From Sphingobium sp. DEHP117 (GTDB lineage Bacteria > Pseudomonadota > Alphaproteobacteria > Sphingomonadales > Sphingomonadaceae), in assembly GCF_030867385.1 (NCBI RefSeq), contig NZ_JAPFBJ010000003.1, positions 186,001 to 250,000 of the forward strand: DNA of 64,000 nucleotides. The letters run 5' to 3'. Positions 1 to 64,000 of this stretch are shown piece by piece (position 1 is the stretch's first letter; each line of letters opens with the position of its first letter). The position numbers were made by a program, and so were the translations under genes. The notes beneath the pieces were generated by a model that did not search any database, was not told the origin of the DNA, and was given only the letters and a program-made list of their open reading frames with translations.

Positions 1-906
1 GCCTTCCGCATTGCGGATAACAGGCACGACAAGACCATTGGGCGCGGACACCGCGACCGAGATGTCGGCATAATTGTAATAAACGATCTCATCGCCCTCG
101 ATCTGGGCGTTGACGGCAGGGACGTCTTTAAGCGCCATGCACACCGCCTTGGTGAAGAAGCCCATGAAACCAAGGCGCACGCCATGCTTCTTCTCGAACA
201 GATCCTTATATTTGTTGCGCGCCTCGATCACGGCCGACATATCGACATCGTTGAAGGTTGTTAGCAGCGCGGCGGTTTCCTGCGCGCTCTTGAGGCGCTT
301 GGCGACGGTCTGGCGCAGGCGTGTCATCTTCACCCGCTCCTCGGCGCGGGCAGATGAGGCTGGTGCAGCAGCAGGGGCGGCAGCTGCGGACGCCGTAGGC
401 GCGCTCTGCGCGGCCTTTGCCGTGCCGGCAGCCACGGCGGCCATCACATCGTCCTTTGTCAGGCGCCCGTCGCGCCCGGTACCCTTGATGCTGCTCGGGT
501 CAAGACCATGCTCCAGCACCAGCCGACGAACAGCCGGAGAAAGGGTCACGGCAGCAGCGTCGTCGGCGCTCGCTGGCGCTGGTGCTGGGGCAGAGGCGGG
601 AGCGGACACGGCGGCTGGCGCGGACGCAGCCGAGGCAGCTGCGGAAGCAGGAGCCGACGCCGCCTTGCCACCGGCTTCGACCGTCGCAATGATTGCGCCG
701 ACATTGACGGTGTCGCCTTCCTTCACCAGTAGCTCGCCGAGCACGCCCGCGACCGGAGACGGCACATCCACCGCGACCTTGTCTGTCTCGAGACTGGCAA
801 TTGGCTCGTCAAGCGCAACCGCATCACCCGGCTTTTTCAGCCACGCGCCGACGGTTGCCTCAGTAACGGATTCGCCGAGCGTGGGAACTTTGACTTCGGT
901 AGCCAT
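1..906 (-). CDS. sucB: 2-oxoglutarate dehydrogenase E2 (dihydrolipoyl succinyltransferase), partial
   Basis: This is the N-terminal 302 codons of the E2 core of the 2-oxoglutarate dehydrogenase complex; the catalytic C-terminus lies outside the window. The start is the ATG at 904-906. Residues 1-75 form a lipoyl domain with the lipoylation motif ETDKVAVDVPSP (Lys43). An Ala/Pro-rich hinge follows, then a peripheral subunit-binding domain (about residues 122-155, SPAVRRLVLEHGLDPSSIKG), a second Ala-rich hinge, and the beginning of the acyltransferase domain (MTRLRQTVAKRLKSAQ). The enzyme moves succinyl groups from E1 to CoA in the cytoplasm. It lies 6 bp downstream of sucA on the same strand, so the two are certainly co-transcribed. 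Confidence 0.95.
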   Translation of the reverse strand, partial: MATEVKVPTLGESVTEATVGAWLKKPGDAVALDEPIASLETDKVAVDVPSPVAGVLGELLVKEGDTVNVGAIIATVEAGGKAASAPASAAASAASAPAAVSAPASAPAPAPASADDAAAVTLSPAVRRLVLEHGLDPSSIKGTGRDGRLTKDDVMAAVAAGTAKAAQSAPTASAAAAPAAAPASSARAEERVKMTRLRQTVAKRLKSAQETAALLTTFNDVDMSAVIEARNKYKDLFEKKHGVRLGFMGFFTKAVCMALKDVPAVNAQIEGDEIVYYNYADISVAVSAPNGLVVPVIRNAEG

Positions 907-912
907 GATGGA

Positions 913-3726
913 TCAGCCTTTCTGCTGACGTTTGATTTCGGTGCGGACGCTGTGGCCGAGTGCATCGGCAATGAGCGCGCCCTGCTCCGCGAGGTGGCGC
1001 TTGGCGAGGCCGGTCGCAGGCGAGGCGGACGCCTTGCGTCCCGCATAGCGCGCGCGCATCGGCGCCTTGCCTGCAGCATCGAGCGCCTGCTCGATAAAAG
1101 GCTCGACAAAGAACCACGCGCCATTGTTGCGCGGCTCCTCCTGACACCAGATCACCTCTTCGAGATTGGTCATCCGGGCCAGACGAACGGCGAGCGCCTC
1201 GGTCGGAAAAGGATAGATCTGCTCGATGCGAACGATCTGCGTGCCTTTATCTCCCGCCGCGTCGCGCGCCTCGATGAGGTCATAGGCAACCTTGCCGGTG
1301 CAGAGCACGAGGCGTTTGGTCTCCTTGTCTGGGGCCGGATTAGTGTCTGAAAGGATGCGCATGAAGTGATGCGCGCCCATGAAATCCTCCGCCTTGCTCA
1401 CGGCCAGCTTGTGCCGCAGCAGAGACTTGGGCGCCATGATGATCAGCGGCTTGCGGAACGGACGCAGCATCTGACGGCGCAGAATGTGGAAATAGTTTGC
1501 CGGCGTCGTGCAGTTCGCGACCTGGATATTGCCCTCGGCGCAGAGTTGGAGGAACCGCTCCAGCCGGGCCGAGCTGTGTTCCGGCCCCTGCCCCTCATAA
1601 CCATGCGGCAGCAACAGCACGAGACCGTTGGCGCGCAGCCATTTGGATTCGGACGAGGCGATATACTGGTCGATCATGATCTGCGCGCCGTTGGCGAAAT
1701 CGCCGAACTGCGCCTCCCAGATCACGAGGCTCTTGGGATCGGCCATCGCATAGCCATATTCGAAGCCAAGCACGCCATATTCGGACAGCGGGCTATCCAG
1801 CACCTCGAAAGTGCCGTGCGGGATCGTCGATAGCGGGATGTAGCGCTTTTCCGTTTCCTGATCGAGCCAGACAGCGTGGCGATGACTGAAGGTGCCACGC
1901 CCGGAGTCCTGCCCCGACAGGCGCACACCATAGCCTTCCGAAAGCAGGCTGCCGAATGCCAGCGCTTCGCCGGTTGCCCAGTCGAACCCCTCACCGCTCT
2001 TGAACATCTCGGCCTTGGCCTCGATCACGCGGCGCAGGGTCTTGTGAACCTCGTGTCCCTCGGGGATCGTGGTCAGCGTACGACCCAGACTGTCGAACAG
2101 CTTGCCAGAGATCGCTGTCTCGACATTTTTCCGCGCGGTTTCGATGTCCGCCGGTTGATGCAGGCCGGACCAGCGGCCCGCAAACCAGTCAGCGTGATTG
2201 GACTTGTAGGTCTTGGCTGCCTCGAACTCTTCTTCGAGATGATCGGTAAACGCTTTGGTGGTCGCTGCGGCAAAGCCCTCGTCGATCATGCCCTGCGCCA
2301 CCAGGCGCGAGGCATAGACCTCGCTCACGGGCGGATGCTGCCGGATCGCCTTGTACATCAACGGCTGGGTAAAGCCCGGCTCGTCGCCCTCATTGTGGCC
2401 GAAGCGGCGATAGCACCACATGTCGATCACGATATCGCGATGGAAGGTCTGGCGGTAGTCGACCGCGAGCTTGCAAGCGAAGGTCACCGCCTCCGGATCG
2501 TCGCCGTTCACATGAATGATCGGTGCCTGCACGCCCTTGGCCACGTCGCTGGGATAAGGCGAGCCCCGCGAGAACTGCGGGCTGGTGGTGAAGCCGATCT
2601 GGTTGTTGATGACGAAGTGAATGCAACCGCCGGTGTTGTAACCGCGCACGCCGGAAAAGCCGAAGCACTCCCAGACGATGCCCTGCCCCGCGAAGGCCGC
2701 GTCGCCATGGATCAGCACGGGGAGAACCTGCTCGTGCTTTTCAAGGTCGTCGCGGAACACCTGTTGCGCCCTTACCTTGCCGAGCACGACTGGATCGACC
2801 GTTTCGAGGTGCGACGGGTTGGGCACCAGGCTCATGTGCACCTTGACGCCGTCAAACTCGCGGTCGGTGCTGGTGCCGAGGTGATATTTCACGTCACCGG
2901 ATCCGCCGACATCCTCCGGATTAGCCGTGCCGCCGGAAAACTCGTGGAAGATCACGCGGAATCCCTTGGCCATCACGTTGGCGAGCACGTTCAGCCGTCC
3001 GCGATGCGCCATGCCATAGACGATCTCGCGCACGCCGCGCGCGCCGCCATATTTGATGACGGCTTCAAGTGCGGGAATCATGGACTCGCCGCCGTCCAAC
3101 CCGAAGCGCTTGGTGCCAACATATTTGCGGCCCAGAAACTTCTCATACTGCTCGGCGTGGATGACCTTGGAGAGGATCGCCTTCTTGCCCTCGGGCGTGA
3201 ACTCGATTTCCTTGTCCGCGCCTTCCATCCGGTCCTGCAGGAAGCGGCGCTCCTCCACATCCGAGATGTGCATATATTCGAGGCCGACACTGCCGCAGTA
3301 GTTGGCACGCAGGATATTCACGATCTCGCGGATCGTCGCCCATTCCATGCCCAGCGTGCCGCCGACATAGATCTTGCGATCCAGCGCCTCACCGGAAAAA
3401 CCATGATATTCGGGCGTAAGATCCGCCGGAATATCACGGTGCGACAGGCCGAGCGGATCAAGGTTGGCCGCAAGATGCCCGCGCACACGATAGGTGCGGA
3501 TCAGCATCATCGCGCGGATGCTGTCTGAGGCCGCCTGTTTGATCTCGGCGTCGGACATCGGCTTGACCGAGCCCTTCGCCGCCGCCTTTACGGCAACTTC
3601 CATCTGCGTGGGGTCCAGCGCAGACGTCAGATCGTCCGTAGCGTTGAGCGGCCAGCCGGAACGCGCCCAGCTCGGGCCTCGCTCAATCTCGTTGCCGCCG
3701 TCGAAATCCTGGCCTTCGAAGCCCAT
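913..3726 (-). CDS. sucA: 2-oxoglutarate dehydrogenase E1 component
   Basis: This 937-residue thiamine diphosphate enzyme decarboxylates 2-oxoglutarate and succinylates the lipoyl arm of SucB. The length is normal for the family. Recognisable parts are the N-terminal MGFEGQDFDGGNE, the TPP/Mg region (IHGDAAFAGQGIVWE and later FGHNEGDEP), and the SHRHAVWLDQ and EAQFGDFANGAQ segments of the pyrimidine-binding domain. The frame is open 29 codons further upstream. The chosen ATG at 3724-3726 has AAGGAG six bases before it, and the conserved N-terminus begins there. The gene lies between sucD (93 bp upstream) and sucB (6 bp downstream). Confidence 0.95.
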   Translation of the reverse strand: MGFEGQDFDGGNEIERGPSWARSGWPLNATDDLTSALDPTQMEVAVKAAAKGSVKPMSDAEIKQAASDSIRAMMLIRTYRVRGHLAANLDPLGLSHRDIPADLTPEYHGFSGEALDRKIYVGGTLGMEWATIREIVNILRANYCGSVGLEYMHISDVEERRFLQDRMEGADKEIEFTPEGKKAILSKVIHAEQYEKFLGRKYVGTKRFGLDGGESMIPALEAVIKYGGARGVREIVYGMAHRGRLNVLANVMAKGFRVIFHEFSGGTANPEDVGGSGDVKYHLGTSTDREFDGVKVHMSLVPNPSHLETVDPVVLGKVRAQQVFRDDLEKHEQVLPVLIHGDAAFAGQGIVWECFGFSGVRGYNTGGCIHFVINNQIGFTTSPQFSRGSPYPSDVAKGVQAPIIHVNGDDPEAVTFACKLAVDYRQTFHRDIVIDMWCYRRFGHNEGDEPGFTQPLMYKAIRQHPPVSEVYASRLVAQGMIDEGFAAATTKAFTDHLEEEFEAAKTYKSNHADWFAGRWSGLHQPADIETARKNVETAISGKLFDSLGRTLTTIPEGHEVHKTLRRVIEAKAEMFKSGEGFDWATGEALAFGSLLSEGYGVRLSGQDSGRGTFSHRHAVWLDQETEKRYIPLSTIPHGTFEVLDSPLSEYGVLGFEYGYAMADPKSLVIWEAQFGDFANGAQIMIDQYIASSESKWLRANGLVLLLPHGYEGQGPEHSSARLERFLQLCAEGNIQVANCTTPANYFHILRRQMLRPFRKPLIIMAPKSLLRHKLAVSKAEDFMGAHHFMRILSDTNPAPDKETKRLVLCTGKVAYDLIEARDAAGDKGTQIVRIEQIYPFPTEALAVRLARMTNLEEVIWCQEEPRNNGAWFFVEPFIEQALDAAGKAPMRARYAGRKASASPATGLAKRHLAEQGALIADALGHSVRTEIKRQQKG

Positions 3727-3819
3727 GAGTGACTCCTTCGTCCTTGTGTCCCGCGTGCAGTCGGGGGACGCATCGCTTTCCGGTGCGGTGCAGCGCGCCG
3801 GCAAGCTTTTCATACATGG

Positions 3820-4710
3820 TTAACCGTTAAGAACTTCCAACAAGGTCGTTCCCAGTTCCGAGGGGCTGGACGCAACCTTGATACCGGCCGCTTCCATTGC
3901 CGCGATCTTGCTCTCGGCATCACCCTTACCGCCCGAAACGATCGCGCCGGCATGGCCCATGCGGCGCCCCGGAGGGGCGGTACGGCCCGCGATGAAACCG
4001 GCCATCGGCTTCTTGCGGCCCCTCTTGGCTTCATCGATCAGGAACTGCGCAGCCTGCTCCTCGGCGTCGCCGCCGATCTCGCCGATCATGATGATGCTCT
4101 TCGTCGCTTCGTCAGCAAGGAACAGCTCGAGCACGTCGATGAAGTTGGTGCCGTTGACAGGATCGCCGCCAATGCCGACGGCCGTCGTCTGACCAAGACC
4201 AGCGTTGGATGTCTGGAACACCGCCTCATAGGTGAGCGTGCCGGAGCGAGAGACGACGCCGACAGACCCTTTCTTGAAGATGTTGCCGGGCATGATCCCG
4301 ATCTTGCACTCGTCGGGCGTCAGCACGCCGGGGCAATTGGGACCAATGAGGCGGGACTTGCTGCCCGAAAGGGCGCGCTTTACCCGCACCATGTCCAGCA
4401 CCGGAATGCCTTCGGTGATGCAGACGATCAGCGGGATCTCCGCATCGATCGCTTCGAGGATCGAGTCCGCCGCGAATGGCGGCGGCACATAGACGACGGA
4501 AGCATCGGCGCCGGTCGCTGCCTTGGCCTCCGCAACCGTGTTCCAGATCGGCAGGTTGGTCTCGGCATGGGTCGTTCCGCCCTTGCCTGGAGTCACGCCG
4601 CCGACCATCTGCGTTCCATAAGCCAGCGCCTGCTGGGTGTGGAAGGTTCCGGTTGCGCCGGTCATCCCCTGGGTGATCACCTTTGTATTCTTGTTGACGA
4701 GTATGGACAT
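3820..4710 (-). CDS. sucD: succinyl-CoA synthetase alpha subunit
   Basis: The 296-residue alpha subunit of succinate-CoA ligase carries out substrate-level phosphorylation in the TCA cycle. It has the CoA-binding loop [18 protein letters not shown] near residue 15, the [11 protein letters not shown] segment, and the phospho-histidine motif [16 protein letters not shown] near residue 245. Length and motifs are those of a complete, active enzyme. The partner beta subunit (sucC) is not in its usual place directly upstream: only 84 bp separate sucD from mdh. The ATG at 4708-4710 is preceded by GAAGGGG. Confidence 0.95.
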
Positions 4711-4794
4711 GCTTACCCCTTCTTCAGGTGGTGTGGCACTTCATATTTTCCCTCGCCGGCTGCACACTTTTCCTGGGGAGGGAGTGCAGACCGT

Positions 4795-5826
<1,032 letters not shown>

Positions 5827-5905
5827 TTAAGGTTTCAACACCGGTTTTCGCTGCAGTGCAACTTATTTGTGATATTGCGAAGTAGTTGCAATATTGGCTC
5901 CGCTG

Positions 5906-7015
5906 TTACTCACCGTGCCCTTTTGCAAGATATTCGTCCGATTGCATTTCCATCAGCCTGGACGCCGTGCGTTCAAATTCGAAAGCTCCATCCCCGGTGG
6001 GATAAAGTGCGTCCGGCCCAGCGTCCGCACTTGCGAGCAGCTTGACCTTGTATTCATAGAGCGCGTCGATCAGCGTGACGAACCGCGCCGCCTCGTTCCT
6101 GTTTTCCGGACCCAGTACCGGAATGCCAACGATGATCACACTGTGATACCGGCGCGCGATGGAGAGGTAGTCGCTCGCGCCCCGTGCCTCCCCGCACAAA
6201 CGCTTGAACGAGAAGACCGCCACGCCTTTGAGCGATTTTGGCACATGAATGGTACGGCCGCCAGGGATGACCAGCTCCTCGCTGGGCACATGAGCCTTGT
6301 CTTCGGGTGGAAAGTCCGTCAGGCGGAAGAAGGCCTGGCTCAGCGCCTGCGTGGCCCCCGGGCCATTGGGTACATGCCACAGCTGCGCGTCGCCCAAGCG
6401 GTCGCGCCTATAGTCCACCGGGCCGTTGAGGCTCATCACATCGAGCCTCTCCTTCATCAGCGCGATGAACGGCAGGAATAGCTGGCGGTTGAGACCATCC
6501 TTGTAGAGATCGTCGGGCACCCGGTTGGAGGTGGTTACGATCGTTACCCGCCGCTCCAGCAGGCCGGTGAAGAGGCGAGACATGATCGCTGCGTCTGCCA
6601 TATTGTTGACGACCATCTCATCGAAACACAGCAGCCGCGCTTCCTCGGCCAGCGAAGCGACAACCGGCGGGATCGGATCGCCGCTCTCGGACTTGCGGGC
6701 CTCACGCAGCCGGGCATGGACATCGAGCATGAACTCATGGAAATGCGCCCGCCGCTTCCGCCTCACCTGTACGCATTCGTAGAACAGGTCCATCAGCATG
6801 GACTTTCCGCGCCCCACCCCGCCCCACAAATACAGGCCGCGCGGAGGTTCCGGCTCCCTACGCAACAGTTTCCACAGCGTGGAGCCGCGCGGAGGTTGCG
6901 CTTCAAGTTCCGCCTGCAAGCGGGCCACCCGTTCGGCCGCCCGCGCCTGATCTGGATCGGCACGCAGTTCCCCAGCCGCAATCAGTGCCTTATAGCGAGC
7001 AAGCAGATCGGTCAT
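5906..7015 (-). CDS. zapE: cell division protein ZapE, AFG1-family ATPase
   Basis: This is a 369-residue P-loop ATPase, similar in size to the roughly 375-residue family norm. The Walker A motif is LWGGVGRGKSMLMD (residues 63-76), the Walker B is RLLCFDEMVV (about residue 150), and an arginine-bearing sensor segment TTSNRVPDDLYKDGLNR follows. Known ZapE proteins associate with the Z-ring and inner membrane late in division; the mitochondrial relative is AFG1/LACE1. Its ATG overlaps the stop of the upstream thioesterase gene in an ATGA, so the two are translationally coupled. The C-terminus is complete. Confidence 0.9.
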   Translation of the reverse strand: MTDLLARYKALIAAGELRADPDQARAAERVARLQAELEAQPPRGSTLWKLLRREPEPPRGLYLWGGVGRGKSMLMDLFYECVQVRRKRRAHFHEFMLDVHARLREARKSESGDPIPPVVASLAEEARLLCFDEMVVNNMADAAIMSRLFTGLLERRVTIVTTSNRVPDDLYKDGLNRQLFLPFIALMKERLDVMSLNGPVDYRRDRLGDAQLWHVPNGPGATQALSQAFFRLTDFPPEDKAHVPSEELVIPGGRTIHVPKSLKGVAVFSFKRLCGEARGASDYLSIARRYHSVIIVGIPVLGPENRNEAARFVTLIDALYEYKVKLLASADAGPDALYPTGDGAFEFERTASRLMEMQSDEYLAKGHGE

Positions 7016-7338
7016 TGCGGAACCTTACGCACAACGCCGCTGCCGATCAGGATCTGCTGCCCCTCCTGGCGGAGCGTCAGGCGCACAAATTGCACCCTGT
7101 CGGCTTCGCGGATTTCCTCGGCCTCACCTTCGATGAGCACTCCGGTACGTCCACCTGCGGGGTATTCGAAACAGAGCGAGACCGTGACGGGCTGAACCGG
7201 CGGCTCGAATGGCACCCCAAAAATGCTAAGGGCATTCTCTGCATATGAGCTCAGAAAGCCGCCGTGCAGCCCGCCAAGCATGCTGCGTGTGCCCGGCCCC
7301 GGTAGAACAGGATGCTCGCTAATACGGCTTAAGCGCAC
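7012..7338 (-). CDS. PaaI/YdiI-like hotdog thioesterase, short
   Basis: This 108-residue protein has the hotdog-fold signature SMLGGLHGGFLSSYAENALS, corresponding to the family's HGG motif plus the acidic residue on the central helix. The beta-strand pattern that follows (VTVSLCFEYPAG, GVLIEGEAEEI, FVRLTLRQEG) also fits. PaaI-type thioesterases hydrolyse acyl-CoA in the cytoplasm; the substrate cannot be read from the sequence. It is shorter than the usual 130-150 residues because the N-terminal strand is brief. The stop overlaps the zapE start (ATGA), and sdhB ends 79 bp upstream. Confidence 0.7.
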   Translation of the reverse strand: MRLSRISEHPVLPGPGTRSMLGGLHGGFLSSYAENALSIFGVPFEPPVQPVTVSLCFEYPAGGRTGVLIEGEAEEIREADRVQFVRLTLRQEGQQILIGSGVVRKVPQ

Positions 7339-7417
7339 CGGAGACCACTTCTCCGGCCACTCGCCGGGCCGCTATAAGCCCCTGTCAGCCAATCGACGCT
7401 GCACGAGCCAGTCACCG

Positions 7418-8200
7418 TCAGAGCTGGCGCTCGACCAGCATCTTCTTGGTCTCTGCGATCGCCTTGGCAGGCGAAAGCCCCTTGGGGCAGACATTGGCGC
7501 AATTCATGATCGTGTGGCATCGATAGAGACGGAAGGGATCTTCCAGCTCGTCCAGCCGCTCGCCGGTGAACTCATCGCGGCTGTCCGCCAGCCAGCGATA
7601 GGCCTGCAGCAGGATTGCCGGACCAAGGAACTTGTCTGAATTCCACCAGTAGCTGGGGCAGCTGGTTGAGCAACAGGCGCAAAGGATGCACTCATAGAGG
7701 CCATCCAGCTTCTCGCGATCCTCGGGCGATTGCAGCCGCTCCTTGCCCGAAGGCGTTGTTGATACCGTCTTAAGCCAAGGCTGGATCGAGGCATATTGCG
7801 CATAGAAATGCGTGAAATCGGGCACCAGATCCTTGATAACGTCCATGTGCGGCAAGGGCGTGATACGCACCTCACCCTTGCAATCCTCGATAGCTGTAGT
7901 GCAGGCGAGGCCGTTCTTGCCATTGATGTTCATCGAGCACGAACCGCAAATACCCTCGCGGCAGGAGCGGCGGAATGTCAGCGATGGGTCCTGCTCATTC
8001 TTCATCTTGATAAGCGCGTCGAGCACCATCGGGCCGCAATCGTCCAGATCGATCTCAAACGTGTCATATCGGGGGTTGTCACCCGAATCGGGGTCGTAGC
8101 GATAGACCTTGAATGCCTTCACATTGGCCGCGCCGTCCGCCTTGTGGACCTTGCCCTTGCCCGTAATCTTGCTGTTTTTCGGAAGCGTGAAAGTCGCCAT
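7418..8200 (-). CDS. sdhB: succinate dehydrogenase iron-sulfur subunit
   Basis: The 260-residue electron-transfer subunit of complex II has all three cluster motifs: [2Fe-2S] in [21 protein letters not shown], [4Fe-4S] in [14 protein letters not shown], and [3Fe-4S] in [17 protein letters not shown]. It should be bound to SdhA at the inner face of the cytoplasmic membrane. The ATG at 8198-8200 follows AAGGAA; the open frame continues 24 codons upstream without family similarity. No sdhA, sdhC or sdhD lies next to it: the upstream neighbour is a divergent glycosyltransferase gene, so the rest of complex II must be encoded elsewhere. Confidence 0.94.
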
Positions 8201-8385
8201 GCCTGAAAATTCCTTAGCCGTTGCGTGCCTGCTAGCGCCTTGATCCGCCGACTTCAATAGACAACCGCACACCCGCTCGAGGCGTACTAAAGGTGCCTTT
8301 GACCGTCCCGATGACGAAAAGCCATTTCCCGCACAGCAGAACCCGCCTATAGCGAACGCCTGTCCAACGATAGAGTGGCTTGTGA
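8201..8385. other. divergent intergenic region between sdhB and the glycan cluster
   Basis: This 185-bp non-coding stretch separates divergent genes and must contain the sdhB promoter and probably that of the glycan cluster. No -35/-10 pair close to consensus, hairpin or repeat stood out on reading. Confidence 0.4.
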
Positions 8386-9156
8386 ATGCCCGCCATCCAT
8401 GTTTTCATTATTTCCTGGCGCGGCCAGCACGAACGAGCCGCAGCCATCGCTCGATCGCTTGCCACCTCGGCGGATAAACTCTCGATCGTCTATTCCGATC
8501 CTTCGGGAAGGCCGGCCTGCCTGGAGGGGCTTCCCGTCATTGAGCGGGACAATCGTCTATTCTGGGCAGACAAGTTCCAGGCCTGTCTCGAGCAGTGCGC
8601 ACCCGATGACATCATGCTCATCATCCATGCAGACTGCCGGTGCGACGACTGGCCACGCATAGTCACCCGATGCAAGGCAGGGTTTGCTCGTTTTGCCGAG
8701 CTTGGCATCTGGACCCCCCGGATCATTGGAACGCCGTGGCGGCTCGAGCGGACCCGGATACAACGCATCGTGGGCAGCGACTGCAGCATCGTCGCGCATA
8801 CGGACGGGCTGGTTTTCGCGCTCAGCCCAGCCTTGTATCCCCGGATGAAACGCGCGGACTATAGTGGTAATCTTTATGGCCTCGGCATTGACTGGCTGTT
8901 TCTCTGTGCTGCCTACGCTCGCGGAATGACCGCCATTTCCGATGAAGCGATTACCGTGCGGCACCCCATTTCCCGCGGCTACTCCTCTGCCAACGCGCGC
9001 GAACAAAAACGTGCCTTCCTTAATCAGATGACGACGGAGGAACAATTGGCCTATTCGCGATTGAGAGTACATCTACGCAAAAGGCACATATATCATAAAT
9101 TGCACTGGTTTGCATTTCAGCGCTGGTCTCGCCAACAGGCAACGCTGGCTCCATAG
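8386..9156 (+). CDS. glycosyltransferase-like protein (GT-A fold suspected)
   Basis: This 256-residue soluble protein begins with a Rossmann-like strand ([25 protein letters not shown]). It has an acidic stretch [16 protein letters not shown] where GT-A enzymes place the DxD metal site, and a basic C-terminus. It is first in a plus-strand row of glycan genes and ends just before the FkbM methyltransferase start. Context and the IHAD-x-R-C-DD pattern suggest sugar transfer onto a surface glycan. I do not recognise the exact family, so a conserved hypothetical protein of the cluster remains possible. A clear Shine-Dalgarno sequence is not visible before the ATG at 8386. Confidence 0.5.
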
Positions 9157-9178
9157 CAGGGATCGAGGGGGATATCGA

Positions 9179-10141
9179 ATGGACTTAGACGAATCGACGC
9201 CCGATATGCTTTGCGAACTTCAAACACGATATGGCGCCTTTGTTGTCCCAGATGAAAATGATCTGATAGCGGATACATTGAAAACCTATGGAGAGTGGGC
9301 TGAGAACGAGATTTCTTTACTCCGCACCATGATCCGTCCCGGAGATACGGTGCTCGATATAGGTGCGTGCTATGGCACCCACACTCGCGCATTCTCCCAA
9401 GCAGTCGGAGAAACGGGAAAAGTCATCAGCTTCGAGGCGTGCGAGCAGACAGGAGAGTTTCTGAGGAAGAACATAGAAATCGCTCCCATCGCCAACATAG
9501 AAATGCATAGGGTTGCCTTGGATTCCATCTCCGGTCGCACCATCTCGATGGCCGGTGCGCATGCGAACCGCGGGGCCACGCACATTGTAACCATAGGGCA
9601 GGATGCCACCCAAGGCGGGAATGCCGTCACGTCAACCTTAGACGAATTTTGTTTACCGCGAGTGGACTTGCTGAAAATTGACGTTGAAGGACATGAGATT
9701 CAGGTACTTGCCGGGGGCGGTCAAACGCTTAAAAGATGCCGACCAATAGTATTCTGCGAAATGAACTCGATTTCTGCGGGTTTTGCGCTGTACCAGTGCT
9801 GGTCGCTGGAGCGCTACGAAGTCATGGGTATTCGAAGCTTCGCAGCTAACAAGAATAATTTCCTAAAAAATCCAATGGATGTTTTCGGCGACGCCTCTGA
9901 ATGCGCACTGTTGTTCGTACCTGAAGAGAGAGCGGCGGATGTGCCCGCAATGGTTGCAGGAAATGTGATAACACGGATCACACAGACAGAAGACATTGTT
10001 GCGATGGCTCTAGGGCAGATTCAATATATATCAAAATTCTGGACTATGAATGAAGAGGGTCATGCACTTTCTCAACTTAGAAAGAAAAATGAGGAATTGC
10101 AGCATAAACTGGGATCCAAAAAATTGAGATTTTTCAAATAA
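9179..10141 (+). CDS. FkbM family methyltransferase
   Basis: This 320-residue SAM-dependent methyltransferase has the SAM-binding loop TVLDIGACYGTHTRAFSQ (about residue 60), the acidic motif VISFEACEQTGEFLRKNIE, and the FkbM signature DLLKIDVEGHEIQVLAGG (about residue 165). FkbM enzymes O-methylate sugars or polyketides; here, among glycosyltransferases, a sugar of a surface polysaccharide is the likely substrate. The ATG at 9179 has GAGGGGG upstream; an earlier in-frame ATG (9110) lies inside the preceding gene and lacks family similarity. The C-terminal 100 residues are not typical and end in a lysine-rich helical tail. Confidence 0.85.
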   Translation: MDLDESTPDMLCELQTRYGAFVVPDENDLIADTLKTYGEWAENEISLLRTMIRPGDTVLDIGACYGTHTRAFSQAVGETGKVISFEACEQTGEFLRKNIEIAPIANIEMHRVALDSISGRTISMAGAHANRGATHIVTIGQDATQGGNAVTSTLDEFCLPRVDLLKIDVEGHEIQVLAGGGQTLKRCRPIVFCEMNSISAGFALYQCWSLERYEVMGIRSFAANKNNFLKNPMDVFGDASECALLFVPEERAADVPAMVAGNVITRITQTEDIVAMALGQIQYISKFWTMNEEGHALSQLRKKNEELQHKLGSKKLRFFK

Positions 10142-10162
10142 ATAGAATGTCAGTCTTATCTC

Positions 10163-10891
10163 ATGAGAATATTGCCGAAATACTTTATTAATTCAATATT
10201 GTTCTCTAAGGAGACGGGCCGTCTTCGTTCAATTATTCGGCATATGTTATTTGACAAAGATATGAAAGCGCGAAATTTTTTCCGAAAAATAACGCACAAA
10301 AAAAACGGAATGATAAAGAAAAAATTTTTAAATCTAGAACAAACAATCAACGAAGATAATGTTACTGTTAAAAAAATTAACATTCTTCACATGACGCGTT
10401 ATAATAAGGAATATGAAACATCTATATACATATGTAACAATGAAGATGTATCTCGGGCTCATGATTCCTTATATGAATTGATCAAAAATAAAACATCGTC
10501 TCAATTCCTAGCGATTTCGATCAGTCATGATAATTTCAAGAAAGTATCAGGAGGAATCCAACTTTGCGTGGACAAAGAATTAGGACACTTCAATTCTTCG
10601 GGTCTAGATTATTTACATATTTATCCGATAATTCCTGTGACCAGACTGGCGAAGAAGGGAGAAGACGTTCTTGTCGGCGTATCTCTCAATGGACAGGAAT
10701 TACCACCGGCGCGGATGTCCGGGATTCTCAAACTGATGAGCCAACTCGCCAACGAAAACTATGAGCTGGTTTTCGCCCTTCATCATCTCATGGGCCACTC
10801 GCCCGAAATGATAGGTGAGATGCTCCGGCAGTGTGGCAATCCACCCGCTTATTTTTGGATCCATGATTATTTTAGCCCGCACTATTCATGA
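10163..10891 (+). pseudogene. glycosyltransferase gene, 5' fragment, interrupted by IS1380-type element
   Basis: This is the first 238 codons of a glycosyltransferase (FWIHDYFS at the break), followed by five codons of the IS end and a stop. The first part (10163-10560) is strikingly AT-rich and lysine/isoleucine-rich compared with its surroundings, suggesting transfer from a low-GC source. The coding sequence stops at position 10875, where the target duplication TTAG (10872-10875) meets the left inverted repeat. The remainder is at 12527-13319. With the IS removed, the frame runs on as HDYFSLCRSYTLLRNG, a continuous and family-like sequence. The fragment is probably non-functional because the donor-sugar-binding half is missing. 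Confidence 0.85.
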
Positions 10892-12526
10892 GGCCTCCGC
10901 TCCGGGTTCGTGCGAGCATGGTTTGTCGGTCGCCGGGTGATCAGAGCAAGCTCCTCCGGCGGTTTTTTCACCGCGTCAGGATCGATGGGCTTTTCGAGGT
11001 TGAAGGACGAGGGCTCGGGCTTTGGGCGGCACTGCCGCGCTGGTTATGTGGGTGCCGGCCGGAGGCCGGTGGCAATGGTTCTGAACAGGCTGGCATCGGG
11101 ACAGGCTGACGCGAAGGCGACGCGGATGCGCGTAGCGGTTTCGATGATGCGGGCGGCGACCTTGAGCAACCGCAGGCGCAGCGTTGCGAACTCGGCGGTG
11201 GCGAGCGCGGCAGCCTTCGGGATTTCCTGCTGGATGCGCCACACGAGCCAGTAGGCGGCGGTGTGCAGGATGAGGCGCATCTGGTTAGCATTGGCTGAGC
11301 GGCACGAGGTACGATCGCTGGCAAGCTGGGTCTTGTGGCGCTTGATCAGGTTCTCGGCGTTGCCGCGCGCGCAGTAGAGGGTGTCGTAGATATGCTCAGC
11401 CGAACCTTCGGCCAGCGAGGTGACGACATAGCGGATGTCCATGCCCAGCGTGCTGGCCTCGATCCGGGCGACGACGCGGCGCTGGCACTTCCAGCTCTTC
11501 GCGCCGTAGCGGGTCTCGGCATAGTTGCGCAGGACCGGATATTGGCGCTGAGCCCGCTTAACCGCGCAGGCATCGGCGGCAGCGACGATTTCGGGATCAG
11601 CACGCAGCGCGGCGTTGGTCGGCAGGCCGAACACGTAGTCGACGCCGGCCGCCTCGCAGAAGGCCATGACCTCGGGCCGGCCATAGTGCCCGTCGCCGCG
11701 GATGGTGATGTGCGTTTCGGGCCAGTGCCGGCGCAGATGGCGCACCAGGCGCCGGATGTGGCCGGCAGCTTCGGCGCCCGACGGTGTCTTGCCGGTGCGC
11801 AGCAGCATCGCCACCGGTCGGCCGGTGGCAGTGTCGTAGACATGGATCGGCAGGAAGCAGCGCTCGCCATGATGCCCGTTCCAGAAGGAGAGCTGCTGAT
11901 AGCCATGAACAACGTCACAGGTGTCATCGATATCCAGCGTCACCGCCGCCGGCGCGGCGGGGTAGCTGGTGCAGTAGATGTCGATCATCGCGGCCATCAT
12001 CCTGGCCAGCTCGCGTGTGGTCGGCGCATTTTCCCACCGGCTCATCGTCGGTTGGCTGGCCAGCCCCGCGCCCGATCCCGGCAGCTTGCCCAGCGCCAGG
12101 CGGAAGCCCGGATCGTCGCGCAGAGCGTCGAGATCATCGGCGTCTTCATAGCCGCAGGCGATCGCGAACACCCGGGCACGCAGGATGTCATCAAGGCGAT
12201 GGATCACCCGCACAGGGTCCCGCGGATCGGCAATGCAAGCCGCAAGCCGCCGGCAAAGCCCCATCGCGCGCTCGGCCTGTGCCAGCAGCAGAACACCGCC
12301 ATCCGAGGTGAGCCGACCTCCGTCGAACGCGGCTGTGATCTTCTTGCGCCCGATCGCTGGAAACGAAAATCCCGGCGCGCTATCATCGCTCCCGGCGGGT
12401 GTGGCCCGTGGCATAAATTGCCTCGCTGCAGGACTGGTCTAGACACCCATTTTCCTACATCAAAGCAATCGCTTACACCACTCCCGCCAACCCTTCTGAC
12501 CAAGCCCGATGAATAAGCCGGGTTAG
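10872..12526. mobile_element. IS1380-family insertion sequence with TTAG target duplication
   Basis: The element is 10876-12522 (1647 bp) with 18-bp imperfect terminal inverted repeats: left CCCGCACTATTCATGAGG (10876-10893), and right 12505-12522, whose reverse complement matches at 13 of 18 positions. It is flanked by 4-bp direct repeats TTAG (10872-10875 and 12523-12526), the duplication length expected for IS1380. Removing the element and one TTAG restores an open glycosyltransferase gene, which proves the boundaries independently of any database. The transposase gene is intact, so the insertion is probably recent and may still be mobile. Confidence 0.95.
11044..12414 (-). CDS. IS1380-family transposase
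   Basis: This complete 456-residue DDE transposase has the N-terminal pattern FDGGRLTSDGGVLLLAQAER, typical of IS1380 proteins. The catalytic acids lie in TLDIDDTCDVVHG, ITIRGDGHYGRPEVMAF and RGNAENLIKRHKTQLASDR. There are no frameshifts or internal stops. It is transcribed against the interrupted glycosyltransferase gene. High GC matches the host more than the AT-rich gene it interrupts. Confidence 0.93.
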   Translation of the reverse strand: MPRATPAGSDDSAPGFSFPAIGRKKITAAFDGGRLTSDGGVLLLAQAERAMGLCRRLAACIADPRDPVRVIHRLDDILRARVFAIACGYEDADDLDALRDDPGFRLALGKLPGSGAGLASQPTMSRWENAPTTRELARMMAAMIDIYCTSYPAAPAAVTLDIDDTCDVVHGYQQLSFWNGHHGERCFLPIHVYDTATGRPVAMLLRTGKTPSGAEAAGHIRRLVRHLRRHWPETHITIRGDGHYGRPEVMAFCEAAGVDYVFGLPTNAALRADPEIVAAADACAVKRAQRQYPVLRNYAETRYGAKSWKCQRRVVARIEASTLGMDIRYVVTSLAEGSAEHIYDTLYCARGNAENLIKRHKTQLASDRTSCRSANANQMRLILHTAAYWLVWRIQQEIPKAAALATAEFATLRLRLLKVAARIIETATRIRVAFASACPDASLFRTIATGLRPAPT

Positions 12527-13319
12527 CCTGTGTCGTTCCTATACCTTACTACGCAATGGCATTCACTTCTGCCACGCGCCTGATGCCTCCTCCAATGCTT
12601 GTATGACCTGTATTTATGGCGAGGACCGGATAGACCATACGACTCGCATTCTTGAGCTGTTATCCCAGGACAATGTCATAGCGGTGTTTCCGTCAAATGT
12701 TAGCCGCGAGGTTGTTGCTAAAGCAGGACATAAACTGGATTTCGACAATTCAATAATATTGCCACACATCACCTTGGAAGAAGTATATGCGGAGCGAAAT
12801 CCATCATTTCACGGCTCTGATGATATCACCGTTGCCTTCATCGGCACGCCTGCGCACCTCAAGGGTTGGGACGTTTTCTGGGACTTAGCAAAACGATATG
12901 ACCCGGAGGGAACATTAAAGTTTCTGGTTTTTTCGACCAAGCCGCCAGTACCTGGTAATTATCGATGGGTGCCCGTTCATACTACCGCTGAGGCGCCCCG
13001 CGCGATGATCGACGCTTTGGAGAGCCACAATGTCGACATTGTGATAATCTGGCCCGGCTGGGCGGAAACGTTCTCGTTGACCACCTGCGAAGCTATAGCG
13101 GGGGGGGCCTATATCGTAACAAACAGCTGGTCCGGGAATGTCGCCCAACTCGTGAAGATGCATTCCAGGGGTACTGTACTCAACTCGCATTCGGAACTAC
13201 TTGATTTTCTGTCATCCGATTCTTTGCTCGATGCTGTGGAATTCATTCGGACAATGCGTTCAAAAAGTAGAATAATAATCGAGAATAGTATGTTGACCTA
13301 TGAAGTGGTGGGGAAGTAA
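12527..13319 (+). pseudogene. glycosyltransferase gene, 3' fragment
   Basis: This continues the gene broken by the IS: reading from 12525 in frame gives SLCRSYTLLRNGIHFCHAPD and then NACMTCIYGEDR, joining exactly to codon 238 of the 5' fragment. It carries the GT-B C-terminal donor-binding half, with IGTPAHLKGWDVFWDLAKRY, then VIIWPGWAETFSLTTCEAI (the E-x7-E-like region of GT4 enzymes) and GGAYIVTNSWSGNVAQLV. An internal ATG at 12603 could in principle start a 238-residue protein, but there is no obvious ribosome site and the acceptor domain would be missing. The intact gene would encode 501 residues. It ends 6 bp before the next glycosyltransferase gene. Confidence 0.88.
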
Positions 13320-13325
13320 CTGGAA

Positions 13326-14420
13326 ATGGCTGTTCACGCATTCACGAGTTTCAGCTTTAGCTATCTCAACAGGGCTCGCGTACTCGCTGCTTCAATCAAA
13401 CGAATCCACCCTGACTGGGTGACATGGGCTGTCATTTCAGATCACGCGCCTCCGTCCTTCAGGTTTGAGCTGGAGCAGGAGGCCTTCGACCGCGTTCTTT
13501 ACCTTGAAGATCTTTTCGGAGATCAATCCGCAAGCTGGATATTCGGCCATGACGTAATCGAGGCCTGCACAGGGGTGAAGGGCCGTGCCCTTACTTATAT
13601 CCTCGAACAAGGCGATTGTGAGAAGGTGTTTTTCTTCGATCCTGACACCGCTTTATTCAACCCCATGGACGACGTGTTAGACACGTTGGATACGTACAGC
13701 ATCGTACTCACTCCGCATCAAATTGACCCCGAGCCTCCAGAGGACGTACGTGCGATCATCGACAACGAGATTTGCTCACTTCACTACGGCTCGTTCAACC
13801 TTGGCTTCGTGGGCGTCTCCAATACCGATGAAGGCCGACGGTTCGCGAAATGGTGGGATGCACGCCTTACCGACTGGTGCCATGATCGGCTGGATATTGG
13901 CCTGTTCGTCGATCAGAAATGGTGCAATCTGGTCCCGTGCTATTTCGATTCCGTCAAAATCCTCCGCGATCCGGGGTTGAATGTAGCCAGCTGGAATCTG
14001 AGCCAGCGGACGGTAACATTTGATGAGAAGGGCATGGCGCGGGTCAACGGCAGCCCGCTCAAATTTTTCCATTTCACAAAACTTGGCCCGATCGGCGACA
14101 AAATGACCAGCCGATATGCCAAGGACAATGTGGAAGTTTATGAGTTGTGGCACTGGTATAAGGATGAAGTTGAAAAGAGCACGGCTCCGACCATACCAAA
14201 TGACTGGTGGCACTTTGGGACATTCGCCAACGGCAAGAAGATAAAAAAACACATAAGGCGTCTATATAGGGAGGCGCCGTACCTGCATGAGCGCTATCCA
14301 AACCCGTTTCAGGCTAGTCATTGGGCCTATTTGCCACTAGCGCGATATGAGCGAGTGCGGCTGCGTTGGAAAAAGGTGAAAAGGTCGTTCAAACAAATGA
14401 AACGGCGGTTTAGGGGATGA
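13326..14420 (+). CDS. glycosyltransferase with DxD motif (GT8-like)
   Basis: This 364-residue cytoplasmic glycosyltransferase of GT-A type starts AVHAFTSFSFSYLNRARVLAASIKR. It has the metal-binding DxD in KVFFFDPDTALFNPMDD, then a segment SFNLGFVGVSNTDEGRRFAKWW that is common in uncharacterised sugar-nucleotide transferases, and later KFFHFTKLGP. The C-terminus is basic (KKVKRSFKQMKRRFRG) and may contact membrane lipids. It follows the broken glycosyltransferase by 6 bp and was presumably in one operon with it, so the IS insertion may also be polar on this gene. Confidence 0.75.
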   Translation: MAVHAFTSFSFSYLNRARVLAASIKRIHPDWVTWAVISDHAPPSFRFELEQEAFDRVLYLEDLFGDQSASWIFGHDVIEACTGVKGRALTYILEQGDCEKVFFFDPDTALFNPMDDVLDTLDTYSIVLTPHQIDPEPPEDVRAIIDNEICSLHYGSFNLGFVGVSNTDEGRRFAKWWDARLTDWCHDRLDIGLFVDQKWCNLVPCYFDSVKILRDPGLNVASWNLSQRTVTFDEKGMARVNGSPLKFFHFTKLGPIGDKMTSRYAKDNVEVYELWHWYKDEVEKSTAPTIPNDWWHFGTFANGKKIKKHIRRLYREAPYLHERYPNPFQASHWAYLPLARYERVRLRWKKVKRSFKQMKRRFRG

Positions 14421-14448
14421 TGGAGGTCGCATTTACGGGTCCATCATC
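14416..14448. terminator. hairpin between convergent genes
   Basis: A perfect 9-bp inverted repeat (GATGATGGA / TCCATCATC) with a 15-nt loop includes the stop codons of both convergent genes. It could serve as a terminator in both directions, but no T-run follows on either strand, so function is uncertain. Confidence 0.35.
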
Positions 14449-15427
14449 AACCTAAGTTAAGAGTAATCACAAACGGATAATGATCCGACCCCAGATCCGG
14501 CCCCCGCTCCATTCGCGCCGCCCCCCAGCCCCGGCCCAGCAATGCATGGTCGATATCTAAGATCGCAGGAACCCGCAATCCAGAAGACGGCGCGGGCCAG
14601 CTCGCCCGGTCTGACGGCGCGGCCGTCAAGCACAGCATGGACGCAGCATCGCGCATCGTCATCGACCAGCCCGTCGCATTGAAATCCCCCGCGACGACCA
14701 GCCGATGGCGTGGCACGCCGCGTAGTTCGCTGGCAAGCCATCTCAGTTCGCGTTTGTGAGCGCCCATGGGCCATGGTTGAGAAAGGTGGACACCGACTAG
14801 CGTATATTCGGGGAAGCGCATGATGGCGGCCGAGAGCGCATGACGGTTGTCGGCATCGCCGTGCGCCAGACCTCGCATATCGAGCGGCTTTCGACGTGAA
14901 AGCATCACCGTGGAGCAAGGCCGCGATCCCCGGCATGTGACCACATAGGGATATTGGAGCGCAAGCTGGGTCAGCAAAACGCGGCTGCGCCAGCCTACCT
15001 CCTGCAGAATTACGGCTTCCGGTTGTTGTGCCAGTATCCAACGCGCCGCACCCTCCGGGTCGTGGTTGGCGAACCACGCGTTGAACGTGACTATGCGGAT
15101 GACACCTCGATCAGGATACGGGGCCGCTGGCGGCTTAGGCCAGAAGGCCGTGCGTTGCGTCATCAACCAGGCGACAGCCGCTATCCAGATCAGGCCGGAA
15201 AGGATGATCGGAAAGCGCGTGGCTTGCCAGCCCGCCATCCACGCTAAAATGATCATCGCCACGGCCCCGAGCATCGGCAAGAGTTGCACACCGTGAGACA
15301 GCATCATCAGGACCGGCCAGGACGGCCCGAAAATCAGCAGCAGGCACAGCGCCTGGACTGCCGCCGCAGTCGCCCCGGCGAGGGTGACGGCGAGACGAGG
15401 ACGTTGCAGATTAACAGGCATGGCCAC
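14447..15427 (-). CDS. membrane-anchored endonuclease/exonuclease/phosphatase family protein
   Basis: This 326-residue protein has about three N-terminal transmembrane helices (residues 12-90, e.g. LLPMLGAVAMIILAWMAGW). A soluble EEP domain follows with the metal and catalytic motifs RIVTFNAWFANHDPEG, AVILQEVGWRSR, LVVAGDFNATGWS, DIDHALLG and GSDHYPFVITL. EEP domains cleave phosphodiester or phosphomonoester bonds in nucleic acids, lipids or inositol phosphates; the substrate is not evident. The catalytic residues all seem present. It is convergent with the glycosyltransferase cluster. Alternative start: the ATG two codons downstream. Confidence 0.8.
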   Translation of the reverse strand: MAMPVNLQRPRLAVTLAGATAAAVQALCLLLIFGPSWPVLMMLSHGVQLLPMLGAVAMIILAWMAGWQATRFPIILSGLIWIAAVAWLMTQRTAFWPKPPAAPYPDRGVIRIVTFNAWFANHDPEGAARWILAQQPEAVILQEVGWRSRVLLTQLALQYPYVVTCRGSRPCSTVMLSRRKPLDMRGLAHGDADNRHALSAAIMRFPEYTLVGVHLSQPWPMGAHKRELRWLASELRGVPRHRLVVAGDFNATGWSMTMRDAASMLCLTAAPSDRASWPAPSSGLRVPAILDIDHALLGRGWGAARMERGPDLGSDHYPFVITLNLG

Positions 15428-15546
15428 ATTATATCCCGCCCGGTACGACGCGCCAGCCCTTTGGGGCTGGCCTGCCCCAAAGGCGGCTGCTATGCGGCAC
15501 GAATCCGCTAGATGTCCTCATAGTGAGCACAGGGAGACGCGCGCCG

Positions 15547-16032
15547 ATGACCCTCGAGACAGCAGCAGCCTTTCGGCAGGCGATGCGCAGGCTAGCCGCG
15601 ACGGTGAACCTCATCAGCCTGACGCAGGACGGCACGCCCATGGGTATGGCCGCCACAGCAGTATGCTCGGTTTCGATGGACCCGCCCAGCCTGCTCGTCT
15701 GCGTCAACAAGTCCGCTTCGCTCCACCCCGCGCTTGTGGAGGCAGAGCACTTCAGCGTCACCGTGCTGCACAAAGACCAGGTCGAAACCGCGCGACTGTT
15801 CTCCGACAATAGCATGCGCGACATGCGCTTTGCCGATGCGGGGTGGCAGCAGCACCGGCTCGGCCCGCCGCTGCTCGCCAACGCGCAGGTCGGGATCATC
15901 TGCGCGCGCAGCGAGATGCTTGCGTTCGCAACGCACACCATCGTCATCGGCTCGGTGCTGGATGTGGTGGTGCGTGAGGACATCAACCCCCTGCTCTACC
16001 TCGACGGCGCATTCGAGAGCTTGAAGGACTGA
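15547..16032 (+). CDS. flavin reductase family protein (HpaC-like)
   Basis: This 161-residue FMN-binding split-barrel protein has the family features FRQAMRRLAATVNLIS, GMAATAVCSVSMDPPSLLVCVNKSAS and FSVTVLHKDQVETARLFS. Such reductases supply FMNH2 or FADH2 to a partner monooxygenase; no monooxygenase is next to it, so the partner is unknown. The start at ATG 15547 is favoured by GGGAG about ten bases upstream; a GTG at 15523 in the same frame is an alternative. It stands alone between two minus-strand genes. Confidence 0.85.
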   Translation: MTLETAAAFRQAMRRLAATVNLISLTQDGTPMGMAATAVCSVSMDPPSLLVCVNKSASLHPALVEAEHFSVTVLHKDQVETARLFSDNSMRDMRFADAGWQQHRLGPPLLANAQVGIICARSEMLAFATHTIVIGSVLDVVVREDINPLLYLDGAFESLKD

Positions 16033-16067
16033 GCGGCCTCGCCCGCACAGCGGGCCAGAGCATTCGC

Positions 16068-17006
16068 TCACACGGCTACCGGCGCGGCAATGTGCGCCTG
16101 GGGCGCGTAATCCACCACATCGAAATCCTCAATCCGGTAGCCAAACATGCTGGCCGGGCGTCGATTGATGTGTAGTCGCGGCGCTCCTTCCGGCATGCGC
16201 GCGAGCTGTGTTTCAATGAGCTCTGCATGATTGAGGTAAAGATGCACATCCCCGCCCTGCCAGACGATCTCGCCCGCCTCCAGATCACATTGCTGCGCCA
16301 GCATCCGCGTCAACAGCGCGAGGCCGAATATGTTGAACGGCACACCCAGCACAAAATCTGCGCTGCGCTGAAACAGCAGGCCCGAGAGCTTCCCGTCGGC
16401 AACATGAAACTGATAGGTCATATGGCAAGGCGGCAGCGCCATATCGTCTACATCGTCGACATTCCAGCCGGTGAACAGCAGCCGGCGCGAGCCGGGATTG
16501 TTGCGGATGCCCTCGACCAGCGCAGCGATCTGATTGTGGCCTTGGCGAGCGCGGCGGTATAAGCCGTCCCCTTCGCCCGCAGGCTCGTAGCGCGGCCAGT
16601 TGACCCACTGCGCGCCATAGACTGGGCCGAGATCGCCCCATTGCGTGGCGAACCCCTCATCCGCCACGATCCGTGCCTCGAAAGCATCCCGGCTGATCTC
16701 GTCACCCGTGGCTCTGCGATATTTGTCCAGCGGCCAGTCAGTCCAGATATGCACGCCTTGTTGCACCAGGGGGCGGATATTGGTGTTGCCGGTAAGGAAC
16801 CACAGCATCTCGCGCGCCGCCACCTTCCAGTACACCCGCTTGGTGGTGAGGAGCGGCACGGCATGATCTGCCAGCGAAAAGCGCATGGTTGCGCCGAACA
16901 GTGCGCGTGTGCCCACGCCGGTGCGGTCTGTGCGTTCGTGCCCTTCGGTCCAGATGCGCCGCATCAGGTCAAGATATTGGAACTCATAATGATCGGGCCG
17001 GGGCAT
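16068..17006 (-). CDS. thyA: thymidylate synthase
   Basis: This 312-residue ThyA makes dTMP from dUMP with methylene-tetrahydrofolate. It has the N-terminal RTGVGTRALFGATMRFSL, the catalytic cysteine in MALPPCHMTYQFHV, and the dUMP-binding regions QRSADFVLGVPFNIF and GDVHLYLNH. It is about 48 residues longer than the E. coli enzyme because of an insertion around residues 95-150, common in alphaproteobacterial and eukaryotic ThyA. The conserved start MPRPDHYEFQYLDLM is at 17006; the frame is open 29 codons further but without similarity. Confidence 0.94.
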   Translation of the reverse strand: MPRPDHYEFQYLDLMRRIWTEGHERTDRTGVGTRALFGATMRFSLADHAVPLLTTKRVYWKVAAREMLWFLTGNTNIRPLVQQGVHIWTDWPLDKYRRATGDEISRDAFEARIVADEGFATQWGDLGPVYGAQWVNWPRYEPAGEGDGLYRRARQGHNQIAALVEGIRNNPGSRRLLFTGWNVDDVDDMALPPCHMTYQFHVADGKLSGLLFQRSADFVLGVPFNIFGLALLTRMLAQQCDLEAGEIVWQGGDVHLYLNHAELIETQLARMPEGAPRLHINRRPASMFGYRIEDFDVVDYAPQAHIAAPVAV

Positions 17007-17132
17007 CGCGCGGAGGAATCCTTGAAGCAGGAAGACGGCGCCATTCCTCGCGCATGGACCTGGCACCGTCAAGAGGCGAACGAATTGGTCCATAACGGTG
17101 AGAAAAACACAAGAAATACAACATAACGGATC

Positions 17133-17651
17133 ATGCTATATCTGGTAAGCACTGCCGGTGCCGCTCAGTTTCCCACGATGCATGCGCCCCACTGGTTTGC
17201 CGCTTTTATCGATACGCTGGAGCCACGCCCGTACGGGGAGGAAGTGCTGGCCGCGCTTTTCATCAATCGGCTGGCAGAGGCCATAGGGGCAGTAACCCTG
17301 CACGGCGAACGGCACCGTGTGTCCCTTCCAGTGCGCGAGATCGTTCGGCGGGCCGCGCAGGCGCGGGCGGCCTTGGTGTTGCTGCTTCACACTCATCCCT
17401 CCGGCAATTCCCGCCCCAGCAGGCAGGATATCCTTCTGACGCACCGGCTGGAGGCTGACCTCGCGCTTGCTGGCATGGCGCTCTATGATCATATCATCCT
17501 CGCGCCCCACCACTATTTCAGCTTCCGCGCGGCGGGCTTGCTGAACCATTCAGAAAAGCTTGCGCTTCCCCTTGCCACACCGGCACCGCCCCCCTATAGG
17601 CTGCCGCCTGCCTTGCCGGGATCGCGTGATTCCGGCCCGGTCGGGGAGTAG
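17133..17651 (+). CDS. JAB-domain (RadC C-terminal type) protein
   Basis: This 172-residue protein is essentially the metal-binding MPN/JAB domain of RadC, with the motif LLHTHPSGNSRPSRQDILLTHRLE (roughly residues 84-107) giving the H-x-H-P-S-G...S-x-x-D zinc site, then LYDHIILAPHHYFSF. The helix-hairpin-helix N-terminus of full RadC is missing. Function is unknown; related domains are peptidases or DNA-associated. The TAG stop lies inside the tRNA-Pro gene (10-bp overlap), and the last 25 residues are Pro-rich and unlike the family. The phage attachment lies just beyond, so the 3' end may have been remodelled by integration. Confidence 0.7.
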   Translation: MLYLVSTAGAAQFPTMHAPHWFAAFIDTLEPRPYGEEVLAALFINRLAEAIGAVTLHGERHRVSLPVREIVRRAAQARAALVLLLHTHPSGNSRPSRQDILLTHRLEADLALAGMALYDHIILAPHHYFSFRAAGLLNHSEKLALPLATPAPPPYRLPPALPGSRDSGPVGE

Positions 17652-17718
17652 CTCAGCCTGGTAGAGCACTGTCTTCGGGAGGCAGGGGCCGGAGGTTCGA
17701 ATCCTCTCTCCCCGACCA
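17642..17718 (+). tRNA. tRNA-Pro (anticodon CGG)
   Basis: This is a 77-nt cloverleaf with the CCA encoded. The acceptor stem CGGGGAG pairs with CTCCCCG (17708-17714). The D-arm region is GTAGCTCAGCCTGGTAGAGC, the anticodon loop is TTCGGGA with CGG at its centre, the T-arm is around GGTTCGAATCC, and the discriminator is A. Integrase-bearing DNA begins directly after it, so it is the probable integration site of the prophage, with the 3' half restored by phage DNA. Confidence 0.96.
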
Positions 17719-17776
17719 CATATTTTCAAGGGTTTAGCCATAGTTTAGAGGCCTTTCGGACAGGGGCCGGAGGTTC
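17683..17776. repeat. 16-bp direct repeat of the tRNA T-arm region; candidate attL area
   Basis: CAGGGGCCGGAGGTTC occurs at 17683-17698 inside tRNA-Pro and again, exactly, at 17761-17776, where it runs into the last codons of the integrase gene. The two copies are 78 bp apart. The repeat is most easily read as part of the phage attachment region (core plus duplicate) or as a scar of an earlier insertion at the same tRNA. No further copy was found near the right end of the window. Confidence 0.6.
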
Positions 17777-18776
17777 ATATTGAACCTTCGACCGCGCGGA
17801 CGACGCGGGCGAGGTAGTCTGGAGAATAGCGGGCGTAGTGCGCCTGGGTCGTCCTGTCGTCGTCGTGGCCCATCATTTGAGCCAGTTCCGGCATGGGAAT
17901 ACCCTCCTCCGCTGCCCAGACCGCGCCGGTGTGGCGCAGGGTGTATGGCGTTGCGTGGACAGCGCTCCTTTCGCTCGCCCGCTGGAACGCCTTCTTCATG
18001 CTGTGCACCTGCTTGCCGCCATGCTCGATCACGAACGCGCTGGTGCGCCCCTCATAGGCCTCCTGCAATGCGCGGAGCAGCTTGTCGCCGATCGGCACGA
18101 TGGTGCGGCGCTTGGCTGTGCGCACATGCCCCTCGGGCGTGAAGTTGATGCGGCGCCGCATGAAATCGACTCGGTCCCACGTCAGCTCAAGGATAGCGCC
18201 GGGCCGGGCCATCGTGTAGATTCCGATCAGCGCATAGAGCCGGGCGTGGTTGGCGCGCATGCCATCGAGAAACTTCGCGAACTCCGCGCGGGTGAGGTGG
18301 CGCTCCTTCCGCTCCGGCACCGGCGGCAGCCAGAAGGGTGTGCGCGCGGCGATCTTGCCGGTCTTCACCGCCCAGTTGAGCGCGGTGGAAAGCATCATCA
18401 GCTCATAGCGCGCGGTGGCATCGCCTACCTTGCGCGTGGCGCGGTATGCCCGGGCGGATTGATCGTTCACGCCCGCAGGCATCACCTTTTCCCAGTATCC
18501 GCGCATCGCCTTCCACGCAGCGGCGCGCCGGGCTTCGGAGCGCTTGCCGTCCATCGTCGCCAGATAGGCGGTCATGATCCGGCCCACGGTCCATGGACTA
18601 TCGTCCGATCCTTGCCAGAGGGCGCTGGCCTCCGCCTCGGCGCTCTGGCGATCGCACGACGTGAGGGTGTGGCGATGGCGGGTTCGCTTTCCGTCTGCTC
18701 CGCGCTCCCACCAGACGAGGGCAAACCCTCCGCGAAAGCGCTGGACGGAATAGCTGTCGTCATTGGCTGCGGACAT
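17775..18776 (-). CDS. phage integrase (tyrosine recombinase)
   Basis: This 333-residue tyrosine recombinase has an N-terminal arm-binding region (SYSVQRFRGGFALVWWERG), a core-binding SAM-like domain (about residues 65-150), and a catalytic domain. Its motifs are YTMARPGAILELTWDRVD (first Arg), YTLRHTGAVWAAEEGIPM (second Arg box), and LAQMMGHDDDRTTQAHYARY with the nucleophilic Tyr. All catalytic residues can be placed, except that Tyr occupies the position where the first His of H-x-x-R is usual. The start at 18776 has AAAGGT upstream. It lies next to tRNA-Pro at the left edge of the prophage and catalyses integration and excision there. Confidence 0.92.
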   Translation of the reverse strand: MSAANDDSYSVQRFRGGFALVWWERGADGKRTRHRHTLTSCDRQSAEAEASALWQGSDDSPWTVGRIMTAYLATMDGKRSEARRAAAWKAMRGYWEKVMPAGVNDQSARAYRATRKVGDATARYELMMLSTALNWAVKTGKIAARTPFWLPPVPERKERHLTRAEFAKFLDGMRANHARLYALIGIYTMARPGAILELTWDRVDFMRRRINFTPEGHVRTAKRRTIVPIGDKLLRALQEAYEGRTSAFVIEHGGKQVHSMKKAFQRASERSAVHATPYTLRHTGAVWAAEEGIPMPELAQMMGHDDDRTTQAHYARYSPDYLARVVRAVEGSI

Positions 18777-18955
18777 GATTCATACCTTTCGACCTCGGCT
18801 GCGCTGAACCGCATTAGCTCACCGATATAGAACGGGCGCAACCGATTCTGGCGCACGAGCTTGTAGATCATGCTCTTACTGCAATCCCAGCGCTCGGCGA
18901 GCTGCTGAGCGGAGAACGGGCGTTCATCATGGATGTTGCGCGCGGCGGCTGTCAT
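18572..18955 (-). CDS. excisionase-like helix-turn-helix protein (AlpA/Xis type)
   Basis: This is a 127-residue protein. Its first 65 residues form a MerR-like/excisionase winged helix (FSAQQLAERWDCSKSMIYKL, then RPFYIGELMRFSAAEVERYE). The remaining half is Ser/Pro/Arg-rich and probably disordered. By position, immediately before the integrase, it is the likely recombination directionality factor. The start ATG 18953-18955 has GGAGAG upstream and overlaps the DUF1643 stop in an ATGA. Its last 205 nt overlap the integrase gene in another frame, an unusually long overlap. Confidence 0.8.
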   Translation of the reverse strand: MTAAARNIHDERPFSAQQLAERWDCSKSMIYKLVRQNRLRPFYIGELMRFSAAEVERYESCPQPMTTAIPSSAFAEGLPSSGGSAEQTESEPAIATPSRRAIARAPRRRPAPSGKDRTIVHGPWAGS

Positions 18956-19521
18956 GCTGCTCTCCACAGGATAGGTTTTTGATCCTTCGCGATGCGATGA
19001 ATTCCGCGCGCCATTGGATGTTTGGGCGCGCCGGTAATGGTCTTTCCCCAGCACCAGAGATCGGGATATGGAGCTTCTCCCCTTTGAATTTCCTCAATCA
19101 CATGGTCGATCCACATGCAGTCACGAGCAATTGCGCCCCAGCATACAAAAACCTGATCAGCCTTCTTCGCCTCGGCAGCGACAGCTGGCAAATTGACGAA
19201 GTGCAATTCGTCGCGCGCTGCCCAATCGCCCCTGTAGATACCGTCGACACGGACATAGACATCTGCAGGCTTGGCGCTGCACCAAGGATACAGATTGACC
19301 GCAACATACCCACCGAAGCCGAAAAGCTGAAACCAATCATTCCACCATCGAGATGTGGGATCGTCCTGGCTGCCGTCCGCGGCGGAAGGATTGTGCCCAA
19401 TAACGCATGCTATGGGGCCCGGGCCCCATTTCCGAATGAGACGAAGCCGATTTTTACCATCGAAATCAGCGCGACGCTGAATGATGGCATTCCCGAAAAG
19501 ATCGACCGGCTCAGTCTTCAC
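18952..19521 (-). CDS. DUF1643 domain protein
   Basis: This 189-residue protein of the DUF1643 family has the characteristic start of the domain CVIGHNPSAADGSQDDPTSR, then the NLYPWCSAKPADV region and VFVCWGAIARDCMWIDHVIE. DUF1643 proteins are small, frequent on phages and plasmids, and have no established biochemical role. It starts with GTG at 19519-19521, whose TG is shared with the stop of the upstream small gene (GTGA). The stop overlaps the excisionase start. It is part of the leftward early operon. Confidence 0.85.
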   Translation of the reverse strand: MKTEPVDLFGNAIIQRRADFDGKNRLRLIRKWGPGPIACVIGHNPSAADGSQDDPTSRWWNDWFQLFGFGGYVAVNLYPWCSAKPADVYVRVDGIYRGDWAARDELHFVNLPAVAAEAKKADQVFVCWGAIARDCMWIDHVIEEIQRGEAPYPDLWCWGKTITGAPKHPMARGIHRIAKDQKPILWRAA

Positions 19522-19688
19522 TTCTCGGCCTCCTCATCCACCTCATCAAAGCGATTCCTGATCTCATCGATCGCGTGCCTGATCCCGCGCGTGAACGCTC
19601 TGGCGCGCGGCCGGCGGGATGCTTCGGCCTCAAGGTGGGTGATGATGCCGGCGCGCTGGGCGTTTAGGGCGGTGCGGAGTTCGGTCAT
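19518..19688 (-). CDS. small phage protein, 56 aa
   Basis: This hypothetical protein runs MTELRTALNAQRAGIITHL through a basic middle (SRRPRARAFTRGIRHAIDEI) to an acidic end (FDEVDEEAEK). It is probably helical. It is supported by coupling at both ends: its ATG overlaps the stop of the preceding gene (ATGA) and its TGA overlaps the GTG of the DUF1643 gene. No family recognised. Confidence 0.6.
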   Translation of the reverse strand: MTELRTALNAQRAGIITHLEAEASRRPRARAFTRGIRHAIDEIRNRFDEVDEEAEK

Positions 19689-19891
19689 GACATCGTCTGC
19701 CCAAGATCGGAAATTCGGTCTGTCAGCAGCCCGTCAAGCCTGCTGAGCCAGTCATTCAGGAACTGCCGATGAATTTCGAGGCTGTATTCAATGCTGCTGG
19801 CCGCGCGCTGCATCTGATCAGCAGCTGACGACATTGCCGAGCCTGCCCGGACGACATCCTCAGCGCCGATGAGGTGGACACATTCAGCCAT
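19685..19891 (-). CDS. small phage protein, 68 aa
   Basis: This hypothetical helical protein contains AGSAMSSAADQMQRAASSIEY and then FLNDWLSRLDGLLTDRI, a heptad-like pattern that could form a coiled coil. The start at ATG 19889-19891 lies inside the last codons of the DUF5131 gene (8-bp overlap); its stop overlaps the next start (ATGA). Longer in-frame extension upstream overlaps DUF5131 fully and is not credible. Function unknown. Confidence 0.6.
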   Translation of the reverse strand: MAECVHLIGAEDVVRAGSAMSSAADQMQRAASSIEYSLEIHRQFLNDWLSRLDGLLTDRISDLGQTMS

Positions 19892-20774
19892 GAGCCACCT
19901 CCGGGTATCCGTCGTGCGTCGCGCCGTCGAGGTAGCGCCCAGCGGCTTTCTTGCCCCAACGAACCATGGGAGCGGCACCATCAGGGATAACTCCGTACAC
20001 ATGACCATCAATTCCCAGCCAGAATACATCGCATTGAGGACGCTCTGGATCATAGGGCCCGTATTCGCCCCACTGCTTGAAAAGGAACGGCACATCCATT
20101 GCTACGCATTGGCCGAGCAGACTGCGGACCCAATCTGGGTGCATCGGTCGAGCACCACGGCCGGATTCGCCACCCACAATTACCCAATTCAAGTGCACCA
20201 GCCACTCGGGTCGCAGCGTCACAGCGCCCAGCAACGGTTCCATGGAAAGGCCAATCCATGGGATGCTGAGGCGATGCTTCAATTCGATCAGGCGCGGTAT
20301 GTCGCGGTCGGCCTCCTCTTGATTGACGACGCTGATGATCAGACCAGCATGGTTCGGCCAGATGCGACCGTTCAAACGCTTTTCGATGAACGATACCCGT
20401 TTGGTGACGATCTGGATGTCGAGGCTGGTGCACGCACTGGTAGCGTCCCAAGCCTCCGCAAACCATTCTTCCGGCACTTCCTTGTCAAAAAGGTCAGACA
20501 TGGATTGCACGAACACCCGGCGGCGACTGTTCGGATGGAGCTTGCCGATCTCTGCATCGGCGGCCCACCATGATGCCCCGTTTTGAAGCCGATAGATGGT
20601 AGCAACTGCGCTCTTGATCTTGCGACGCGGGACGCCCGCGCCCCAGATGCTTTCGCCAGTCCGCTTCGACAACGTTTCGGCATAGCAATGATCGCACCCC
20701 GGCCCGACCTTAGTACAGCCCCACCAGAAATTGACGGTCGCGTCCGTCCATTCGATGGCGGTGTTGTCAGCCAT
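19884..20774 (-). CDS. DUF5131 family protein (phage Gp37/Gp68)
   Basis: This 296-residue protein of the Gp37/Gp68 family has the start ADNTAIEWTDATVNFWWGCT, immediately followed by the three-cysteine motif CTKVGPGCDHCYAE, then RVFVQSMSDLFDKEVPEEWF and NWVIVGGESGRGARPMHPDW. The cysteine arrangement and domain pattern resemble radical-SAM-related proteins, but the family's reaction is not established. The start at ATG 20772-20774 is shared with the end of the upstream regulator gene (8-bp overlap). Such genes are widespread in phages of alphaproteobacteria. A nucleic-acid or nucleotide modification role is only a guess. Confidence 0.85.
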   Translation of the reverse strand: MADNTAIEWTDATVNFWWGCTKVGPGCDHCYAETLSKRTGESIWGAGVPRRKIKSAVATIYRLQNGASWWAADAEIGKLHPNSRRRVFVQSMSDLFDKEVPEEWFAEAWDATSACTSLDIQIVTKRVSFIEKRLNGRIWPNHAGLIISVVNQEEADRDIPRLIELKHRLSIPWIGLSMEPLLGAVTLRPEWLVHLNWVIVGGESGRGARPMHPDWVRSLLGQCVAMDVPFLFKQWGEYGPYDPERPQCDVFWLGIDGHVYGVIPDGAAPMVRWGKKAAGRYLDGATHDGYPEVAHG

Positions 20775-21471
20775 AAACCCTCCCCTGCCCCACAACCTGC
20801 CCCGACAGCGCCGCGAGCGTCGCCTTGTCGAGATAATCCCGCTGCTGGACCTTGCGTGGCCCGCGCTCGGCCGCCAGCAACGCGCGCCGGCGTTCATCGC
20901 GCTCGCGCTCGACCTGCTCCACCCGCCGCAGGATCTCGTCGCTCTCGTCCAGCTTGCGCGCTTTTGCCCTGCGCGCGATCATGTTCTGCCACTGTTCAAA
21001 GCTGCCCGGATTGCGGTAATCGTCGATCAGCTTTGAGACCATGCGCAGGAAATCAACCTGCATGGTGGCACCCTCGAGAAGCCTGCTGATCTGGCAGCTA
21101 TTGAGCACCTGATCGTTGAGCGCGCTCACCGCGCTGGCGACCTGATTGAGAGACCATCCGCTACGCTTGCGCCACGCCACCAGATTCTGCCGGACCTGCT
21201 CGCTGCGCCTCGCCAGACGACCATTGAGGTCATTCCAAGGGGTGGAGCCCAGCCCGGTGACGGTGACGCTGTAGTCATAGTCGTTGCCAACCCGCATCGT
21301 GGTGAACGTGACTGAGCCCGCCGCGCTCAGCTTCCGCATGTGGTAGCGGATAGCTTCGTCGGTGCACTTCAAGGCCTGCATGGCGCCCTCGTAAGTAAAG
21401 GGTCGGCTCTCGTTCACGAGCTTCGTCAGGTGATCGAGCAACATAGGGGATCGGGAGGGGATATTATTCAT
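20767..21471 (-). CDS. phage regulator with winged helix and HTH region
   Basis: This is a 234-residue protein. Residues 10-75 look like a winged helix (LLDHLTKLVNESRPFTYEGA, then CTDEAIRYHMRKLSAAGSV). Residues 95-150 hold a second helix-turn-helix-like region (WRKRSGWSLNQVASAVSAL). The C-terminal third is a charged coiled coil (ILRRVEQVERERDERRR). It is probably DNA-binding, with target unknown. The chosen start has GGGGG seven bases upstream and overlaps the stop of a 53-codon upstream gene. It belongs to the leftward early operon. Confidence 0.6.
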   Translation of the reverse strand: MNNIPSRSPMLLDHLTKLVNESRPFTYEGAMQALKCTDEAIRYHMRKLSAAGSVTFTTMRVGNDYDYSVTVTGLGSTPWNDLNGRLARRSEQVRQNLVAWRKRSGWSLNQVASAVSALNDQVLNSCQISRLLEGATMQVDFLRMVSKLIDDYRNPGSFEQWQNMIARRAKARKLDESDEILRRVEQVERERDERRRALLAAERGPRKVQQRDYLDKATLAALSGQVVGQGRVYG

Positions 21472-21625
21472 AGATTGCCCCCGCATCCTTGCCGTGACAC
21501 CTCACTATTGTCGCGGTGCCGACGGAGCGGCGGACTCTCCGATCAGGGAGGTTAATGGGTGGAGACCTGTCGCCCTTGAGGTGGACGTTACGCCAATACT
21601 GCGCGCTTTCGGTTTCCTGTCTCAT
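21464..21625 (-). CDS. small phage protein, 53 aa
   Basis: This 53-residue basic protein begins MRQETESAQYWRNVHLKGDR and ends CHGKDAGAIYE. It fills what would otherwise be the only gap in this part of the operon. Its ATG overlaps the stop of the repeat protein gene (ATGA) and its TAA overlaps the ATG of the downstream regulator (ATGAATAA). No family recognised. Confidence 0.55.
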   Translation of the reverse strand: MRQETESAQYWRNVHLKGDRSPPINLPDRRVRRSVGTATIVRCHGKDAGAIYE

Positions 21626-22935
21626 GCCGTCGCCCGCTCAAACAGTGATTTGAACCGCTCGCCATAGCTTCCGAACGCCGCACCAAGCACGGTATCCAGC
21701 GGAAGCTCGTCGGCATCGCTAGGAAGGCCCGCCTCCGCCATGCCCTGACGTGTCCCGGACTCACACGCCCCGGTGATGAGCCGGAAATCGTTGATATGGA
21801 CCGTGCCACGCTCCTTGATTTCCCTGACGAGTTCCTCCTCGTCGAAATCATGCTCCATCATCTTGAAGCGAACATCGCGCATGGCTTGCTCGACCGTGTC
21901 GCCGTGGGCAAAATATTCGCCTTGGGCCGCCACATAGCAGGCCTCGAGGTCGGCGATCTCGCCGCCGCCGAAGTAGGAGGCGCTGTAGATCGTGGCGTCG
22001 CCAAGCACTCGTTCGGAGCGAATGAGCATGGTGTAGCCGTCGACATTTTTCAGCCGGATGCGTTCGCCGCGATAGGTCTGAATCTCCTCAGTCAGCCCCC
22101 TCAGATCGACGGAGCCGCCGTTGGAGAAGGTCACGCCCTCGGGCAGCGTGGTCAGGCTGCTCAGATAGACGGAGCCGCCGTTGGAGAAGGTCACGCCCTC
22201 GGGCAGCGTGGTCAGCCCCCTCAGATCGACGGAGCCGCCGTTGGAGAAGGTCACGCCCTCGGGCAGCGTGGTCAGCCCCCTCAGATCGACGTAGCCGCCG
22301 TTGGAGAAGGTCACGCCCTCGGGCAGCGTGGTCAGCCCCCTCAGATCGACGGAGCCGCCGTTGGAGAAGGTCACGCCCTCGGGCAGCGTGGTCAGCCCCC
22401 TCAGATCGACGGAGCCGCCGTTGGAGAAGGTCACGCCCTCGGGCAGCGTGGTCAGCCCCCTCAGATCGACGTAGCCGCCGTTGGAGAAGGTCACGCCCTC
22501 GGGCAGCGTGGTCAGCCCCCTCAGATCGACGTAGCCGCCGTTGGAGAAGGTCACGCCCTCGGGCAGCGTGGTCAGCCCCCTCAGATCGACGGAGCCGCCG
22601 TTGGAGAAGGTCACGCCCTCGGGCAGCGTGGTCAGCCCCCTCAGATCGACGGAGCCGCCGTTGGAGAAGGTCACGCCCTCGGGCAGCGTGGTCAGCCCCC
22701 TCAGATCGACGGAGCCGCCGTTGGAGAAGGTCACGCCCTCGGGCAGCGTGGTCAGCCCCCTCAGATCGACGGAGCCGCCGTTGGAGAAGGTCACGCCCTC
22801 GGGCAGCGTGGTCAGCCCCCTCAGATCGACGTTATGAAAGCTCTTTACGTCAATCGTGGTCTCGGTGCGATCGTAGACATATCCACGGTTGTCGAGATAT
22901 TTTGCGAACTCGTCGATGGTCATGGGTTTAGTCAT
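21622..22935 (-). CDS. repeat protein: twelve 20-residue LPEGVTF repeats plus conserved C-terminal domain
   Basis: This is a 437-residue protein. A 30-residue head (MTKPMTIDEFAKYLDNRGYV) is followed by twelve 20-residue repeats LTTLPEGVTFSNGGSVDLRG, then a 150-residue C-terminal domain with ANILP-free, acidic sequence including YFAHGDTVEQAMRDVRFKMM and HINDFRLITGACESGTRQGM. Short LPEGLTF-type repeats followed by an HGDT...ITGAC domain occur in uncharacterised phage and bacterial proteins; the repeats should fold as a narrow beta-solenoid or leucine-rich-like stack. The function is unknown. Repeats differ only at Ser/Tyr of the GGS/GGY position and in one unit reading VYLSSL. It is part of the leftward early operon; the next gene starts by ATGA overlap. 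Confidence 0.8.
   Translation of the reverse strand: MTKPMTIDEFAKYLDNRGYVYDRTETTIDVKSFHNVDLRGLTTLPEGVTFSNGGSVDLRGLTTLPEGVTFSNGGSVDLRGLTTLPEGVTFSNGGSVDLRGLTTLPEGVTFSNGGSVDLRGLTTLPEGVTFSNGGYVDLRGLTTLPEGVTFSNGGYVDLRGLTTLPEGVTFSNGGSVDLRGLTTLPEGVTFSNGGSVDLRGLTTLPEGVTFSNGGYVDLRGLTTLPEGVTFSNGGSVDLRGLTTLPEGVTFSNGGSVYLSSLTTLPEGVTFSNGGSVDLRGLTEEIQTYRGERIRLKNVDGYTMLIRSERVLGDATIYSASYFGGGEIADLEACYVAAQGEYFAHGDTVEQAMRDVRFKMMEHDFDEEELVREIKERGTVHINDFRLITGACESGTRQGMAEAGLPSDADELPLDTVLGAAFGSYGERFKSLFERATA
22100..22833. repeat. 60-bp tandem repeat array, 12 units
   Basis: Twelve 60-bp units are in perfect register and nearly identical at the DNA level. The only visible changes are g/t at one position (ggagcc versus gtagcc) and a divergent block (gtcaggctgctcagatagac) in one edge unit. 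Identity at synonymous positions points to recent expansion by slippage or recombination, so copy number is likely variable. It lies within the repeat-protein gene and keeps its frame for any whole number of units. Confidence 0.97.
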
Positions 22936-23003
22936 GTTCTATCCCTTCTGCCCGCCATTGTCCCCGGCTGACGGGCGATGCGCGCCGGGGCGCGGGGGTG
23001 AGC

Positions 23004-24254
23004 TTAAAATTCGATGCGGACCGCTGGAATTTCTCCAGCTTGGATAGCCAGCACGATCTTCCGGGCAGTGTCCTCGTCGACACCACAGGTCATGATGGCC
23101 TCCTTGGCGGCAGTGCGGACGGCGGAACGGTGCTGCTGGTCGGCCTCGCGACGAGCCCGTTCGGCAGCAACGCGGCGATCTTCTTCGTCCTGCGCCTCTT
23201 TCGCGGCCCGAGCTGCTGCCAATTCCATGGCAGAGCGAACACTGGTGAGCGTCGCATCACGAATAGCGCGAACCTCGTCCTGCATGTCGCCCATCGCATC
23301 GTCGATGACGATCTTCTCCTCCAGTTCGCGGATGAGTATGGCGTAGGGGTAGGTCTTGCCGCCGATCATGCCGAGGCCGACATCCTTGATGTGCTGAATA
23401 ATGTCGCGGGCATAGCTCCGCTTGGCCTCGACGGCGCGCCGTTCGGCTTCCGCCGCCTCCTCGGCATCCCGGCGCGCCTTGTCGGCAGCCTCCTGACGCT
23501 CGCGCTCGATACGAGCCGCCTCGTCGCGCTGCCGGGCCTCCTCGGCCTCGCGATCCTCGCGCTCCTGTCGCTCACGCGCTTCCCGCTCCTGACGCTCCGC
23601 ATCGGCCCGACGCAGCCGCTCCAGTTCCGCGCGCTCGGCCTCCTGCTGCCTGAGACGGGCAAGAGCCTCACCCAGCGCCTTGACCGCATCGTCGCGCAGG
23701 TCGACCGCCATCTCGATGCGCGGGCCGAACAGTTCGTCATTCAGGTTGATGCCGCGAATGCGCCCCAAGCGGCGCTCCACATCCTCAGCCGTCTCGTCCG
23801 CGCGGACAATGGCGGCGTCGCGCAGGTTGGTGAGGATAAGGTCCGCCTCCATTTTGCGCGCTTGCTCGCGCTCCTCATAGTCGGTGAGCGGCTGGCGCAC
23901 CCGAAGTTGCAGGGCGGCGAATCGATCCACCACCAGCTTGCCGACGGCATTGATGGTGGCCGTCTTGCGGCGGTAGTCCTCGGTCAGCTCCTTGCGCGTC
24001 CTATCGAACGCGGTCTTTTTCCGGGCAATCTCGCTCGCCGCCGACCGGATCAGGTCGCGCCCAGCGCTGGTGGACAGGTCAACCTTCACGCTGAGGGCTT
24101 GCTGCTCCACGTGTGCGTAGTAGGCCTCAAACATCTTCTCGTCGGTCAGAGCGAGTGCGGGATCAGCTTCGACCTTGCGCACGATGTCGATGACATCATT
24201 GGCGGGTTCGGTGGGCTCTTCTTCAATGCGGCGGGCACGTGCGGCCATGTTCAT
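23004..24254 (-). CDS. coiled-coil phage protein of the recombination region
   Basis: This 416-residue, highly charged protein is dominated by a long coiled coil (about residues 110-300; EREARERQEREDREAEEARQ and similar). The ends are more globular: ALTDEKMFEAYYAHVEQQAL near the start and MTCGVDEDTARKIVLAIQAG at the end. Phage proteins of this shape are often encoded beside recombination genes; it may be a nuclease-associated or host-nuclease-inhibiting protein, but I cannot name the family. The ATG overlaps the end of the upstream gene (4-bp overlap). It precedes the repeat-protein gene by 68 bp. Confidence 0.6.
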   Translation of the reverse strand: MNMAARARRIEEEPTEPANDVIDIVRKVEADPALALTDEKMFEAYYAHVEQQALSVKVDLSTSAGRDLIRSAASEIARKKTAFDRTRKELTEDYRRKTATINAVGKLVVDRFAALQLRVRQPLTDYEEREQARKMEADLILTNLRDAAIVRADETAEDVERRLGRIRGINLNDELFGPRIEMAVDLRDDAVKALGEALARLRQQEAERAELERLRRADAERQEREARERQEREDREAEEARQRDEAARIERERQEAADKARRDAEEAAEAERRAVEAKRSYARDIIQHIKDVGLGMIGGKTYPYAILIRELEEKIVIDDAMGDMQDEVRAIRDATLTSVRSAMELAAARAAKEAQDEEDRRVAAERARREADQQHRSAVRTAAKEAIMTCGVDEDTARKIVLAIQAGEIPAVRIEF

Positions 24255-25330
24255 TCTCCCTGGCTACGAAGGATGCGGGCCTCGGCAGCGTCTAGCGCCG
24301 CATCGAGTTCGGTGATTTTGTCGGAGGGCAGCGAGCCGCGCAGGGCGGCCACTTTCGACATGCAGGCGTCGAGTTCTTCCTGTGCTCTTGCGTCGTAAAT
24401 GAGGTAGAGCAATTCGGATACCGCGCGCTCTTCCGGACTTCCGTCCGTACCATCGTGCTGGTCGCCATGCTGCTCGTCGGAGCGGCCGGTTTCGGGTTCG
24501 GGGTGTCCCTTTGCCTTGTCGGCAATCTTGCGCGCCTTTTGGACTGTTTCTTCCGTTCCGATCCGAGGGAATTCATCGTCGGCAGAGACTTCCTGGCGGT
24601 TTATGGAGCGGTAGGACACTTGCAGATTGGCAACGTCAACGGCAGTCCATTTTGCGGACTTTCCAAGCTTCGCCTCTATCCTGTCTGCATTAATCCCGAT
24701 CTTCTCGAATGCGCTGATGGCTTCGGCAATCCGCACTTGTAGAGATTTTTCACCCTGCCCTTTTTCGAGCGTTTCTCGACACGCCTGCTTGGCCTGCTCC
24801 TTGAGGTAAGGCGGCAGCACGCGGAAGATGCACTCACGCAACCGGCGAGCGCCGTTGTTTGCGTTGTTCTCATAAATATCGCGCATGTCGGTGAGCATCT
24901 TTGGCCCGCTGCGCGTGTCGCGGCGGTGAGGAACCAAGAATGTCATGCGCGATTTTGTGTTCGTCTCCAGATCCCATGCGAATGCCAGCATCTCGGAAAC
25001 CGCATTGGTATCGTCGCGATCGAGTTCCATGATGCCATAATCGATATTGCCCCAGCACCGGGCCAACTCGACAGCCAGATGGATGCTTTCACCTGAGACA
25101 GTTTCGCCGCCGCGCGGGAAGCGGAAGAATGCCCCTTCGGCCACTTCCCATGTCCGGCAGCTTTCCACGGCCCGCTTGAGGGCATAACTTTCATCGCGGG
25201 GACGTGCCTGGGCGACGGTGACGGCGGCCTGCACTTCGGCCACGGCACGCGACATTTCGATGCTGGTGGCCTGACTGGCGGGTTCCTGTCGTGACTGGCG
25301 CATGATGGCGTTGGGTGTGACGGTATTCAC
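24251..25330 (-). CDS. conserved phage protein, candidate ssDNA-annealing/recombination factor
   Basis: This 359-residue protein begins with GTG at 25328-25330, five bases after GGAGGT; the GTG overlaps the stop of the exonuclease gene (GTGA). Conserved-looking parts are FRFPRGGETVSGESIHLAVELARCWGN (near residue 60), WDLETNTKSRMTF, and the DMRDIYENNANNGARRLREC segment, followed by a helical region and an acidic tail. I recognise this as a widespread phage protein type, usually without assigned function. Its place right after two nucleases is where lambda-type phages encode the annealing protein, so a role in the annealing step is a reasonable but unproved inference. Confidence 0.55.
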   Translation of the reverse strand: MNTVTPNAIMRQSRQEPASQATSIEMSRAVAEVQAAVTVAQARPRDESYALKRAVESCRTWEVAEGAFFRFPRGGETVSGESIHLAVELARCWGNIDYGIMELDRDDTNAVSEMLAFAWDLETNTKSRMTFLVPHRRDTRSGPKMLTDMRDIYENNANNGARRLRECIFRVLPPYLKEQAKQACRETLEKGQGEKSLQVRIAEAISAFEKIGINADRIEAKLGKSAKWTAVDVANLQVSYRSINRQEVSADDEFPRIGTEETVQKARKIADKAKGHPEPETGRSDEQHGDQHDGTDGSPEERAVSELLYLIYDARAQEELDACMSKVAALRGSLPSDKITELDAALDAAEARILRSQGE

Positions 25331-26034
25331 TGTGCACCTCCGATAATCGCGGCGGCGGCTGCGAACGGATCGGCCGCGTGGCCGTTGCCACGGATAGCCT
25401 TTGTCGATACGCGCGGGCGGGCACCCCCCGCTTTGAACATGGCTACCCCGCATTCATTCACCAGATGGTAGAACACGCGGGCCGTAGCTGTGATGTCGAC
25501 GAGAGCGTCGTGTGCGCCAACCAGCGGCTCGCCGAAGAAATACTCGTAAGCCTCCTCCAGTTTCGGCGCTTTCGGTCCCGGCATCCCCGTCGCAATCATG
25601 CGCGGCGTCGGCGGCAAGTTAATGATGAACTTTGACTTCCACATGGTACAGAAGCTGGGCGCTTCGGCTTCCCACTTGACCGACCTGTGGCGCGCGGAAT
25701 GGATGCGCATGATGCGACGGTCGAACGATTCATTGTGGCCCGCTCGCAGCGCGGCCTTTTCGACGAACGCCATGAACGCATCCAGCGCAACCAAGGGGTC
25801 GCAGCCTTCGTCCATCGCACGCTCAAGCGTGATCCCGTGGGCCTCCAGTGCCTCTGGGGCGATCACACATTCATGGACACCGGGGCGAACGATGCTGACG
25901 AAGCGATCGACCTCATTCCCATCCATGTCGTGCAACAGCATGGCGAGCTGGAGCAGGTGGGGCTGGTGGGGTGCATCGGACGGGTCGCCAAAAGAGGGTA
26001 GCCCCGATGTCTCACTGTCATAAAAGAGGATCAT
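25327..26034 (-). CDS. DnaQ-like 3'-5' exonuclease (DEDDh)
   Basis: This 235-residue protein has the three exonuclease motifs: ExoI ILFYDSETSGLPSFGDP, ExoII RAGHNESFDRRIMRIH, and ExoIII VGAHDALVDITATARVFYHL with the catalytic His. It is similar to the exonuclease domain of DNA polymerase III epsilon and of exonuclease I, without a polymerase domain. It probably trims 3' ends during phage recombination or replication. It lies between the RecE-like nuclease (12 bp upstream) and the candidate annealing protein (GTGA overlap). Confidence 0.85.
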   Translation of the reverse strand: MILFYDSETSGLPSFGDPSDAPHQPHLLQLAMLLHDMDGNEVDRFVSIVRPGVHECVIAPEALEAHGITLERAMDEGCDPLVALDAFMAFVEKAALRAGHNESFDRRIMRIHSARHRSVKWEAEAPSFCTMWKSKFIINLPPTPRMIATGMPGPKAPKLEEAYEYFFGEPLVGAHDALVDITATARVFYHLVNECGVAMFKAGGARPRVSTKAIRGNGHAADPFAAAAAIIGGAQ

Positions 26035-26046
26035 TGTCGTCTCCAG

Positions 26047-26961
26047 TCAGGCGTAGGAAAGTTCGCCGCGATCAATCGCCTGATTAATCATAGCGCGTTC
26101 GAAATTGGTCATTTGCAGGGTGCGGATCGGCCGCTCTGGCGTGTTGTATCCGTGCCAGATTCCGGTTTTCAGGCAGTCCGCGAACTTGTTGAGGGCAGCC
26201 CTATTGCGCAGCCTCGCCATGTCGATGTCGACTGAATCCAGTTGGTCGATTGTCACCAGATAAGGCGGCTCTTTCTCAATGGTGATTAAAACGAAACTGC
26301 GCTTGGCCTCTCCGTAAATGAGGTCGATCACATCGAGATAATGGGCCGCTGACATGAAATAGCCGAACCTGGTCGCGGCGCGCTCGTAAACGTCAATAGA
26401 GGCATCAGCGGCGGTTTTGATGTCCGGTATAATCTCCATGTTGAACGGAAGATTGTCGGGGCGCGCGCGAAGCCAGCACCCGGTTTCAGGATCGACCGCG
26501 GCCAGCGTCATTTCCGGTGTTCCGGCGGTCAGCAATGCCCCAGCCAATTCATGCTTAGACACAGCCTCGGCCATCGCCTGCATCGTGTCGAACTGCGCTT
26601 TGGTCAGAACCATCCGGCCCTTCCTGATCGCATAGTCGCGCGCCTCGATATAATCGGCCCATTGCCGGGTGGCGCGCTGGTCGAAGCCTTCCGGCAGGAC
26701 GTAGTAATGCTTCTCGAAGCGCCCGTTGCCGAGCAGCAGGACATCATGCAGCGCCGAACCAAGGTTGAGGTGAGGCCTCTGCTTCTGTACCGGACGATCC
26801 GGGTTCATAGGAGACTGCCACCAAAAATGCGCAGGCGAGCGGGCGTTAATCAGTTTCAGGCCGGATGAACTAATGGACGGTGCCGGACAGATTTCCGCGC
26901 CATGATAGGCTTCGGCTGGGATGCCTTCGAACGCGCCCGGCTTGGTGATGAGCGGCGTCAT
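26047..26961 (-). CDS. RecE-like PD-(D/E)XK exonuclease
   Basis: This 304-residue protein resembles the exodeoxyribonuclease VIII/RecE-like PDDEXK nucleases of phages: LNLGSALHDVLLLGNGRFEK (the conserved GSALHD helix), the acidic residue in LRARPDNLPFN, and IPDIKTAADAS as the D-x-K active site. Such enzymes degrade one strand of linear dsDNA to feed single-strand annealing. The start is coupled by ATGA to a 39-codon membrane protein gene. Together with the next two genes it forms the phage recombination module. Confidence 0.85.
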   Translation of the reverse strand: MTPLITKPGAFEGIPAEAYHGAEICPAPSISSSGLKLINARSPAHFWWQSPMNPDRPVQKQRPHLNLGSALHDVLLLGNGRFEKHYYVLPEGFDQRATRQWADYIEARDYAIRKGRMVLTKAQFDTMQAMAEAVSKHELAGALLTAGTPEMTLAAVDPETGCWLRARPDNLPFNMEIIPDIKTAADASIDVYERAATRFGYFMSAAHYLDVIDLIYGEAKRSFVLITIEKEPPYLVTIDQLDSVDIDMARLRNRAALNKFADCLKTGIWHGYNTPERPIRTLQMTNFERAMINQAIDRGELSYA

Positions 26962-27077
26962 GGCTCACCTTCCCCGATGATGAGATCGTCGATCAGGTAG
27001 AACAGGCCAGCCATGACGGCGCACACGAGGCCTACCAACATGAAGGGGACGGAGATGGCTCTGCGCAGCTTTTTCAT
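26958..27077 (-). CDS. small single-span membrane protein, 39 aa
   Basis: This short protein starts with a basic head (MKKLRRAI), has a hydrophobic segment SVPFMLVGLVCAVMAGLFYL, and a short acidic tail, so it has one inner-membrane helix with the N-terminus inside. Its ATG overlaps the stop of the 150-residue gene and its TGA overlaps the ATG of the RecE-like gene, both as ATGA, which strongly supports translation. Function unknown. Confidence 0.6.
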   Translation of the reverse strand: MKKLRRAISVPFMLVGLVCAVMAGLFYLIDDLIIGEGEP

Positions 27078-27526
27078 GCCGCCAGACTCCCCACCTGCCG
27101 CACCATTTCACGGTGATGCGCGATTGCCTGCTCAATCGTCGGGGCGGCGGCATCAAGCCGCGCATATTCCTCGAACGCGCGCCGCCCAACGTCGCCGCCG
27201 AAGTCGGCCCAATTCCTCTTGAAGCCCGCTTCGATCATGCGCAGAGTGATCCACTCGGCGCGCACGTTCGCAAGGTTGTCCCACAAGCTGGTCAGCAACC
27301 CTCCCGATGGGCGCAGGGCGGTTGTGTCCTGCGCGGCGTCGAACACCGACTTGACATCTTCGCGCTTGAAGCTGCCGAAAGCGTTCCGGCATTCCTCCGC
27401 CACGCCACGCTCGAACGGCGCGGTGGCGGAGATGGTCATGCCCAGCTTCTCGGCTTGGATCATCGCAGCGCAGATGCGCGCCACGAGCAGGCAGTCATTC
27501 CATGCACGGATCGCGGGCGCGGTCAT
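27074..27526 (-). CDS. hypothetical early phage protein, 150 aa
   Basis: This 150-residue helical protein begins TAPAIRAWNDCLLVARICAA and ends IAHHREMVRQVGSLAA. No motif is recognised. The start ATG 27524-27526 overlaps the stop of the first early gene (ATGA). The frame is open upstream, but that part is the antisense-like overlap with the preceding gene. It is the second gene of the leftward operon. Confidence 0.6.
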   Translation of the reverse strand: MTAPAIRAWNDCLLVARICAAMIQAEKLGMTISATAPFERGVAEECRNAFGSFKREDVKSVFDAAQDTTALRPSGGLLTSLWDNLANVRAEWITLRMIEAGFKRNWADFGGDVGRRAFEEYARLDAAAPTIEQAIAHHREMVRQVGSLAA

Positions 27527-27690
27527 TGGCCACCTGCCACGGGAGCGATGGGAAGCAGCTTTTCGATGATGGCCGACCCAATCCAGAGGTAGACCAGCAG
27601 TGCGGCGATGATCGCGACGGTCGCTTTCCATCCGCCGTCATCAACGTGATGATCGACCTGGAACTGCTCTTGGTTTTCGGGTTTCGACAC
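27523..27690 (-). CDS. first leftward early gene: small membrane protein, 55 aa
   Basis: The protein starts at GTG 27688-27690, four bases after GGAGGT; an ATG four codons upstream overlaps that ribosome site. It has a polar head (SKPENQEQFQVDHHVDDGGW) and one transmembrane helix (ATVAIIAALLVYLWIGSAII). It is the promoter-proximal gene of the leftward operon, transcribed from the OL-controlled promoter about 20 bases upstream. Function unknown. Confidence 0.6.
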   Translation of the reverse strand: MSKPENQEQFQVDHHVDDGGWKATVAIIAALLVYLWIGSAIIEKLLPIAPVAGGQ

Positions 27691-27718
27691 GGGAACCTCC
27701 ATCTGGGGTGATAGAGGT

Positions 27719-27769
27719 ATATTGCGATATTCGCATTTCCGCGTCAAGGCAGAATTTGCGATTATAGCA
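27719..27769 (-). promoter_or_regulatory. leftward early promoter (PL) with two repressor operators
   Basis: On the minus strand, -35 TTGACG (27742-27747), a 17-bp spacer and -10 CAATAT (27719-27724). Operator 1, TGCGAATATCGCA (27723-27735), sits in the spacer 6 bp after the -35. Operator 2, TGCTATAATCGCA (27757-27769), is 34 bp upstream, centre to centre. The layout is identical to the rightward promoter at 28852-28909, and operator 1 is the same 13-bp palindrome. Binding of the CI-like repressor here would shut off the leftward operon. Confidence 0.75.
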
Positions 27770-27846
27770 TTTTATGCTCTTTTTGGCGACCGCCGAGGAC
27801 GGCCGCTGTTTGACGTTTGCGTCAGATCAAAGGCTTTTAGATAGCA

Positions 27847-28215
27847 TTACAGTTTGCTTTTTGCCCTGACTTCCGCCGTGTCGCCACAGACTTTGATCGA
27901 CGGGCCGGGAATAAAGTAGATGGCTCTCACGATCTTACCAACCCCGTACAAAATTGCAGACAGCGTCACGAGGAAGCCTGATAGCAGTGCCAGTAAAAGC
28001 TTAAATTGCGCAGCGAAGGGATCCATCTCTCCCACAGCATTTCCTGCCGGCAAGACGAAGGCAACGAAAAAGCCTGAAACAGCAGCAGCGGCACAAATCC
28101 AAGCGCTGATGATAAGCATTCCCCCATCTGAGCGGATCACGGGGCTACCTCCCCGTTCGTCCTTCCACTCTTGCTCGCCTGTGCGGGAGAGCCCCGCGTA
28201 ATCCTGCGAATCCAT
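27847..28215 (-). CDS. two-helix membrane protein encoded behind the repressor
   Basis: This 122-residue protein has a soluble polar head (about 30 residues) and two hydrophobic helices (MLIISAWICAAAAVSGFFVA, and LLLALLSGFLVTLSAILYGV). A short tail follows, ending AEVRAKSKL. It starts 13 bp after the repressor stop on the same strand, with AGGA upstream of the ATG, so it should be made in the lysogen together with the repressor. That position is where lambda keeps rexAB, and a superinfection-exclusion or lysogenic-conversion role is plausible but inferred from place only. Confidence 0.7.
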   Translation of the reverse strand: MDSQDYAGLSRTGEQEWKDERGGSPVIRSDGGMLIISAWICAAAAVSGFFVAFVLPAGNAVGEMDPFAAQFKLLLALLSGFLVTLSAILYGVGKIVRAIYFIPGPSIKVCGDTAEVRAKSKL

Positions 28216-28228
28216 TCACCCGTCCTGG

Positions 28229-28816
28229 CTAGTGCTTATTCACCTGCATGGTCATAACAACACGCCCCACCACTTCAAAGCCCTCTTCTCCAGGATAAAT
28301 AGTCTTGTGCTCGAGATTTGACGATAGGGGTTCCAGTCGAGCCGGATCATCCTTGTAACATTTGAATGTGGTCTCACCACCACCGTTCCGAACTACGTAC
28401 ATCCGCTTTGTCGACAACCGCTTATCGTCGGGATCTACAATGGCGTAGCTTCCATCGGGCGCAACTTTATCCATTGAGTCGCCGTCCACGATAACGATGA
28501 AGGCATTTTTGCCGACAGTTTGATCTGGCGAAACCACGTGTTCTCTCACATGCTCAAAACCGTCTCGCCACTGGCCAGCAGAGACAAGGCCTACCACGGG
28601 CAAAAGTCGGAGACGGTCGTCACGCTTCACGACATCGTATCCGAAGAACCGGAGCAAAATATCCATTTCTTCTAGTGTAAAGTCTCGCTTGCCGCTCATG
28701 GACTTCGAGAAATAGGTCGGATCAGGCATACCGCACAGTTTGGCCATGGCATTGAACTTAATTTTTCCAGCCGCCTTCTGCGCCCTAATCAATGCACGAA
28801 TCTCATCCTGCGTCAT
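28229..28816 (-). CDS. CI-like phage repressor (HTH + S24/LexA-type peptidase)
   Basis: This 195-residue repressor has an N-terminal DNA-binding domain (MTQDEIRALIRAQKAAGKIK, then YFSKSMSGKRDFTLEEMDIL) and a C-terminal LexA/CI-type autocleavage domain. The peptidase serine lies in VIVDGDSMDKVAPDGSYAIV and the lysine in ETTFKCYKDDP. DNA damage should therefore induce the prophage through RecA. The open frame extends upstream through the operator region, but family similarity begins at ATG 28816. It is divergent from the Cro-like gene; operators lie between them and at PL. Confidence 0.9.
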   Translation of the reverse strand: MTQDEIRALIRAQKAAGKIKFNAMAKLCGMPDPTYFSKSMSGKRDFTLEEMDILLRFFGYDVVKRDDRLRLLPVVGLVSAGQWRDGFEHVREHVVSPDQTVGKNAFIVIVDGDSMDKVAPDGSYAIVDPDDKRLSTKRMYVVRNGGGETTFKCYKDDPARLEPLSSNLEHKTIYPGEEGFEVVGRVVMTMQVNKH

Positions 28817-28851
28817 GCCGCCATCAAAACAGCGTCGGCGAAATATACCAT

Positions 28852-28909
28852 TGCCATTATCGCAATTTTCCCCTTGAAATGATGTTGCGAATATCGCATT
28901 ATTGTCGGT
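28852..28909 (+). promoter_or_regulatory. rightward promoter (PR) and repressor operators; repressor promoter
   Basis: On the plus strand, -35 TTGAAA (28874-28879), a 17-bp spacer and -10 CATTAT (28897-28902). Operator 1, TGCGAATATCGCA (28886-28898), is in the spacer, and operator 2, TGCCATTATCGCA (28852-28864), is 34 bp upstream. On the minus strand, operator 2 contains an extended -10, TGCGATAAT, about 40 bp before the repressor ATG, a good candidate for the repressor's own promoter, although no consensus -35 precedes it. Occupation of operator 1 would block PR, and occupation of operator 2 would block repressor synthesis. Confidence 0.75.
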
Positions 28910-29101
28910 ATGCAGACAGAAGCAGGACTTATTCTCGACGCCCTCGGTGGAACCAGTGCCGTCGCGAAGCAGATAGAAGCCCCGGTATCCACCGTCCATA
29001 GCTGGCGGACGATCGGCATTCCCAAATCGCGGATGGCTCATTTGAAGCTGCTCGCCGAAGTTAAAGGGATCACCCTGCCTTCTTCGGAAGCCGCCGCATG
29101 A
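28910..29101 (+). CDS. Cro/YdaS-like DNA-binding protein
   Basis: This 63-residue protein is almost wholly one helix-turn-helix domain (LGGTSAVAKQIEAPVSTVHS, then PKSRMAHLKLLAEVKGI). Its position, first gene on the rightward side and divergent from the repressor, makes it the Cro equivalent. The ATG begins only seven bases after the -10 of PR, so the message is probably leaderless; no ribosome site can precede the start. The stop overlaps the next ATG (ATGA). Confidence 0.8.
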   Translation: MQTEAGLILDALGGTSAVAKQIEAPVSTVHSWRTIGIPKSRMAHLKLLAEVKGITLPSSEAAA

Positions 29102-29319
29102 CTTGCGCGCTCTGTGGCAACCCTGTCTGCCCCCACGCGGACCTTTACTATTCGGGCCTCGCGCCCGCACGCCATGCAGGAGCCCCAACGTGTCGCGCCT
29201 GCGGGGCTGGCTCCTCCATTGCCCACCCGGTCGATGCCAGCCCCAATCATCATGCTGTGGAAACCTTCTTTCATGGCGCCACCATCCACCATCACGAGGC
29301 AACTGTCTGTGTCGGATAA
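29098..29319 (+). CDS. small cysteine-rich phage protein, 73 aa
   Basis: This 73-residue protein has two CxxC pairs (CALCGNPVC near the start, and CRACG at residues 32-36) and several histidines (NHHAVETFFHGATIHHHE), suggesting zinc binding. The ATG overlaps the Cro-like stop (ATGA) and its own stop overlaps the GTG of the next gene region. Another frame is open over the same DNA, so the choice rests on the start overlap and the cysteine pattern. Confidence 0.55.
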   Translation: MTCALCGNPVCPHADLYYSGLAPARHAGAPTCRACGAGSSIAHPVDASPNHHAVETFFHGATIHHHEATVCVG

Positions 29320-29758
29320 CTCACTGATTGAGCAGGATTGTGCATCGCAACAAATTGCGCGGGCCATTGGCCTGTTCATGGGTGCGGGCCGGAAATACTC
29401 GGTGGCCGACGTGTCGCTGGGCACCGGCATACCCTCCCGCACGCTCTCCAGCTACATCGCTTCGGGCGAGGAGCGGCGCACCCCGGCGGCCGACAAGCTG
29501 CTGGTGCTGATCCATTTCTTCGGCACCGAGTTCGCCTCAAAGGTTTTGGGCGCGGTCGGCATGGGCGCGCATGACCTCGTGGTGAAGCACGAGCGGCCCG
29601 GCGCGGTGATCGCGACGCTGTGCGGCGCCTCGGCCATAATCGCCGAGATGGCCGCCGATGGCGTTCTGGACCATCGCGAGCGGGCGCAGCTCGAGCCGAT
29701 CGCGTCCAACGTCATCGCGACGCTGCAGCCCTTCGCGTCCCGCAAAACGGCGGAGTGA
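29309..29758 (+). CDS. phage regulatory protein with HTH, CII-like position
   Basis: This 149-residue protein starts at GTG 29309, nine bases after GAGG. A helix-turn-helix region lies near residues 30-65 (YSVADVSLGTGIPSRTLSSY, IASGEERRTPAADKLLVLI), followed by a helical C-terminal half rich in Ala (ATLCGASAIIAEMAADGVLD). As the third gene of the rightward operon it sits where CII-type activators are found, but the sequence is not recognisably CII. An upstream ATG (29114) in the same frame lies within the 73-codon gene and is less likely. Confidence 0.6.
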   Translation: MSDNSLIEQDCASQQIARAIGLFMGAGRKYSVADVSLGTGIPSRTLSSYIASGEERRTPAADKLLVLIHFFGTEFASKVLGAVGMGAHDLVVKHERPGAVIATLCGASAIIAEMAADGVLDHRERAQLEPIASNVIATLQPFASRKTAE

Positions 29759-29761
29759 GGC

Positions 29762-30334
29762 ATGGGCGGGGGCTGGCCTTTCGGGGATCTCCGGATGTTC
29801 GGATATGGGGTACTCCATATCGACCCGGCTTGGTCGTATCAGATGTATTCCGAGAAGGGCCACGCCAAGAGTCCCCACGCGCACTACGACTGCATGTCGA
29901 TCGATGAACTGAAATCTTACCCGGTCGGTGATCTTGCCGCGCCGGATGCGGTCATGGTGATGTGGGGTGTTTTCCCCATGATGCCCGAAGCGCTTGAACT
30001 CATGGCGCATTACGGCTTCCAGTATAAGACTGGAGGCGCATGGGCCAAGCAATCGCCAACCGGAAAGGCGTGGTCATTCGGCACGGGGTATATCTTCCGT
30101 GGCGCCGCCGAGTTCTACATCGTCGGCACCATCGGACAGCCCCGGCAGAAATCGAAGTCGGTGCGCAATCTTATTGTCGAGCCTCGCCGCGAACATAGCC
30201 GAAAGCCTGATCAAATCTACCGCGACATCGAGGCGCTTTGGGATGGCCCCTACATCGATGTGTTCGGCCGCCAGCAACGCACTGGCTGGGATGTCTTCGG
30301 CAATGAAATCGACAAGTTCGGAGAAGCAGCATGA
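29762..30334 (+). CDS. MT-A70 family adenine-N6 DNA methyltransferase
   Basis: This 190-residue protein has the MT-A70 catalytic motif as VLHIDPAWSYQMYSEKG (DPAW instead of the usual DPPW), followed by HAHYDCMSIDELKSYPV, MVMWGVFPMMPEALELM and the C-terminal SRKPDQIYRDIEAL. It presumably methylates adenine in DNA. There is no restriction partner beside it, so protection from host restriction or regulation is likelier than a restriction-modification system. The recognition site is unknown. Its stop overlaps the next start (ATGA). Confidence 0.85.
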   Translation: MGGGWPFGDLRMFGYGVLHIDPAWSYQMYSEKGHAKSPHAHYDCMSIDELKSYPVGDLAAPDAVMVMWGVFPMMPEALELMAHYGFQYKTGGAWAKQSPTGKAWSFGTGYIFRGAAEFYIVGTIGQPRQKSKSVRNLIVEPRREHSRKPDQIYRDIEALWDGPYIDVFGRQQRTGWDVFGNEIDKFGEAA

Positions 30335-30579
30335 CCCTCCTCCGCTCCCTCTTTGCCCGTCAGCGCCATTCGCGCCACCCCGCCGCCATCACCCGCCGCG
30401 AGGAAGCCAAGCGCGCGCATGAGGCTGCTGTGGTGAAGCGCCGCAACGAACTTCGCCTAGCCCAGATCAAGGCCGCCCAGCTCATGCCCGGCAGCGCGCC
30501 GATCGCGCCGCGCGACGAGGTGGTGGCAAGCGTCCAATTTAAGCGGAAAGACAGAAGAAACCCCGAGGTGACAGCATGA
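30331..30579 (+). CDS. small basic phage protein, 82 aa
   Basis: This 82-residue, Arg/Lys-rich helical protein (ITRREEAKRAHEAAVVKRRN in the middle) has no recognised domain. Both ends are coupled to neighbours by ATGA overlaps: the MT-A70 stop and the LexA-like start. Confidence 0.6.
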   Translation: MTLLRSLFARQRHSRHPAAITRREEAKRAHEAAVVKRRNELRLAQIKAAQLMPGSAPIAPRDEVVASVQFKRKDRRNPEVTA

Positions 30580-31019
30580 TAAGCCTCACCAAGCGCCAGT
30601 CCCAAATTATGCGTTTCATAACTGGCTACATTGAAGCTCACGACGGCGCATCGCCAACATTCGAAGAAATGAGAAAAGGATGCGGGATGTCTGGCCGACG
30701 CTTGCTCCACGCCCGTATCGAAGCTCTTGTTGAACGTGGCGCGATTAAGAGGACAGTCGGCAAAGCCAGAGCCATCAGGGTCGTGCAGCCTTTGGCCATC
30801 CCACGGAGCCCAGAAGGTGCACCGCTTTATTTCGTTCCGGTCGATGATTTGACACGGACAGTTAAAACCCCGGCGTCCGGTGGCGCCGAAACAGGGGGGA
30901 TCGGTCACACGATGAACACCGATTCGCCGGAGGGAACGCGGGGGGCAACTCCCGCCCTGCTGTTCTGCATGACAGCAACCGCGCCGGTTCAATCCCCCTC
31001 CACCGGACATCACTCATGA
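30576..31019 (+). CDS. LexA-type winged-helix protein without peptidase domain
   Basis: This is a 147-residue protein. Residues 1-70 match the LexA N-terminal DNA-binding domain layout (LTKRQSQIMRFITGYIEAHD, then PTFEEMRKGCGMSGRRLLHA). The C-terminal half is Pro/Thr-rich, low in structure, and has no S24 serine/lysine pair. It therefore cannot self-cleave. It may bind an SOS-box-like or phage site; target unknown. The start and stop overlap both neighbours (ATGA). Confidence 0.7.
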   Translation: MISLTKRQSQIMRFITGYIEAHDGASPTFEEMRKGCGMSGRRLLHARIEALVERGAIKRTVGKARAIRVVQPLAIPRSPEGAPLYFVPVDDLTRTVKTPASGGAETGGIGHTMNTDSPEGTRGATPALLFCMTATAPVQSPSTGHHS

Positions 31020-31582
31020 GCGGCGGGTCGATGCAATTGCGCCTGTTTCGGCGCGCGATCCGTGAAGGGAAAACTTTGATGACAGCCTGCGCCGAGTCCG
31101 GGCTGTCGCTCACCGAAGCCAGGCTCACCATCGCCGCGGATGCCGCCAATCCACCGCAGGACGACGCATACGAACTGATTGGCTCAGCACGAAAGGACTG
31201 TGAAATGGCACGAAATGCCAAAAAGAAGGACGATGAGGTGGAGATCGTCAAAAAGCCCGATTTCGATCGCGCCATCAAAATTCTGAAGGGTGATCTCAAC
31301 CCCCTCACGGAAGAAGGCGCGAAGATCCGTGGCGACCAGGCTGCGGCGTGGAAGACCATAGAAAAGGACTGTAATTGCAATAAAAAGGCGATGAAGGCGG
31401 TTCACGCCTTAATGCGCATGGATCCCGAGCTGCGCGATGATTACCTGCGCACGCTCTACGGCGGTATGCAAGCAGCCGGCATCGGCATCAGCGAGGATCT
31501 GGTCGACCAGATGGAAGGTGACGACGCGCCATCCATGCCGACCCGGAAAAAGGCACCCGTCGAACTGCACACGGTCAACTGA
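31016..31582 (+). CDS. hypothetical phage protein with GapR-like C-terminal half
   Basis: This 188-residue protein seems to have two parts. Residues 1-60 form a helix-turn-helix-like piece (AIREGKTLMTACAESGLSLT). Residues 63-188 begin at an internal Met with its own AAAGGA and read FDRAIKILKGDLNPLTEEGA, then NCNKKAMKAVHALMRMDPEL. The second part resembles the charged-helix layout of GapR/DUF2312-like DNA-binding proteins, at low confidence. It may be one protein or two from an internal start at 31205. A similar open frame is common in alphaproteobacterial phages, without known role. Confidence 0.5.
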   Translation: MSGGSMQLRLFRRAIREGKTLMTACAESGLSLTEARLTIAADAANPPQDDAYELIGSARKDCEMARNAKKKDDEVEIVKKPDFDRAIKILKGDLNPLTEEGAKIRGDQAAAWKTIEKDCNCNKKAMKAVHALMRMDPELRDDYLRTLYGGMQAAGIGISEDLVDQMEGDDAPSMPTRKKAPVELHTVN

Positions 31583-31585
31583 TCC

Positions 31586-32140
31586 ATGTCGACGATCCTC
31601 GCGATGGATCTCAGCAAACGGTCCACCGGCTGGGCACTCTGGAGTCCGGAGATGTCCAAGCCGGTGTCCGGCACATGGTCGCTCGGCAGTGAACTCACGT
31701 CGGCCGGGCGGTCGTTCCTGCGCCTGCACCAGTGCATGAACGACCTGTACCAGATCCACCCGTTCGAGATCGTCATATACGAGGAGCCACTCAACTTAGG
31801 CCCAGGTGCCGGTGTCACGAACAAGGACACAATCTTCGCCCTGATGGGCCTCGCTGCGCACGTCGACAGCTATTGCGAGGCGAAGGGAGTCCGCAAGGTG
31901 CGCTCAGTCAATCAGTCATCATGGCGGCGCCATTTCATCGGTTCGATGAAGCGCGGGACCAAAACCAAGCAGCTCAAGGAATACGCAATGGAACGGTGCG
32001 CGCAGCTTGGTTTCCGACCTCAGAAGCACGACGAGGCAGAGGCGATTGGCATCCTTTCATACATGTGCGCAATGGAGAATATCATCCCCTCATGGGAAGC
32101 CCATGAGATCCTGCACCAGCCCCTTGGGAGCGTCGCATGA
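31586..32140 (+). CDS. RuvC-like Holliday-junction endonuclease of phage type
   Basis: This 184-residue RNase H-fold nuclease has the first catalytic Asp in ILAMDLSKRSTGWALW (Asp8), a Glu in IVIYEEPLNLGPG, and the C-terminal acidic pair in KHDEAEAIGILSYM. These match RuvC active-site order. Phage RuvC-like enzymes resolve branched DNA before packaging. It is separated by 3 bp from the upstream gene and overlaps the next by ATGA. Confidence 0.85.
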   Translation: MSTILAMDLSKRSTGWALWSPEMSKPVSGTWSLGSELTSAGRSFLRLHQCMNDLYQIHPFEIVIYEEPLNLGPGAGVTNKDTIFALMGLAAHVDSYCEAKGVRKVRSVNQSSWRRHFIGSMKRGTKTKQLKEYAMERCAQLGFRPQKHDEAEAIGILSYMCAMENIIPSWEAHEILHQPLGSVA

Positions 32141-32823
32141 CAAAATCCACATCCGTGCAGGCAATCCGCCTGTTCAATGCCATGCTCAAGCGCGCGCAAG
32201 ACGGCCGTTCCGGCCTGACTCTCACCACATGGCAGAACACTCTCGACTTCGCCGATCGCGAGCAAGTGGTGGACGCGCTCAACCGGCTCCAGCACAGCGA
32301 GCACATCCGCATCGACATCGGCGGCGAGCGGCCCGCGATCGTCATCCTTAAGGGCAATTATAAGCACAGCTTCCCGCTTGAGAAGCCGCTGGTGCTGGGC
32401 ATGGCGCCGGTGCCTGTGTTCAAGGTGGAAAGCACTCCGGGCAAGGAGTTGCCGCCCGCCATCACCGATCTCATTCCCGTGAAGCCCGACTATGTGGACG
32501 TGGTGCAGGCGATAGCCGCCGAGGTTATGCCTCCCGCTCCAACGATGCCGGTCGCGGTGACGTTCGTGCTCGACGCCGACGACATGGAATATCTGTGCGA
32601 ACGGCTGGACGGCCACCGCGATCCTCTGTCGCTCGACCTTTACGCGAAGGAGCTGCTGGAGGAATACATCCGCCTCCTGCGCGCCGAGGATGGGCCGAAG
32701 CACCGCCTCTCCGCCGCCGTTCTGAAGGCCGCGAAAGACGATGGCCGCCCGCTGCCCGACTTTGTGACCGCGCTGATCGAGATTGGGCTGACGGCGTATC
32801 AGATGAACCGGGAGGCGGTATGA
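32137..32823 (+). CDS. hypothetical phage protein, 228 aa
   Basis: The N-terminal 75 residues look like a winged helix (SGLTLTTWQNTLDFADREQV, VDALNRLQHSEHIRIDIGGE). A Pro-rich linker and a helical C-terminus (LYAKELLEEYIRLLRAEDG) follow. No family recognised; possibly a DNA-binding accessory of the replication region. ATGA overlaps at both ends. Confidence 0.55.
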   Translation: MTKSTSVQAIRLFNAMLKRAQDGRSGLTLTTWQNTLDFADREQVVDALNRLQHSEHIRIDIGGERPAIVILKGNYKHSFPLEKPLVLGMAPVPVFKVESTPGKELPPAITDLIPVKPDYVDVVQAIAAEVMPPAPTMPVAVTFVLDADDMEYLCERLDGHRDPLSLDLYAKELLEEYIRLLRAEDGPKHRLSAAVLKAAKDDGRPLPDFVTALIEIGLTAYQMNREAV

Positions 32824-33500
32824 GCGATCCTGTCGTCATTGGAAATGCCACGCTCTATCTGGGCGATTGCCGAGATATCCTGCCTATGGTCGACGGATAT
32901 TCGTGCTGCCTGACAGATAGCCCATATGGCGATGATTATCGCAGTGGCCACGCCACAGATGCCCTTTGGTCTGAGGGCAATATTCGTGGCGACAAGGATA
33001 ACAGCGTCCGCGATGCCTGCCTGCGCCTGCTCGGTGACGTGCCCACGCTCTGCTTCGGAAAGTGGTCGAAGGAGGCACCAGTTGGGACCCGCATGGTTCT
33101 GATATGGGACAAGGGCGGCGCTCTTGGAATGGGCGATTTGCGGCTGCCATGGAAGCCTGATCACGAGGAGGTTTATGTCCTTGGTGATCCCGCACTCTTC
33201 GTGGGGAGGCGTGACTGTGGTTCCGTAATCTACTGCCCGCCCGTGCAGAGCATGGCAAAGAATGGCCGGCAGCACCCAAATGAGAAGCCTGTTGCGCTCT
33301 TGTGCAGGCTGCTCGAGAAGCTGCCTGCAGGAACCGTGATAGACCCCTTTATGGGATCTGGCTCTACCCTAGTCGCTGCATCCCGTCTCGGCCGCCCTTC
33401 TATCGGAATCGAGAGCGATCCTGTCTACTTTGAGCGTGCCTGCAAGCGAATTGAACAAGCTCAACGTCAGAGCGACATGTTCGCAGGAGAGGCAGCATGA
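32820..33500 (+). CDS. DNA methyltransferase (DpnA-like, N4/N6 amino)
   Basis: This 226-residue beta-type amino-methyltransferase has the catalytic motif CCLTDSPYGDDYRS (TDSPYG in place of the usual DPPY) near the N-terminus and the SAM-binding motif VIDPFMGSGSTLVAASRLGR near the C-terminus, then IGIESDPVYFERA. The target recognition part is short, so specificity is unclear. No cognate endonuclease is near. The start ATG 32820 overlaps the preceding stop (ATGA); the frame extends upstream only as overlap. This is the second methyltransferase of this prophage. Confidence 0.88.
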   Translation: MSDPVVIGNATLYLGDCRDILPMVDGYSCCLTDSPYGDDYRSGHATDALWSEGNIRGDKDNSVRDACLRLLGDVPTLCFGKWSKEAPVGTRMVLIWDKGGALGMGDLRLPWKPDHEEVYVLGDPALFVGRRDCGSVIYCPPVQSMAKNGRQHPNEKPVALLCRLLEKLPAGTVIDPFMGSGSTLVAASRLGRPSIGIESDPVYFERACKRIEQAQRQSDMFAGEAA

Positions 33501-33670
33501 CCGACCGCCTCGCCTGGCAGAAGCAAACCGCCCTCGCCCACCGCGCGCGCAAGGAGGAAGCCGCCAAGGCCGATGGTGTGGCCATGTCCGACCATGCGCT
33601 GGACGTGCTGGCAGCGGCTTATGTCGGGGCCACGGCTGATCAGGTTAAGGCTTGGAGGAGTGGGCGGTGA
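33497..33670 (+). CDS. small phage protein, 57 aa
   Basis: This helical protein begins TDRLAWQKQTALAHRARKEE and ends ATADQVKAWRSGR. The start overlaps the methyltransferase stop (ATGA) and its TGA overlaps the GTG of the next gene (GTGA). No family recognised. Confidence 0.6.
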   Translation: MTDRLAWQKQTALAHRARKEEAAKADGVAMSDHALDVLAAAYVGATADQVKAWRSGR

Positions 33671-34113
33671 GTAAAGGTTACGTTTATTTTATTACGCCAG
33701 AGGCCGTGCTTTACCGCCGCGATCTGGAAGCGCCCATGGTCAAAATTGGGTACACCAAATCCAATCCGCAGAAACGATTAACTGCGCTCCAAGCTGGGTC
33801 GCCAGTCCTTCTGGAGGTACACGCATATATCGAGGGTGGACCCGACTTAGAGAATGCATTTCATAATGCCTTTGCTGAACTTAGGTCCCACAGAGAATGG
33901 TTCTTAGCTGAGGGAAAATTACGGCACTTTCTCGGCTATTTGGAGAGCGAGGGAACACAAAAGTTTATATCGCGCGAAGATATTATAGCCGCGGTTCATG
34001 ATGTCATCCTCGCTGGGCGCTCGCCAAACCCAGAAGTAACCGATGAAGATTATCTCGCCACTGCCGACCCAGCCTTCCTGAAGCCGTTCTTCCCGGAGGC
34101 GCTTTCACTATGA
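33667..34113 (+). CDS. GIY-YIG-type (T5orf172/Meiotically up-regulated-like) protein
   Basis: This 148-residue protein starts GTG 33667 after AGGAG. It has the GIY-YIG-like core: KGYVYFITPEA (YVYF), then MVKIGYTKSNPQKRLTALQA (KIG-x-T, R) and LENAFHNAFAELRSHREWF with the conserved Glu. This is the T5orf172 type of GIY-YIG domain, often a nuclease or DNA-binding module in phages. The C-terminal 60 residues are unique. It is coupled to both neighbours (GTGA and ATGA). Whether it cuts DNA here is not shown. Confidence 0.75.
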   Translation: MSKGYVYFITPEAVLYRRDLEAPMVKIGYTKSNPQKRLTALQAGSPVLLEVHAYIEGGPDLENAFHNAFAELRSHREWFLAEGKLRHFLGYLESEGTQKFISREDIIAAVHDVILAGRSPNPEVTDEDYLATADPAFLKPFFPEALSL

Positions 34114-35087
34114 GCGCCCAATGGTTCCGCTTCTATGCCGAAGTTCTGGATGATCCCAAAGTTCAGATGCTTCCAGCTGTCGAGTTCAAGGCGTGGGTCA
34201 ATATCCTGTGTCTGGCGTCCAAATATGATGGTGTCCTACCTGACGTTTCAGCCATTTCATTCGCGCTACGGATTGAAGAAACGGGGGTGCTAACGCTGAT
34301 CGAACGCCTGCTTAACGTTGGGCTTATCGATAAGCGCAACGGTGGCCCTAACGGTTATCATTACGCTCCACACTCATGGGCAAAAAGGCAATATAAATCA
34401 GACAGTTCAACCGACAGGGTGAAACGTTACAGGGAACGATTGAAACGTTCCGACGAAACGGCCCCAGAAGCAGAGACAGAAGCAGATATATCCTCAGAAG
34501 CTAAAGCTTCTTCGGATAGCGCCCGCGAAGGCGGCGAGTCAGGACGGTCATCAGAGATTGTTGATCGTGATTCCGCCAGCCTCATCGGTGAAGCGATCGA
34601 AGTGTGGAAGTCAGCCGCCAAGCAATGCGGTTGGTCCATTCCGCAAAAGCTGACGCCAGATCGGCGCAAGAAGCTGTCTGCTCGCCTGAAAGAGCACGGA
34701 ATTGATGGTTGGCGGGCGGCGGTCAAGCGCGCGTCTCGTTCCGCAATGCTCGGCCGCGATCCACCGCGATGGTGGGATTTCGATTTCCTGATCCGGTCGC
34801 ACGACCAAATCATCAAGGTTCTGGAAGGCAAGTACGATGAGCAATTTAACCGAAACCAACCAAGCCCCATTGGCTCTGCCGGACAGTCTCGAACAGCAGT
34901 CGCGGCGCGTCGGTCGATGGATCGCGTTGCACGATTCTGGCCGGATCCCTCCGACGCTGATGGAGGACGCGAAGGCGGTTCTGGCGGATATGGAAACGAA
35001 GCTGACCTCCGCCAGTCGCAAACAGTTCTACGCCCAGATGACCCCGTGCCTGGACCTCTGCGCCGGGTCGGGGATGGGGCCCGATGA
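34110..35087 (+). CDS. phage replication protein O-like (N-terminal winged helix)
   Basis: This is a 325-residue open frame. Residues 1-95 form a winged-helix domain of replication-initiator type (QWFRFYAEVLDDPKVQMLPA, then YHYAPHSWAKRQYKSDSSTD). A Ser/Glu-rich linker follows, and then a second domain (AIEVWKSAAKQCGWSIPQKL, DGWRAAVKRASRSAMLGRDP). By content and place it is the replication organiser. Beyond residue 243 the frame overlaps the next gene for 251 nt and becomes Arg/Gly/Ser-rich, so the natural protein may have ended near residue 245 before loss of a stop. Confidence 0.65.
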   Translation: MSAQWFRFYAEVLDDPKVQMLPAVEFKAWVNILCLASKYDGVLPDVSAISFALRIEETGVLTLIERLLNVGLIDKRNGGPNGYHYAPHSWAKRQYKSDSSTDRVKRYRERLKRSDETAPEAETEADISSEAKASSDSAREGGESGRSSEIVDRDSASLIGEAIEVWKSAAKQCGWSIPQKLTPDRRKKLSARLKEHGIDGWRAAVKRASRSAMLGRDPPRWWDFDFLIRSHDQIIKVLEGKYDEQFNRNQPSPIGSAGQSRTAVAARRSMDRVARFWPDPSDADGGREGGSGGYGNEADLRQSQTVLRPDDPVPGPLRRVGDGAR

Positions 35088-35538
35088 GCGGGAAGCGTGG
35101 TTTACAGCCGCGGCGGCAACCTTGAGGGGTATCCCCTACGACCTACTGGAGCGAGGTTGTGCAGCGGCTCGCATGAAGGCCGACCATCCCGCCAAGATCG
35201 TTCCGGCAATCATCAAGGAGATCGACGAGGCTTGGAATTATCGGAAGGTCGAGCGAGCCAAGTTGGCGGCGAGAATGCAGCCCGAGCGCGAGAAGTATCC
35301 ATGGGAACTAGCCCGCGAAGACAACTTCGACCCCGCCAACCGCTGCAAGCCTGAGGAAGCTTCCGCCATTGTGAAGGAATACGGCTTTGACGAGCCCGTA
35401 GGCCGCGACCTTGAGCTTGGCCGTGACTGCTCGAATCTGCGGCAGCCCACGAAAGAGGAACTGGAGGCGTTGGCCGCCGAGTTCAAGGCTCAGAACTATC
35501 CGTCGGCCGAGCCTGACAAATCGTCCGAGGCCGCATGA
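34837..35538 (+). CDS. phage replication-region protein, 233 aa
   Basis: This helical protein has SRRVGRWIALHDSGRIPPTL, EREAWFTAAAATLRGIPYDL and KIVPAIIKEIDEAWNYRKVE. It is a type often seen next to phage replication initiators, without settled function; a helicase-loader-like role would fit the position only. GGAAGG nine bases before the ATG supports the start, which lies inside the preceding gene (251-nt overlap). The stop overlaps the next start (ATGA). Confidence 0.6.
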   Translation: MSNLTETNQAPLALPDSLEQQSRRVGRWIALHDSGRIPPTLMEDAKAVLADMETKLTSASRKQFYAQMTPCLDLCAGSGMGPDEREAWFTAAAATLRGIPYDLLERGCAAARMKADHPAKIVPAIIKEIDEAWNYRKVERAKLAARMQPEREKYPWELAREDNFDPANRCKPEEASAIVKEYGFDEPVGRDLELGRDCSNLRQPTKEELEALAAEFKAQNYPSAEPDKSSEAA

Positions 35539-35726
35539 ACAGCCCGCTCGCCCGATACGCCCACCTCAACCATGAGCCGGACCCTGACGGCGCCCGCAAG
35601 CGCGCTGCCAAGGCATATCATGAAACAGGATTTATAGCGCTTGATCCAGCCTGGATCACTTCATGGGACGATCGGGCATTCGTCCAAATGGTAGCCGACA
35701 AGGTGCATGGGAAAAGGAGGACTTAG
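35535..35726 (+). CDS. small phage protein, 63 aa
   Basis: This hypothetical protein contains RYAHLNHEPDPDGARKRAAK and WITSWDDRAFVQMVADKVHG. The start overlaps the preceding stop (ATGA); the next gene begins 1 bp after its stop with its own strong ribosome site. No family recognised. Confidence 0.55.
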   Translation: MNSPLARYAHLNHEPDPDGARKRAAKAYHETGFIALDPAWITSWDDRAFVQMVADKVHGKRRT

Positions 35727-35727
35727 A

Positions 35728-36483
35728 ATGCCGATCGAGGGGTTGCGGGGAGCGGATCGTGTGGTGGCGAGTGCGATATCCGAGGGGTTATTGGACTATT
35801 TGGGCCATGTCGAAGATTATAATTCCCTCTTGGCGCGAATGGTGCAAGCGCGGGTCGCGAAGTCGGTGAGTGAGCAGCGCCTGCTCGCCCTGCTGGAGCG
35901 CGACGCGAAGGACCGTGAGGAGGAGCAGCGCCGGCGCATCGCCCTTGCCGATTTCGAAGCCGGTATCGAAACAAACATGGCCGATGTGCTGGTAAAGCCA
36001 ACGCCGGAGCAACTGCGCGACCCGGCGTTCATCACCCGCAAGGTGGCGGCTAAGCATTGGGCCGATGGCGGGCTGACCGGGTATCGGCGCCTTCACATCG
36101 ACCAGATCACCTACCTGCTCAGCCGGGGGGTGTTGGACGATCAGACGTTCGCTGCCTGCAAATGGTATCGCGATCGGTATGAGGCGGCCGAGATGGAACC
36201 GACCGCTCCCGTCGCCCAATATGGTGAGACCGTGCGCGGGGATGCGGTCTATGGCCACCTGCCGCGAACTGAATGGGCCGCCGAAGCGCGCACCGATATT
36301 CGATGGGCTCGGGGCTTTATTCCCGAGGACATCGTCAGCCTGTTCGAGCAAGTGGTGCTCCATGATGTCGGCATAACCGAAGTGGCAAAGCGCTATCGTG
36401 GTCCATATGCCAACGTGCGTGCCGCCTTCATTCATGCCTGTCACATGCTCTTTGAGGGCGTATCGCACCGTTTGAAGGTCTAG
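35728..36483 (+). CDS. hypothetical phage protein with C-terminal domain shared with next gene
   Basis: This is a 251-residue protein. The N-terminal half is helical and charged. The C-terminal part reads LDDQTFAACKWYRDRYEAAE and, later, FIPEDIVSLFEQVVLHDVGI and TEVAKRYRGPYANVRAAFIH. The same order of motifs appears in the next gene, so the two are paralogues of one another in this domain. The layout recalls DUF6456-type regulators of alphaproteobacteria (weak). GGAGG seven bases upstream fixes the ATG at 35728. Confidence 0.6.
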   Translation: MPIEGLRGADRVVASAISEGLLDYLGHVEDYNSLLARMVQARVAKSVSEQRLLALLERDAKDREEEQRRRIALADFEAGIETNMADVLVKPTPEQLRDPAFITRKVAAKHWADGGLTGYRRLHIDQITYLLSRGVLDDQTFAACKWYRDRYEAAEMEPTAPVAQYGETVRGDAVYGHLPRTEWAAEARTDIRWARGFIPEDIVSLFEQVVLHDVGITEVAKRYRGPYANVRAAFIHACHMLFEGVSHRLKV

Positions 36484-36495
36484 ACGGAGATTTCA

Positions 36496-36936
36496 ATGGT
36501 TTATCCGAAAATTCGCAAAAGCATTATGCCGCTTGCCCTGATGCGGATCAGAAATACAATTGATGAGCAGACCTTCGTGGCTTGCATGTGGTATCGGAGC
36601 AAATACAACTCAAGCTCAGAATTATTTGACAGGCGCACAATTACAGATTGTGATTTGGGTGTTCCTGAGATTTTATTTGTTCGAAAAAATGCTGATCCTG
36701 CATTGCTTGCTCGTTCTGAATTTCTAAGGGTTAGAAGTCAGCTGTATTCAATATGTGATGCAACCGCTTTCGAACTTGTCGCATTGCACGATCTTACGAT
36801 CAAACAGGTGAGAGCCATCTATAAAATCCGGTACATCGAAATACGTAAAACGATCGTAGAAACAGCGAAACTGCTAGCTGATCTCGTTGAAGGTGTCGCC
36901 GGTGAAGTCAATGTTGCCAGAACGCTATTGACATAA
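36496..36936 (+). CDS. AT-rich paralogue of the preceding C-terminal domain, 146 aa
   Basis: This protein reads IDEQTFVACMWYRSKYNSSS near the start, then ATAFELVALHDLTIKQVRAI YKIRY-type sequence in the middle and AKLLADLVEGVAG at the end. This aligns position by position with the C-terminal domain of the preceding gene (D-QTF-AC-WYR-Y, V-LHD-I, FEGV/VEGV). Its DNA is much richer in A+T than the genes around it, so it was probably acquired separately. GGAGA six bases before the ATG. Function unknown, possibly a DNA-binding late regulator. Confidence 0.6.
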   Translation: MVYPKIRKSIMPLALMRIRNTIDEQTFVACMWYRSKYNSSSELFDRRTITDCDLGVPEILFVRKNADPALLARSEFLRVRSQLYSICDATAFELVALHDLTIKQVRAIYKIRYIEIRKTIVETAKLLADLVEGVAGEVNVARTLLT

Positions 36937-36937
36937 A

Positions 36938-37117
36938 ATGAAAGTCGACTCATACGGACATGCAATTGATAAGAATTGCCTCTGCGGCAAAACCCCCGAA
37001 ATCTGCGATTGTTCCACTAGCGACTCGGAAATAGGTCCGGACCGCTTTTTTGTGCGCCCGCTTATGCGTCGTCGCGCGCTGAGAGTATCCCCATGCCCCG
37101 CATCACAACCGACCTGA
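36938..37117 (+). CDS. possible small cysteine-rich protein, 59 aa
   Basis: This reading frame starts 1 bp after the previous stop, with the head MKVDSYGHAIDKNCLCGKTP followed by EICDCSTSD: four closely spaced cysteines, as in a zinc knuckle. The second half is basic and overlaps the start of the terminase small subunit gene. It would explain an otherwise empty 156-bp gap, but no ribosome site is clear. Confidence 0.35.
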   Translation: MKVDSYGHAIDKNCLCGKTPEICDCSTSDSEIGPDRFFVRPLMRRRALRVSPCPASQPT

Positions 37118-37749
37118 CGCAGTATCTGCCCGTCATGTACGAAGCGCGGGCGAATATAGCGGATGGTAGCCAGATACGCGGCACCGAGCTGGCGCGGTTA
37201 ATCGGGACAACCTGGCGCATCCTCAAGCAGCGTATCCTGCGGGATAAGGCGTTCCCGGTCATTGAACGCGGCGCAAATGGCAAGCCGTGGACGTTCGATG
37301 CCGCCAAGGCGATCAATCATCTGATCGCTGATCTGGAAAAGCAGATGACGAAGCGCGCTGGTAGAGCGCGACGGGTCAGGCTCCAGAGCGGGCTTGATGC
37401 TGCCGACCAGACCTCTGTTGATACTGAGGATGGTGGAGTCGACGACCCGCTAGACCTTGCCGCATCGGCCCGCAGCGTCTCCCTGCTCGCGCAGGCCCAG
37501 ATGGCGACGCACAAGCTGAAGCAGATGCAGGGGGAGTTCGTCGGGACCGAAGCCCATGTGAAAGTGCTGGCGACCGTCATGTCGACAATGCAGACCGAAA
37601 CGCTGGCAGCGGCGGCGCGCATCGACCCGACCGGCGCCCTGCCCCCGGACATTCGCAGCCAGATCGAGACGGAACTGAAGAACGTCCTGCTGTCGGTGCA
37701 AGATGCACTTGACCGCGCGCTGAGACCGTTGGTTGCGCGAAAGAATTAA
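37093..37749 (+). CDS. terminase small subunit (Nu1-like)
   Basis: This 218-residue DNA-binding subunit of the packaging motor has a winged helix in the first 75 residues (IRGTELARLIGTTWRILKQR, AFPVIERGANGKPWTFDAAK), an acidic middle, and a C-terminal helical part that would bind the large subunit (VQDALDRALRPLVARKN). It is like lambda Nu1/DUF1441 proteins. It is followed by the large subunit with a 17-nt overlap. Confidence 0.8.
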   Translation: MPRITTDLTQYLPVMYEARANIADGSQIRGTELARLIGTTWRILKQRILRDKAFPVIERGANGKPWTFDAAKAINHLIADLEKQMTKRAGRARRVRLQSGLDAADQTSVDTEDGGVDDPLDLAASARSVSLLAQAQMATHKLKQMQGEFVGTEAHVKVLATVMSTMQTETLAAAARIDPTGALPPDIRSQIETELKNVLLSVQDALDRALRPLVARKN

Positions 37750-39904
37750 CGAGGTCCGCAAGGATCTGGATGCCATAGCGAGCAACGCCTTCTGCGCCGA
37801 CGCCGCGCAAATCGCGCTCGACGCGCTGGACCTGCTGACGCCGCCGGAGGATATTTCCACCACGGACTGCGCGCAGCGGTTCCGCAAGATCAGGACCGTT
37901 GAAGGGTCCGGGCACATATACTGGTCGCTGGCGCTCACGCCCTATCTCAAGGGGCCGCAGGACGCGCTCGATGATCCCAACGTGCAGGAGGTCATCGTCC
38001 CCAAGCCGGGACGTACCGGCGGTACGGTGGCGTTCGAGAATCATCTGTTCAAGCGGATGATGTTCGGCCCGATGACCGATGTGGGCTGGTATCTGGGCGG
38101 CCCCGACGAAGTAAAATCCTACTGCGACAAGCAGGTCGCACCCATGTTTGAGGATCATAAGGAAATCGCCGCCAAGGTGGGTTCCGGCCGGTCTGACAAC
38201 ATGATCGCGCGCAAGAAGGTTTCGGGGAGATTCCTCGAATATCTGGCCGCGAGCAACAAGACGATCACGGGCCGCCAGTTCGGCTACATGATCGGCGACG
38301 AGATCGACACATTCCCGAAGCGGATCAGGGCGACCTTTCTGGAGCAGTCGCGCGTTCGCGGGCGGGCGCTCGGCAACAAGCGCAAGGTCGGAATGACGAG
38401 CCACCCTGATGCGGGGTGGAACGATGGCATCGCGGCGGCATGGGTCGACAGTTCGCGCGGCATCTATGTCTGGCCCTGCGCCGAATGTTCGTCCTGGTCG
38501 TCACCCTGGCCGACAAGCCACTGGCCGGACGTGCCGCGAACCGAACTCTGGTATCGGAAACTGGTCGACGCCGGGCGGGACGAAAGGATCGCAAAGGCGA
38601 TGGAAACGGCGGCGATGAAGTGCCCGCATTGCGGTGCGCTTCTCAGCGACGAGCAGCGCAAGGCGATGTCGCTCATCGGGCAATGGATGCACCGCGGCCA
38701 AAGCCTCGATATCGAGGCCGGGCCCATCGGTTTGCCGGATGCCAATCCCTCCATGGGTTTCTGGATCCACGGCCTGATGAGTATGATGGTGACGAACGCC
38801 GAACTGGCGCGCGACCTTGAAGCGGCCACCATCGTTTACGAACGGACGCGCAAGACAGACAAGCTGCGCGAGGTGCTGGCCAAGATCTTCGGGCAGGTGT
38901 TCGAGGGTGCCGGCGCTTCGGGGATGCTCGACAGCGCGGCGCTTATCAAGCGCGCCAGAACAGAGAATGTGCTGGAAATCGGCCAGTTCCCGGAAGGCGC
39001 GAAATTCATTACCGCTGCGGTCGACGTGGGTTCGGGCAAGTTCGATGTCAGCTTTCGGGCGTGGGATCTGGAGGCCCGGTCTTGGTGGCTCGATCGCCTG
39101 ACCATGCGGCAAAGGCGATGGCCCGATGGCCAGTGGCGCGACATCAGGACGCGGGAACGCATTGAGGATTGGGACATCCTGATCGACAATGTGATTCTGC
39201 GCACCTTCCCGATGATCGGACGCCCCGGATGGGAGATGCCGGTCGCTGCGGTGGCGATCGATGTTGGCGACGGCAACGTGACATGGAAGGGTCGCGAGTT
39301 TGCGCGCCGCTGCCTCGTCGCCGGGCATTACTGGGGACCGCCCTCCAATCCGTGGGCGCGGGTCCGACCGATACAGGGCAGCCCGAGCGCGAAGGCGCCG
39401 GAACTGCCTCTTGTGCCGACGAAGATCAGCCGGGACGAAAAGGGCCAGACGCTGCTGCCCGAGATTAGGGAATACACGCTGGGCGTGCACAAGCTCAAAG
39501 AACTCGCGATCGAGCGGCTTGCGGTGAACGACGGCGGGCCGGGGCAGTGTCTGTTCGCCGATGGCATCAACAGCAATTATTTCGAAGAGTATTTCAACGA
39601 GAAATTGATCGACGGGAAATGGGACGGCGGCAAGCCGAACGAATCCCTCGACCTCTTCGGCTATGAGGAAGCGGTGCGGCTTATGCTGGCGCCTGACCGC
39701 AAGGACATCAAATGGGATCAGTCAGCCATGCCGACGGGGCACCGCTGGCACGAAGGGCTTTTGCCGCCCTGGGCGCGACCGATCCCCGTCAACGTGGAAG
39801 GAGGTGATCCTGCGGTTGGGCGCGAGGGCGCGCCCGTAGAAGCGCCTCCGACCAGGAAAAACATCTTTGAGCAGTTCGACGCTCTCAATCGCAACGAAGG
39901 ATAG
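37733..39904 (+). CDS. terminase large subunit (lambda gpA type)
   Basis: This 723-residue packaging ATPase/nuclease starts TTG at 37733 inside the small-subunit gene. It has a gpA-like ATPase domain with VIVPKPGRTGGTVAFENHLF in the nucleotide-binding place and YMIGDEIDTFPKRIRATFLE as Walker B/catalytic Glu. A zinc-binding insertion follows (WPCAECSSW...KCPHCGALL), then a nuclease domain with FITAAVDVGSGKFDVSFRAW and VAAVAIDVGDGNVTWKG acidic clusters. The family cuts concatemers at cos sites, so the phage most likely packages by cos. Confidence 0.92.
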   Translation: MRERINEVRKDLDAIASNAFCADAAQIALDALDLLTPPEDISTTDCAQRFRKIRTVEGSGHIYWSLALTPYLKGPQDALDDPNVQEVIVPKPGRTGGTVAFENHLFKRMMFGPMTDVGWYLGGPDEVKSYCDKQVAPMFEDHKEIAAKVGSGRSDNMIARKKVSGRFLEYLAASNKTITGRQFGYMIGDEIDTFPKRIRATFLEQSRVRGRALGNKRKVGMTSHPDAGWNDGIAAAWVDSSRGIYVWPCAECSSWSSPWPTSHWPDVPRTELWYRKLVDAGRDERIAKAMETAAMKCPHCGALLSDEQRKAMSLIGQWMHRGQSLDIEAGPIGLPDANPSMGFWIHGLMSMMVTNAELARDLEAATIVYERTRKTDKLREVLAKIFGQVFEGAGASGMLDSAALIKRARTENVLEIGQFPEGAKFITAAVDVGSGKFDVSFRAWDLEARSWWLDRLTMRQRRWPDGQWRDIRTRERIEDWDILIDNVILRTFPMIGRPGWEMPVAAVAIDVGDGNVTWKGREFARRCLVAGHYWGPPSNPWARVRPIQGSPSAKAPELPLVPTKISRDEKGQTLLPEIREYTLGVHKLKELAIERLAVNDGGPGQCLFADGINSNYFEEYFNEKLIDGKWDGGKPNESLDLFGYEEAVRLMLAPDRKDIKWDQSAMPTGHRWHEGLLPPWARPIPVNVEGGDPAVGREGAPVEAPPTRKNIFEQFDALNRNEG

Positions 39905-39911
39905 TCAACCT

Positions 39912-40154
39912 ATGGCAACTGCCGCCGAAATCGCTGCTGATCTTGTAGATCTGCGCGCCGCGCGCATGTCATTGGCGAAGGGTGAACGCATCAAGGATGT
40001 GTGGCGAGATGGGCGTCGGCTGATCTTCTCAGAGATCAGTATGGACGAGATCAACAAGTTGATCAAAATCTACGAAAGCGACCTGGAGGCCGCCACCGCC
40101 GCAGAGGCCGGTTGGCAGCGCCGCAGGGCCATTCCATTGAATTGGGCGAACTGA
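39912..40154 (+). CDS. head-tail joining protein, gpW family
   Basis: This 80-residue protein has the gpW pattern AADLVDLRAARMSLAKGERI, then WRDGRRLIFSEISMDEINKL and IKIYESDLEAAT. gpW of lambda (68 residues) stabilises the filled head and starts tail attachment. It sits between terminase and portal as in lambda. AAGGA lies about ten bases before the ATG at 39912. Confidence 0.85.
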   Translation: MATAAEIAADLVDLRAARMSLAKGERIKDVWRDGRRLIFSEISMDEINKLIKIYESDLEAATAAEAGWQRRRAIPLNWAN

Positions 40155-40155
40155 C

Positions 40156-41754
40156 ATGGGTATCATGGACGGGCTTCGTTCGATGTTCGGCGTGTCCTCA
40201 AAGCAGGCTTACGCCGGCTCGCGCCGTGATGCATCCCGGTATGATCTGACTGAATTCAGCGGTTGGAACCCGAGCCTGGGTTTCGCTGGATCCGACTTGT
40301 TCGGGGAATGGGACATCATCACCGGGCGCGCGCGCGACCTCGACCAGAATAATGGCTGGGTCAACGCGGGTATCGACCGTCGTGTCGAATCCGTCATCGG
40401 TGGCCAGATACGCCTGAGCGCGCAGCCTCAGCATGAACTGCTCAACCGCGACTATGAATGGCGGATGGGTTGGACCGCTGACGTGCAGGCCCGCTTCAAG
40501 TCGTGGGCGAACGATATTGAGCATCGTAATGATGCCCGTCAGCGTCTCAATTTCGGTGCGCAGGCAAAACTCGCCTACCTGACCTACGTGCGGGATGGCG
40601 AAGCCTGCGCGGAAATCCGCGATGACGCGCGTGGTATCCAGAACACCACCAACGTGTTGCTGATCGAGCCCGAGCGAGTCTGTCAGCCCAACAACCAGGC
40701 GGAAAGCTCGACGCTCCGCCGCGGCATACGCTACGATCGGAATGGCGCGGCGATCGGGTATTACGTCCGCAGCGGCAACCAGAACGATCCTGTGCCCGAT
40801 AATCAGATCCTGCGGTGGGACTACATACCAGCACGCGGGAAGACCGGGCGCGCCAAGTTCGTACACATCTATTCTCCTCGGCGGGTTGAACAGAACCGCG
40901 GCATCTCGCGCCTTGCTGAGGTGATGCTGCCGGCCAAGATGCTTGACCGGGTCGACCGGGCAGAGGTCAACGCGGCGCTGAAATCAGCAATCTTTTCGCT
41001 GTTCATCAAGTCGCCGGGAACCACAGAAGATCTCGAAGCAGCCCTTGCTCCATCGGGTAGCGGATCCACGCTGGATCCGTGGATTCAGGCTTACATCGAC
41101 CAGCGGAAGCAAAACCCTGTTCGGGTCGAAGGCGCGCAGGTTAACCACCTACTGCCTGACGAAGATGTCGTCACGCCGGAACGATCGAGCCCGAACACCA
41201 ACTATGCGGAATTCGCGCAATTCATCCTGCGCAAGATTGCCGGCTCGTTGGGCGTCGCTACGCCGCAGCTGTCCGGAGACTGGTCAGCGATCAACTATTC
41301 GAGCGCGCGCGCACTACTGAACGAAATCTGGAGGTCATTTCTGGAGGACCGTCATTATTTCACCCAGCATTTCCTGACACCGATCTACGCAGCGTGGCTG
41401 GAAATGGAGGTTGCGCTGGGCACGGTGAAGGTGCCCGGCGGGCCGGTGAATTTCTACCGAAACAAAACCGCAATCTGCATGGCTGAATGGATTGGTCCCG
41501 GGCGTGGTTCGGTGGATCCGCTTAAGGAAAGTTCGGCCAACAATGCTGACGCGGCGGCTGGTCGAGCGTCCACAGTTGAGCACATCCTCGAGCGGGGACG
41601 TGATCCCTCTGACGTTATGGCTGAAGAAGCCTGGTGGCTGGAGGAGCGTAAAAAACGGGGGCTGCCCACGCCAAACTATGATGTGAAGACTGCCCCCGAT
41701 GCATCTGGTGACAATGCTCCAAACGAAGCGCGCAAACAGAAGGTAGGTGCGTGA
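40156..41754 (+). CDS. portal protein (lambda gpB type)
   Basis: This 532-residue portal protein of the lambda family starts MGIMDGLRSMFG. It has DLDQNNGWVNAGIDRRVESV, YIPARGKTGRAKFVHIYSPR and FILRKIAGSLGVATPQLSGD, followed by INYSSARALLNEIWRSF, all in the order seen in gpB-like portals. It forms the dodecameric DNA channel of the head. The stop overlaps the start of the inserted HNH endonuclease gene (GTGA). Confidence 0.92.
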   Translation: MGIMDGLRSMFGVSSKQAYAGSRRDASRYDLTEFSGWNPSLGFAGSDLFGEWDIITGRARDLDQNNGWVNAGIDRRVESVIGGQIRLSAQPQHELLNRDYEWRMGWTADVQARFKSWANDIEHRNDARQRLNFGAQAKLAYLTYVRDGEACAEIRDDARGIQNTTNVLLIEPERVCQPNNQAESSTLRRGIRYDRNGAAIGYYVRSGNQNDPVPDNQILRWDYIPARGKTGRAKFVHIYSPRRVEQNRGISRLAEVMLPAKMLDRVDRAEVNAALKSAIFSLFIKSPGTTEDLEAALAPSGSGSTLDPWIQAYIDQRKQNPVRVEGAQVNHLLPDEDVVTPERSSPNTNYAEFAQFILRKIAGSLGVATPQLSGDWSAINYSSARALLNEIWRSFLEDRHYFTQHFLTPIYAAWLEMEVALGTVKVPGGPVNFYRNKTAICMAEWIGPGRGSVDPLKESSANNADAAAGRASTVEHILERGRDPSDVMAEEAWWLEERKKRGLPTPNYDVKTAPDASGDNAPNEARKQKVGA

Positions 41755-42329
41755 TGGCGCAGATACGCAAAGAGTGTGTCTCGATCGACTTCCTGCGGGA
41801 GATCATTGCCTACGACCCCGAAACTGGTGTATTGACATGGCTTCCGCGCAAGCCTGAATATTTCATCGATGGCAAACACAGTTCTGCTCATCGCGCAGGC
41901 GTTTGGAACGCTCGCTACGCAGGTAAGCCGGCGCTCGCCTCAAGGGAGCGGCAGGGTTACGGCCACGGGGATATTTTAGCCAAGAGATACAAGGCTCATC
42001 GGGTTGCTTGGGCAATCCACTACGGCTTTTGGCCCGAGACAGGAATAGACCAAATAAACGGTAACAGGGCTGACAATCGGATCCTCAATCTCCGCTTGGC
42101 TACGATGGCGGAGAATATGAAAAACCAGCGATTTTCAAAAGCGAACACGAGTGGAGTAATGGGGGTCAGCTGGGCTTCTCACCGGGGGAAATGGTCCGCG
42201 CAGATAAAAGTCAATAGGCGCAAGATTCACCTCGGCCTTTTCACGAATATTGCTGATGCCGCGCGTGCACGAAAAGCCGCCGAAAAGCGGTACGGGTTTC
42301 ACCCAAACCACGGGAAGCTGGCTGTATGA
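41751..42329 (+). CDS. HNH endonuclease with AP2-like DNA-binding domain (homing type)
   Basis: This is a 192-residue protein. The HNH core is YKAHRVAWAIHYGFWPETGI followed by DQINGNRADNRILNLRLAT (the H, N and N residues can be placed). The C-terminal AP2-type domain reads GVMGVSWASHRGKWSAQIKV then HLGLFTNIADAARARKAAEK. Such free-standing enzymes are homing endonucleases of phages. It lies between portal and protease genes, which are normally adjacent, yet is neatly coupled to both (GTGA at the start, ATGA at the end). Start may be GTG 41751 or ATG 41754. Confidence 0.9.
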   Translation: MMAQIRKECVSIDFLREIIAYDPETGVLTWLPRKPEYFIDGKHSSAHRAGVWNARYAGKPALASRERQGYGHGDILAKRYKAHRVAWAIHYGFWPETGIDQINGNRADNRILNLRLATMAENMKNQRFSKANTSGVMGVSWASHRGKWSAQIKVNRRKIHLGLFTNIADAARARKAAEKRYGFHPNHGKLAV

Positions 42330-43282
42330 GAACGACCAGACCACAAGGCTTCCCCCGTATCGCGGCGCAACTCTACGGACGACCGCTTGCCATCACCGAG
42401 CATCACGCGGAGATTCTGGCGCACGTCTTTGATGAAAAAATGGGCATTGTCAGTTCGACCGCCGTCAACGGCGTTGCGCTAGAAGCCCGCGCTATCGCTC
42501 AGCGCGTCGCGGAAATCGAGCGCAGCGCCATGGCACGTGACGCCACGTTCGACCCGGAAAACCGCAAGCCCTATCGGATGACCGGCAATATCGCGGTGAT
42601 AGAGATCGACGGAGTTCTCGTTCACAAAGGTGGCTGGATAGACGCAGCCTGCGGGTTCGTGGGCTACAATTATCTGCTCTCCATGTTCGAAGCAGCGATG
42701 CATGACCCCGACGTACTGGGCATTTGGGTAGTGATCGACTCGCCGGGGGGCGCCGTCGCCGGACTGTTTCAGTTCGTTGAGGAAATGGCACAGATGACGG
42801 CGGAAGCTGGCGGCAAGCCGGTTTATGCCTGGGTCGATGAGCAGGCTTGCAGTGCCGCCTATGTCATCCTGAGTATCTGCGACAAAGCATACGCTCCCAC
42901 ATCAGCGATGGTTGGCTCGATTGGATGCGTCGCAACCTTGCGGACGATCAATCGTGCACTCGATCAAGCCGGCGTCGACGTGGAGATATTCCGGTCACGT
43001 CCCCGCAAGGCGCGCGGCGGCCCCTTCGAGGCAATGGACGATGAGACGCGCGCGCGCATCCAGCGCAGCGTAGACGAGGCCGACGATATCATGGCGGCCA
43101 TTGTTGCAGCTGGCCGCGATCTGACCCTCGACGCGATCGATCAGATGGGCGGCGATTGGTTCGAAGGAGATGAGGCTGAGAGCTTGGGCCTCGTCGATGC
43201 CATTGTGTCCGAACGCGATGCCTGGGCTCTGCTCGAGGACGAAGTCGATCGCATCAAGCGCGAAAAGAGGAAACCACAATGA
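42326..43282 (+). CDS. head maturation protease, S49/ClpP-like (lambda gpC type)
   Basis: This 318-residue serine peptidase has the SppA-like core: VIEIDGVLVHKGGW, GIWVVIDSPGGAVAGLFQFV, and the catalytic Ser in VDEQACSAAYVILSICDKAY, then APTSAMVGSIGCVATLR. In the lambda group it digests the scaffold and processes the portal during prohead maturation. The start overlaps the HNH gene stop (ATGA) and the stop overlaps the scaffold gene (ATGA). Confidence 0.9.
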   Translation: MRTTRPQGFPRIAAQLYGRPLAITEHHAEILAHVFDEKMGIVSSTAVNGVALEARAIAQRVAEIERSAMARDATFDPENRKPYRMTGNIAVIEIDGVLVHKGGWIDAACGFVGYNYLLSMFEAAMHDPDVLGIWVVIDSPGGAVAGLFQFVEEMAQMTAEAGGKPVYAWVDEQACSAAYVILSICDKAYAPTSAMVGSIGCVATLRTINRALDQAGVDVEIFRSRPRKARGGPFEAMDDETRARIQRSVDEADDIMAAIVAAGRDLTLDAIDQMGGDWFEGDEAESLGLVDAIVSERDAWALLEDEVDRIKREKRKPQ

Positions 43283-43809
43283 GCCGGATTGCAGCAATTC
43301 GTGCGGCAGCGAAGGGTGCCAAGGCGCCCGTCGACGACGACGAAGACAACGAAGAAACCATTGAGAATGACGGCGCTCCTGCTCCGTCCAAATCGAAACG
43401 AAAGGACTCAGATATGGCGGAAGCCGAAAACCATGCCGCGGCTATCGAGGCCGCGAAGAAGGAAGGTCAAGCGCTTGGCTTCAAGGCCGCAAACGAGCGC
43501 ATGAATGCCGTGTTCGCCAGCGAGCACTACACCGGGCGCGAAGGCGCGGCGGCGAAGCTGTTGGGCAAAGAGGCGATGTCGGCAGATGATATTGTCGAAG
43601 TGCTCGCCGAGATGCCAAAGGTCGAGCCGGCTGCGCTGACCGAGGATCAGCAGCGCGCCGCTGCTGAAGAAGCTGGACGCAAGGAAATGCTCCAGCAGCT
43701 CAACCAGCAGGGCAACAGCGGTGTCGATGCCGATGCGGGCGGCAAGTCGGCTGAACCGAACCACGGATGGGACGCGATCCACGCCGACATCCGCGCCCGT
43801 CGCGGCTGA
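43279..43809 (+). CDS. scaffold-like capsid assembly protein
   Basis: This 176-residue, acidic, helical protein (DDDEDNEETIENDGAPAP near the start; AAAIEAAKKEGQALGFKAAN; ending NHGWDAIHADIRARRG) lies directly after the protease. In lambda the scaffold Nu3 is read in frame inside C; here it is a separate gene coupled by ATGA. The composition and place support a scaffold; the sequence itself has no catalytic motif. Confidence 0.75.
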   Translation: MSRIAAIRAAAKGAKAPVDDDEDNEETIENDGAPAPSKSKRKDSDMAEAENHAAAIEAAKKEGQALGFKAANERMNAVFASEHYTGREGAAAKLLGKEAMSADDIVEVLAEMPKVEPAALTEDQQRAAAEEAGRKEMLQQLNQQGNSGVDADAGGKSAEPNHGWDAIHADIRARRG

Positions 43810-43844
43810 TCGGCCGCCCACTCATCCTTTGAAAGGTACTGCAC

Positions 43845-44507
43845 ATGACCACTCTCACCGAAGGCATTTACGCCACTGAGTCCTTTATCAGCGAAGCGCC
43901 GGGCGATCGCTCGCGTGAAGCTATCGTTGTCAAATCCGGCCAGAACCTCAAGGCCTGCGCCGTTCTCGCTACCATCGTTTCCGGCACCGTCGCTTCGGCA
44001 GCCAAATCGGGGGGAAATACCGGCAACGGCACCTTCACGCTCGACGGCACCACGCCGCTCCTGCTTGGCGCAAAGCTGGGCGTTTATACCCTGCGCTGCA
44101 CTGCGGCGGCAGCCAATAACGGCACATTCCGTCTCGAGGATCCGGATGGCCTCGTGCTCGGCGATATCGTGATGGCGGCTGGCGCGGCTACCGTTGCCGA
44201 GCAGATCAAAGGCGCTCTGGCCGACGGCTCCTCCGACTTCGTTGTGGGAGACGGCTTCGACATCACCGTAACTGTCGCGACCGAAAAGGAGGTCGAATAC
44301 AACCCTGCGGGCACTGATGGCTCGCAGATTGCGACCGGCATCCTCTACGGCGCGATCAACGCCACCTCCGCCGACACGCGCGGCGTCGCCTACAAGCGCG
44401 ATTGCGAGCACAACGCCGACATCGTGGTGTGGAAGTCCGGGATCACCGCGACCCAGAAGGCGAAAGGCACAGCCGACCTCAAGCGGCGCGGCATCATCCT
44501 GCGCTGA
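43845..44507 (+). CDS. head decoration protein (gpD-like) with inserted domain
   Basis: This 220-residue protein begins like lambda gpD (TEGIYATESFISEAPGDRSR EAIVVKSG-type) and ends like it (ADTRGVAYKRDCEHNADIVV). Between them is an extra 90-residue beta-rich domain (GNTGNGTFTLDGTTPLLLGA...GDGFDITVTVA), doubling the lambda size of 110. Decoration trimers stabilise the expanded head; the extra domain probably projects outward. It is followed by a hairpin before the capsid gene. Confidence 0.8.
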   Translation: MTTLTEGIYATESFISEAPGDRSREAIVVKSGQNLKACAVLATIVSGTVASAAKSGGNTGNGTFTLDGTTPLLLGAKLGVYTLRCTAAAANNGTFRLEDPDGLVLGDIVMAAGAATVAEQIKGALADGSSDFVVGDGFDITVTVATEKEVEYNPAGTDGSQIATGILYGAINATSADTRGVAYKRDCEHNADIVVWKSGITATQKAKGTADLKRRGIILR

Positions 44508-44528
44508 TAACCCATCACGACACGACGC

Positions 44529-44560
44529 AAGGGCGTCGGGGCACTGCTCCGGCGCCCTTT
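44529..44560 (+). terminator. stem-loop between decoration and capsid genes
   Basis: Inverted repeat AAGGGCGTCGG / CCGGCGCCCTT (10 of 11 paired) with a 9-nt loop and a short T-run (TTT, then ctc). It looks like a weak intrinsic terminator or an RNA processing/stability element that sets the ratio of the two capsid proteins. Confidence 0.5.
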
Positions 44561-44590
44561 CTCGTGCCCATTTGAAAGGACAATCCCACC

Positions 44591-45601
44591 ATGTTGACCA
44601 TGGACGTATTCAAGCAGGACGCCTTCTCGGCAATTTCGCTGACCGAAGCTGTCCGCAAATCCCAGACCATCCCCGGTCTCATCGGCTCTCTCGGCATTTT
44701 TACCCCAAAGCCTGTGCGGACCCGCACGGTTGCGGTTGAGGTGAAGGGCAACACGCTCAATATCATCCAGACCAGCGAGCCGGGAGCGCCTCGCACCCGT
44801 CGCGCGAACAACAAGGCTGACATTCGCGATCTGCGCGTGCGTCGCATCGAGGAGTCCTCGACGATCACCGCAGAGCAGTTGCAGGGCATCCGCGCCTTCG
44901 GTTCGGAGACGGAACTGAAAACCCTCCAGACCGAGGTTGCCGAGCGTCAGCAGGATTGCATTGACGACATGTCCGCCACGGTCGAACGCCTGCGCCTGTC
45001 TTGCATTAACGGCGTTCTTCTCGATGCCGACGACACCACGATCTACGACTATTACGCGACCTTCGGCATTTCCCAGCCCGCCGAGATCGATTTCAATTGG
45101 GCGGCGCGGACCAAGTGCAAACAGTTCGTTGCCAACAACGTCAAGCGCCCGATTCTTCGTGCGCTGGGCGGACGGGCGGCGCCTGGGATGCGCATCCTCG
45201 CCCTCTGCGGCGACGACTTCTACGACGAAATGCAGGAAAATGGCGAGTATCGCGACACCTTCAAGAACACCGAGAAGGCCAGCAAGTTGCTGGAGGACAG
45301 CGTGTTCGATGCGGTCGACGCATGGGGCGTTACCTGGCTGAACTACCGCGGCACCGATGACAACTCCAAGGTTGCGATCGGCGTCGACAAGGTGAAGTTC
45401 CTCCCCATCGGCGTGCGCGGCCTGTTTCAGGAAGCGTTCGCCCCGGCCCCGACCTTCTCGCTCGTCAATACGATGGGCCAGGAATGGTATAGCCGCATCA
45501 TCGTCGACAAGGATCGCGAGGAATGGGCCGAGATCGAGATCGAGAGCCATCGTCTCCCGATCTGCACCCGCCCCGACGCGCTGCTCCAGGGCAACAAGTA
45601 A
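44591..45601 (+). CDS. major capsid protein (lambda gpE type)
   Basis: This 336-residue HK97-fold capsid protein of the gpE family starts TMDVFKQDAFSAISLTEAVR. It has VRTRTVAVEVKGNTLNIIQT, VAERQQDCIDDMSATVERLR and the C-terminal GVRGLFQEAFAPAPTFSLVN. Length is close to lambda gpE (341). It has its own ribosome site (GAAAGGA) after the hairpin and is followed by a second hairpin. Confidence 0.92.
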   Translation: MLTMDVFKQDAFSAISLTEAVRKSQTIPGLIGSLGIFTPKPVRTRTVAVEVKGNTLNIIQTSEPGAPRTRRANNKADIRDLRVRRIEESSTITAEQLQGIRAFGSETELKTLQTEVAERQQDCIDDMSATVERLRLSCINGVLLDADDTTIYDYYATFGISQPAEIDFNWAARTKCKQFVANNVKRPILRALGGRAAPGMRILALCGDDFYDEMQENGEYRDTFKNTEKASKLLEDSVFDAVDAWGVTWLNYRGTDDNSKVAIGVDKVKFLPIGVRGLFQEAFAPAPTFSLVNTMGQEWYSRIIVDKDREEWAEIEIESHRLPICTRPDALLQGNK

Positions 45602-45615
45602 TCCTCCCAACCTGA

Positions 45616-45648
45616 AAGGCCGCTCCTCACCGGGCGGCCTTCTCTTTT
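45616..45648 (+). terminator. intrinsic-terminator-like hairpin after the capsid gene
   Basis: Perfect 8-bp stem AAGGCCGC / GCGGCCTT with a 10-nt loop, followed by CTCTTTT. It could partly terminate or protect the 3' end of the abundant capsid message; tail genes continue in the same direction, so termination must be incomplete or antiterminated. Confidence 0.6.
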
Positions 45649-45663
45649 CACAAGGATACCGTG

Positions 45664-46032
45664 ATGCCCCTAGTGAAATGCAAAGCCATTCGCGTGTTCA
45701 CCGAATTCGTGTCGAATTTTGGCATGGTGCACGGCAACCCCGAAGGCTCCGACGAAAAAGCTCGGTTCCCGATGGTCCCAGAGGAAGCGGTCGCAAAACT
45801 AGCTGCCGAGGGTAAGGTCGAGCCAGTCGATCCTGACAGTCTTCCCCAGCTCGATCATGACGGCGACGGCCATCCTGGGGGTTCCATCTCGGCCACCGGC
45901 GACGATATTGCCACCCTGCGCAAGCTCTACAAGGATACCATCGGCAAAGCCCCGTTCAATGGCTGGAGCGCCGAAGAACTGCGCAAGCGCATCGCGGACG
46001 CAGCGCCCGCCGATGAAGACGCCCCGATCTGA
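45664..46032 (+). CDS. hypothetical head-region protein, 122 aa
   Basis: This acidic protein begins PLVKCKAIRVFTEFVSNFGM and has a C-terminal helical motif (IATLRKLYKDTIGKAPFNGW, SAEELRKRIADAAPADEDA) like SAP/HeH-type or packaging-linked helix pairs. It lies in the place of lambda FI, but I cannot confirm homology. A GTG one codon earlier is an alternative start. Its stop overlaps the next start (TGATG). Confidence 0.55.
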   Translation: MPLVKCKAIRVFTEFVSNFGMVHGNPEGSDEKARFPMVPEEAVAKLAAEGKVEPVDPDSLPQLDHDGDGHPGGSISATGDDIATLRKLYKDTIGKAPFNGWSAEELRKRIADAAPADEDAPI

Positions 46033-46370
46033 TGCCTGTCGATCTGGAGGCGCTGACCTCCAATCTCTTTTCCACCTGCGACGCCATGCTGGGCGACACG
46101 ATCACTATCACGCCGCCCAGCGCGTCACCTGTCACCCTCAAGGTCCATGCCTCGCACCGCGACCGCCGCGCCGACTTCGGCATGTCCGCCGCCACCGTGC
46201 AGGACGCGATGCTTGACATCGACATGGCACAGGTGCCCGGCAAACCCGGCTCTGGTTGGACCGTCACCCTACCCCTCGTCCCCGGCAAGACATTCGAGCC
46301 GCGCGATGTCCAGCGCGACGAGAGCGGGCGGCGTTGGGAATTTGGCTTGAAGGAACTGAAAGGTGGCTGA
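46032..46370 (+). CDS. head-tail joining protein (gpFII-like)
   Basis: This 112-residue beta-rich protein (DAMLGDTITITPPSASPVTL, KVHASHRDRRADFGMSAATV, and the end GRRWEFGLKELKGG) lies between capsid and tail genes, where lambda encodes FII. Pattern and length (lambda FII is 117) agree, but there is no diagnostic motif. It overlaps the following gene by 8 nt. Confidence 0.6.
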   Translation: MPVDLEALTSNLFSTCDAMLGDTITITPPSASPVTLKVHASHRDRRADFGMSAATVQDAMLDIDMAQVPGKPGSGWTVTLPLVPGKTFEPRDVQRDESGRRWEFGLKELKGG

Positions 46371-46821
46371 CGCAGCCATCACCAAAGTTCTCGCCGCGAT
46401 CAAGGCGCTGGTCGAGACGCCGTCCCTGACGTTCCACATCAATCGCACCGACGACAACCCGCTGGATGAGAGCGAGCTCCCCGGCGTCATCGTGCGGGTG
46501 CCGCACATGGCGTTCGAGGATTACGGCTCGCAAGGCGGCGACATGGTGCGCGCGACGCTGCACTTCGACTTTTGCAGCTCCGGTTCGGCCGGTGAGACGA
46601 TCGACCAGGAGAACCAGCGCAACGTGGCGGACACGATGAAGCGCATGGCCAGCGACCGCACGCTTGGCGGGATGGTCCATCGCTGGGAGGCCGCCGCCGT
46701 TTCCGGCTCGGAACAGGATGGCGCCGATGTCGGCACCGCGATCCTCGAAACCGAAATCGTATTCTTCACGCTGCGAGATGATCCGTTCGTGATCGTCGGA
46801 CTGACCGGCGCGCACTTCTGA
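46363..46821 (+). CDS. minor tail / tail terminator protein (gpU-like)
   Basis: This 152-residue protein starts at GTG 46363. It begins ADAAITKVLAAIKALVETPS and has LPGVIVRVPHMAFEDYG and GDMVRATLHFDFCSSGSAG, an alpha/beta layout expected for tail terminators such as gpU. Assignment rests on position between the joining protein and the tail tube gene and on size. Confidence 0.55.
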   Translation: MADAAITKVLAAIKALVETPSLTFHINRTDDNPLDESELPGVIVRVPHMAFEDYGSQGGDMVRATLHFDFCSSGSAGETIDQENQRNVADTMKRMASDRTLGGMVHRWEAAAVSGSEQDGADVGTAILETEIVFFTLRDDPFVIVGLTGAHF

Positions 46822-46844
46822 CCTCAACATAAAGGAATCTGCAT

Positions 46845-47012
46845 ATGCCTGCTCTGGAGACTGCTCCGGCGCTGCCCGTGGGCTGCGTCGACTTCAACAA
46901 GCTGCACGACAACTGCGCCAAGGGCGTGGCCGACCCGCTCAAGGGCGTCGTCATCGTGCCCGAAAACGAAAAGCTGGTCGACGAGCCCGTCCCGGCCACC
47001 AAGCCCGAATAA
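46845..47012 (+). CDS. small tail-region protein, 55 aa
   Basis: This short protein begins PALETAPALPVGCVDFNKLH, has CAKGVADPLKGVVIVPENEK, and ends with a Pro-rich tail. AAAGGA precedes the ATG at the normal distance. It lies between the terminator-like and tube genes. Unknown function. Confidence 0.6.
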   Translation: MPALETAPALPVGCVDFNKLHDNCAKGVADPLKGVVIVPENEKLVDEPVPATKPE

Positions 47013-47024
47013 GGAGCCTTTATC

Positions 47025-48212
47025 ATGGCATTTCGCTCGCAATTCACGTCTGTGGCGGTTGCGGTTCAGTCGTCCGTCGACACATGGGGATCCCCTTCGT
47101 CCACGACCGACGTATTCCCTTGCGCCAACGTCAAGCTGTCCAAGGAGTCTATCCTTGCCGAGAACCCGGAATATCTAGGCACGGTCGACAAGCCCGGCGA
47201 CTTCGTGCTCGGCCAGAAGGTCGGCTTGACACTCTCGATCCCGCTGCGCGCTCCGGGTGGTGCCTCGCCGCCGTCTGCCGGCGCGTTCATTCCGGGCCGC
47301 TTCCTGCGCGCCGCCGGATGGACTGAGAACATCATTTCCTCGGCTATACCGGCCTCGCCGGAAGCGCTCGGTTCAGGGTCCACCACCACCGCGGCCAAGC
47401 TCGGCTCATCGGCCACAGGCACGGCCAACCTCTACAAGGGGCTGGCGCTCACCCTCTCCGACAACGGCACTGGCTATAACCGCCAGATGACAGCGATCCG
47501 CGATTACAGCGCCGCAAAACTCGCGACGATCGCGGAAACTCTGGGTGGCGCTCCTGCGGCGAACTACCAGATCCCCAAGCAGCTCGCCTATCAGAGTGGC
47601 GCATCGGGCACGCCGCCGGTGCTTTCCTTGAGCGTCTGGTACGACGCGGTGCGGTACGACCTCATCAACATGACGGTATCGGGTTTGAAGTTCAACTTCC
47701 CGGTCTCGACCCGGAACTCGACCGAATATCCGATGATGGAACTGACGCTCGACGGCGACCTCTACGCCTTCGCAGATCAGGCAGCACCCCTGGTTGGTGC
47801 TCTTGGCGGCATTCCGACGTTCAAGGACGGCGACTTCTGGATTGCCGGCAAGGCGCTGGGCGGCAGCAGCTTCTCCGCCGACATGGGCATTCAGGTCGGC
47901 TATGCGCCCAACCCCAACAAGGCGTCTGGCAACGACGCGGCGCAGATCACGATGACCAAGCGCACCGCGCAGATCACGCTCAACCACAACCTGAAGGCGA
48001 CGATCGACTTCGAGGCGCTGGCACTGGCTCAGGCACAACACGCGCTTTGGGCACAGTATGGCTATGTCGCTGGCAACATGGTGAGCTTCATCATCCCCAA
48101 TGGTCGCTTCGCCTACGCCAATGTCGACAATGGCAGTGAGTTCATCAGTCAGACGATCGACATGCTGATCGACGATTCCGACAAGGCTCTGAATCTCATC
48201 TTTCCGTACTGA
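47025..48212 (+). CDS. major tail (tube) protein
   Basis: This 395-residue protein begins AFRSQFTSVAVAVQSSVDTW. Parts such as LGQKVGLTLSIPLRAPGG, YDLINMTVSGLKFNFPVSTR and FSADMGIQVGYAPNPNKASG have the alternating strand pattern of phage tail tube proteins. The position between the tail terminator and the G/GT-type chaperone pair supports this. It is larger than lambda gpV (246), so extra surface domains are likely. Confidence 0.75.
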   Translation: MAFRSQFTSVAVAVQSSVDTWGSPSSTTDVFPCANVKLSKESILAENPEYLGTVDKPGDFVLGQKVGLTLSIPLRAPGGASPPSAGAFIPGRFLRAAGWTENIISSAIPASPEALGSGSTTTAAKLGSSATGTANLYKGLALTLSDNGTGYNRQMTAIRDYSAAKLATIAETLGGAPAANYQIPKQLAYQSGASGTPPVLSLSVWYDAVRYDLINMTVSGLKFNFPVSTRNSTEYPMMELTLDGDLYAFADQAAPLVGALGGIPTFKDGDFWIAGKALGGSSFSADMGIQVGYAPNPNKASGNDAAQITMTKRTAQITLNHNLKATIDFEALALAQAQHALWAQYGYVAGNMVSFIIPNGRFAYANVDNGSEFISQTIDMLIDDSDKALNLIFPY

Positions 48213-48238
48213 ACCTTCCCTCACCCCGGAGATTTCCC

Positions 48239-49015
48239 GTGACAAAATACCCGGTCGAAGGCGGGGAGTTGGTCGAATATACGCCCGACTCCCTCGTCAA
48301 CCTGATTGAGCCTCCCAAATTCTTCCTGCGTCCCGTCACCGAGCGGGAGCGCCGCCGACTGCGCAAGCTCGCCATCCAGGAGGGATTGCGCAGCCACGAT
48401 GTCGCCAAACTGCGCGAGGAGACCTTGAACGGTCTTCGCGAGCTTTGGTCGGAGCAGGTGTTTGCTGAGCAGGAGGGCCGTCTGCGCGCCTTCTGGGATG
48501 CCTATGACCAGCACGAGCAGGAGCAGGAGGGCAAGGAGGATCCCGAGCCATTCGAGCACCCCGACAAAGCCGCGATGATGGAGCTCAGCGAGCGCATCAC
48601 GCGCGCATGGGCGCCGCTGTTGCGCATGGTGGCCGACAATAACGAGTGGGACGAGACGTGGCCCAAGCTCATCGCGTCGATCACCGTTGCCGGCTGGCGC
48701 GATCTCGACGCCCGCTATGAGCGCAGCGAGGGCATTGTGGGCCTCGACTGCCTCGACGAGATGGAAAAGGCGCTGGATGCCGTCGAAGCCCAGGCAATGA
48801 CCGATCAGGTCGACGGAGTTATCGGCCACGGCACGGCATTCCGCCAGCTTATCGTGCGCTGCATCCGCCTGTTCAGCGTGAGCAAGGCCGAGGAAAAAAA
48901 CTCCGAATCGCCGTCGAAGTCCTCCACCACCCCGAACACTTCGAAGGCGAGTGGGAAGGAACAGAAGGCTGGGTCATCGGCGGCGAAAAATTCCAGCGAA
49001 ACCCTCGCGAACTGA
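48239..49015 (+). CDS. tail assembly chaperone, short form (gpG-like)
   Basis: This 258-residue protein starts GTG 48239 and is made when no frameshift occurs. The body is helical (FLRPVTERERRRLRKLAIQE, then LREETLNGLRELWSEQVFAE); the final 38 residues after codon 219 are Ser/Lys-rich and without structure (SPSKSSTTPNTSKASGKEQK), as is usual for the zero-frame tail of such genes. It binds the tape measure protein during tail assembly. It lies between tube and tape measure genes. Confidence 0.8.
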   Translation: MTKYPVEGGELVEYTPDSLVNLIEPPKFFLRPVTERERRRLRKLAIQEGLRSHDVAKLREETLNGLRELWSEQVFAEQEGRLRAFWDAYDQHEQEQEGKEDPEPFEHPDKAAMMELSERITRAWAPLLRMVADNNEWDETWPKLIASITVAGWRDLDARYERSEGIVGLDCLDEMEKALDAVEAQAMTDQVDGVIGHGTAFRQLIVRCIRLFSVSKAEEKNSESPSKSSTTPNTSKASGKEQKAGSSAAKNSSETLAN

Positions 49016-49179
49016 TCGACGAGGAAGACATGGATATCGTGCACATGTTCCACCGATGCGACATGGGGATGGCGGGCCGCATCTGGCCCGATGGCGGCTC
49101 GCTGCTTGATCAGCCCGTGAAACTGGTGCGCGCGTTTTCCGTGATTGCTGACGCCGTGGCTAAGGTGCGCAAGACATGA
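48239..49179 (+). CDS. tail assembly chaperone, -1 frameshift product (gpGT-like)
   Basis: A -1 slip at A AAA AAC (48895-48901) joins the first 220 codons to a second open frame that has no start of its own. After the slip it reads LRIAVEVLHHPEHFEGEWEG, then GWVIGGEKFQRNPRELIDEE, DMDIVHMFHRCDMGMAGRIW and ends ADAVAKVRKT at 49176, for 313 residues. The second frame is well composed, ends in an ATGA overlap with the next gene, and fills a 160-bp space otherwise without a gene. This is the G/GT arrangement of lambda and many siphophages, with one of the most slippery heptamers known. Confidence 0.85.
48895..48901 (+). promoter_or_regulatory. -1 ribosomal frameshift site AAAAAAC
   Basis: The heptamer is in the zero frame as A AAA AAC (X XXY YYZ), within gaggAAAAAAACtcc. 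Both tRNAs can re-pair after a one-base slip. Downstream sequence is GC-rich and could form a stimulatory structure, but I did not identify a definite one. Confidence 0.85.
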
Positions 49180-49880
49180 TGCGCGCCGCGCTGCGCCGGC
49201 CCAGCCCCGGCGTCTTTCAGGACTATCGCCGCTTTGCCATCCAGCGGTCGGAGCGCGCGGCGCTTATTGCCACCGATCGCGCGTCATCTGCCGGCAAAGT
49301 GGGAGACCGACAGGATATGGCTGGTGCTGGGCTTGGGCGTCTCGGCTTCGCGCTCGGCTCCGGCTCCGACCTCCAGAAGAATGGGCAAGTCCATCGCTTC
49401 GGCGCAAGCGGCTTCCGGGCTTCAGGCTGGATCTTCGTGCGCTCCCGTTCCGAGCGTACCCTTGGCACCATCCAGATTTATACCGAGGGCGGCGAGATTC
49501 TTCCCCGCAAGGGCTGGCTCTGGATGCCGACCGACAATGTGCCCAAGCGCGTCGGCCGCTACAAGATGACGCCCAAGCGCTACATGGCATCTCCACTCGC
49601 CTCCTCGATCGGCCCGCTTGTGCAGATTGAGGGGCGGCACAGTGGCGAGGCGTTGCTGGTGGTGCGCAATGTCACCACGCGACTGTCTGGCCGGTCCAAT
49701 CCGCGCCGCCTGCCGCGCAGTGGTCGGGCGCGCGCCGGACGCGAGGTGCAGGACATGATCGTCATGTTCGTCGGCATCCGCCGCACGAGCCGCACCCAGC
49801 GCGTCGACCCCGCCGCGCGCCACCGTCAACAGCAGGCGCTGCTGCCCCGTTACTGGCACGAAGCAATAGGGACCATCTGA
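49176..49880 (+). CDS. DUF6441 family tail-region protein
   Basis: This 234-residue basic protein starts by ATGA overlap with the frameshifted chaperone. The segment GEILPRKGWLWMPTDNVPKR is typical of DUF6441 proteins, which lie between the chaperone and tape measure genes in many alphaproteobacterial siphophages. Exact role is unknown; probably a minor tail component. Confidence 0.7.
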   Translation: MMRAALRRPSPGVFQDYRRFAIQRSERAALIATDRASSAGKVGDRQDMAGAGLGRLGFALGSGSDLQKNGQVHRFGASGFRASGWIFVRSRSERTLGTIQIYTEGGEILPRKGWLWMPTDNVPKRVGRYKMTPKRYMASPLASSIGPLVQIEGRHSGEALLVVRNVTTRLSGRSNPRRLPRSGRARAGREVQDMIVMFVGIRRTSRTQRVDPAARHRQQQALLPRYWHEAIGTI

Positions 49881-49883
49881 GCC

Positions 49884-52800
49884 ATGAGCGCACCCAGCCA
49901 GTTCCCCGCCTTCCTCAGCATTGAATATGACGGTCGCGGCGACGGCTTTCCTGCGTTCGAACGCGCTGCCAATGCGAGCATTGGTCAGGTTGAAGGGAGA
50001 CTGCGTCAGTTCACCCGGAGCTTTGAGGAGGTTGGCCGGGTCGCCTCCAAGGCGATTGCTGGCGGCGTCTCGAATGCTGGCGGGCTGGATCTGGGCGTGG
50101 GTCAGTTCAAGATGGCTGCGGCGGAAGCGCGGCTCTATGAGGAAACGCTGCGCGAGATGCACACCGCAGCGAGTCGCCTTGCCGTGGAGGTCGGTGATAC
50201 CAGCAGGGCAACCACCAGCTATGTGCAGGCGCTCTCCGCGCAGACGATCGAGGCCCAACGTGCGCGCGAGGAGGCGGAGGCTCAGGTTGTCACCTATGCG
50301 CGGTTGCAGCAGGCGATGGATGGTGCCTCGTCGGCCGAAAGCAGAATGTCGGCAGCGTTCCGCGACGTGCAGAAGATGCGCGAGGCGGCGCAATTCGCCA
50401 AGGAATATGAGCAGGCGCTGTTCAACATCCGCCAGCAGGTGGACCCGGCTTATTTCGCTCAGAAGCGGTTCAATCAGGAACTGGCCTTCGCCGATCAGGC
50501 ATTGAGGGCGGGTGACATCACGGCGGACCAATACGCCAAGCGCCTCGCATTCCTGCGCGGCGAAATGGCTCTCAACGCCGCCTCCACCCGCCAGATGCGG
50601 TTCGCCTCGGTCCAGCTTGGTCAGCAGTTGCAGGACGTTGTCATCCAGGCGCAGATGGGCACCAATGCTTTCGTCATCCTTGCCCAGCAGGGTTCTCAGA
50701 TGGCGTTCGCGCTGACGGAGGCTGAGGGCAAGGTCGGCGCGGTCGCGCGCGCGCTAGCCGGATGGCAGGGTGCAATTGTCTTCGCCGGCGTCGCTCTGGT
50801 CGGGCAGCTGATTCCTGCACTGATGAACAGTTCGCAGAAGGCGTTGCAGCTCGAGGACGCGCTGAGCAAGGTCAAGTTCGCCAGTGATGCCGTCCAGAGC
50901 GCGCAGGGCATCCTCGGCAACGTGATGGACATCACCACGGGCAAGATCAGTACCCAGCGGCAGGAGCTGCTGGATCTCGCCAAGGCGCAGCTGCTGGTTG
51001 CCCAGTTGCAGGCGCGGGCGCGCGCCGATGCTGCTCGCGGCCAGGTTGGCGACCTGGCCAAACCCACCATGGAATATGGCGGCGGTATGGGCGGCGGCTT
51101 GTACGTGGGGAGGCGGCCTGCCGGATTGCGGGGCCAGTTCGCAAACGAGTTCCTTGCCGGCAAATCCTCCGCGGAGGAAACCATCAACAGGTTGAAGTTG
51201 CTGGCTGACAACGGACGGATGACGAAAGAGGCGTTCGCTGAGGCCGCCGCAGCTGTTGCCAACTTCAACCTTGAAACGGCGAACATAAAGTCGCTGGAAG
51301 CGGCTGAGAGGCTATTGAGCGGCAAGGGCACCGCAGCCGACCGGAAGCTACTGCTCAAGCCCGACAAGCCGAAGGACACCTCCAAGGAACTGGCGACCCT
51401 CGCTGAGCGTGGGGAGGATGTGGCCAAGAAGATCGCCAACATCACCGATCGCTTCTCCGATATGCCGCCGCAGGTGCGCAGCGTGAATGCGGCGCTGCGC
51501 GAGCTCGACGATCTTGCCGACGACTTCTCGAAGAAGAAGCCGCCCAATTATGGTGAGATCGTCACGATGATCGCCGAGGCGCGCAAGGCTATCCAGGAGA
51601 ATGGGCTGGATCAGCCGGTCAATGATCTGCTGGAGGCGCAGCAGCAGCAGTTGGTGATCAACGATTTGCAGGCGCGCGGTCGCGAAGCCGAGGCGGCGGC
51701 CTTGCAGCAAATTCTCCAAAAGGAAAAAGATCGCGGCCCGCTAACTCAAGCGCAGAAGGACGCTATCCTCGAAAGCAATGTCGCGCTACGCGCCCAGACG
51801 CGCGAGCTCGAGCGGCAGCAGTTCTACCAGCGCAACCTGCTGAACTTCGTGCAGGCGCAGCGCGAGGCGGTGAATGACCTAGTCTACAACCTGCTGAGCG
51901 GCAAAGGGCTTTCCTCGGTCGGCGGCTTCGTCAAAGGCGTGTTCAACAATTACCTGCGCGCGCTGTCGGACGAGATCACCAACAGCCTGACCGCGAACTT
52001 CTTTCAGAAGCAGACCGACCGGATCAAGGGCGAGACCCATCTGAGCGACGCGGGCAAGCGGATGGCGAGCTCGATCGATGAACTCAAGAAGGCGCTCGAC
52101 TCGCTCACCAAGTCGGTCAGCACGGCGGCGGGCGAGATAAGCGACGCTCCTACTACGCCGACGGCAGCAAACGACAACGGTTCCAACACCATAACTGCGA
52201 CCGCGCGCCGCACAGTCAGCCAGACCTTGAAAGATGGCCTCAAGGACATCGGCAAGGCGATCTTCGGAGAGAAGGGGGCCGCAAAGTTCGGGCAGGTGGC
52301 GGGCGCTGCCATGCAGGGCGCCGCCGTCGGCACGATGACATCGGGCGTCCTCAAGTCGCTCGGCGTAAAGCAGAGCACGCTGGGAGCGCAGCTTGGTGGC
52401 GCGCTGGGTAGCGCGGTCGCAGGCCCGCTAGGGGCAGTGGTGGGCAGTGTGCTCGGCGGCACGGTCGGCGGTATGCTCAAGAAGACGAAATGGGGCGCCG
52501 TCACGGTCAACTCCGGCGGCGTGTCCCAGGGCTCGGGCAACAGCGGCAGCGCGATCGGCGCGGCAGTGCAGGCGGGTGGCGCGTTCGATAGCCAGCTGCG
52601 CAAGATTGCCGATGCCCTGGGTGGCAAGATCGGCGACTTCGGCAACATCACCATTGGCCAGCGACATGGAGACTGGCGCGTCAACACGGGCGGCACCAGC
52701 CTCAAGGTCAAGAAGGGCGCAACCGACTTCAACGGCGATGGCGAGGCGGCGATTGCGTATGCGGTGCAGATTGCGCTTGAGCGGGGTGCTGTAACGGGCT

Positions 52801-53531
52801 TGCGCAACGGCACGAACAATCTGCTCAAGGCGGCGGGCGACATGCAGGAGAAGCTGAGCAAGGCGCTTAGTTTCGAGGGTGTGTTCCGTGATCTGGCCAA
52901 GTTCAAGGATCCTGTCGGCTCGGCGATCAACGACCTCAACCTTGAGTACAACAAGCTCAAGGACATTTTCACGCAGGCCGGGGCTACTACTGCGGAATGG
53001 GGGCAGTTGGAGGAACTGTACCAGATCAAGCGCAAGTCGGCGACCGAGGAGGCTTTGAGGTCACTCACGGGCAGCCTGGACGATCTCTACAAGAACCTGA
53101 CCATCGGCGACAACGGATACTCAGTCCGCACCCGCCTTAGCAACGCACGGGCGAACTATGACCCGCTGGCTGCGCGCGTGGCCGCGGGAGACAGCACGGC
53201 CTATAACGACTTCGCCGCCGCCGCGCAGACGCTGATCGAATTGCAGCGGGAGTATAGCGGCTCTGCGCCGGAATATTTCGCGGTGCTGGATCAGGTCACG
53301 GCGCTGACGAAGGGCGAGCTCGATCGACAGAAGGCGCTGTATTCGAGTGCGGCCGGGTCCGCCTCTCCGTTCGATACGCAGCCCATCGTCGACGCTACGC
53401 AGCAGCAGACCAATGCAATTGTCACTGCGCTTGGGGCGCAAAATCAAGCGGCCAACGACAACGCCGCCCGCATATTGGCCGCCTTGCAAGCGCTCGGCGC
53501 GCGCGGTTCTCTGGGTCGGCTTAACTTCTGA
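49884..53531 (+). CDS. tail tape measure protein
   Basis: This 1215-residue protein has long helical stretches (AREEAEAQVVTYARLQQAMD), a tail-length-measure N-terminal region (MRFASVQLGQQLQDVVIQAQ MGTNAFVILAQQ-type) and a hydrophobic helix (GWQGAIVFAGVALVGQLIPA). Gly/Ala-rich membrane-like segments follow near residue 830-880 (GGALGSAVAGPLGAVVGSVL). It sets tail length and enters the host envelope on infection. Lambda gpH is 853; a longer tail is implied. The stop overlaps the next start (TGATG). Confidence 0.88.
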   Translation: MSAPSQFPAFLSIEYDGRGDGFPAFERAANASIGQVEGRLRQFTRSFEEVGRVASKAIAGGVSNAGGLDLGVGQFKMAAAEARLYEETLREMHTAASRLAVEVGDTSRATTSYVQALSAQTIEAQRAREEAEAQVVTYARLQQAMDGASSAESRMSAAFRDVQKMREAAQFAKEYEQALFNIRQQVDPAYFAQKRFNQELAFADQALRAGDITADQYAKRLAFLRGEMALNAASTRQMRFASVQLGQQLQDVVIQAQMGTNAFVILAQQGSQMAFALTEAEGKVGAVARALAGWQGAIVFAGVALVGQLIPALMNSSQKALQLEDALSKVKFASDAVQSAQGILGNVMDITTGKISTQRQELLDLAKAQLLVAQLQARARADAARGQVGDLAKPTMEYGGGMGGGLYVGRRPAGLRGQFANEFLAGKSSAEETINRLKLLADNGRMTKEAFAEAAAAVANFNLETANIKSLEAAERLLSGKGTAADRKLLLKPDKPKDTSKELATLAERGEDVAKKIANITDRFSDMPPQVRSVNAALRELDDLADDFSKKKPPNYGEIVTMIAEARKAIQENGLDQPVNDLLEAQQQQLVINDLQARGREAEAAALQQILQKEKDRGPLTQAQKDAILESNVALRAQTRELERQQFYQRNLLNFVQAQREAVNDLVYNLLSGKGLSSVGGFVKGVFNNYLRALSDEITNSLTANFFQKQTDRIKGETHLSDAGKRMASSIDELKKALDSLTKSVSTAAGEISDAPTTPTAANDNGSNTITATARRTVSQTLKDGLKDIGKAIFGEKGAAKFGQVAGAAMQGAAVGTMTSGVLKSLGVKQSTLGAQLGGALGSAVAGPLGAVVGSVLGGTVGGMLKKTKWGAVTVNSGGVSQGSGNSGSAIGAAVQAGGAFDSQLRKIADALGGKIGDFGNITIGQRHGDWRVNTGGTSLKVKKGATDFNGDGEAAIAYAVQIALERGAVTGLRNGTNNLLKAAGDMQEKLSKALSFEGVFRDLAKFKDPVGSAINDLNLEYNKLKDIFTQAGATTAEWGQLEELYQIKRKSATEEALRSLTGSLDDLYKNLTIGDNGYSVRTRLSNARANYDPLAARVAAGDSTAYNDFAAAAQTLIELQREYSGSAPEYFAVLDQVTALTKGELDRQKALYSSAAGSASPFDTQPIVDATQQQTNAIVTALGAQNQAANDNAARILAALQALGARGSLGRLNF

Positions 53532-56500
53532 TGCACGTCCTTATTGAGCTCACCCCCCTAGATCCTGTCGCGGGGACGCGAACGACGTTGCGCCTGTCAT
53601 CGGCGCAGGACAGGACAATAGCCGACCTCAATGGCGTGCGCTGGTGGCCGGGCATCATCCGCAAGCCCTCGCTTTCGATGAGTCTGTTTGATGGGGATTT
53701 CTCTTCGAGCATTGATGTGGGACAGGCAAGTCTCGAACTGTCGCTGACGGCGCTGGAAAAGCTCAACAGCAACGCGCGCCGGTTCGTGTGGGCCGGGGCT
53801 TCCATCACGATCTACGCCGGGACCAGCGGACAGGCGTGGCCGTGGACAACGGTGTTTGCTGGCAAGGTCAAGACCTTCCGCGCGGCGGCAAGTCGCCTCT
53901 CGGTCGTTGCGACGGTCGATGATGAGCCATTCTCGGTGCAGGTGCCGTCGGCGACCTATGCGGGCACTGGCGGGCTGGAGGGCGGCGCAGACATCAAGGG
54001 CAAGCCCAAGCCGTGGGCGTTTGGCGCTCCGAAGAATGTCGAGCCCGTGCTTATCGACAGCCTCAACTCGGTGTTTCAGGTCAGCGCCTATGGGAGCGGG
54101 ATCAAGGCGGTCACAGCCCTTTATGAGCGTGGAGCGCCGTTCAGCGCATCCTTCGGCAATTATGCCGACTATGCCGCGCTTGTAGCCGCCAACATCCCCG
54201 CCGGGCGTTGGGCGACGTGCCTCGCCTCTGGTCTCATCCGATTGGGCGCGCCGCCTTACGGGCTGATAACGGCCGATATCGAGGGAGACTATAACGGCTC
54301 GGTGTGGACACGCCTGCCCGGCGCCATCCTCCAGCGCATCGCAACGGCCCTGTCTATATCCTCTGGTGTGATTGACAGCACATCGCTGGGCGCGATCGAC
54401 ACCTACGCGGCTACGCTCCCCGCTGGCGGCAACATCAGCCTCTACCTGACCGAGCAGCTGACCTTTCTGGATCTGGCACAAAAGCTTGCGCTCACATTCA
54501 ACGCGCAAGCCGGGATATCGTGGACCGGAAAGCTGTTCATGACGCGCGCCGCGATTGGCAGCCCGGTGGCAACGCTGGATTCGCAGCAGAAGCGCCTGCC
54601 GCGCGTGACCGATTGCATAGAGGCGGATGTGTCTCCGCCTTATACGAAGATCCAGATGGGCGCGCAGAAGTGTTGGAGGGTGCATACCTTCGACGAGATC
54701 GCGTTCGGGGCCGAGTTGATCGACAAGGGTCTCTATTCGGCCTCGGTTGTTTATCGGGACGGCAATATCGTTTCGCTCGATGATGGCTCGCGTTGGCTGT
54801 TCGTGGGCGCAACGCCGGTTGCGGGGTCGGCCCCGACAGACGTGAACACCAATTGGGCGCGGATGACGAATGCGGTGCAGTCCGCAGCTATTGCCGCCGC
54901 CCAGGCAGCAGCAGACGCCGCGCAGGCCGATGCCGACGCAGCGCTGACGACGCTCACCAACATCGCGTCCGATAGCCTGCTGACGCCGGATGAGAAGCCG
55001 CGCGTCATTCAGGATCGCGACGCCATCGTGGCGGAGCAGGCGGGCATCGATGCACAGGCCAGCGCCTTTTCCATCACGACCGAGAAGACGACCTACGACA
55101 CCGCCGTTTCGGCGCTCACCACCTATCTGGCGACGCTGACCAGCCCGGTGCTGTGGTCTAACCTGACCGGCAACACCACGATCGTGGGTGCGACATTCCG
55201 CCAGAAGTTCCTCGATGTGTATGCGGCGCGGCAGGCGCTCTTGAACAAGATCGCGGCGGAGGCGGCGAAGCGGGCGGACTGGTCGCAACTCAACGGCGTG
55301 CCCTATGACGAGATTTTCAATTCCGACGATGATGTAACGCTGGGCTTTAACCCTGTCTTCGCGGCGTGGAGCGGCCTCTATCCGGATAACTGGTCGAACT
55401 GGACCGGTGGTGCGCCGACCAAAGAAACGAGCATTGTTCGCGTCGGCAGCAACGCGGTGCGCATGACGGCCTCGGGATCGGATCGCGGCATCCAGTGCGA
55501 CGCGATCAGCTTCACCTCGACGCCGTTTCCGGTGGGAACGTTTCTCTCCGGAGCAGTCGACTTCTATCTCGCGGCGCGAACCTCCGGATTGCCCGGCATA
55601 TTGGTGCGGCTGTACACAAACTCCGCGCGAACTACTTTTGTCGATACGACCGTGCAGCCCGGCACAACGACAGTAGCGTGGCAGCGTGTGCCTTGGACCG
55701 CTCGGGTCGGTTCGACGCAGCAGATCTACGGCATCCGCATCTACGCGATGGCGAGCTGGACCGCATTCCCGAGCGGTTCTTTCACCGGCGACGTGATCTT
55801 CGGCGATATCCGCTTCGGCCTGTTCGACTCCTCGACCGACAACAAGGCTGTGGCAATCGCGGCAGATGGAACCCTCTCTGGTGCTGGCGGCGGGCAGGTA
55901 ACGATCACCGGGCTGGGATATTCTGGGGATCTCAATGCCACCAATGGCGCGCCCGTAGGAACATTGGTAGCTGGGGTATCCGCAAGCACGGTGGCCACAG
56001 CCACCACGAACTTCAACGCCAGCAACGACCGCAACAGCGCGGCGGTAGCAGCGCCCACGGTGGCCACCGATGGCACGGCGGTGGATCACACGCTGCAATC
56101 CAACGGTTCGGCCGATATCAGCTTTGAATGGAGCTGGGGTGGAGCCGAGGGCGATATCGACGGCTTCCTGGTCTATCTCTACCAGAGCAGCAGCAGCGCG
56201 GCCTATAGCTTCGGCACCACGCCTGCGGCAGAGACGGTCTTCACCCTGCCTGCCAGCAAACGCGCCTTCATCCTGTTCGGCACCGCGCCGGACCAATATT
56301 ACAGCTTTGCGGTGCAGGCCTATCGCTCGGTCGACAAGGATATCAACGCCGCCGGCGCGATCAAATCGACGCTGGTGAAGGCGACGGGCAGCGGGGAGAA
56401 CCCCTATCGCCCATCGGCGAGCGTTGCCTTTGGCGGGAATGTGACGGGCACGGTAAACGGCATCGCGGCGGCGAACGTCAACGTCTGGTCGCAGATTTCG

Positions 56501-56971
56501 GGCACCGGCAAGCCCGCCGACAATGCCACGGTCGGCGCGCCGGCTGGCACCAACGTGGGCGGCACAGCGGCAACCACGGTGGAAAGCGGCGCGAACGCGG
56601 CGAACGCAGGCGTCAATTCGGATGGCACGATCAAGAACGACAAGGTGATTACCAATTCGATGGTCGATGAAAGCGCGACGATGCAGCGATCGGCCTTCTC
56701 TGCGAGCAACAACGCAGTGGTTACGGTTACGCTGACCAAGCCAGCGTCCATCGCCATGATCGGAAGTGTTTCATGCCCAAGGACGGGCTTCAATCAGTTT
56801 CTTGCCATCAATGGCGTCAATGTGAGGACCGAGAGCGTGATCGGAGGGTCTATTCCCGCTATGCTGTACCGCACCGACCTGGGGGCAGGAACCTATGATT
56901 TTCAATGTTATTCCACAGACAATGTCCAGGGGTTCAACGCCACCATCATATTACTTGCGAGCTACAAATGA
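53531..56971 (+). CDS. tail tip / host-contact protein
   Basis: This 1146-residue protein has an N-terminal baseplate-hub-like part (to about residue 430; RTIADLNGVRWWPGIIRKPS, YLTEQLTFLDLAQKLALTFN). It continues with an Ala-rich coiled coil (IAAAQAAADAAQADADAALT), a beta-rich middle, a fibronectin-III-like stretch (ADISFEWSWGGAEGDIDGFL) and a C-terminal spike-like end. The second half resembles the central-fibre regions of gpJ-type proteins. Separate gpL, gpK and gpI genes are not present, so this one gene may replace several tip proteins. The stop overlaps the following start (ATGA). Confidence 0.75.
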   Translation: MHVLIELTPLDPVAGTRTTLRLSSAQDRTIADLNGVRWWPGIIRKPSLSMSLFDGDFSSSIDVGQASLELSLTALEKLNSNARRFVWAGASITIYAGTSGQAWPWTTVFAGKVKTFRAAASRLSVVATVDDEPFSVQVPSATYAGTGGLEGGADIKGKPKPWAFGAPKNVEPVLIDSLNSVFQVSAYGSGIKAVTALYERGAPFSASFGNYADYAALVAANIPAGRWATCLASGLIRLGAPPYGLITADIEGDYNGSVWTRLPGAILQRIATALSISSGVIDSTSLGAIDTYAATLPAGGNISLYLTEQLTFLDLAQKLALTFNAQAGISWTGKLFMTRAAIGSPVATLDSQQKRLPRVTDCIEADVSPPYTKIQMGAQKCWRVHTFDEIAFGAELIDKGLYSASVVYRDGNIVSLDDGSRWLFVGATPVAGSAPTDVNTNWARMTNAVQSAAIAAAQAAADAAQADADAALTTLTNIASDSLLTPDEKPRVIQDRDAIVAEQAGIDAQASAFSITTEKTTYDTAVSALTTYLATLTSPVLWSNLTGNTTIVGATFRQKFLDVYAARQALLNKIAAEAAKRADWSQLNGVPYDEIFNSDDDVTLGFNPVFAAWSGLYPDNWSNWTGGAPTKETSIVRVGSNAVRMTASGSDRGIQCDAISFTSTPFPVGTFLSGAVDFYLAARTSGLPGILVRLYTNSARTTFVDTTVQPGTTTVAWQRVPWTARVGSTQQIYGIRIYAMASWTAFPSGSFTGDVIFGDIRFGLFDSSTDNKAVAIAADGTLSGAGGGQVTITGLGYSGDLNATNGAPVGTLVAGVSASTVATATTNFNASNDRNSAAVAAPTVATDGTAVDHTLQSNGSADISFEWSWGGAEGDIDGFLVYLYQSSSSAAYSFGTTPAAETVFTLPASKRAFILFGTAPDQYYSFAVQAYRSVDKDINAAGAIKSTLVKATGSGENPYRPSASVAFGGNVTGTVNGIAAANVNVWSQISGTGKPADNATVGAPAGTNVGGTAATTVESGANAANAGVNSDGTIKNDKVITNSMVDESATMQRSAFSASNNAVVTVTLTKPASIAMIGSVSCPRTGFNQFLAINGVNVRTESVIGGSIPAMLYRTDLGAGTYDFQCYSTDNVQGFNATIILLASYK

Positions 56972-57600
56972 GGAAAGATTTCACCCTTCATGACGGGCAG
57001 GGAAAAATCCTGGCCCACGTGACATGTGATGATACCGAGATTGAAGCCAACATGGTTGCGAACAATGCGCAGGGCTTTATCGAGGGAAGCATAAGCTGGT
57101 TGAGTCACTATGTCTTCGGCGGCGTAGCGATAGCCTTTCCGCCACAACCATCCCCGCATCATATCTGGGATTATCCCTCCAGCGCATGGGTAGACCCGCG
57201 CACGCTGGATGACCTGAAAGCGTCGAAATGCAGCCTTATCGACCAGCGTCGGGACGCAGTATTCGCGGCGGGCTTCGCGCCTACGATCGGCGCGCTGGGC
57301 ACGGCGAACGAGATTTTGCAGGTTCGCGATGCAGAAGATCGCACCAACTGGCTCACCAGCCAGGCCGCCTATGCCGCTGCTGTTTCGGCGGGGCAGGGGG
57401 CGGTTTTGGGCGCAGAGTTCCGTACCCTCACGAACAACACATACACGATCAGCTATTCAGAAGGCTTTGCAGTACTGATGGAAATGGCGGCTTGGGGGCA
57501 GGCTATAATGCGGAACAGTTGGGACTTGAAGGATTCGGTTGCAACTGCGGCGGACCAGGCGGCGATTGATGTGATCGACATCGAGGTGGGCTGGCCATGA
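56968..57600 (+). CDS. DUF4376-type tail fibre assembly protein
   Basis: This 210-residue protein has an N-terminal part (RKDFTLHDGQGKILAHVTCD) followed by a DUF4376 domain: CSLIDQRRDAVFAAGFAPTI, NEILQVRDAEDRTNWLTSQA and the end GFAVLMEMAAWGQAIMRNSW. DUF4376 proteins follow tail fibre genes and act in fibre assembly or as part of the fibre. The ATG overlaps the tail tip stop (ATGA) and the stop overlaps the next ATG. Confidence 0.8.
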   Translation: MRKDFTLHDGQGKILAHVTCDDTEIEANMVANNAQGFIEGSISWLSHYVFGGVAIAFPPQPSPHHIWDYPSSAWVDPRTLDDLKASKCSLIDQRRDAVFAAGFAPTIGALGTANEILQVRDAEDRTNWLTSQAAYAAAVSAGQGAVLGAEFRTLTNNTYTISYSEGFAVLMEMAAWGQAIMRNSWDLKDSVATAADQAAIDVIDIEVGWP

Positions 57601-57869
57601 TCCCCGCCCTGCTCCGCCGTATCGGCGATGTCGTCCAAGGCCTGCTGATCGTGATCGACATTGCGGTGTGCTACATCTGGCTCGCGCCGCTCTACCTTGT
57701 CGGCCTCGCCGACAGGCCGACCGGGCGGCAGATGATCAGCAGCTATGTCGGCCGCGCGGCTCTGAACGGCCACCGCTGGGCGCGCATAGCCGCCAGGGTG
57801 ATCGACGCGGTGATGGGCAAGAGCCACTGTATCCTGATGGCGAACCGCTACGCCGGTTTTGCCGACTGA
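57597..57869 (+). CDS. small membrane-associated phage protein, 90 aa
   Basis: One clear hydrophobic helix (GLLIVIDIAVCYIWLAPLYLV) follows a short basic head; the rest is amphipathic (VGRAALNGHRWARIAARVID). Position after tail genes would suit a lysis-related protein, but size and single helix do not define a holin. Confidence 0.55.
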   Translation: MIPALLRRIGDVVQGLLIVIDIAVCYIWLAPLYLVGLADRPTGRQMISSYVGRAALNGHRWARIAARVIDAVMGKSHCILMANRYAGFAD

Positions 57870-57897
57870 TTTTTTTTGACACGAGGAGACCGCGGCG

Positions 57898-58329
57898 GTG
57901 GCAGACACGGGGGGATTGAGCACGGGCGAAGTCGGCGGGATTGTGGCGGGCGCGCTGGCAATCGGCGCGGCGCTCGGCAGGGCGGTGCAATGGCTATGGG
58001 GGGCGGTGCGCGACACCGGCAGCTCCCGCTCCGCCAAGCTCGACAAATGGCACGAGGAGCTGACCGAGCGGGAACGCGCGCTCAAGGCCGATATCGCGCA
58101 GCAAATGGATATGATGCGGGATCAGATGGCTGAGTTTGCCCATCAGGTCGATAAATATCGCCGGGCTTTCGGCATCGTGGCGGGTGAGCTGTTCCGCCGC
58201 GACAGCAAGAACGCCGCGCTGCGCGAGGCGCGCGACATTCTGGCCGAGGCCTTCCCGCTGCACCTCGATGTGCCGGAGGACATGGCGGCCACCTGCGCCG
58301 TGATCGACATGAAGACCAGCGACGGCTGA
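57898..58329 (+). CDS. single-span membrane protein with coiled coil, lysis-type candidate
   Basis: This 143-residue protein starts at GTG 57898. It has one glycine-rich hydrophobic helix (VGGIVAGALAIGAALGRAVQWLW) and then a coiled-coil periplasmic or cytoplasmic domain (ELTERERALKADIAQQMDMM). This shape fits spanin-like or holin-accessory proteins, but neither is proved, and no endolysin is next to it. Terminator-like hairpin follows 26 bp after the stop. Confidence 0.5.
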   Translation: MADTGGLSTGEVGGIVAGALAIGAALGRAVQWLWGAVRDTGSSRSAKLDKWHEELTERERALKADIAQQMDMMRDQMAEFAHQVDKYRRAFGIVAGELFRRDSKNAALREARDILAEAFPLHLDVPEDMAATCAVIDMKTSDG

Positions 58330-58355
58330 GTCCGCGCACAGACACACAATCTCAG

Positions 58356-58379
58356 GGCGTCCTCCGGGGCGCCTTTTTT
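58356..58379 (+). terminator. intrinsic terminator after the membrane-protein gene
   Basis: Stem GGCGTCC (58356-58362) / GGGCGCC (58367-58373) with one G-U pair and a 4-nt loop, followed by six T. This is the best intrinsic terminator in the phage part of the window and separates the tail-fibre assembly block from the spike block. Confidence 0.75.
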
Positions 58380-58401
58380 ATTGCAACGAAAGGAATGCGA
58401 C

Positions 58402-58905
58402 ATGCCCAAGTTTATGCTCCCGCGCGCCGTGGCGTTCGGCTCCGAAAGCGGCGATGCAACCTATGTCGACGGCGCGCATCCGCTGCCGGTGCAGGATCCG
58501 AACTCCGCCGCGATGGCGTCTTCGCTCTCCAATATGGAAGGGCTGATGGGCGTCCCGCTGGATAGCATGCCGCACGAGAAACTCGACGACCTGCTCGACC
58601 TCGAAATTGTCCCGTTCAATTTCAGCACGGCGACCTCCCACACGATCAAGCTTGGCGGTGGCGGGCAGACCATCCGCGTGCATGGCCTCATCTTCACCAA
58701 TGCGGCGGATACGAACATCACGTTCGAGGACGTGATCCTCACCGGCGCAACCACGGGCGACCTGACCATGCTGTTGCGCGGCGCCGGAGGCGGATTGCCG
58801 CGACAGGGCCGCCCCTGGTTCACCCTGCCCGCCGACGCAAACCTCGTCATCACCAACAGCGCGGCGGTGCAGGTCACTGGCTGGGCCTACATCAAGAAGG
58901 CCTGA
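58402..58905 (+). CDS. hypothetical structural protein, 167 aa
   Basis: This beta-rich protein (PKFMLPRAVAFGSESGDATY; then GGGQTIRVHGLIFTNAADTN, TTGDLTMLLRGAGGGLPRQG) probably belongs to the tail spike region. AAAGGA lies before the ATG at 58402. No family recognised. Confidence 0.6.
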   Translation: MPKFMLPRAVAFGSESGDATYVDGAHPLPVQDPNSAAMASSLSNMEGLMGVPLDSMPHEKLDDLLDLEIVPFNFSTATSHTIKLGGGGQTIRVHGLIFTNAADTNITFEDVILTGATTGDLTMLLRGAGGGLPRQGRPWFTLPADANLVITNSAAVQVTGWAYIKKA

Positions 58906-58908
58906 TCC

Positions 58909-59727
58909 ATGCTGTTTTTCCCCTCTCGCAAGGGCGGCGCCTCTCAGCCCGGCAACCCCAATCACAGCTATGAACTGGATGATCTCGTCGCGGATGCCAT
59001 CGCCGTCACCAGCGGCGGTGGTTCGCACGCGCTGGGAAACTATGTCTCCCTTGGCGACATAGATCAGGCTTGCTCCGGCCTTATCCTGGAGGTCGGCGGA
59101 GTCGGCACGGCGACCATGCGGTGCCAGTGGAGCTTGCGCAAGAATGGCTCGACTGTCTTCATGCCAGACCTGCACATCAACCCCGGCACCAATAGCTGGA
59201 ACCGTATCAACCTTCCACTTGCGCTTGCTACAAACGACACCGTCGAGGTCGCCCTGCGCTGTCAGGCTGCTAGTCAGGCCATGCGCGCCGCCATGGTGCC
59301 AATCCGCGCCAACTCCCTAGCCGCGCCGGGTTTCGCCGCTGCGACCGGCCTCAGCGTCAGCACCGGCGGCACCTATCCTCACGCGCAGCCGGTAGGCAAT
59401 GGCGACGGAACATCAGGCCACGCTTGGACCGAACTGATAGCCAGTACCGCCGCAGATTACGGCGCAATTATGACCTCCGCCTGCAACGACTCTGTGCCTG
59501 CCACCGCGCAGCGTTCGGTCCTATGTCTCGCAACCGGGGCAGCGGGCAGTGAGGTGGAGTTTTATCGTACAATCCTGAACGTCATTACGTCTTCGCCCTA
59601 TCTGGCTTCCGCTGTTCCGCCGGTCATCCGCAAAAGTATCCCGGCAGGTTCGCGGCTCAGCGCAAGGATTATCGCGCCGACGCCAAACGCCGACACCTTT
59701 CGCGTGGGCCTGTGGGGCTTTGCATGA
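58909..59727 (+). CDS. hypothetical structural protein, 272 aa
   Basis: This beta-rich protein has repeated short strands (GTATMRCQWSLRKNGSTVFM, NLPLALATNDTVEVALRCQA). It lies 3 bp after the preceding gene and its stop overlaps the next start (ATGA), so it belongs to the spike operon. It may be a receptor-binding accessory; no recognised domain. Confidence 0.6.
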   Translation: MLFFPSRKGGASQPGNPNHSYELDDLVADAIAVTSGGGSHALGNYVSLGDIDQACSGLILEVGGVGTATMRCQWSLRKNGSTVFMPDLHINPGTNSWNRINLPLALATNDTVEVALRCQAASQAMRAAMVPIRANSLAAPGFAAATGLSVSTGGTYPHAQPVGNGDGTSGHAWTELIASTAADYGAIMTSACNDSVPATAQRSVLCLATGAAGSEVEFYRTILNVITSSPYLASAVPPVIRKSIPAGSRLSARIIAPTPNADTFRVGLWGFA

Positions 59728-60590
59728 TCGACGAAGCCTGGATCAACGAACTCAAGACCGAAGTGGACTCCTTCATGACGTTTCTTGTCGCGCACCTCCT
59801 GCGCCTCGCGCGCAGCGGCACGCCAGCACCTCCTCCTGCTCCAACGCTGCAACCGCTGAGCCTGACCAGCTTCACGGTGCCGGAAAACACCGGGCCGGGC
59901 GTTGCCGTTGGCCTGGTGGCCGGGCGCACGCCGGGGTCTACCCTCATTCTGCTCGACGATGGCGGCGGCCGTTTTGCCCTGAACAGTTTCGGCACCGGCA
60001 TCGTCACCGGCCTGGTGCCCACCAACTATGAGGCGGCGCAGGGTTATGACCTCATAGTTGAGCAGATCCACCCCACAGCGACCAACTCCGGGCGGCAGTC
60101 CACCCTGCATGTCGATGTCGTGAACCTCCTCGATACCGCGCTCTCGGATGCGGTGCTGGACAGCAATAGCGTGCTCGACACGGCGGCGCAGGGCAGCCTG
60201 ATAGGGACGCTGGGCGGCCTGACCGCGGGCGTCACCACAAGCCTGCTCAACAATGCCGGAGGCCGCATCGCGCTCAGCGGGGATACGCTGGTCGTCGGCC
60301 CGACCGACATTGACGGGCAGGCCACGCCGACGCTCACGGTAACGGTGCGGCAGACCCATCCCGATGCGCCTGCGCCCAAGGATACCGACCTCATCATCAA
60401 CGTGCAGCATGTGAACCTTTCGTTCGCGGTCACCGGCACGCTCGACCCGGCGCAGTTCAACGCCGCCTATTCCGACAGCCTCACCGTCTCAGGCGGTGCG
60501 CCGCCCTATTCGGTCTCCGGCCTTCCGCCTTACGCCCCCGCCGCCAATGTTTCCGGCGGCACCATCTCATTTACAGGGACACCCCGCTGA
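59724..60590 (+). CDS. cadherin-like-repeat structural protein
   Basis: This 288-residue protein has a helical head (IDEAWINELKTEVDSFMTFL) and then two to three beta-sandwich repeats of cadherin-like type (SFTVPENTGPGVAVGLVAGR; DTLVVGPTDIDGQATPTLTV) and a final Ig-like stretch. The head may fix it to the virion. It probably binds a surface glycan or another spike protein. The stop overlaps the next start (TGATG-type). Confidence 0.65.
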   Translation: MIDEAWINELKTEVDSFMTFLVAHLLRLARSGTPAPPPAPTLQPLSLTSFTVPENTGPGVAVGLVAGRTPGSTLILLDDGGGRFALNSFGTGIVTGLVPTNYEAAQGYDLIVEQIHPTATNSGRQSTLHVDVVNLLDTALSDAVLDSNSVLDTAAQGSLIGTLGGLTAGVTTSLLNNAGGRIALSGDTLVVGPTDIDGQATPTLTVTVRQTHPDAPAPKDTDLIINVQHVNLSFAVTGTLDPAQFNAAYSDSLTVSGGAPPYSVSGLPPYAPAANVSGGTISFTGTPR

Positions 60591-63460
60591 TGGCACGCTA
60601 TTCCTATCACTTCCGCGCCAGCGCAGGCGCATGGGCCGAGGCCAATCCGCACACCTACGTGCTCAACACCGATGCCTATCCCACCACCCGCAACGGCCTG
60701 ACCTTCGGGCGCGCGGCGACGATCAGCAGCGCGAACGACAGTTCCGCATCGGGCAGCGCGCGCATTTCTGGCAGCATCGCGGCGACGAGCGCCGGACAGA
60801 CGGTGCGGATTGACCTCAACGACGGGCCGGGCACCTACCGGCTCTATCTCGGCATCGGGCGCATCACCGGATCATCGACACCTGGCTGCCGCGTGCTGCG
60901 CGCCAGCGATGACAGCGAGTTGCACATCGTTCCCCAGACAAGCGTGGCGGCGAACCAGGTCATGGACGCCACCGGCGCGGTGATGAGCGTCGCCGCATGG
61001 CTGCAATCCAATGTCAGCGCCACCGGCACTGCGCAGGCGGGCGCCATCGCCACGATCACGCTTGCGGCGGGAGCAAGTGCCGTCAATGGCTTCTATGTCG
61101 GCAAGACGGTGCTGCTCACCTCCGGCACCGGCTCGGGCCAGTACAAGGAAATCACCGCCTACGACGGCGCGAGCAGGCAGGCGACCGTGCGCAGCGCATG
61201 GACGACCGCGCCGGATGCCACCAGCGGCTACAGCATCTGCGATGGCGGTGGCGGCTATTTCGAGTTCACCACCACCGAAACCGCGCTCAAGTTTCAGCGC
61301 CCATCAAGCCGCATGGACCTCGCCTGCATCGAGCTGGAATATGTCGTCACGCCGCTCGTCAATGCTGTCATCTCCGAGGAGAACGGGACCGGGACGCTCT
61401 CAACCCTCTACGCCAAGGAGCCGCAGGGCAAGAAGATCGGCAGGATATATTCGACGATCGGCGCACAGAATTTCTCTGTTGTTGGCCCGGCGGCCACATG
61501 GCTCACCACAGCCCAGATCGACGGCGAGGCCTGGATGGTCGCGACCGGGACGCCGATGCCGGACAACCTGCCCGCGCTGCTCTCGAGCATCACGATCCGG
61601 CAGACGACAACGGCAGAGACGCGCGACACAGTGATCCCGCTGCCGACGTTCGTCACCGCGCCCACCAAGCCGACGACGGGCCGCCTCGCGTTGCTCACGA
61701 CGAGGACGTGGCTGCGCCGCGAGCGCATTCGCGCTGTGACTCAGGTCAACAATTGGGCGGGCTATCAGGGGCAGGCGATAGCTCCCGCGCGGGACTTTGC
61801 TGCTGCGACCCCTGCCGAATTCAAGGCAGCCTATCAGGCCATTACACCGGACGGGGTAAGCTGGTATCGGATCCGATTGCAGGGCAGCACGATGTGGACC
61901 GGTATCCAGGATGTCTCTGGGTATAAGGATTTTGGCGCGGGCGGTCTTCTGGTAGAGCCCGACGCAGGGCATGATCCGATTATCGCGGCGCAGTGGGACA
62001 ATCTTGTCGGCCGTGGCATCCACTGGCGCAATTCGATCCTCGTGCCGCTAGGCAACTATTGCTTCAACGGCACGCTGGCATCGACAGCTTCGAGCTATGC
62101 GCGCATCCTCATCGAGGGCAATCGCATCGGTCACATGTTTGTGCCTGGGGAATTGGCATCCAACTTTGATAACTGGAATACTTTCCTGCTGTATCGGTTC
62201 TATGAGGAGATCACGATACGGAATAACACGGTCTGGGGTCTTAACTTCCTTGCACTTGCGAGTGGTGGCCGCATAACCGCCATCAGAGACAATGACTTCG
62301 TCATGTGGCCAGTAGCCGACCTGCTGCGTACCTCCCGCGGTGTACCGCTTCAGGTGCCGCGCGGAGTGTTCGCGGACGACGAGAGCTGGGTCGATATGAG
62401 CGGCAATCGGCTCATCAATAACCCCGACACATTCACCGGAAAGTACGGAACCAACCCTCCTCCGGGCGCGCAGAGCATCAACCACGGCGACAAGCTTCAG
62501 GTGGGCCGCGCCGGCGATGGCTATCTGTATCCCTACTCAGCTTATCCAAATGGCAACACCGGCTCGTCCTGGACCATCAGCCCGCAGACACGGTGCCTCA
62601 ACAAGGTTGAGAAGAAGATCTACAAGGTGGTGGCGCGAGCGGCAAATGGCGGATACGCTGCGGGAGTTGCTGTCGGTGGCCAGGGTAATCCCGGCCCGTC
62701 TGGTGGTGCCGCAGCAGGGGACATCGTCGACGGGGGCGTGACCTGGCGGTACGAGACGGACTACTACCACGAGGGGCCCTTCAACATCCTGATGGAGAAC
62801 GAGTTCGCGAACGACGACGGAATGTCCTACTCGGCCGATACAGCCCTCTCCAACATCATCGCCCCAAGCCATCAGCTCATGATCGCTAGCAACGTGGGAA
62901 TGCTCTGCCCGATCGAGGCGGTCGTCATCAACTGCATCTATGCGAACGGCGCCGGAAGAGGCATAGATGCTGGGGGCGATGGCGTCGCGCACGTCGAGTT
63001 GACTTCACTCGTCGGTCCTGCGGAGCGCCCGATAGTCCAGGGCGTAGCGGTGACACTGTCAAACCAGTACATCGATGCAGGGACGGTGCGCGCTTTCAAC
63101 AATGTGTTGAGTTACAGCCCAACGGTCTCAACTCCCGGCGGTCTTAATCTCAACGGCGGCGGGAGCGGGGGTTTTGCTCACCAGGGCAACCTCATCGTGG
63201 ACTTCACCAGCGGTACAGCTAACGGTCGCCGCCCGACCGATTTGCTCACCGGGCCTTTCACCCAGCGGTCAGACGGCAGCTATGGCTTTGCACTGGTGGA
63301 GGATGGCACTAACCCGATCGACGTAGTGATCTCCGACCTCGCCAAGATCATGCATCCACTGAGCGGAAACGCAGGCGGCAGGGCGACCGAGTATCACCCC
63401 ATAACGATACAGGACAGCGCGGGTGCGAGCGCCACCCGCACCCTGACGATCACGCCATAA
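60590..63460 (+). CDS. tail spike protein with parallel beta-helix region
   Basis: This is a 956-residue protein. The N-terminal 270 residues are beta-rich head-binding modules (RYSYHFRASAGAWAEANPHT), followed by a long region with the spaced N/G/V pattern of right-handed parallel beta-helices (RILIEGNRIGHMFVPGEL; ITIRNNTVWGLNFLALASGG; WVDMSGNRLINNPDTF). Such spikes bind and often cleave host surface polysaccharide; no catalytic residues could be identified. It is the last phage gene in the window, and its final 11 bp overlap the end of the PEP-CTERM gene on the other strand. Confidence 0.75.
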   Translation: MARYSYHFRASAGAWAEANPHTYVLNTDAYPTTRNGLTFGRAATISSANDSSASGSARISGSIAATSAGQTVRIDLNDGPGTYRLYLGIGRITGSSTPGCRVLRASDDSELHIVPQTSVAANQVMDATGAVMSVAAWLQSNVSATGTAQAGAIATITLAAGASAVNGFYVGKTVLLTSGTGSGQYKEITAYDGASRQATVRSAWTTAPDATSGYSICDGGGGYFEFTTTETALKFQRPSSRMDLACIELEYVVTPLVNAVISEENGTGTLSTLYAKEPQGKKIGRIYSTIGAQNFSVVGPAATWLTTAQIDGEAWMVATGTPMPDNLPALLSSITIRQTTTAETRDTVIPLPTFVTAPTKPTTGRLALLTTRTWLRRERIRAVTQVNNWAGYQGQAIAPARDFAAATPAEFKAAYQAITPDGVSWYRIRLQGSTMWTGIQDVSGYKDFGAGGLLVEPDAGHDPIIAAQWDNLVGRGIHWRNSILVPLGNYCFNGTLASTASSYARILIEGNRIGHMFVPGELASNFDNWNTFLLYRFYEEITIRNNTVWGLNFLALASGGRITAIRDNDFVMWPVADLLRTSRGVPLQVPRGVFADDESWVDMSGNRLINNPDTFTGKYGTNPPPGAQSINHGDKLQVGRAGDGYLYPYSAYPNGNTGSSWTISPQTRCLNKVEKKIYKVVARAANGGYAAGVAVGGQGNPGPSGGAAAGDIVDGGVTWRYETDYYHEGPFNILMENEFANDDGMSYSADTALSNIIAPSHQLMIASNVGMLCPIEAVVINCIYANGAGRGIDAGGDGVAHVELTSLVGPAERPIVQGVAVTLSNQYIDAGTVRAFNNVLSYSPTVSTPGGLNLNGGGSGGFAHQGNLIVDFTSGTANGRRPTDLLTGPFTQRSDGSYGFALVEDGTNPIDVVISDLAKIMHPLSGNAGGRATEYHPITIQDSAGASATRTLTITP

Positions 63461-63947
63461 CAGGGGCGGCGCGGCGGCGGGTGCGCAATGCCATCCCCGT
63501 CGCGCCGAAGCCTAGGATTATAAGCGCCCAAGTGGCGGGCTCTGGGACGTAGGAGGTGGTCTCCAGCTTGAGTTTGGAGCCTGCTTTAGGGTCGATGTAT
63601 TCGCCGGGTGCCAGAGTATCTATCTTGGGAAAAGTTCCGCCCCCAAAGATATAGCCTGCGCTCGTGTAAGACTCATAGCTGATGTTGGTGATGTGCGCTT
63701 CAATTGGACCGTTGGTATGGGTAAAAGCATAAACGAGGGCGGGTCTCTGTGGACCCTTTATCCTGTAACGATCGATCCTGCCGCTGGGAACGCCGGGTTG
63801 GGCATACTCGAACCAGAAACTGACAGGGGCGGCCGCAGTCGGCCCAGAAGTGTAGGTGTATCGGTAAATCGTAACCGCCCCGGCCTGCCCGGCCACCGTT
63901 GAACACACGAACGCGGCCATCGCCGCCAAGCCTTTGACGAATCGCAT
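63450..63947 (-). CDS. PEP-CTERM sorting-domain protein
   Basis: This is a 165-residue exported protein. Its signal peptide starts at ATG 63947 (MRFVKGLAAMAAFVCSTVAG, cleaved after QAGA), preceded by GGAGGAG. A short beta-rich body follows, and the C-terminal sorting signal is VPEPATWALIILGFGATGMAL with the basic tail RTRRR. Exosortase recognises this signal and anchors or releases the protein in connection with exopolysaccharide. This is a host-type gene; its 3' end overlaps the tail spike gene tail to tail by 11 bp. Confidence 0.85.
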   Translation of the reverse strand: MRFVKGLAAMAAFVCSTVAGQAGAVTIYRYTYTSGPTAAAPVSFWFEYAQPGVPSGRIDRYRIKGPQRPALVYAFTHTNGPIEAHITNISYESYTSAGYIFGGGTFPKIDTLAPGEYIDPKAGSKLKLETTSYVPEPATWALIILGFGATGMALRTRRRAAPVMA

Positions 63948-64000
63948 AACATTCTCCTCCATGCCCGCGCGCACCATGCGCTGCGGTGCAGCGGAGTGTC

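Follow-up and report, generated by a model that had tools for sequence, protein, structure and literature searches.

Ribosomal frameshifting in the tail assembly chaperone genes of phages is a device long known, and in lambda the slippery heptamer is G GGA AAG. Lambda GT, on the account given in PMC5009743, connects the tape measure and tube proteins. Among the Caulobacter phages, the pre-tape-measure chaperone genes of phiCbK and its relatives are described as using AAAAAAC and those of Colossus GGGAAAC (PMC3556154), and the gp12/gp13 pair of the Acinetobacter phage Loki is described with AAAAAAC beside the first-frame stop (PMC5313236). For an HK97-like chaperone cluster, frameshift rates of 6 and 7% were measured for two genes (PMC3711429).

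We report the analysis of a prophage locus in a 64-kb stretch of DNA (positions 186001-250000, part of a 3.59-Mb genome; this whole stretch is referred to as the window), where two reading frames, G and T, meet at a heptamer of this kind. From the sequence and its relatives we consider it very probable that the locus is a tail assembly chaperone gene with a programmed -1 ribosomal frameshift. The protein pair itself was not found named in Pfam, PHROG or the PDB. What is new is a conserved frameshift set of tail chaperones lying beyond Pfam and PHROGs, the likely RNA stem behind the heptamer being the main addition, and heptamer plus stem could be used as a rule when such prophages are annotated. 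The features of the locus, with the evidence for each, are:

47025-48212, + strand: major tail protein candidate (position only, no family match)
48228-48231, + strand: SD-like GGAG upstream of the G start (found by eye)
48239-49015, + strand: G, the zero-frame gene, 258 aa, GTG start (sequence; homologues in five other genomes)
48895-48901, + strand: slippery heptamer A AAA AAC in zero phase (sequence; all 33 distinct loci have an X XXY YYZ here)
48901-49179, + strand: T domain in the -1 frame, 92 codons and TGA at 49177-49179 (alignment, dN/dS, AlphaFold2)
49176-49880, + strand: DUF6441-like gene between T and the tape measure gene (iterated search)
49884-53531, + strand: tail tape measure protein (PF06791 TMP_2, E 4.4e-08)

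The zero frame of G reads GAG GAA AAA AAC TCC at 48890-48904, which places A AAA AAC in the phase for slipping, and runs on to a TGA at 49013-49015. The -1 frame meets its upstream stop 180 nt before 48901 and contains no ATG, GTG or TTG from that stop to 45 nt past 48901; its earliest start codon, the ATG at 49030, would leave 49 codons. It closes in the ATGA at 49176-49179, where the end of T overlaps the start of the next ORF. The 160 bp between G and that ORF (49016-49175) have stops in both other forward frames, and a frameshift explains this space without another gene. The first-pass annotation had described the zero-frame heptamer and the 92 open codons with their ATGA overlap exactly, and its remarks that the -1 frame has no start of its own and that the 160 bp hold no other gene are borne out by the same reading.

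Both frames, the heptamer, its conservation and the selection on T are demonstrated, and the stem has statistical support; from these we infer the slip itself, a slip rate and the chaperone function. The majority of ribosomes would translate 48239-49015 into G. On a minority, the tRNA-Lys at AAA and the tRNA-Asn at AAC would shift back by one base within A AAA AAC and pair anew with AAA AAA, and reading would continue in the -1 frame (CTC CGA ATC and onwards to the TGA), giving a GT protein of about 313 aa that would consist of G residues 1-221 and the 92-residue T domain. The stem, opening 6 nt behind the heptamer, would probably cause the ribosome to pause and raise the slip rate. From their position, the most likely roles, as in lambda, are that G covers the tape measure protein and that T brings the tube protein to it.

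The heptamer by itself is no evidence, since the window has six copies of AAAAAAC on its two strands, where 2.89 are expected and at least six are found in 6 of 100 shuffles. Chance does not account for the phase it keeps, for its position where the -1 domain begins, or for its conservation. G matched six genomes among 397 of the family, the window's own included, and in the five others a zero-phase A AAA AAC is followed by a T homologue in the -1 frame; relative to the window, their G proteins are 30-36% identical (27-32% by tblastn) and their T domains 37-49% identical when aligned. A search of phage records with T gave one weak match, Synechococcus phage MinM1 (ON981384.1, locus L007; E 4e-3). 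A T profile, built from an alignment of seven T domains with the rows cut at the heptamer, retrieved 29 viral-contig loci and, among 396 genomes of the order, matched 7 (own genome included). These searches, by G or by the -1 domain, yielded 33 distinct loci including the window, drawn from genomes, viral contigs and one named phage. Left out of the full series L001-L044 were L008, which is the other end of MinM1 and has no T; L038-L040, which are the same places as L001, L003 and L004; and L011, L014, L022, L026, L033 and L034, identical to others from 60 nt before the heptamer to the T end. L037 is handled apart.

A slippery heptamer in zero phase stands at the start of T in all 33 loci, A AAA AAC in 30 and G GGA AAC in three, and the base directly 3' of it is always T. 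Two pairs, L029/L030 and L023/L028, are near-identical, so the 33 loci are not all independent of one another and G GGA AAC, with its three loci, amounts to two cases. Because the seed rows were cut at the heptamer, its place is built in for the seven seed loci, and the real test is made by the other 26. The profile starts exactly at the heptamer in 32 of the 33; in L031 the match begins at profile position 15 and the heptamer lies 12 nt further upstream. Iterated profile search identifies the zero-frame ORF as homologous to G in 31 loci; the G profile did not recognise the zero frame of L007, which is cut by the record end, or that of L032. In these same two loci the zero-frame stop follows directly behind the heptamer. 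In six others (L003, L006, L018, L019, L023 and L028) the -1 frame is closed 12-18 nt before the first T codon and, if one mechanism is common to the family, these stops mean that the frames can meet only at the heptamer. Counts over the 30 loci with a G start set give AAG for 252 of the lysine codons elsewhere in G and AAA for 88 (AAG about three quarters), and six other zero-phase X XXY YYZ heptamers upstream in 6260 places. Homologues of the -1 frame and conservation of the A-run, on which the first-pass annotation had staked its claim, were both found: the former in the five family genomes (37-49% identity) and the 29 viral-contig loci, the latter as a heptamer in every one of the 33 loci, either the same or a different X XXY YYZ.

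Behind the heptamer there is likely to be an RNA stem that acts as a stimulator of the frameshift. The predicted elements in the window are:

48902-48907, + strand: spacer of 6 nt from heptamer to stem (anchored-stem count)
48908-48922, + strand: 5' arm of the predicted RNA stem, 13 bp in the window (anchored-stem count)
48972-48986, + strand: 3' arm of the predicted RNA stem (anchored-stem count)

An anchored stem was counted where, in an 86-base stretch starting 12 nt past the first base of the heptamer, the helix opens at one of bases 1 to 5, in 30 sequences (L007, L028 and L029 were dropped). Stems of at least 7 bp were present at this site in 25 of the 30, the remaining five having none of that length there, and 539 control offsets gave a mean of 11.2 (sd 2.9) and a maximum of 20. 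A spacer of 5-8 nt separates the heptamer from the 5' arm, whose first base is the 6th to 9th after the heptamer. The arms vary by locus and their partners match them, as in L015, L025 and L027; when the 5' arms were reshuffled among the 30 sequences, none of 20000 permutations matched the native set in stability. Under permutation, in which relatedness is ignored, stems of at least 7 bp numbered 18.8 on average and reached 25 in 99 of 20000, and swapped arms formed such stems in 62% of combinations; with an average as high as 18.8, the pairing comes in part from shared composition. In fold scans with 70-base stretches, the one starting 10 nt past the first base of the heptamer had the lowest mean z of 56 offsets (-1.54 vs a mean of -0.24, sd 0.34). 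With 45 bases, the stretch behind the heptamer ranked third of 56 (z -0.64), the lowest z lying upstream of the heptamer, and the 55-base scan was weak (mean z -0.96 over 33). Stretches of 70-100 bases were clearer than those of 45 or 55, and since this size was picked after the results were seen, the fold scan is weakened more than the anchored count and permutations are. RNAalifold found no pairs in a MAFFT alignment of 23 sequences, which we believe is because the distance to the 3' arm varies; the anchored counts were used instead. The word 'programmed', which the first-pass annotation had used with no mention of a stem, thereby gains likely further support.

The distance between heptamer and stem found here is the usual one for stimulators of ribosomal slipping, and it bears, together with the variation in the heptamer, on whether the slip is made by the ribosome at all. 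RNA polymerase might instead slip on the run of A and produce a mixed pool of mRNA, the fusion then arising by transcription, as the seven A in a row at 48894-48900 and in 23 of the 33 loci (window counted) would allow. Against this, seven loci have only six A, and the three with G GGA AAC have no A-run beyond AAA, an exchange that leaves tandem slippage on the heptamer possible and removes the long A-run. Polymerase slippage also sits poorly with a heptamer whose codon phase is kept in 33 of 33 loci and with a stem so close behind it, and we give it a small chance only.

A ribosomal slip also accounts better for how T begins than would a gene of its own, with its own start and its translation coupled to that of G. 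On the evidence of its substitutions, T is a real protein under purifying selection. Between the window and L009, dN is 0.077 and dS 0.541 over the 53 codons past the zero-frame stop, and the changes over all 92 codons of the -1 frame number 9, 8 and 29 at codon positions 1 to 3, that is, mainly at the third. Some ATG, GTG or TTG does lie upstream of T in the -1 frame in 13 of the 33 loci, as a separate gene would need. In the other 20, the window among them, the stretch between the upstream stop and 45 nt beyond the T start has none (the record of L007 ends 87 nt upstream, before any stop). Moreover, the conservation of T starts at the slip site with an invariant Leu, and a gene with its own start would need no heptamer in zero phase; a separate T gene is therefore very improbable, about half as probable in our view as slippage by the polymerase. 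AlphaFold2 models G and T with mean pLDDT of 88.1 and 90.7, respectively, and the end of G that overlaps T, from about residue 221, falls to 51-58. This end is probably disordered, as may be expected of a tail that accompanies the -1 frame. It is scarcely credible that nothing here is programmed and that an ordinary gene has been broken in two by an indel or a sequencing error in the A-run, for although homopolymers are error-prone the two-frame layout is common to 33 distinct loci, three of them without a long A-run.

The programmed ribosomal frameshift is also in keeping with the surroundings of the locus. A lambda-type head and tail operon runs from about 37.7 kb with genes for a GpA-type terminase, portal, S49 protease, capsid E, head-tail attachment and the tape measure protein. 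G and T have the position of tail chaperones: the tape measure gene lies downstream with one gene between, and the tail protein upstream is recognised by position and conservation only. A homologue of 47025-48212 lies upstream of the slip site in 31 of the 33 loci. The product of 49176-49880 has no direct Pfam match and was linked by iterated search to an ORF of L007, whose protein matches PF20039 DUF6441. Its homologue is found downstream of T in 31 of the 33 loci, in 30 at or near the T end and in L016 2659 bases (2.7 kb) behind T; in L011 the DUF6441-like gene (ORF from 5345) is about 2 kb or more from T. In these two loci other sequence has come between. A tape measure homologue is present in 22 of the 33 loci, several loci being too short to hold one.

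Some further features of the window were observed outside the chaperone locus. Between the portal and S49 head protease genes lies an HNH endonuclease (41751-42329; HNH_3, AP2 below cut-off), placed as a homing-endonuclease insert would be. The head protease gene (42326-43282) and the ORF after it (43279-43809) match the N- and C-terminal parts of phrog_53 and have a four-base overlap in a -1 relation, so that protease and scaffold look to be split into two genes at 42326-43809. Behind the tape measure gene, the product of 53531-56971 carries a DUF7359 domain (residues 827-946, E 4e-50), and a tRNA-Pro(CGG) is found at 17642-17718, 20 kb upstream of the terminase gene.

The choice of heptamer may be connected to the tRNAs of the host. 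A tRNA search of the genome gave 42 matches, in which ARAGORN recognised one tRNA-Lys(UUU), one tRNA-Lys(CUU) and one tRNA-Asn(GUU); the list is perhaps incomplete, with tRNA-Ile(GAU) and tRNA-Ala(UGC) missing from it. In this one host genome, the separate tRNA-Lys(CUU) would make AAG a poor choice and favour AAC. In E. coli, according to PMC5009743, A AAA AAC slips far less than A AAA AAG, a point that speaks against the frameshift proposed here. L037, a more distant contig whose zero frame is a putative G, reads GTA AAA AAG TAA; past this the -1 frame stays open, the DQP block of T follows at some distance, and the GC content of the contig is 40% vs 56-75% in the 33 AAC loci. We suggest tentatively, and think it rather doubtful, that a GC-rich lineage of phage chaperones has a fixed two-part signal, consisting of an AAC-ending heptamer, of the kind reported to be the shiftiest on mammalian ribosomes, and a stem 5-8 nt behind, in which AAC is perhaps kept since the tRNA-Lys(CUU) of the hosts would read AAG without slipping and so bar A AAA AAG. 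If this were true, the heptamer choice would be a readout of the host tRNA set, and L037 is the only AAG case.

Family and structure searches were directed at G and T. Pfam and PHROGs gave only weak matches for G and T, none significant, so that the comparison of T with tail chaperone families proposed in the first-pass annotation returned no significant match. The best family match was that of the G of L041 to phrog_313 'Tail assembly chaperone' (E 0.0023), a family matched at E <=0.1 by 2 of 30 G members, the window's G not among them. PDB sequence searches gave one match at chance level (E 0.52); a second such search gave 30, the best at E 0.012, with envelope proteins and response regulators as the matched entries, which we took as chance. 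No Foldseek match reached E <=0.001, whether in the PDB (searched with G and T) or in BFVD (searched with G); in BFVD the best match of G was an uncharacterised phage protein (E 0.13), and further down, at a non-significant E of 6.1, comes the Xylella phage Sano protein 'Pre-tape measure frameshift protein G'. Scans of genome contigs returned 65 and 219 stretches, none confirmed, and tblastn in phages with four chaperone-family proteins and the window's DUF6441-like protein gave no match. Rfam reported tRNA only, a second run adding one minus-strand match below cut-off (E 0.49), taken as chance. In the literature searched, no paper joined 'DUF6441' with 'tail' and none named phage MinM1.

Compared with lambda G/GT as set out in PMC5009743, the locus is alike in having the gene ahead of the tape measure gene, a late -1 slip that adds a C-terminal domain and a heptamer of the form X XXY YYZ. 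It differs in that the heptamer is A AAA AAC, T is separated from the tape measure gene by a DUF6441-like gene, and a downstream stem is supported. The Pfam, PHROG, PDB and Foldseek searches gave no significant homology to a named chaperone family. The 'lambda G/GT arrangement' of the first-pass annotation is apt for how the locus works and does not extend to demonstrated family membership, in view of these search results and of the intervening DUF6441-like gene.

The Caulobacter phages phiCbK and Colossus have, as far as the account in PMC3556154 goes, the same two heptamers as the 33 loci; they are absent from the matches of G and T in phage records and, provided that their records are among those searched, the proteins look unrelated at that sensitivity. 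MinM1 is alike in reading GCA AAA AAC TGA, followed by a T-like domain and a DUF6441 gene, and unlike in that its zero frame stops at the heptamer. In its deposited annotation the T gene (149-403 of L007) starts inside the domain and the frameshift is unannotated, while the other end of the record, which holds most of G, carries a misc_feature only. Loki, from what PMC5313236 relates of it, has an HK97 gp10-like gene where the window has the DUF6441-like one, and shares with L007 and L032 the AAAAAAC by the first-frame stop and with the window the single gene between chaperones and tape measure.
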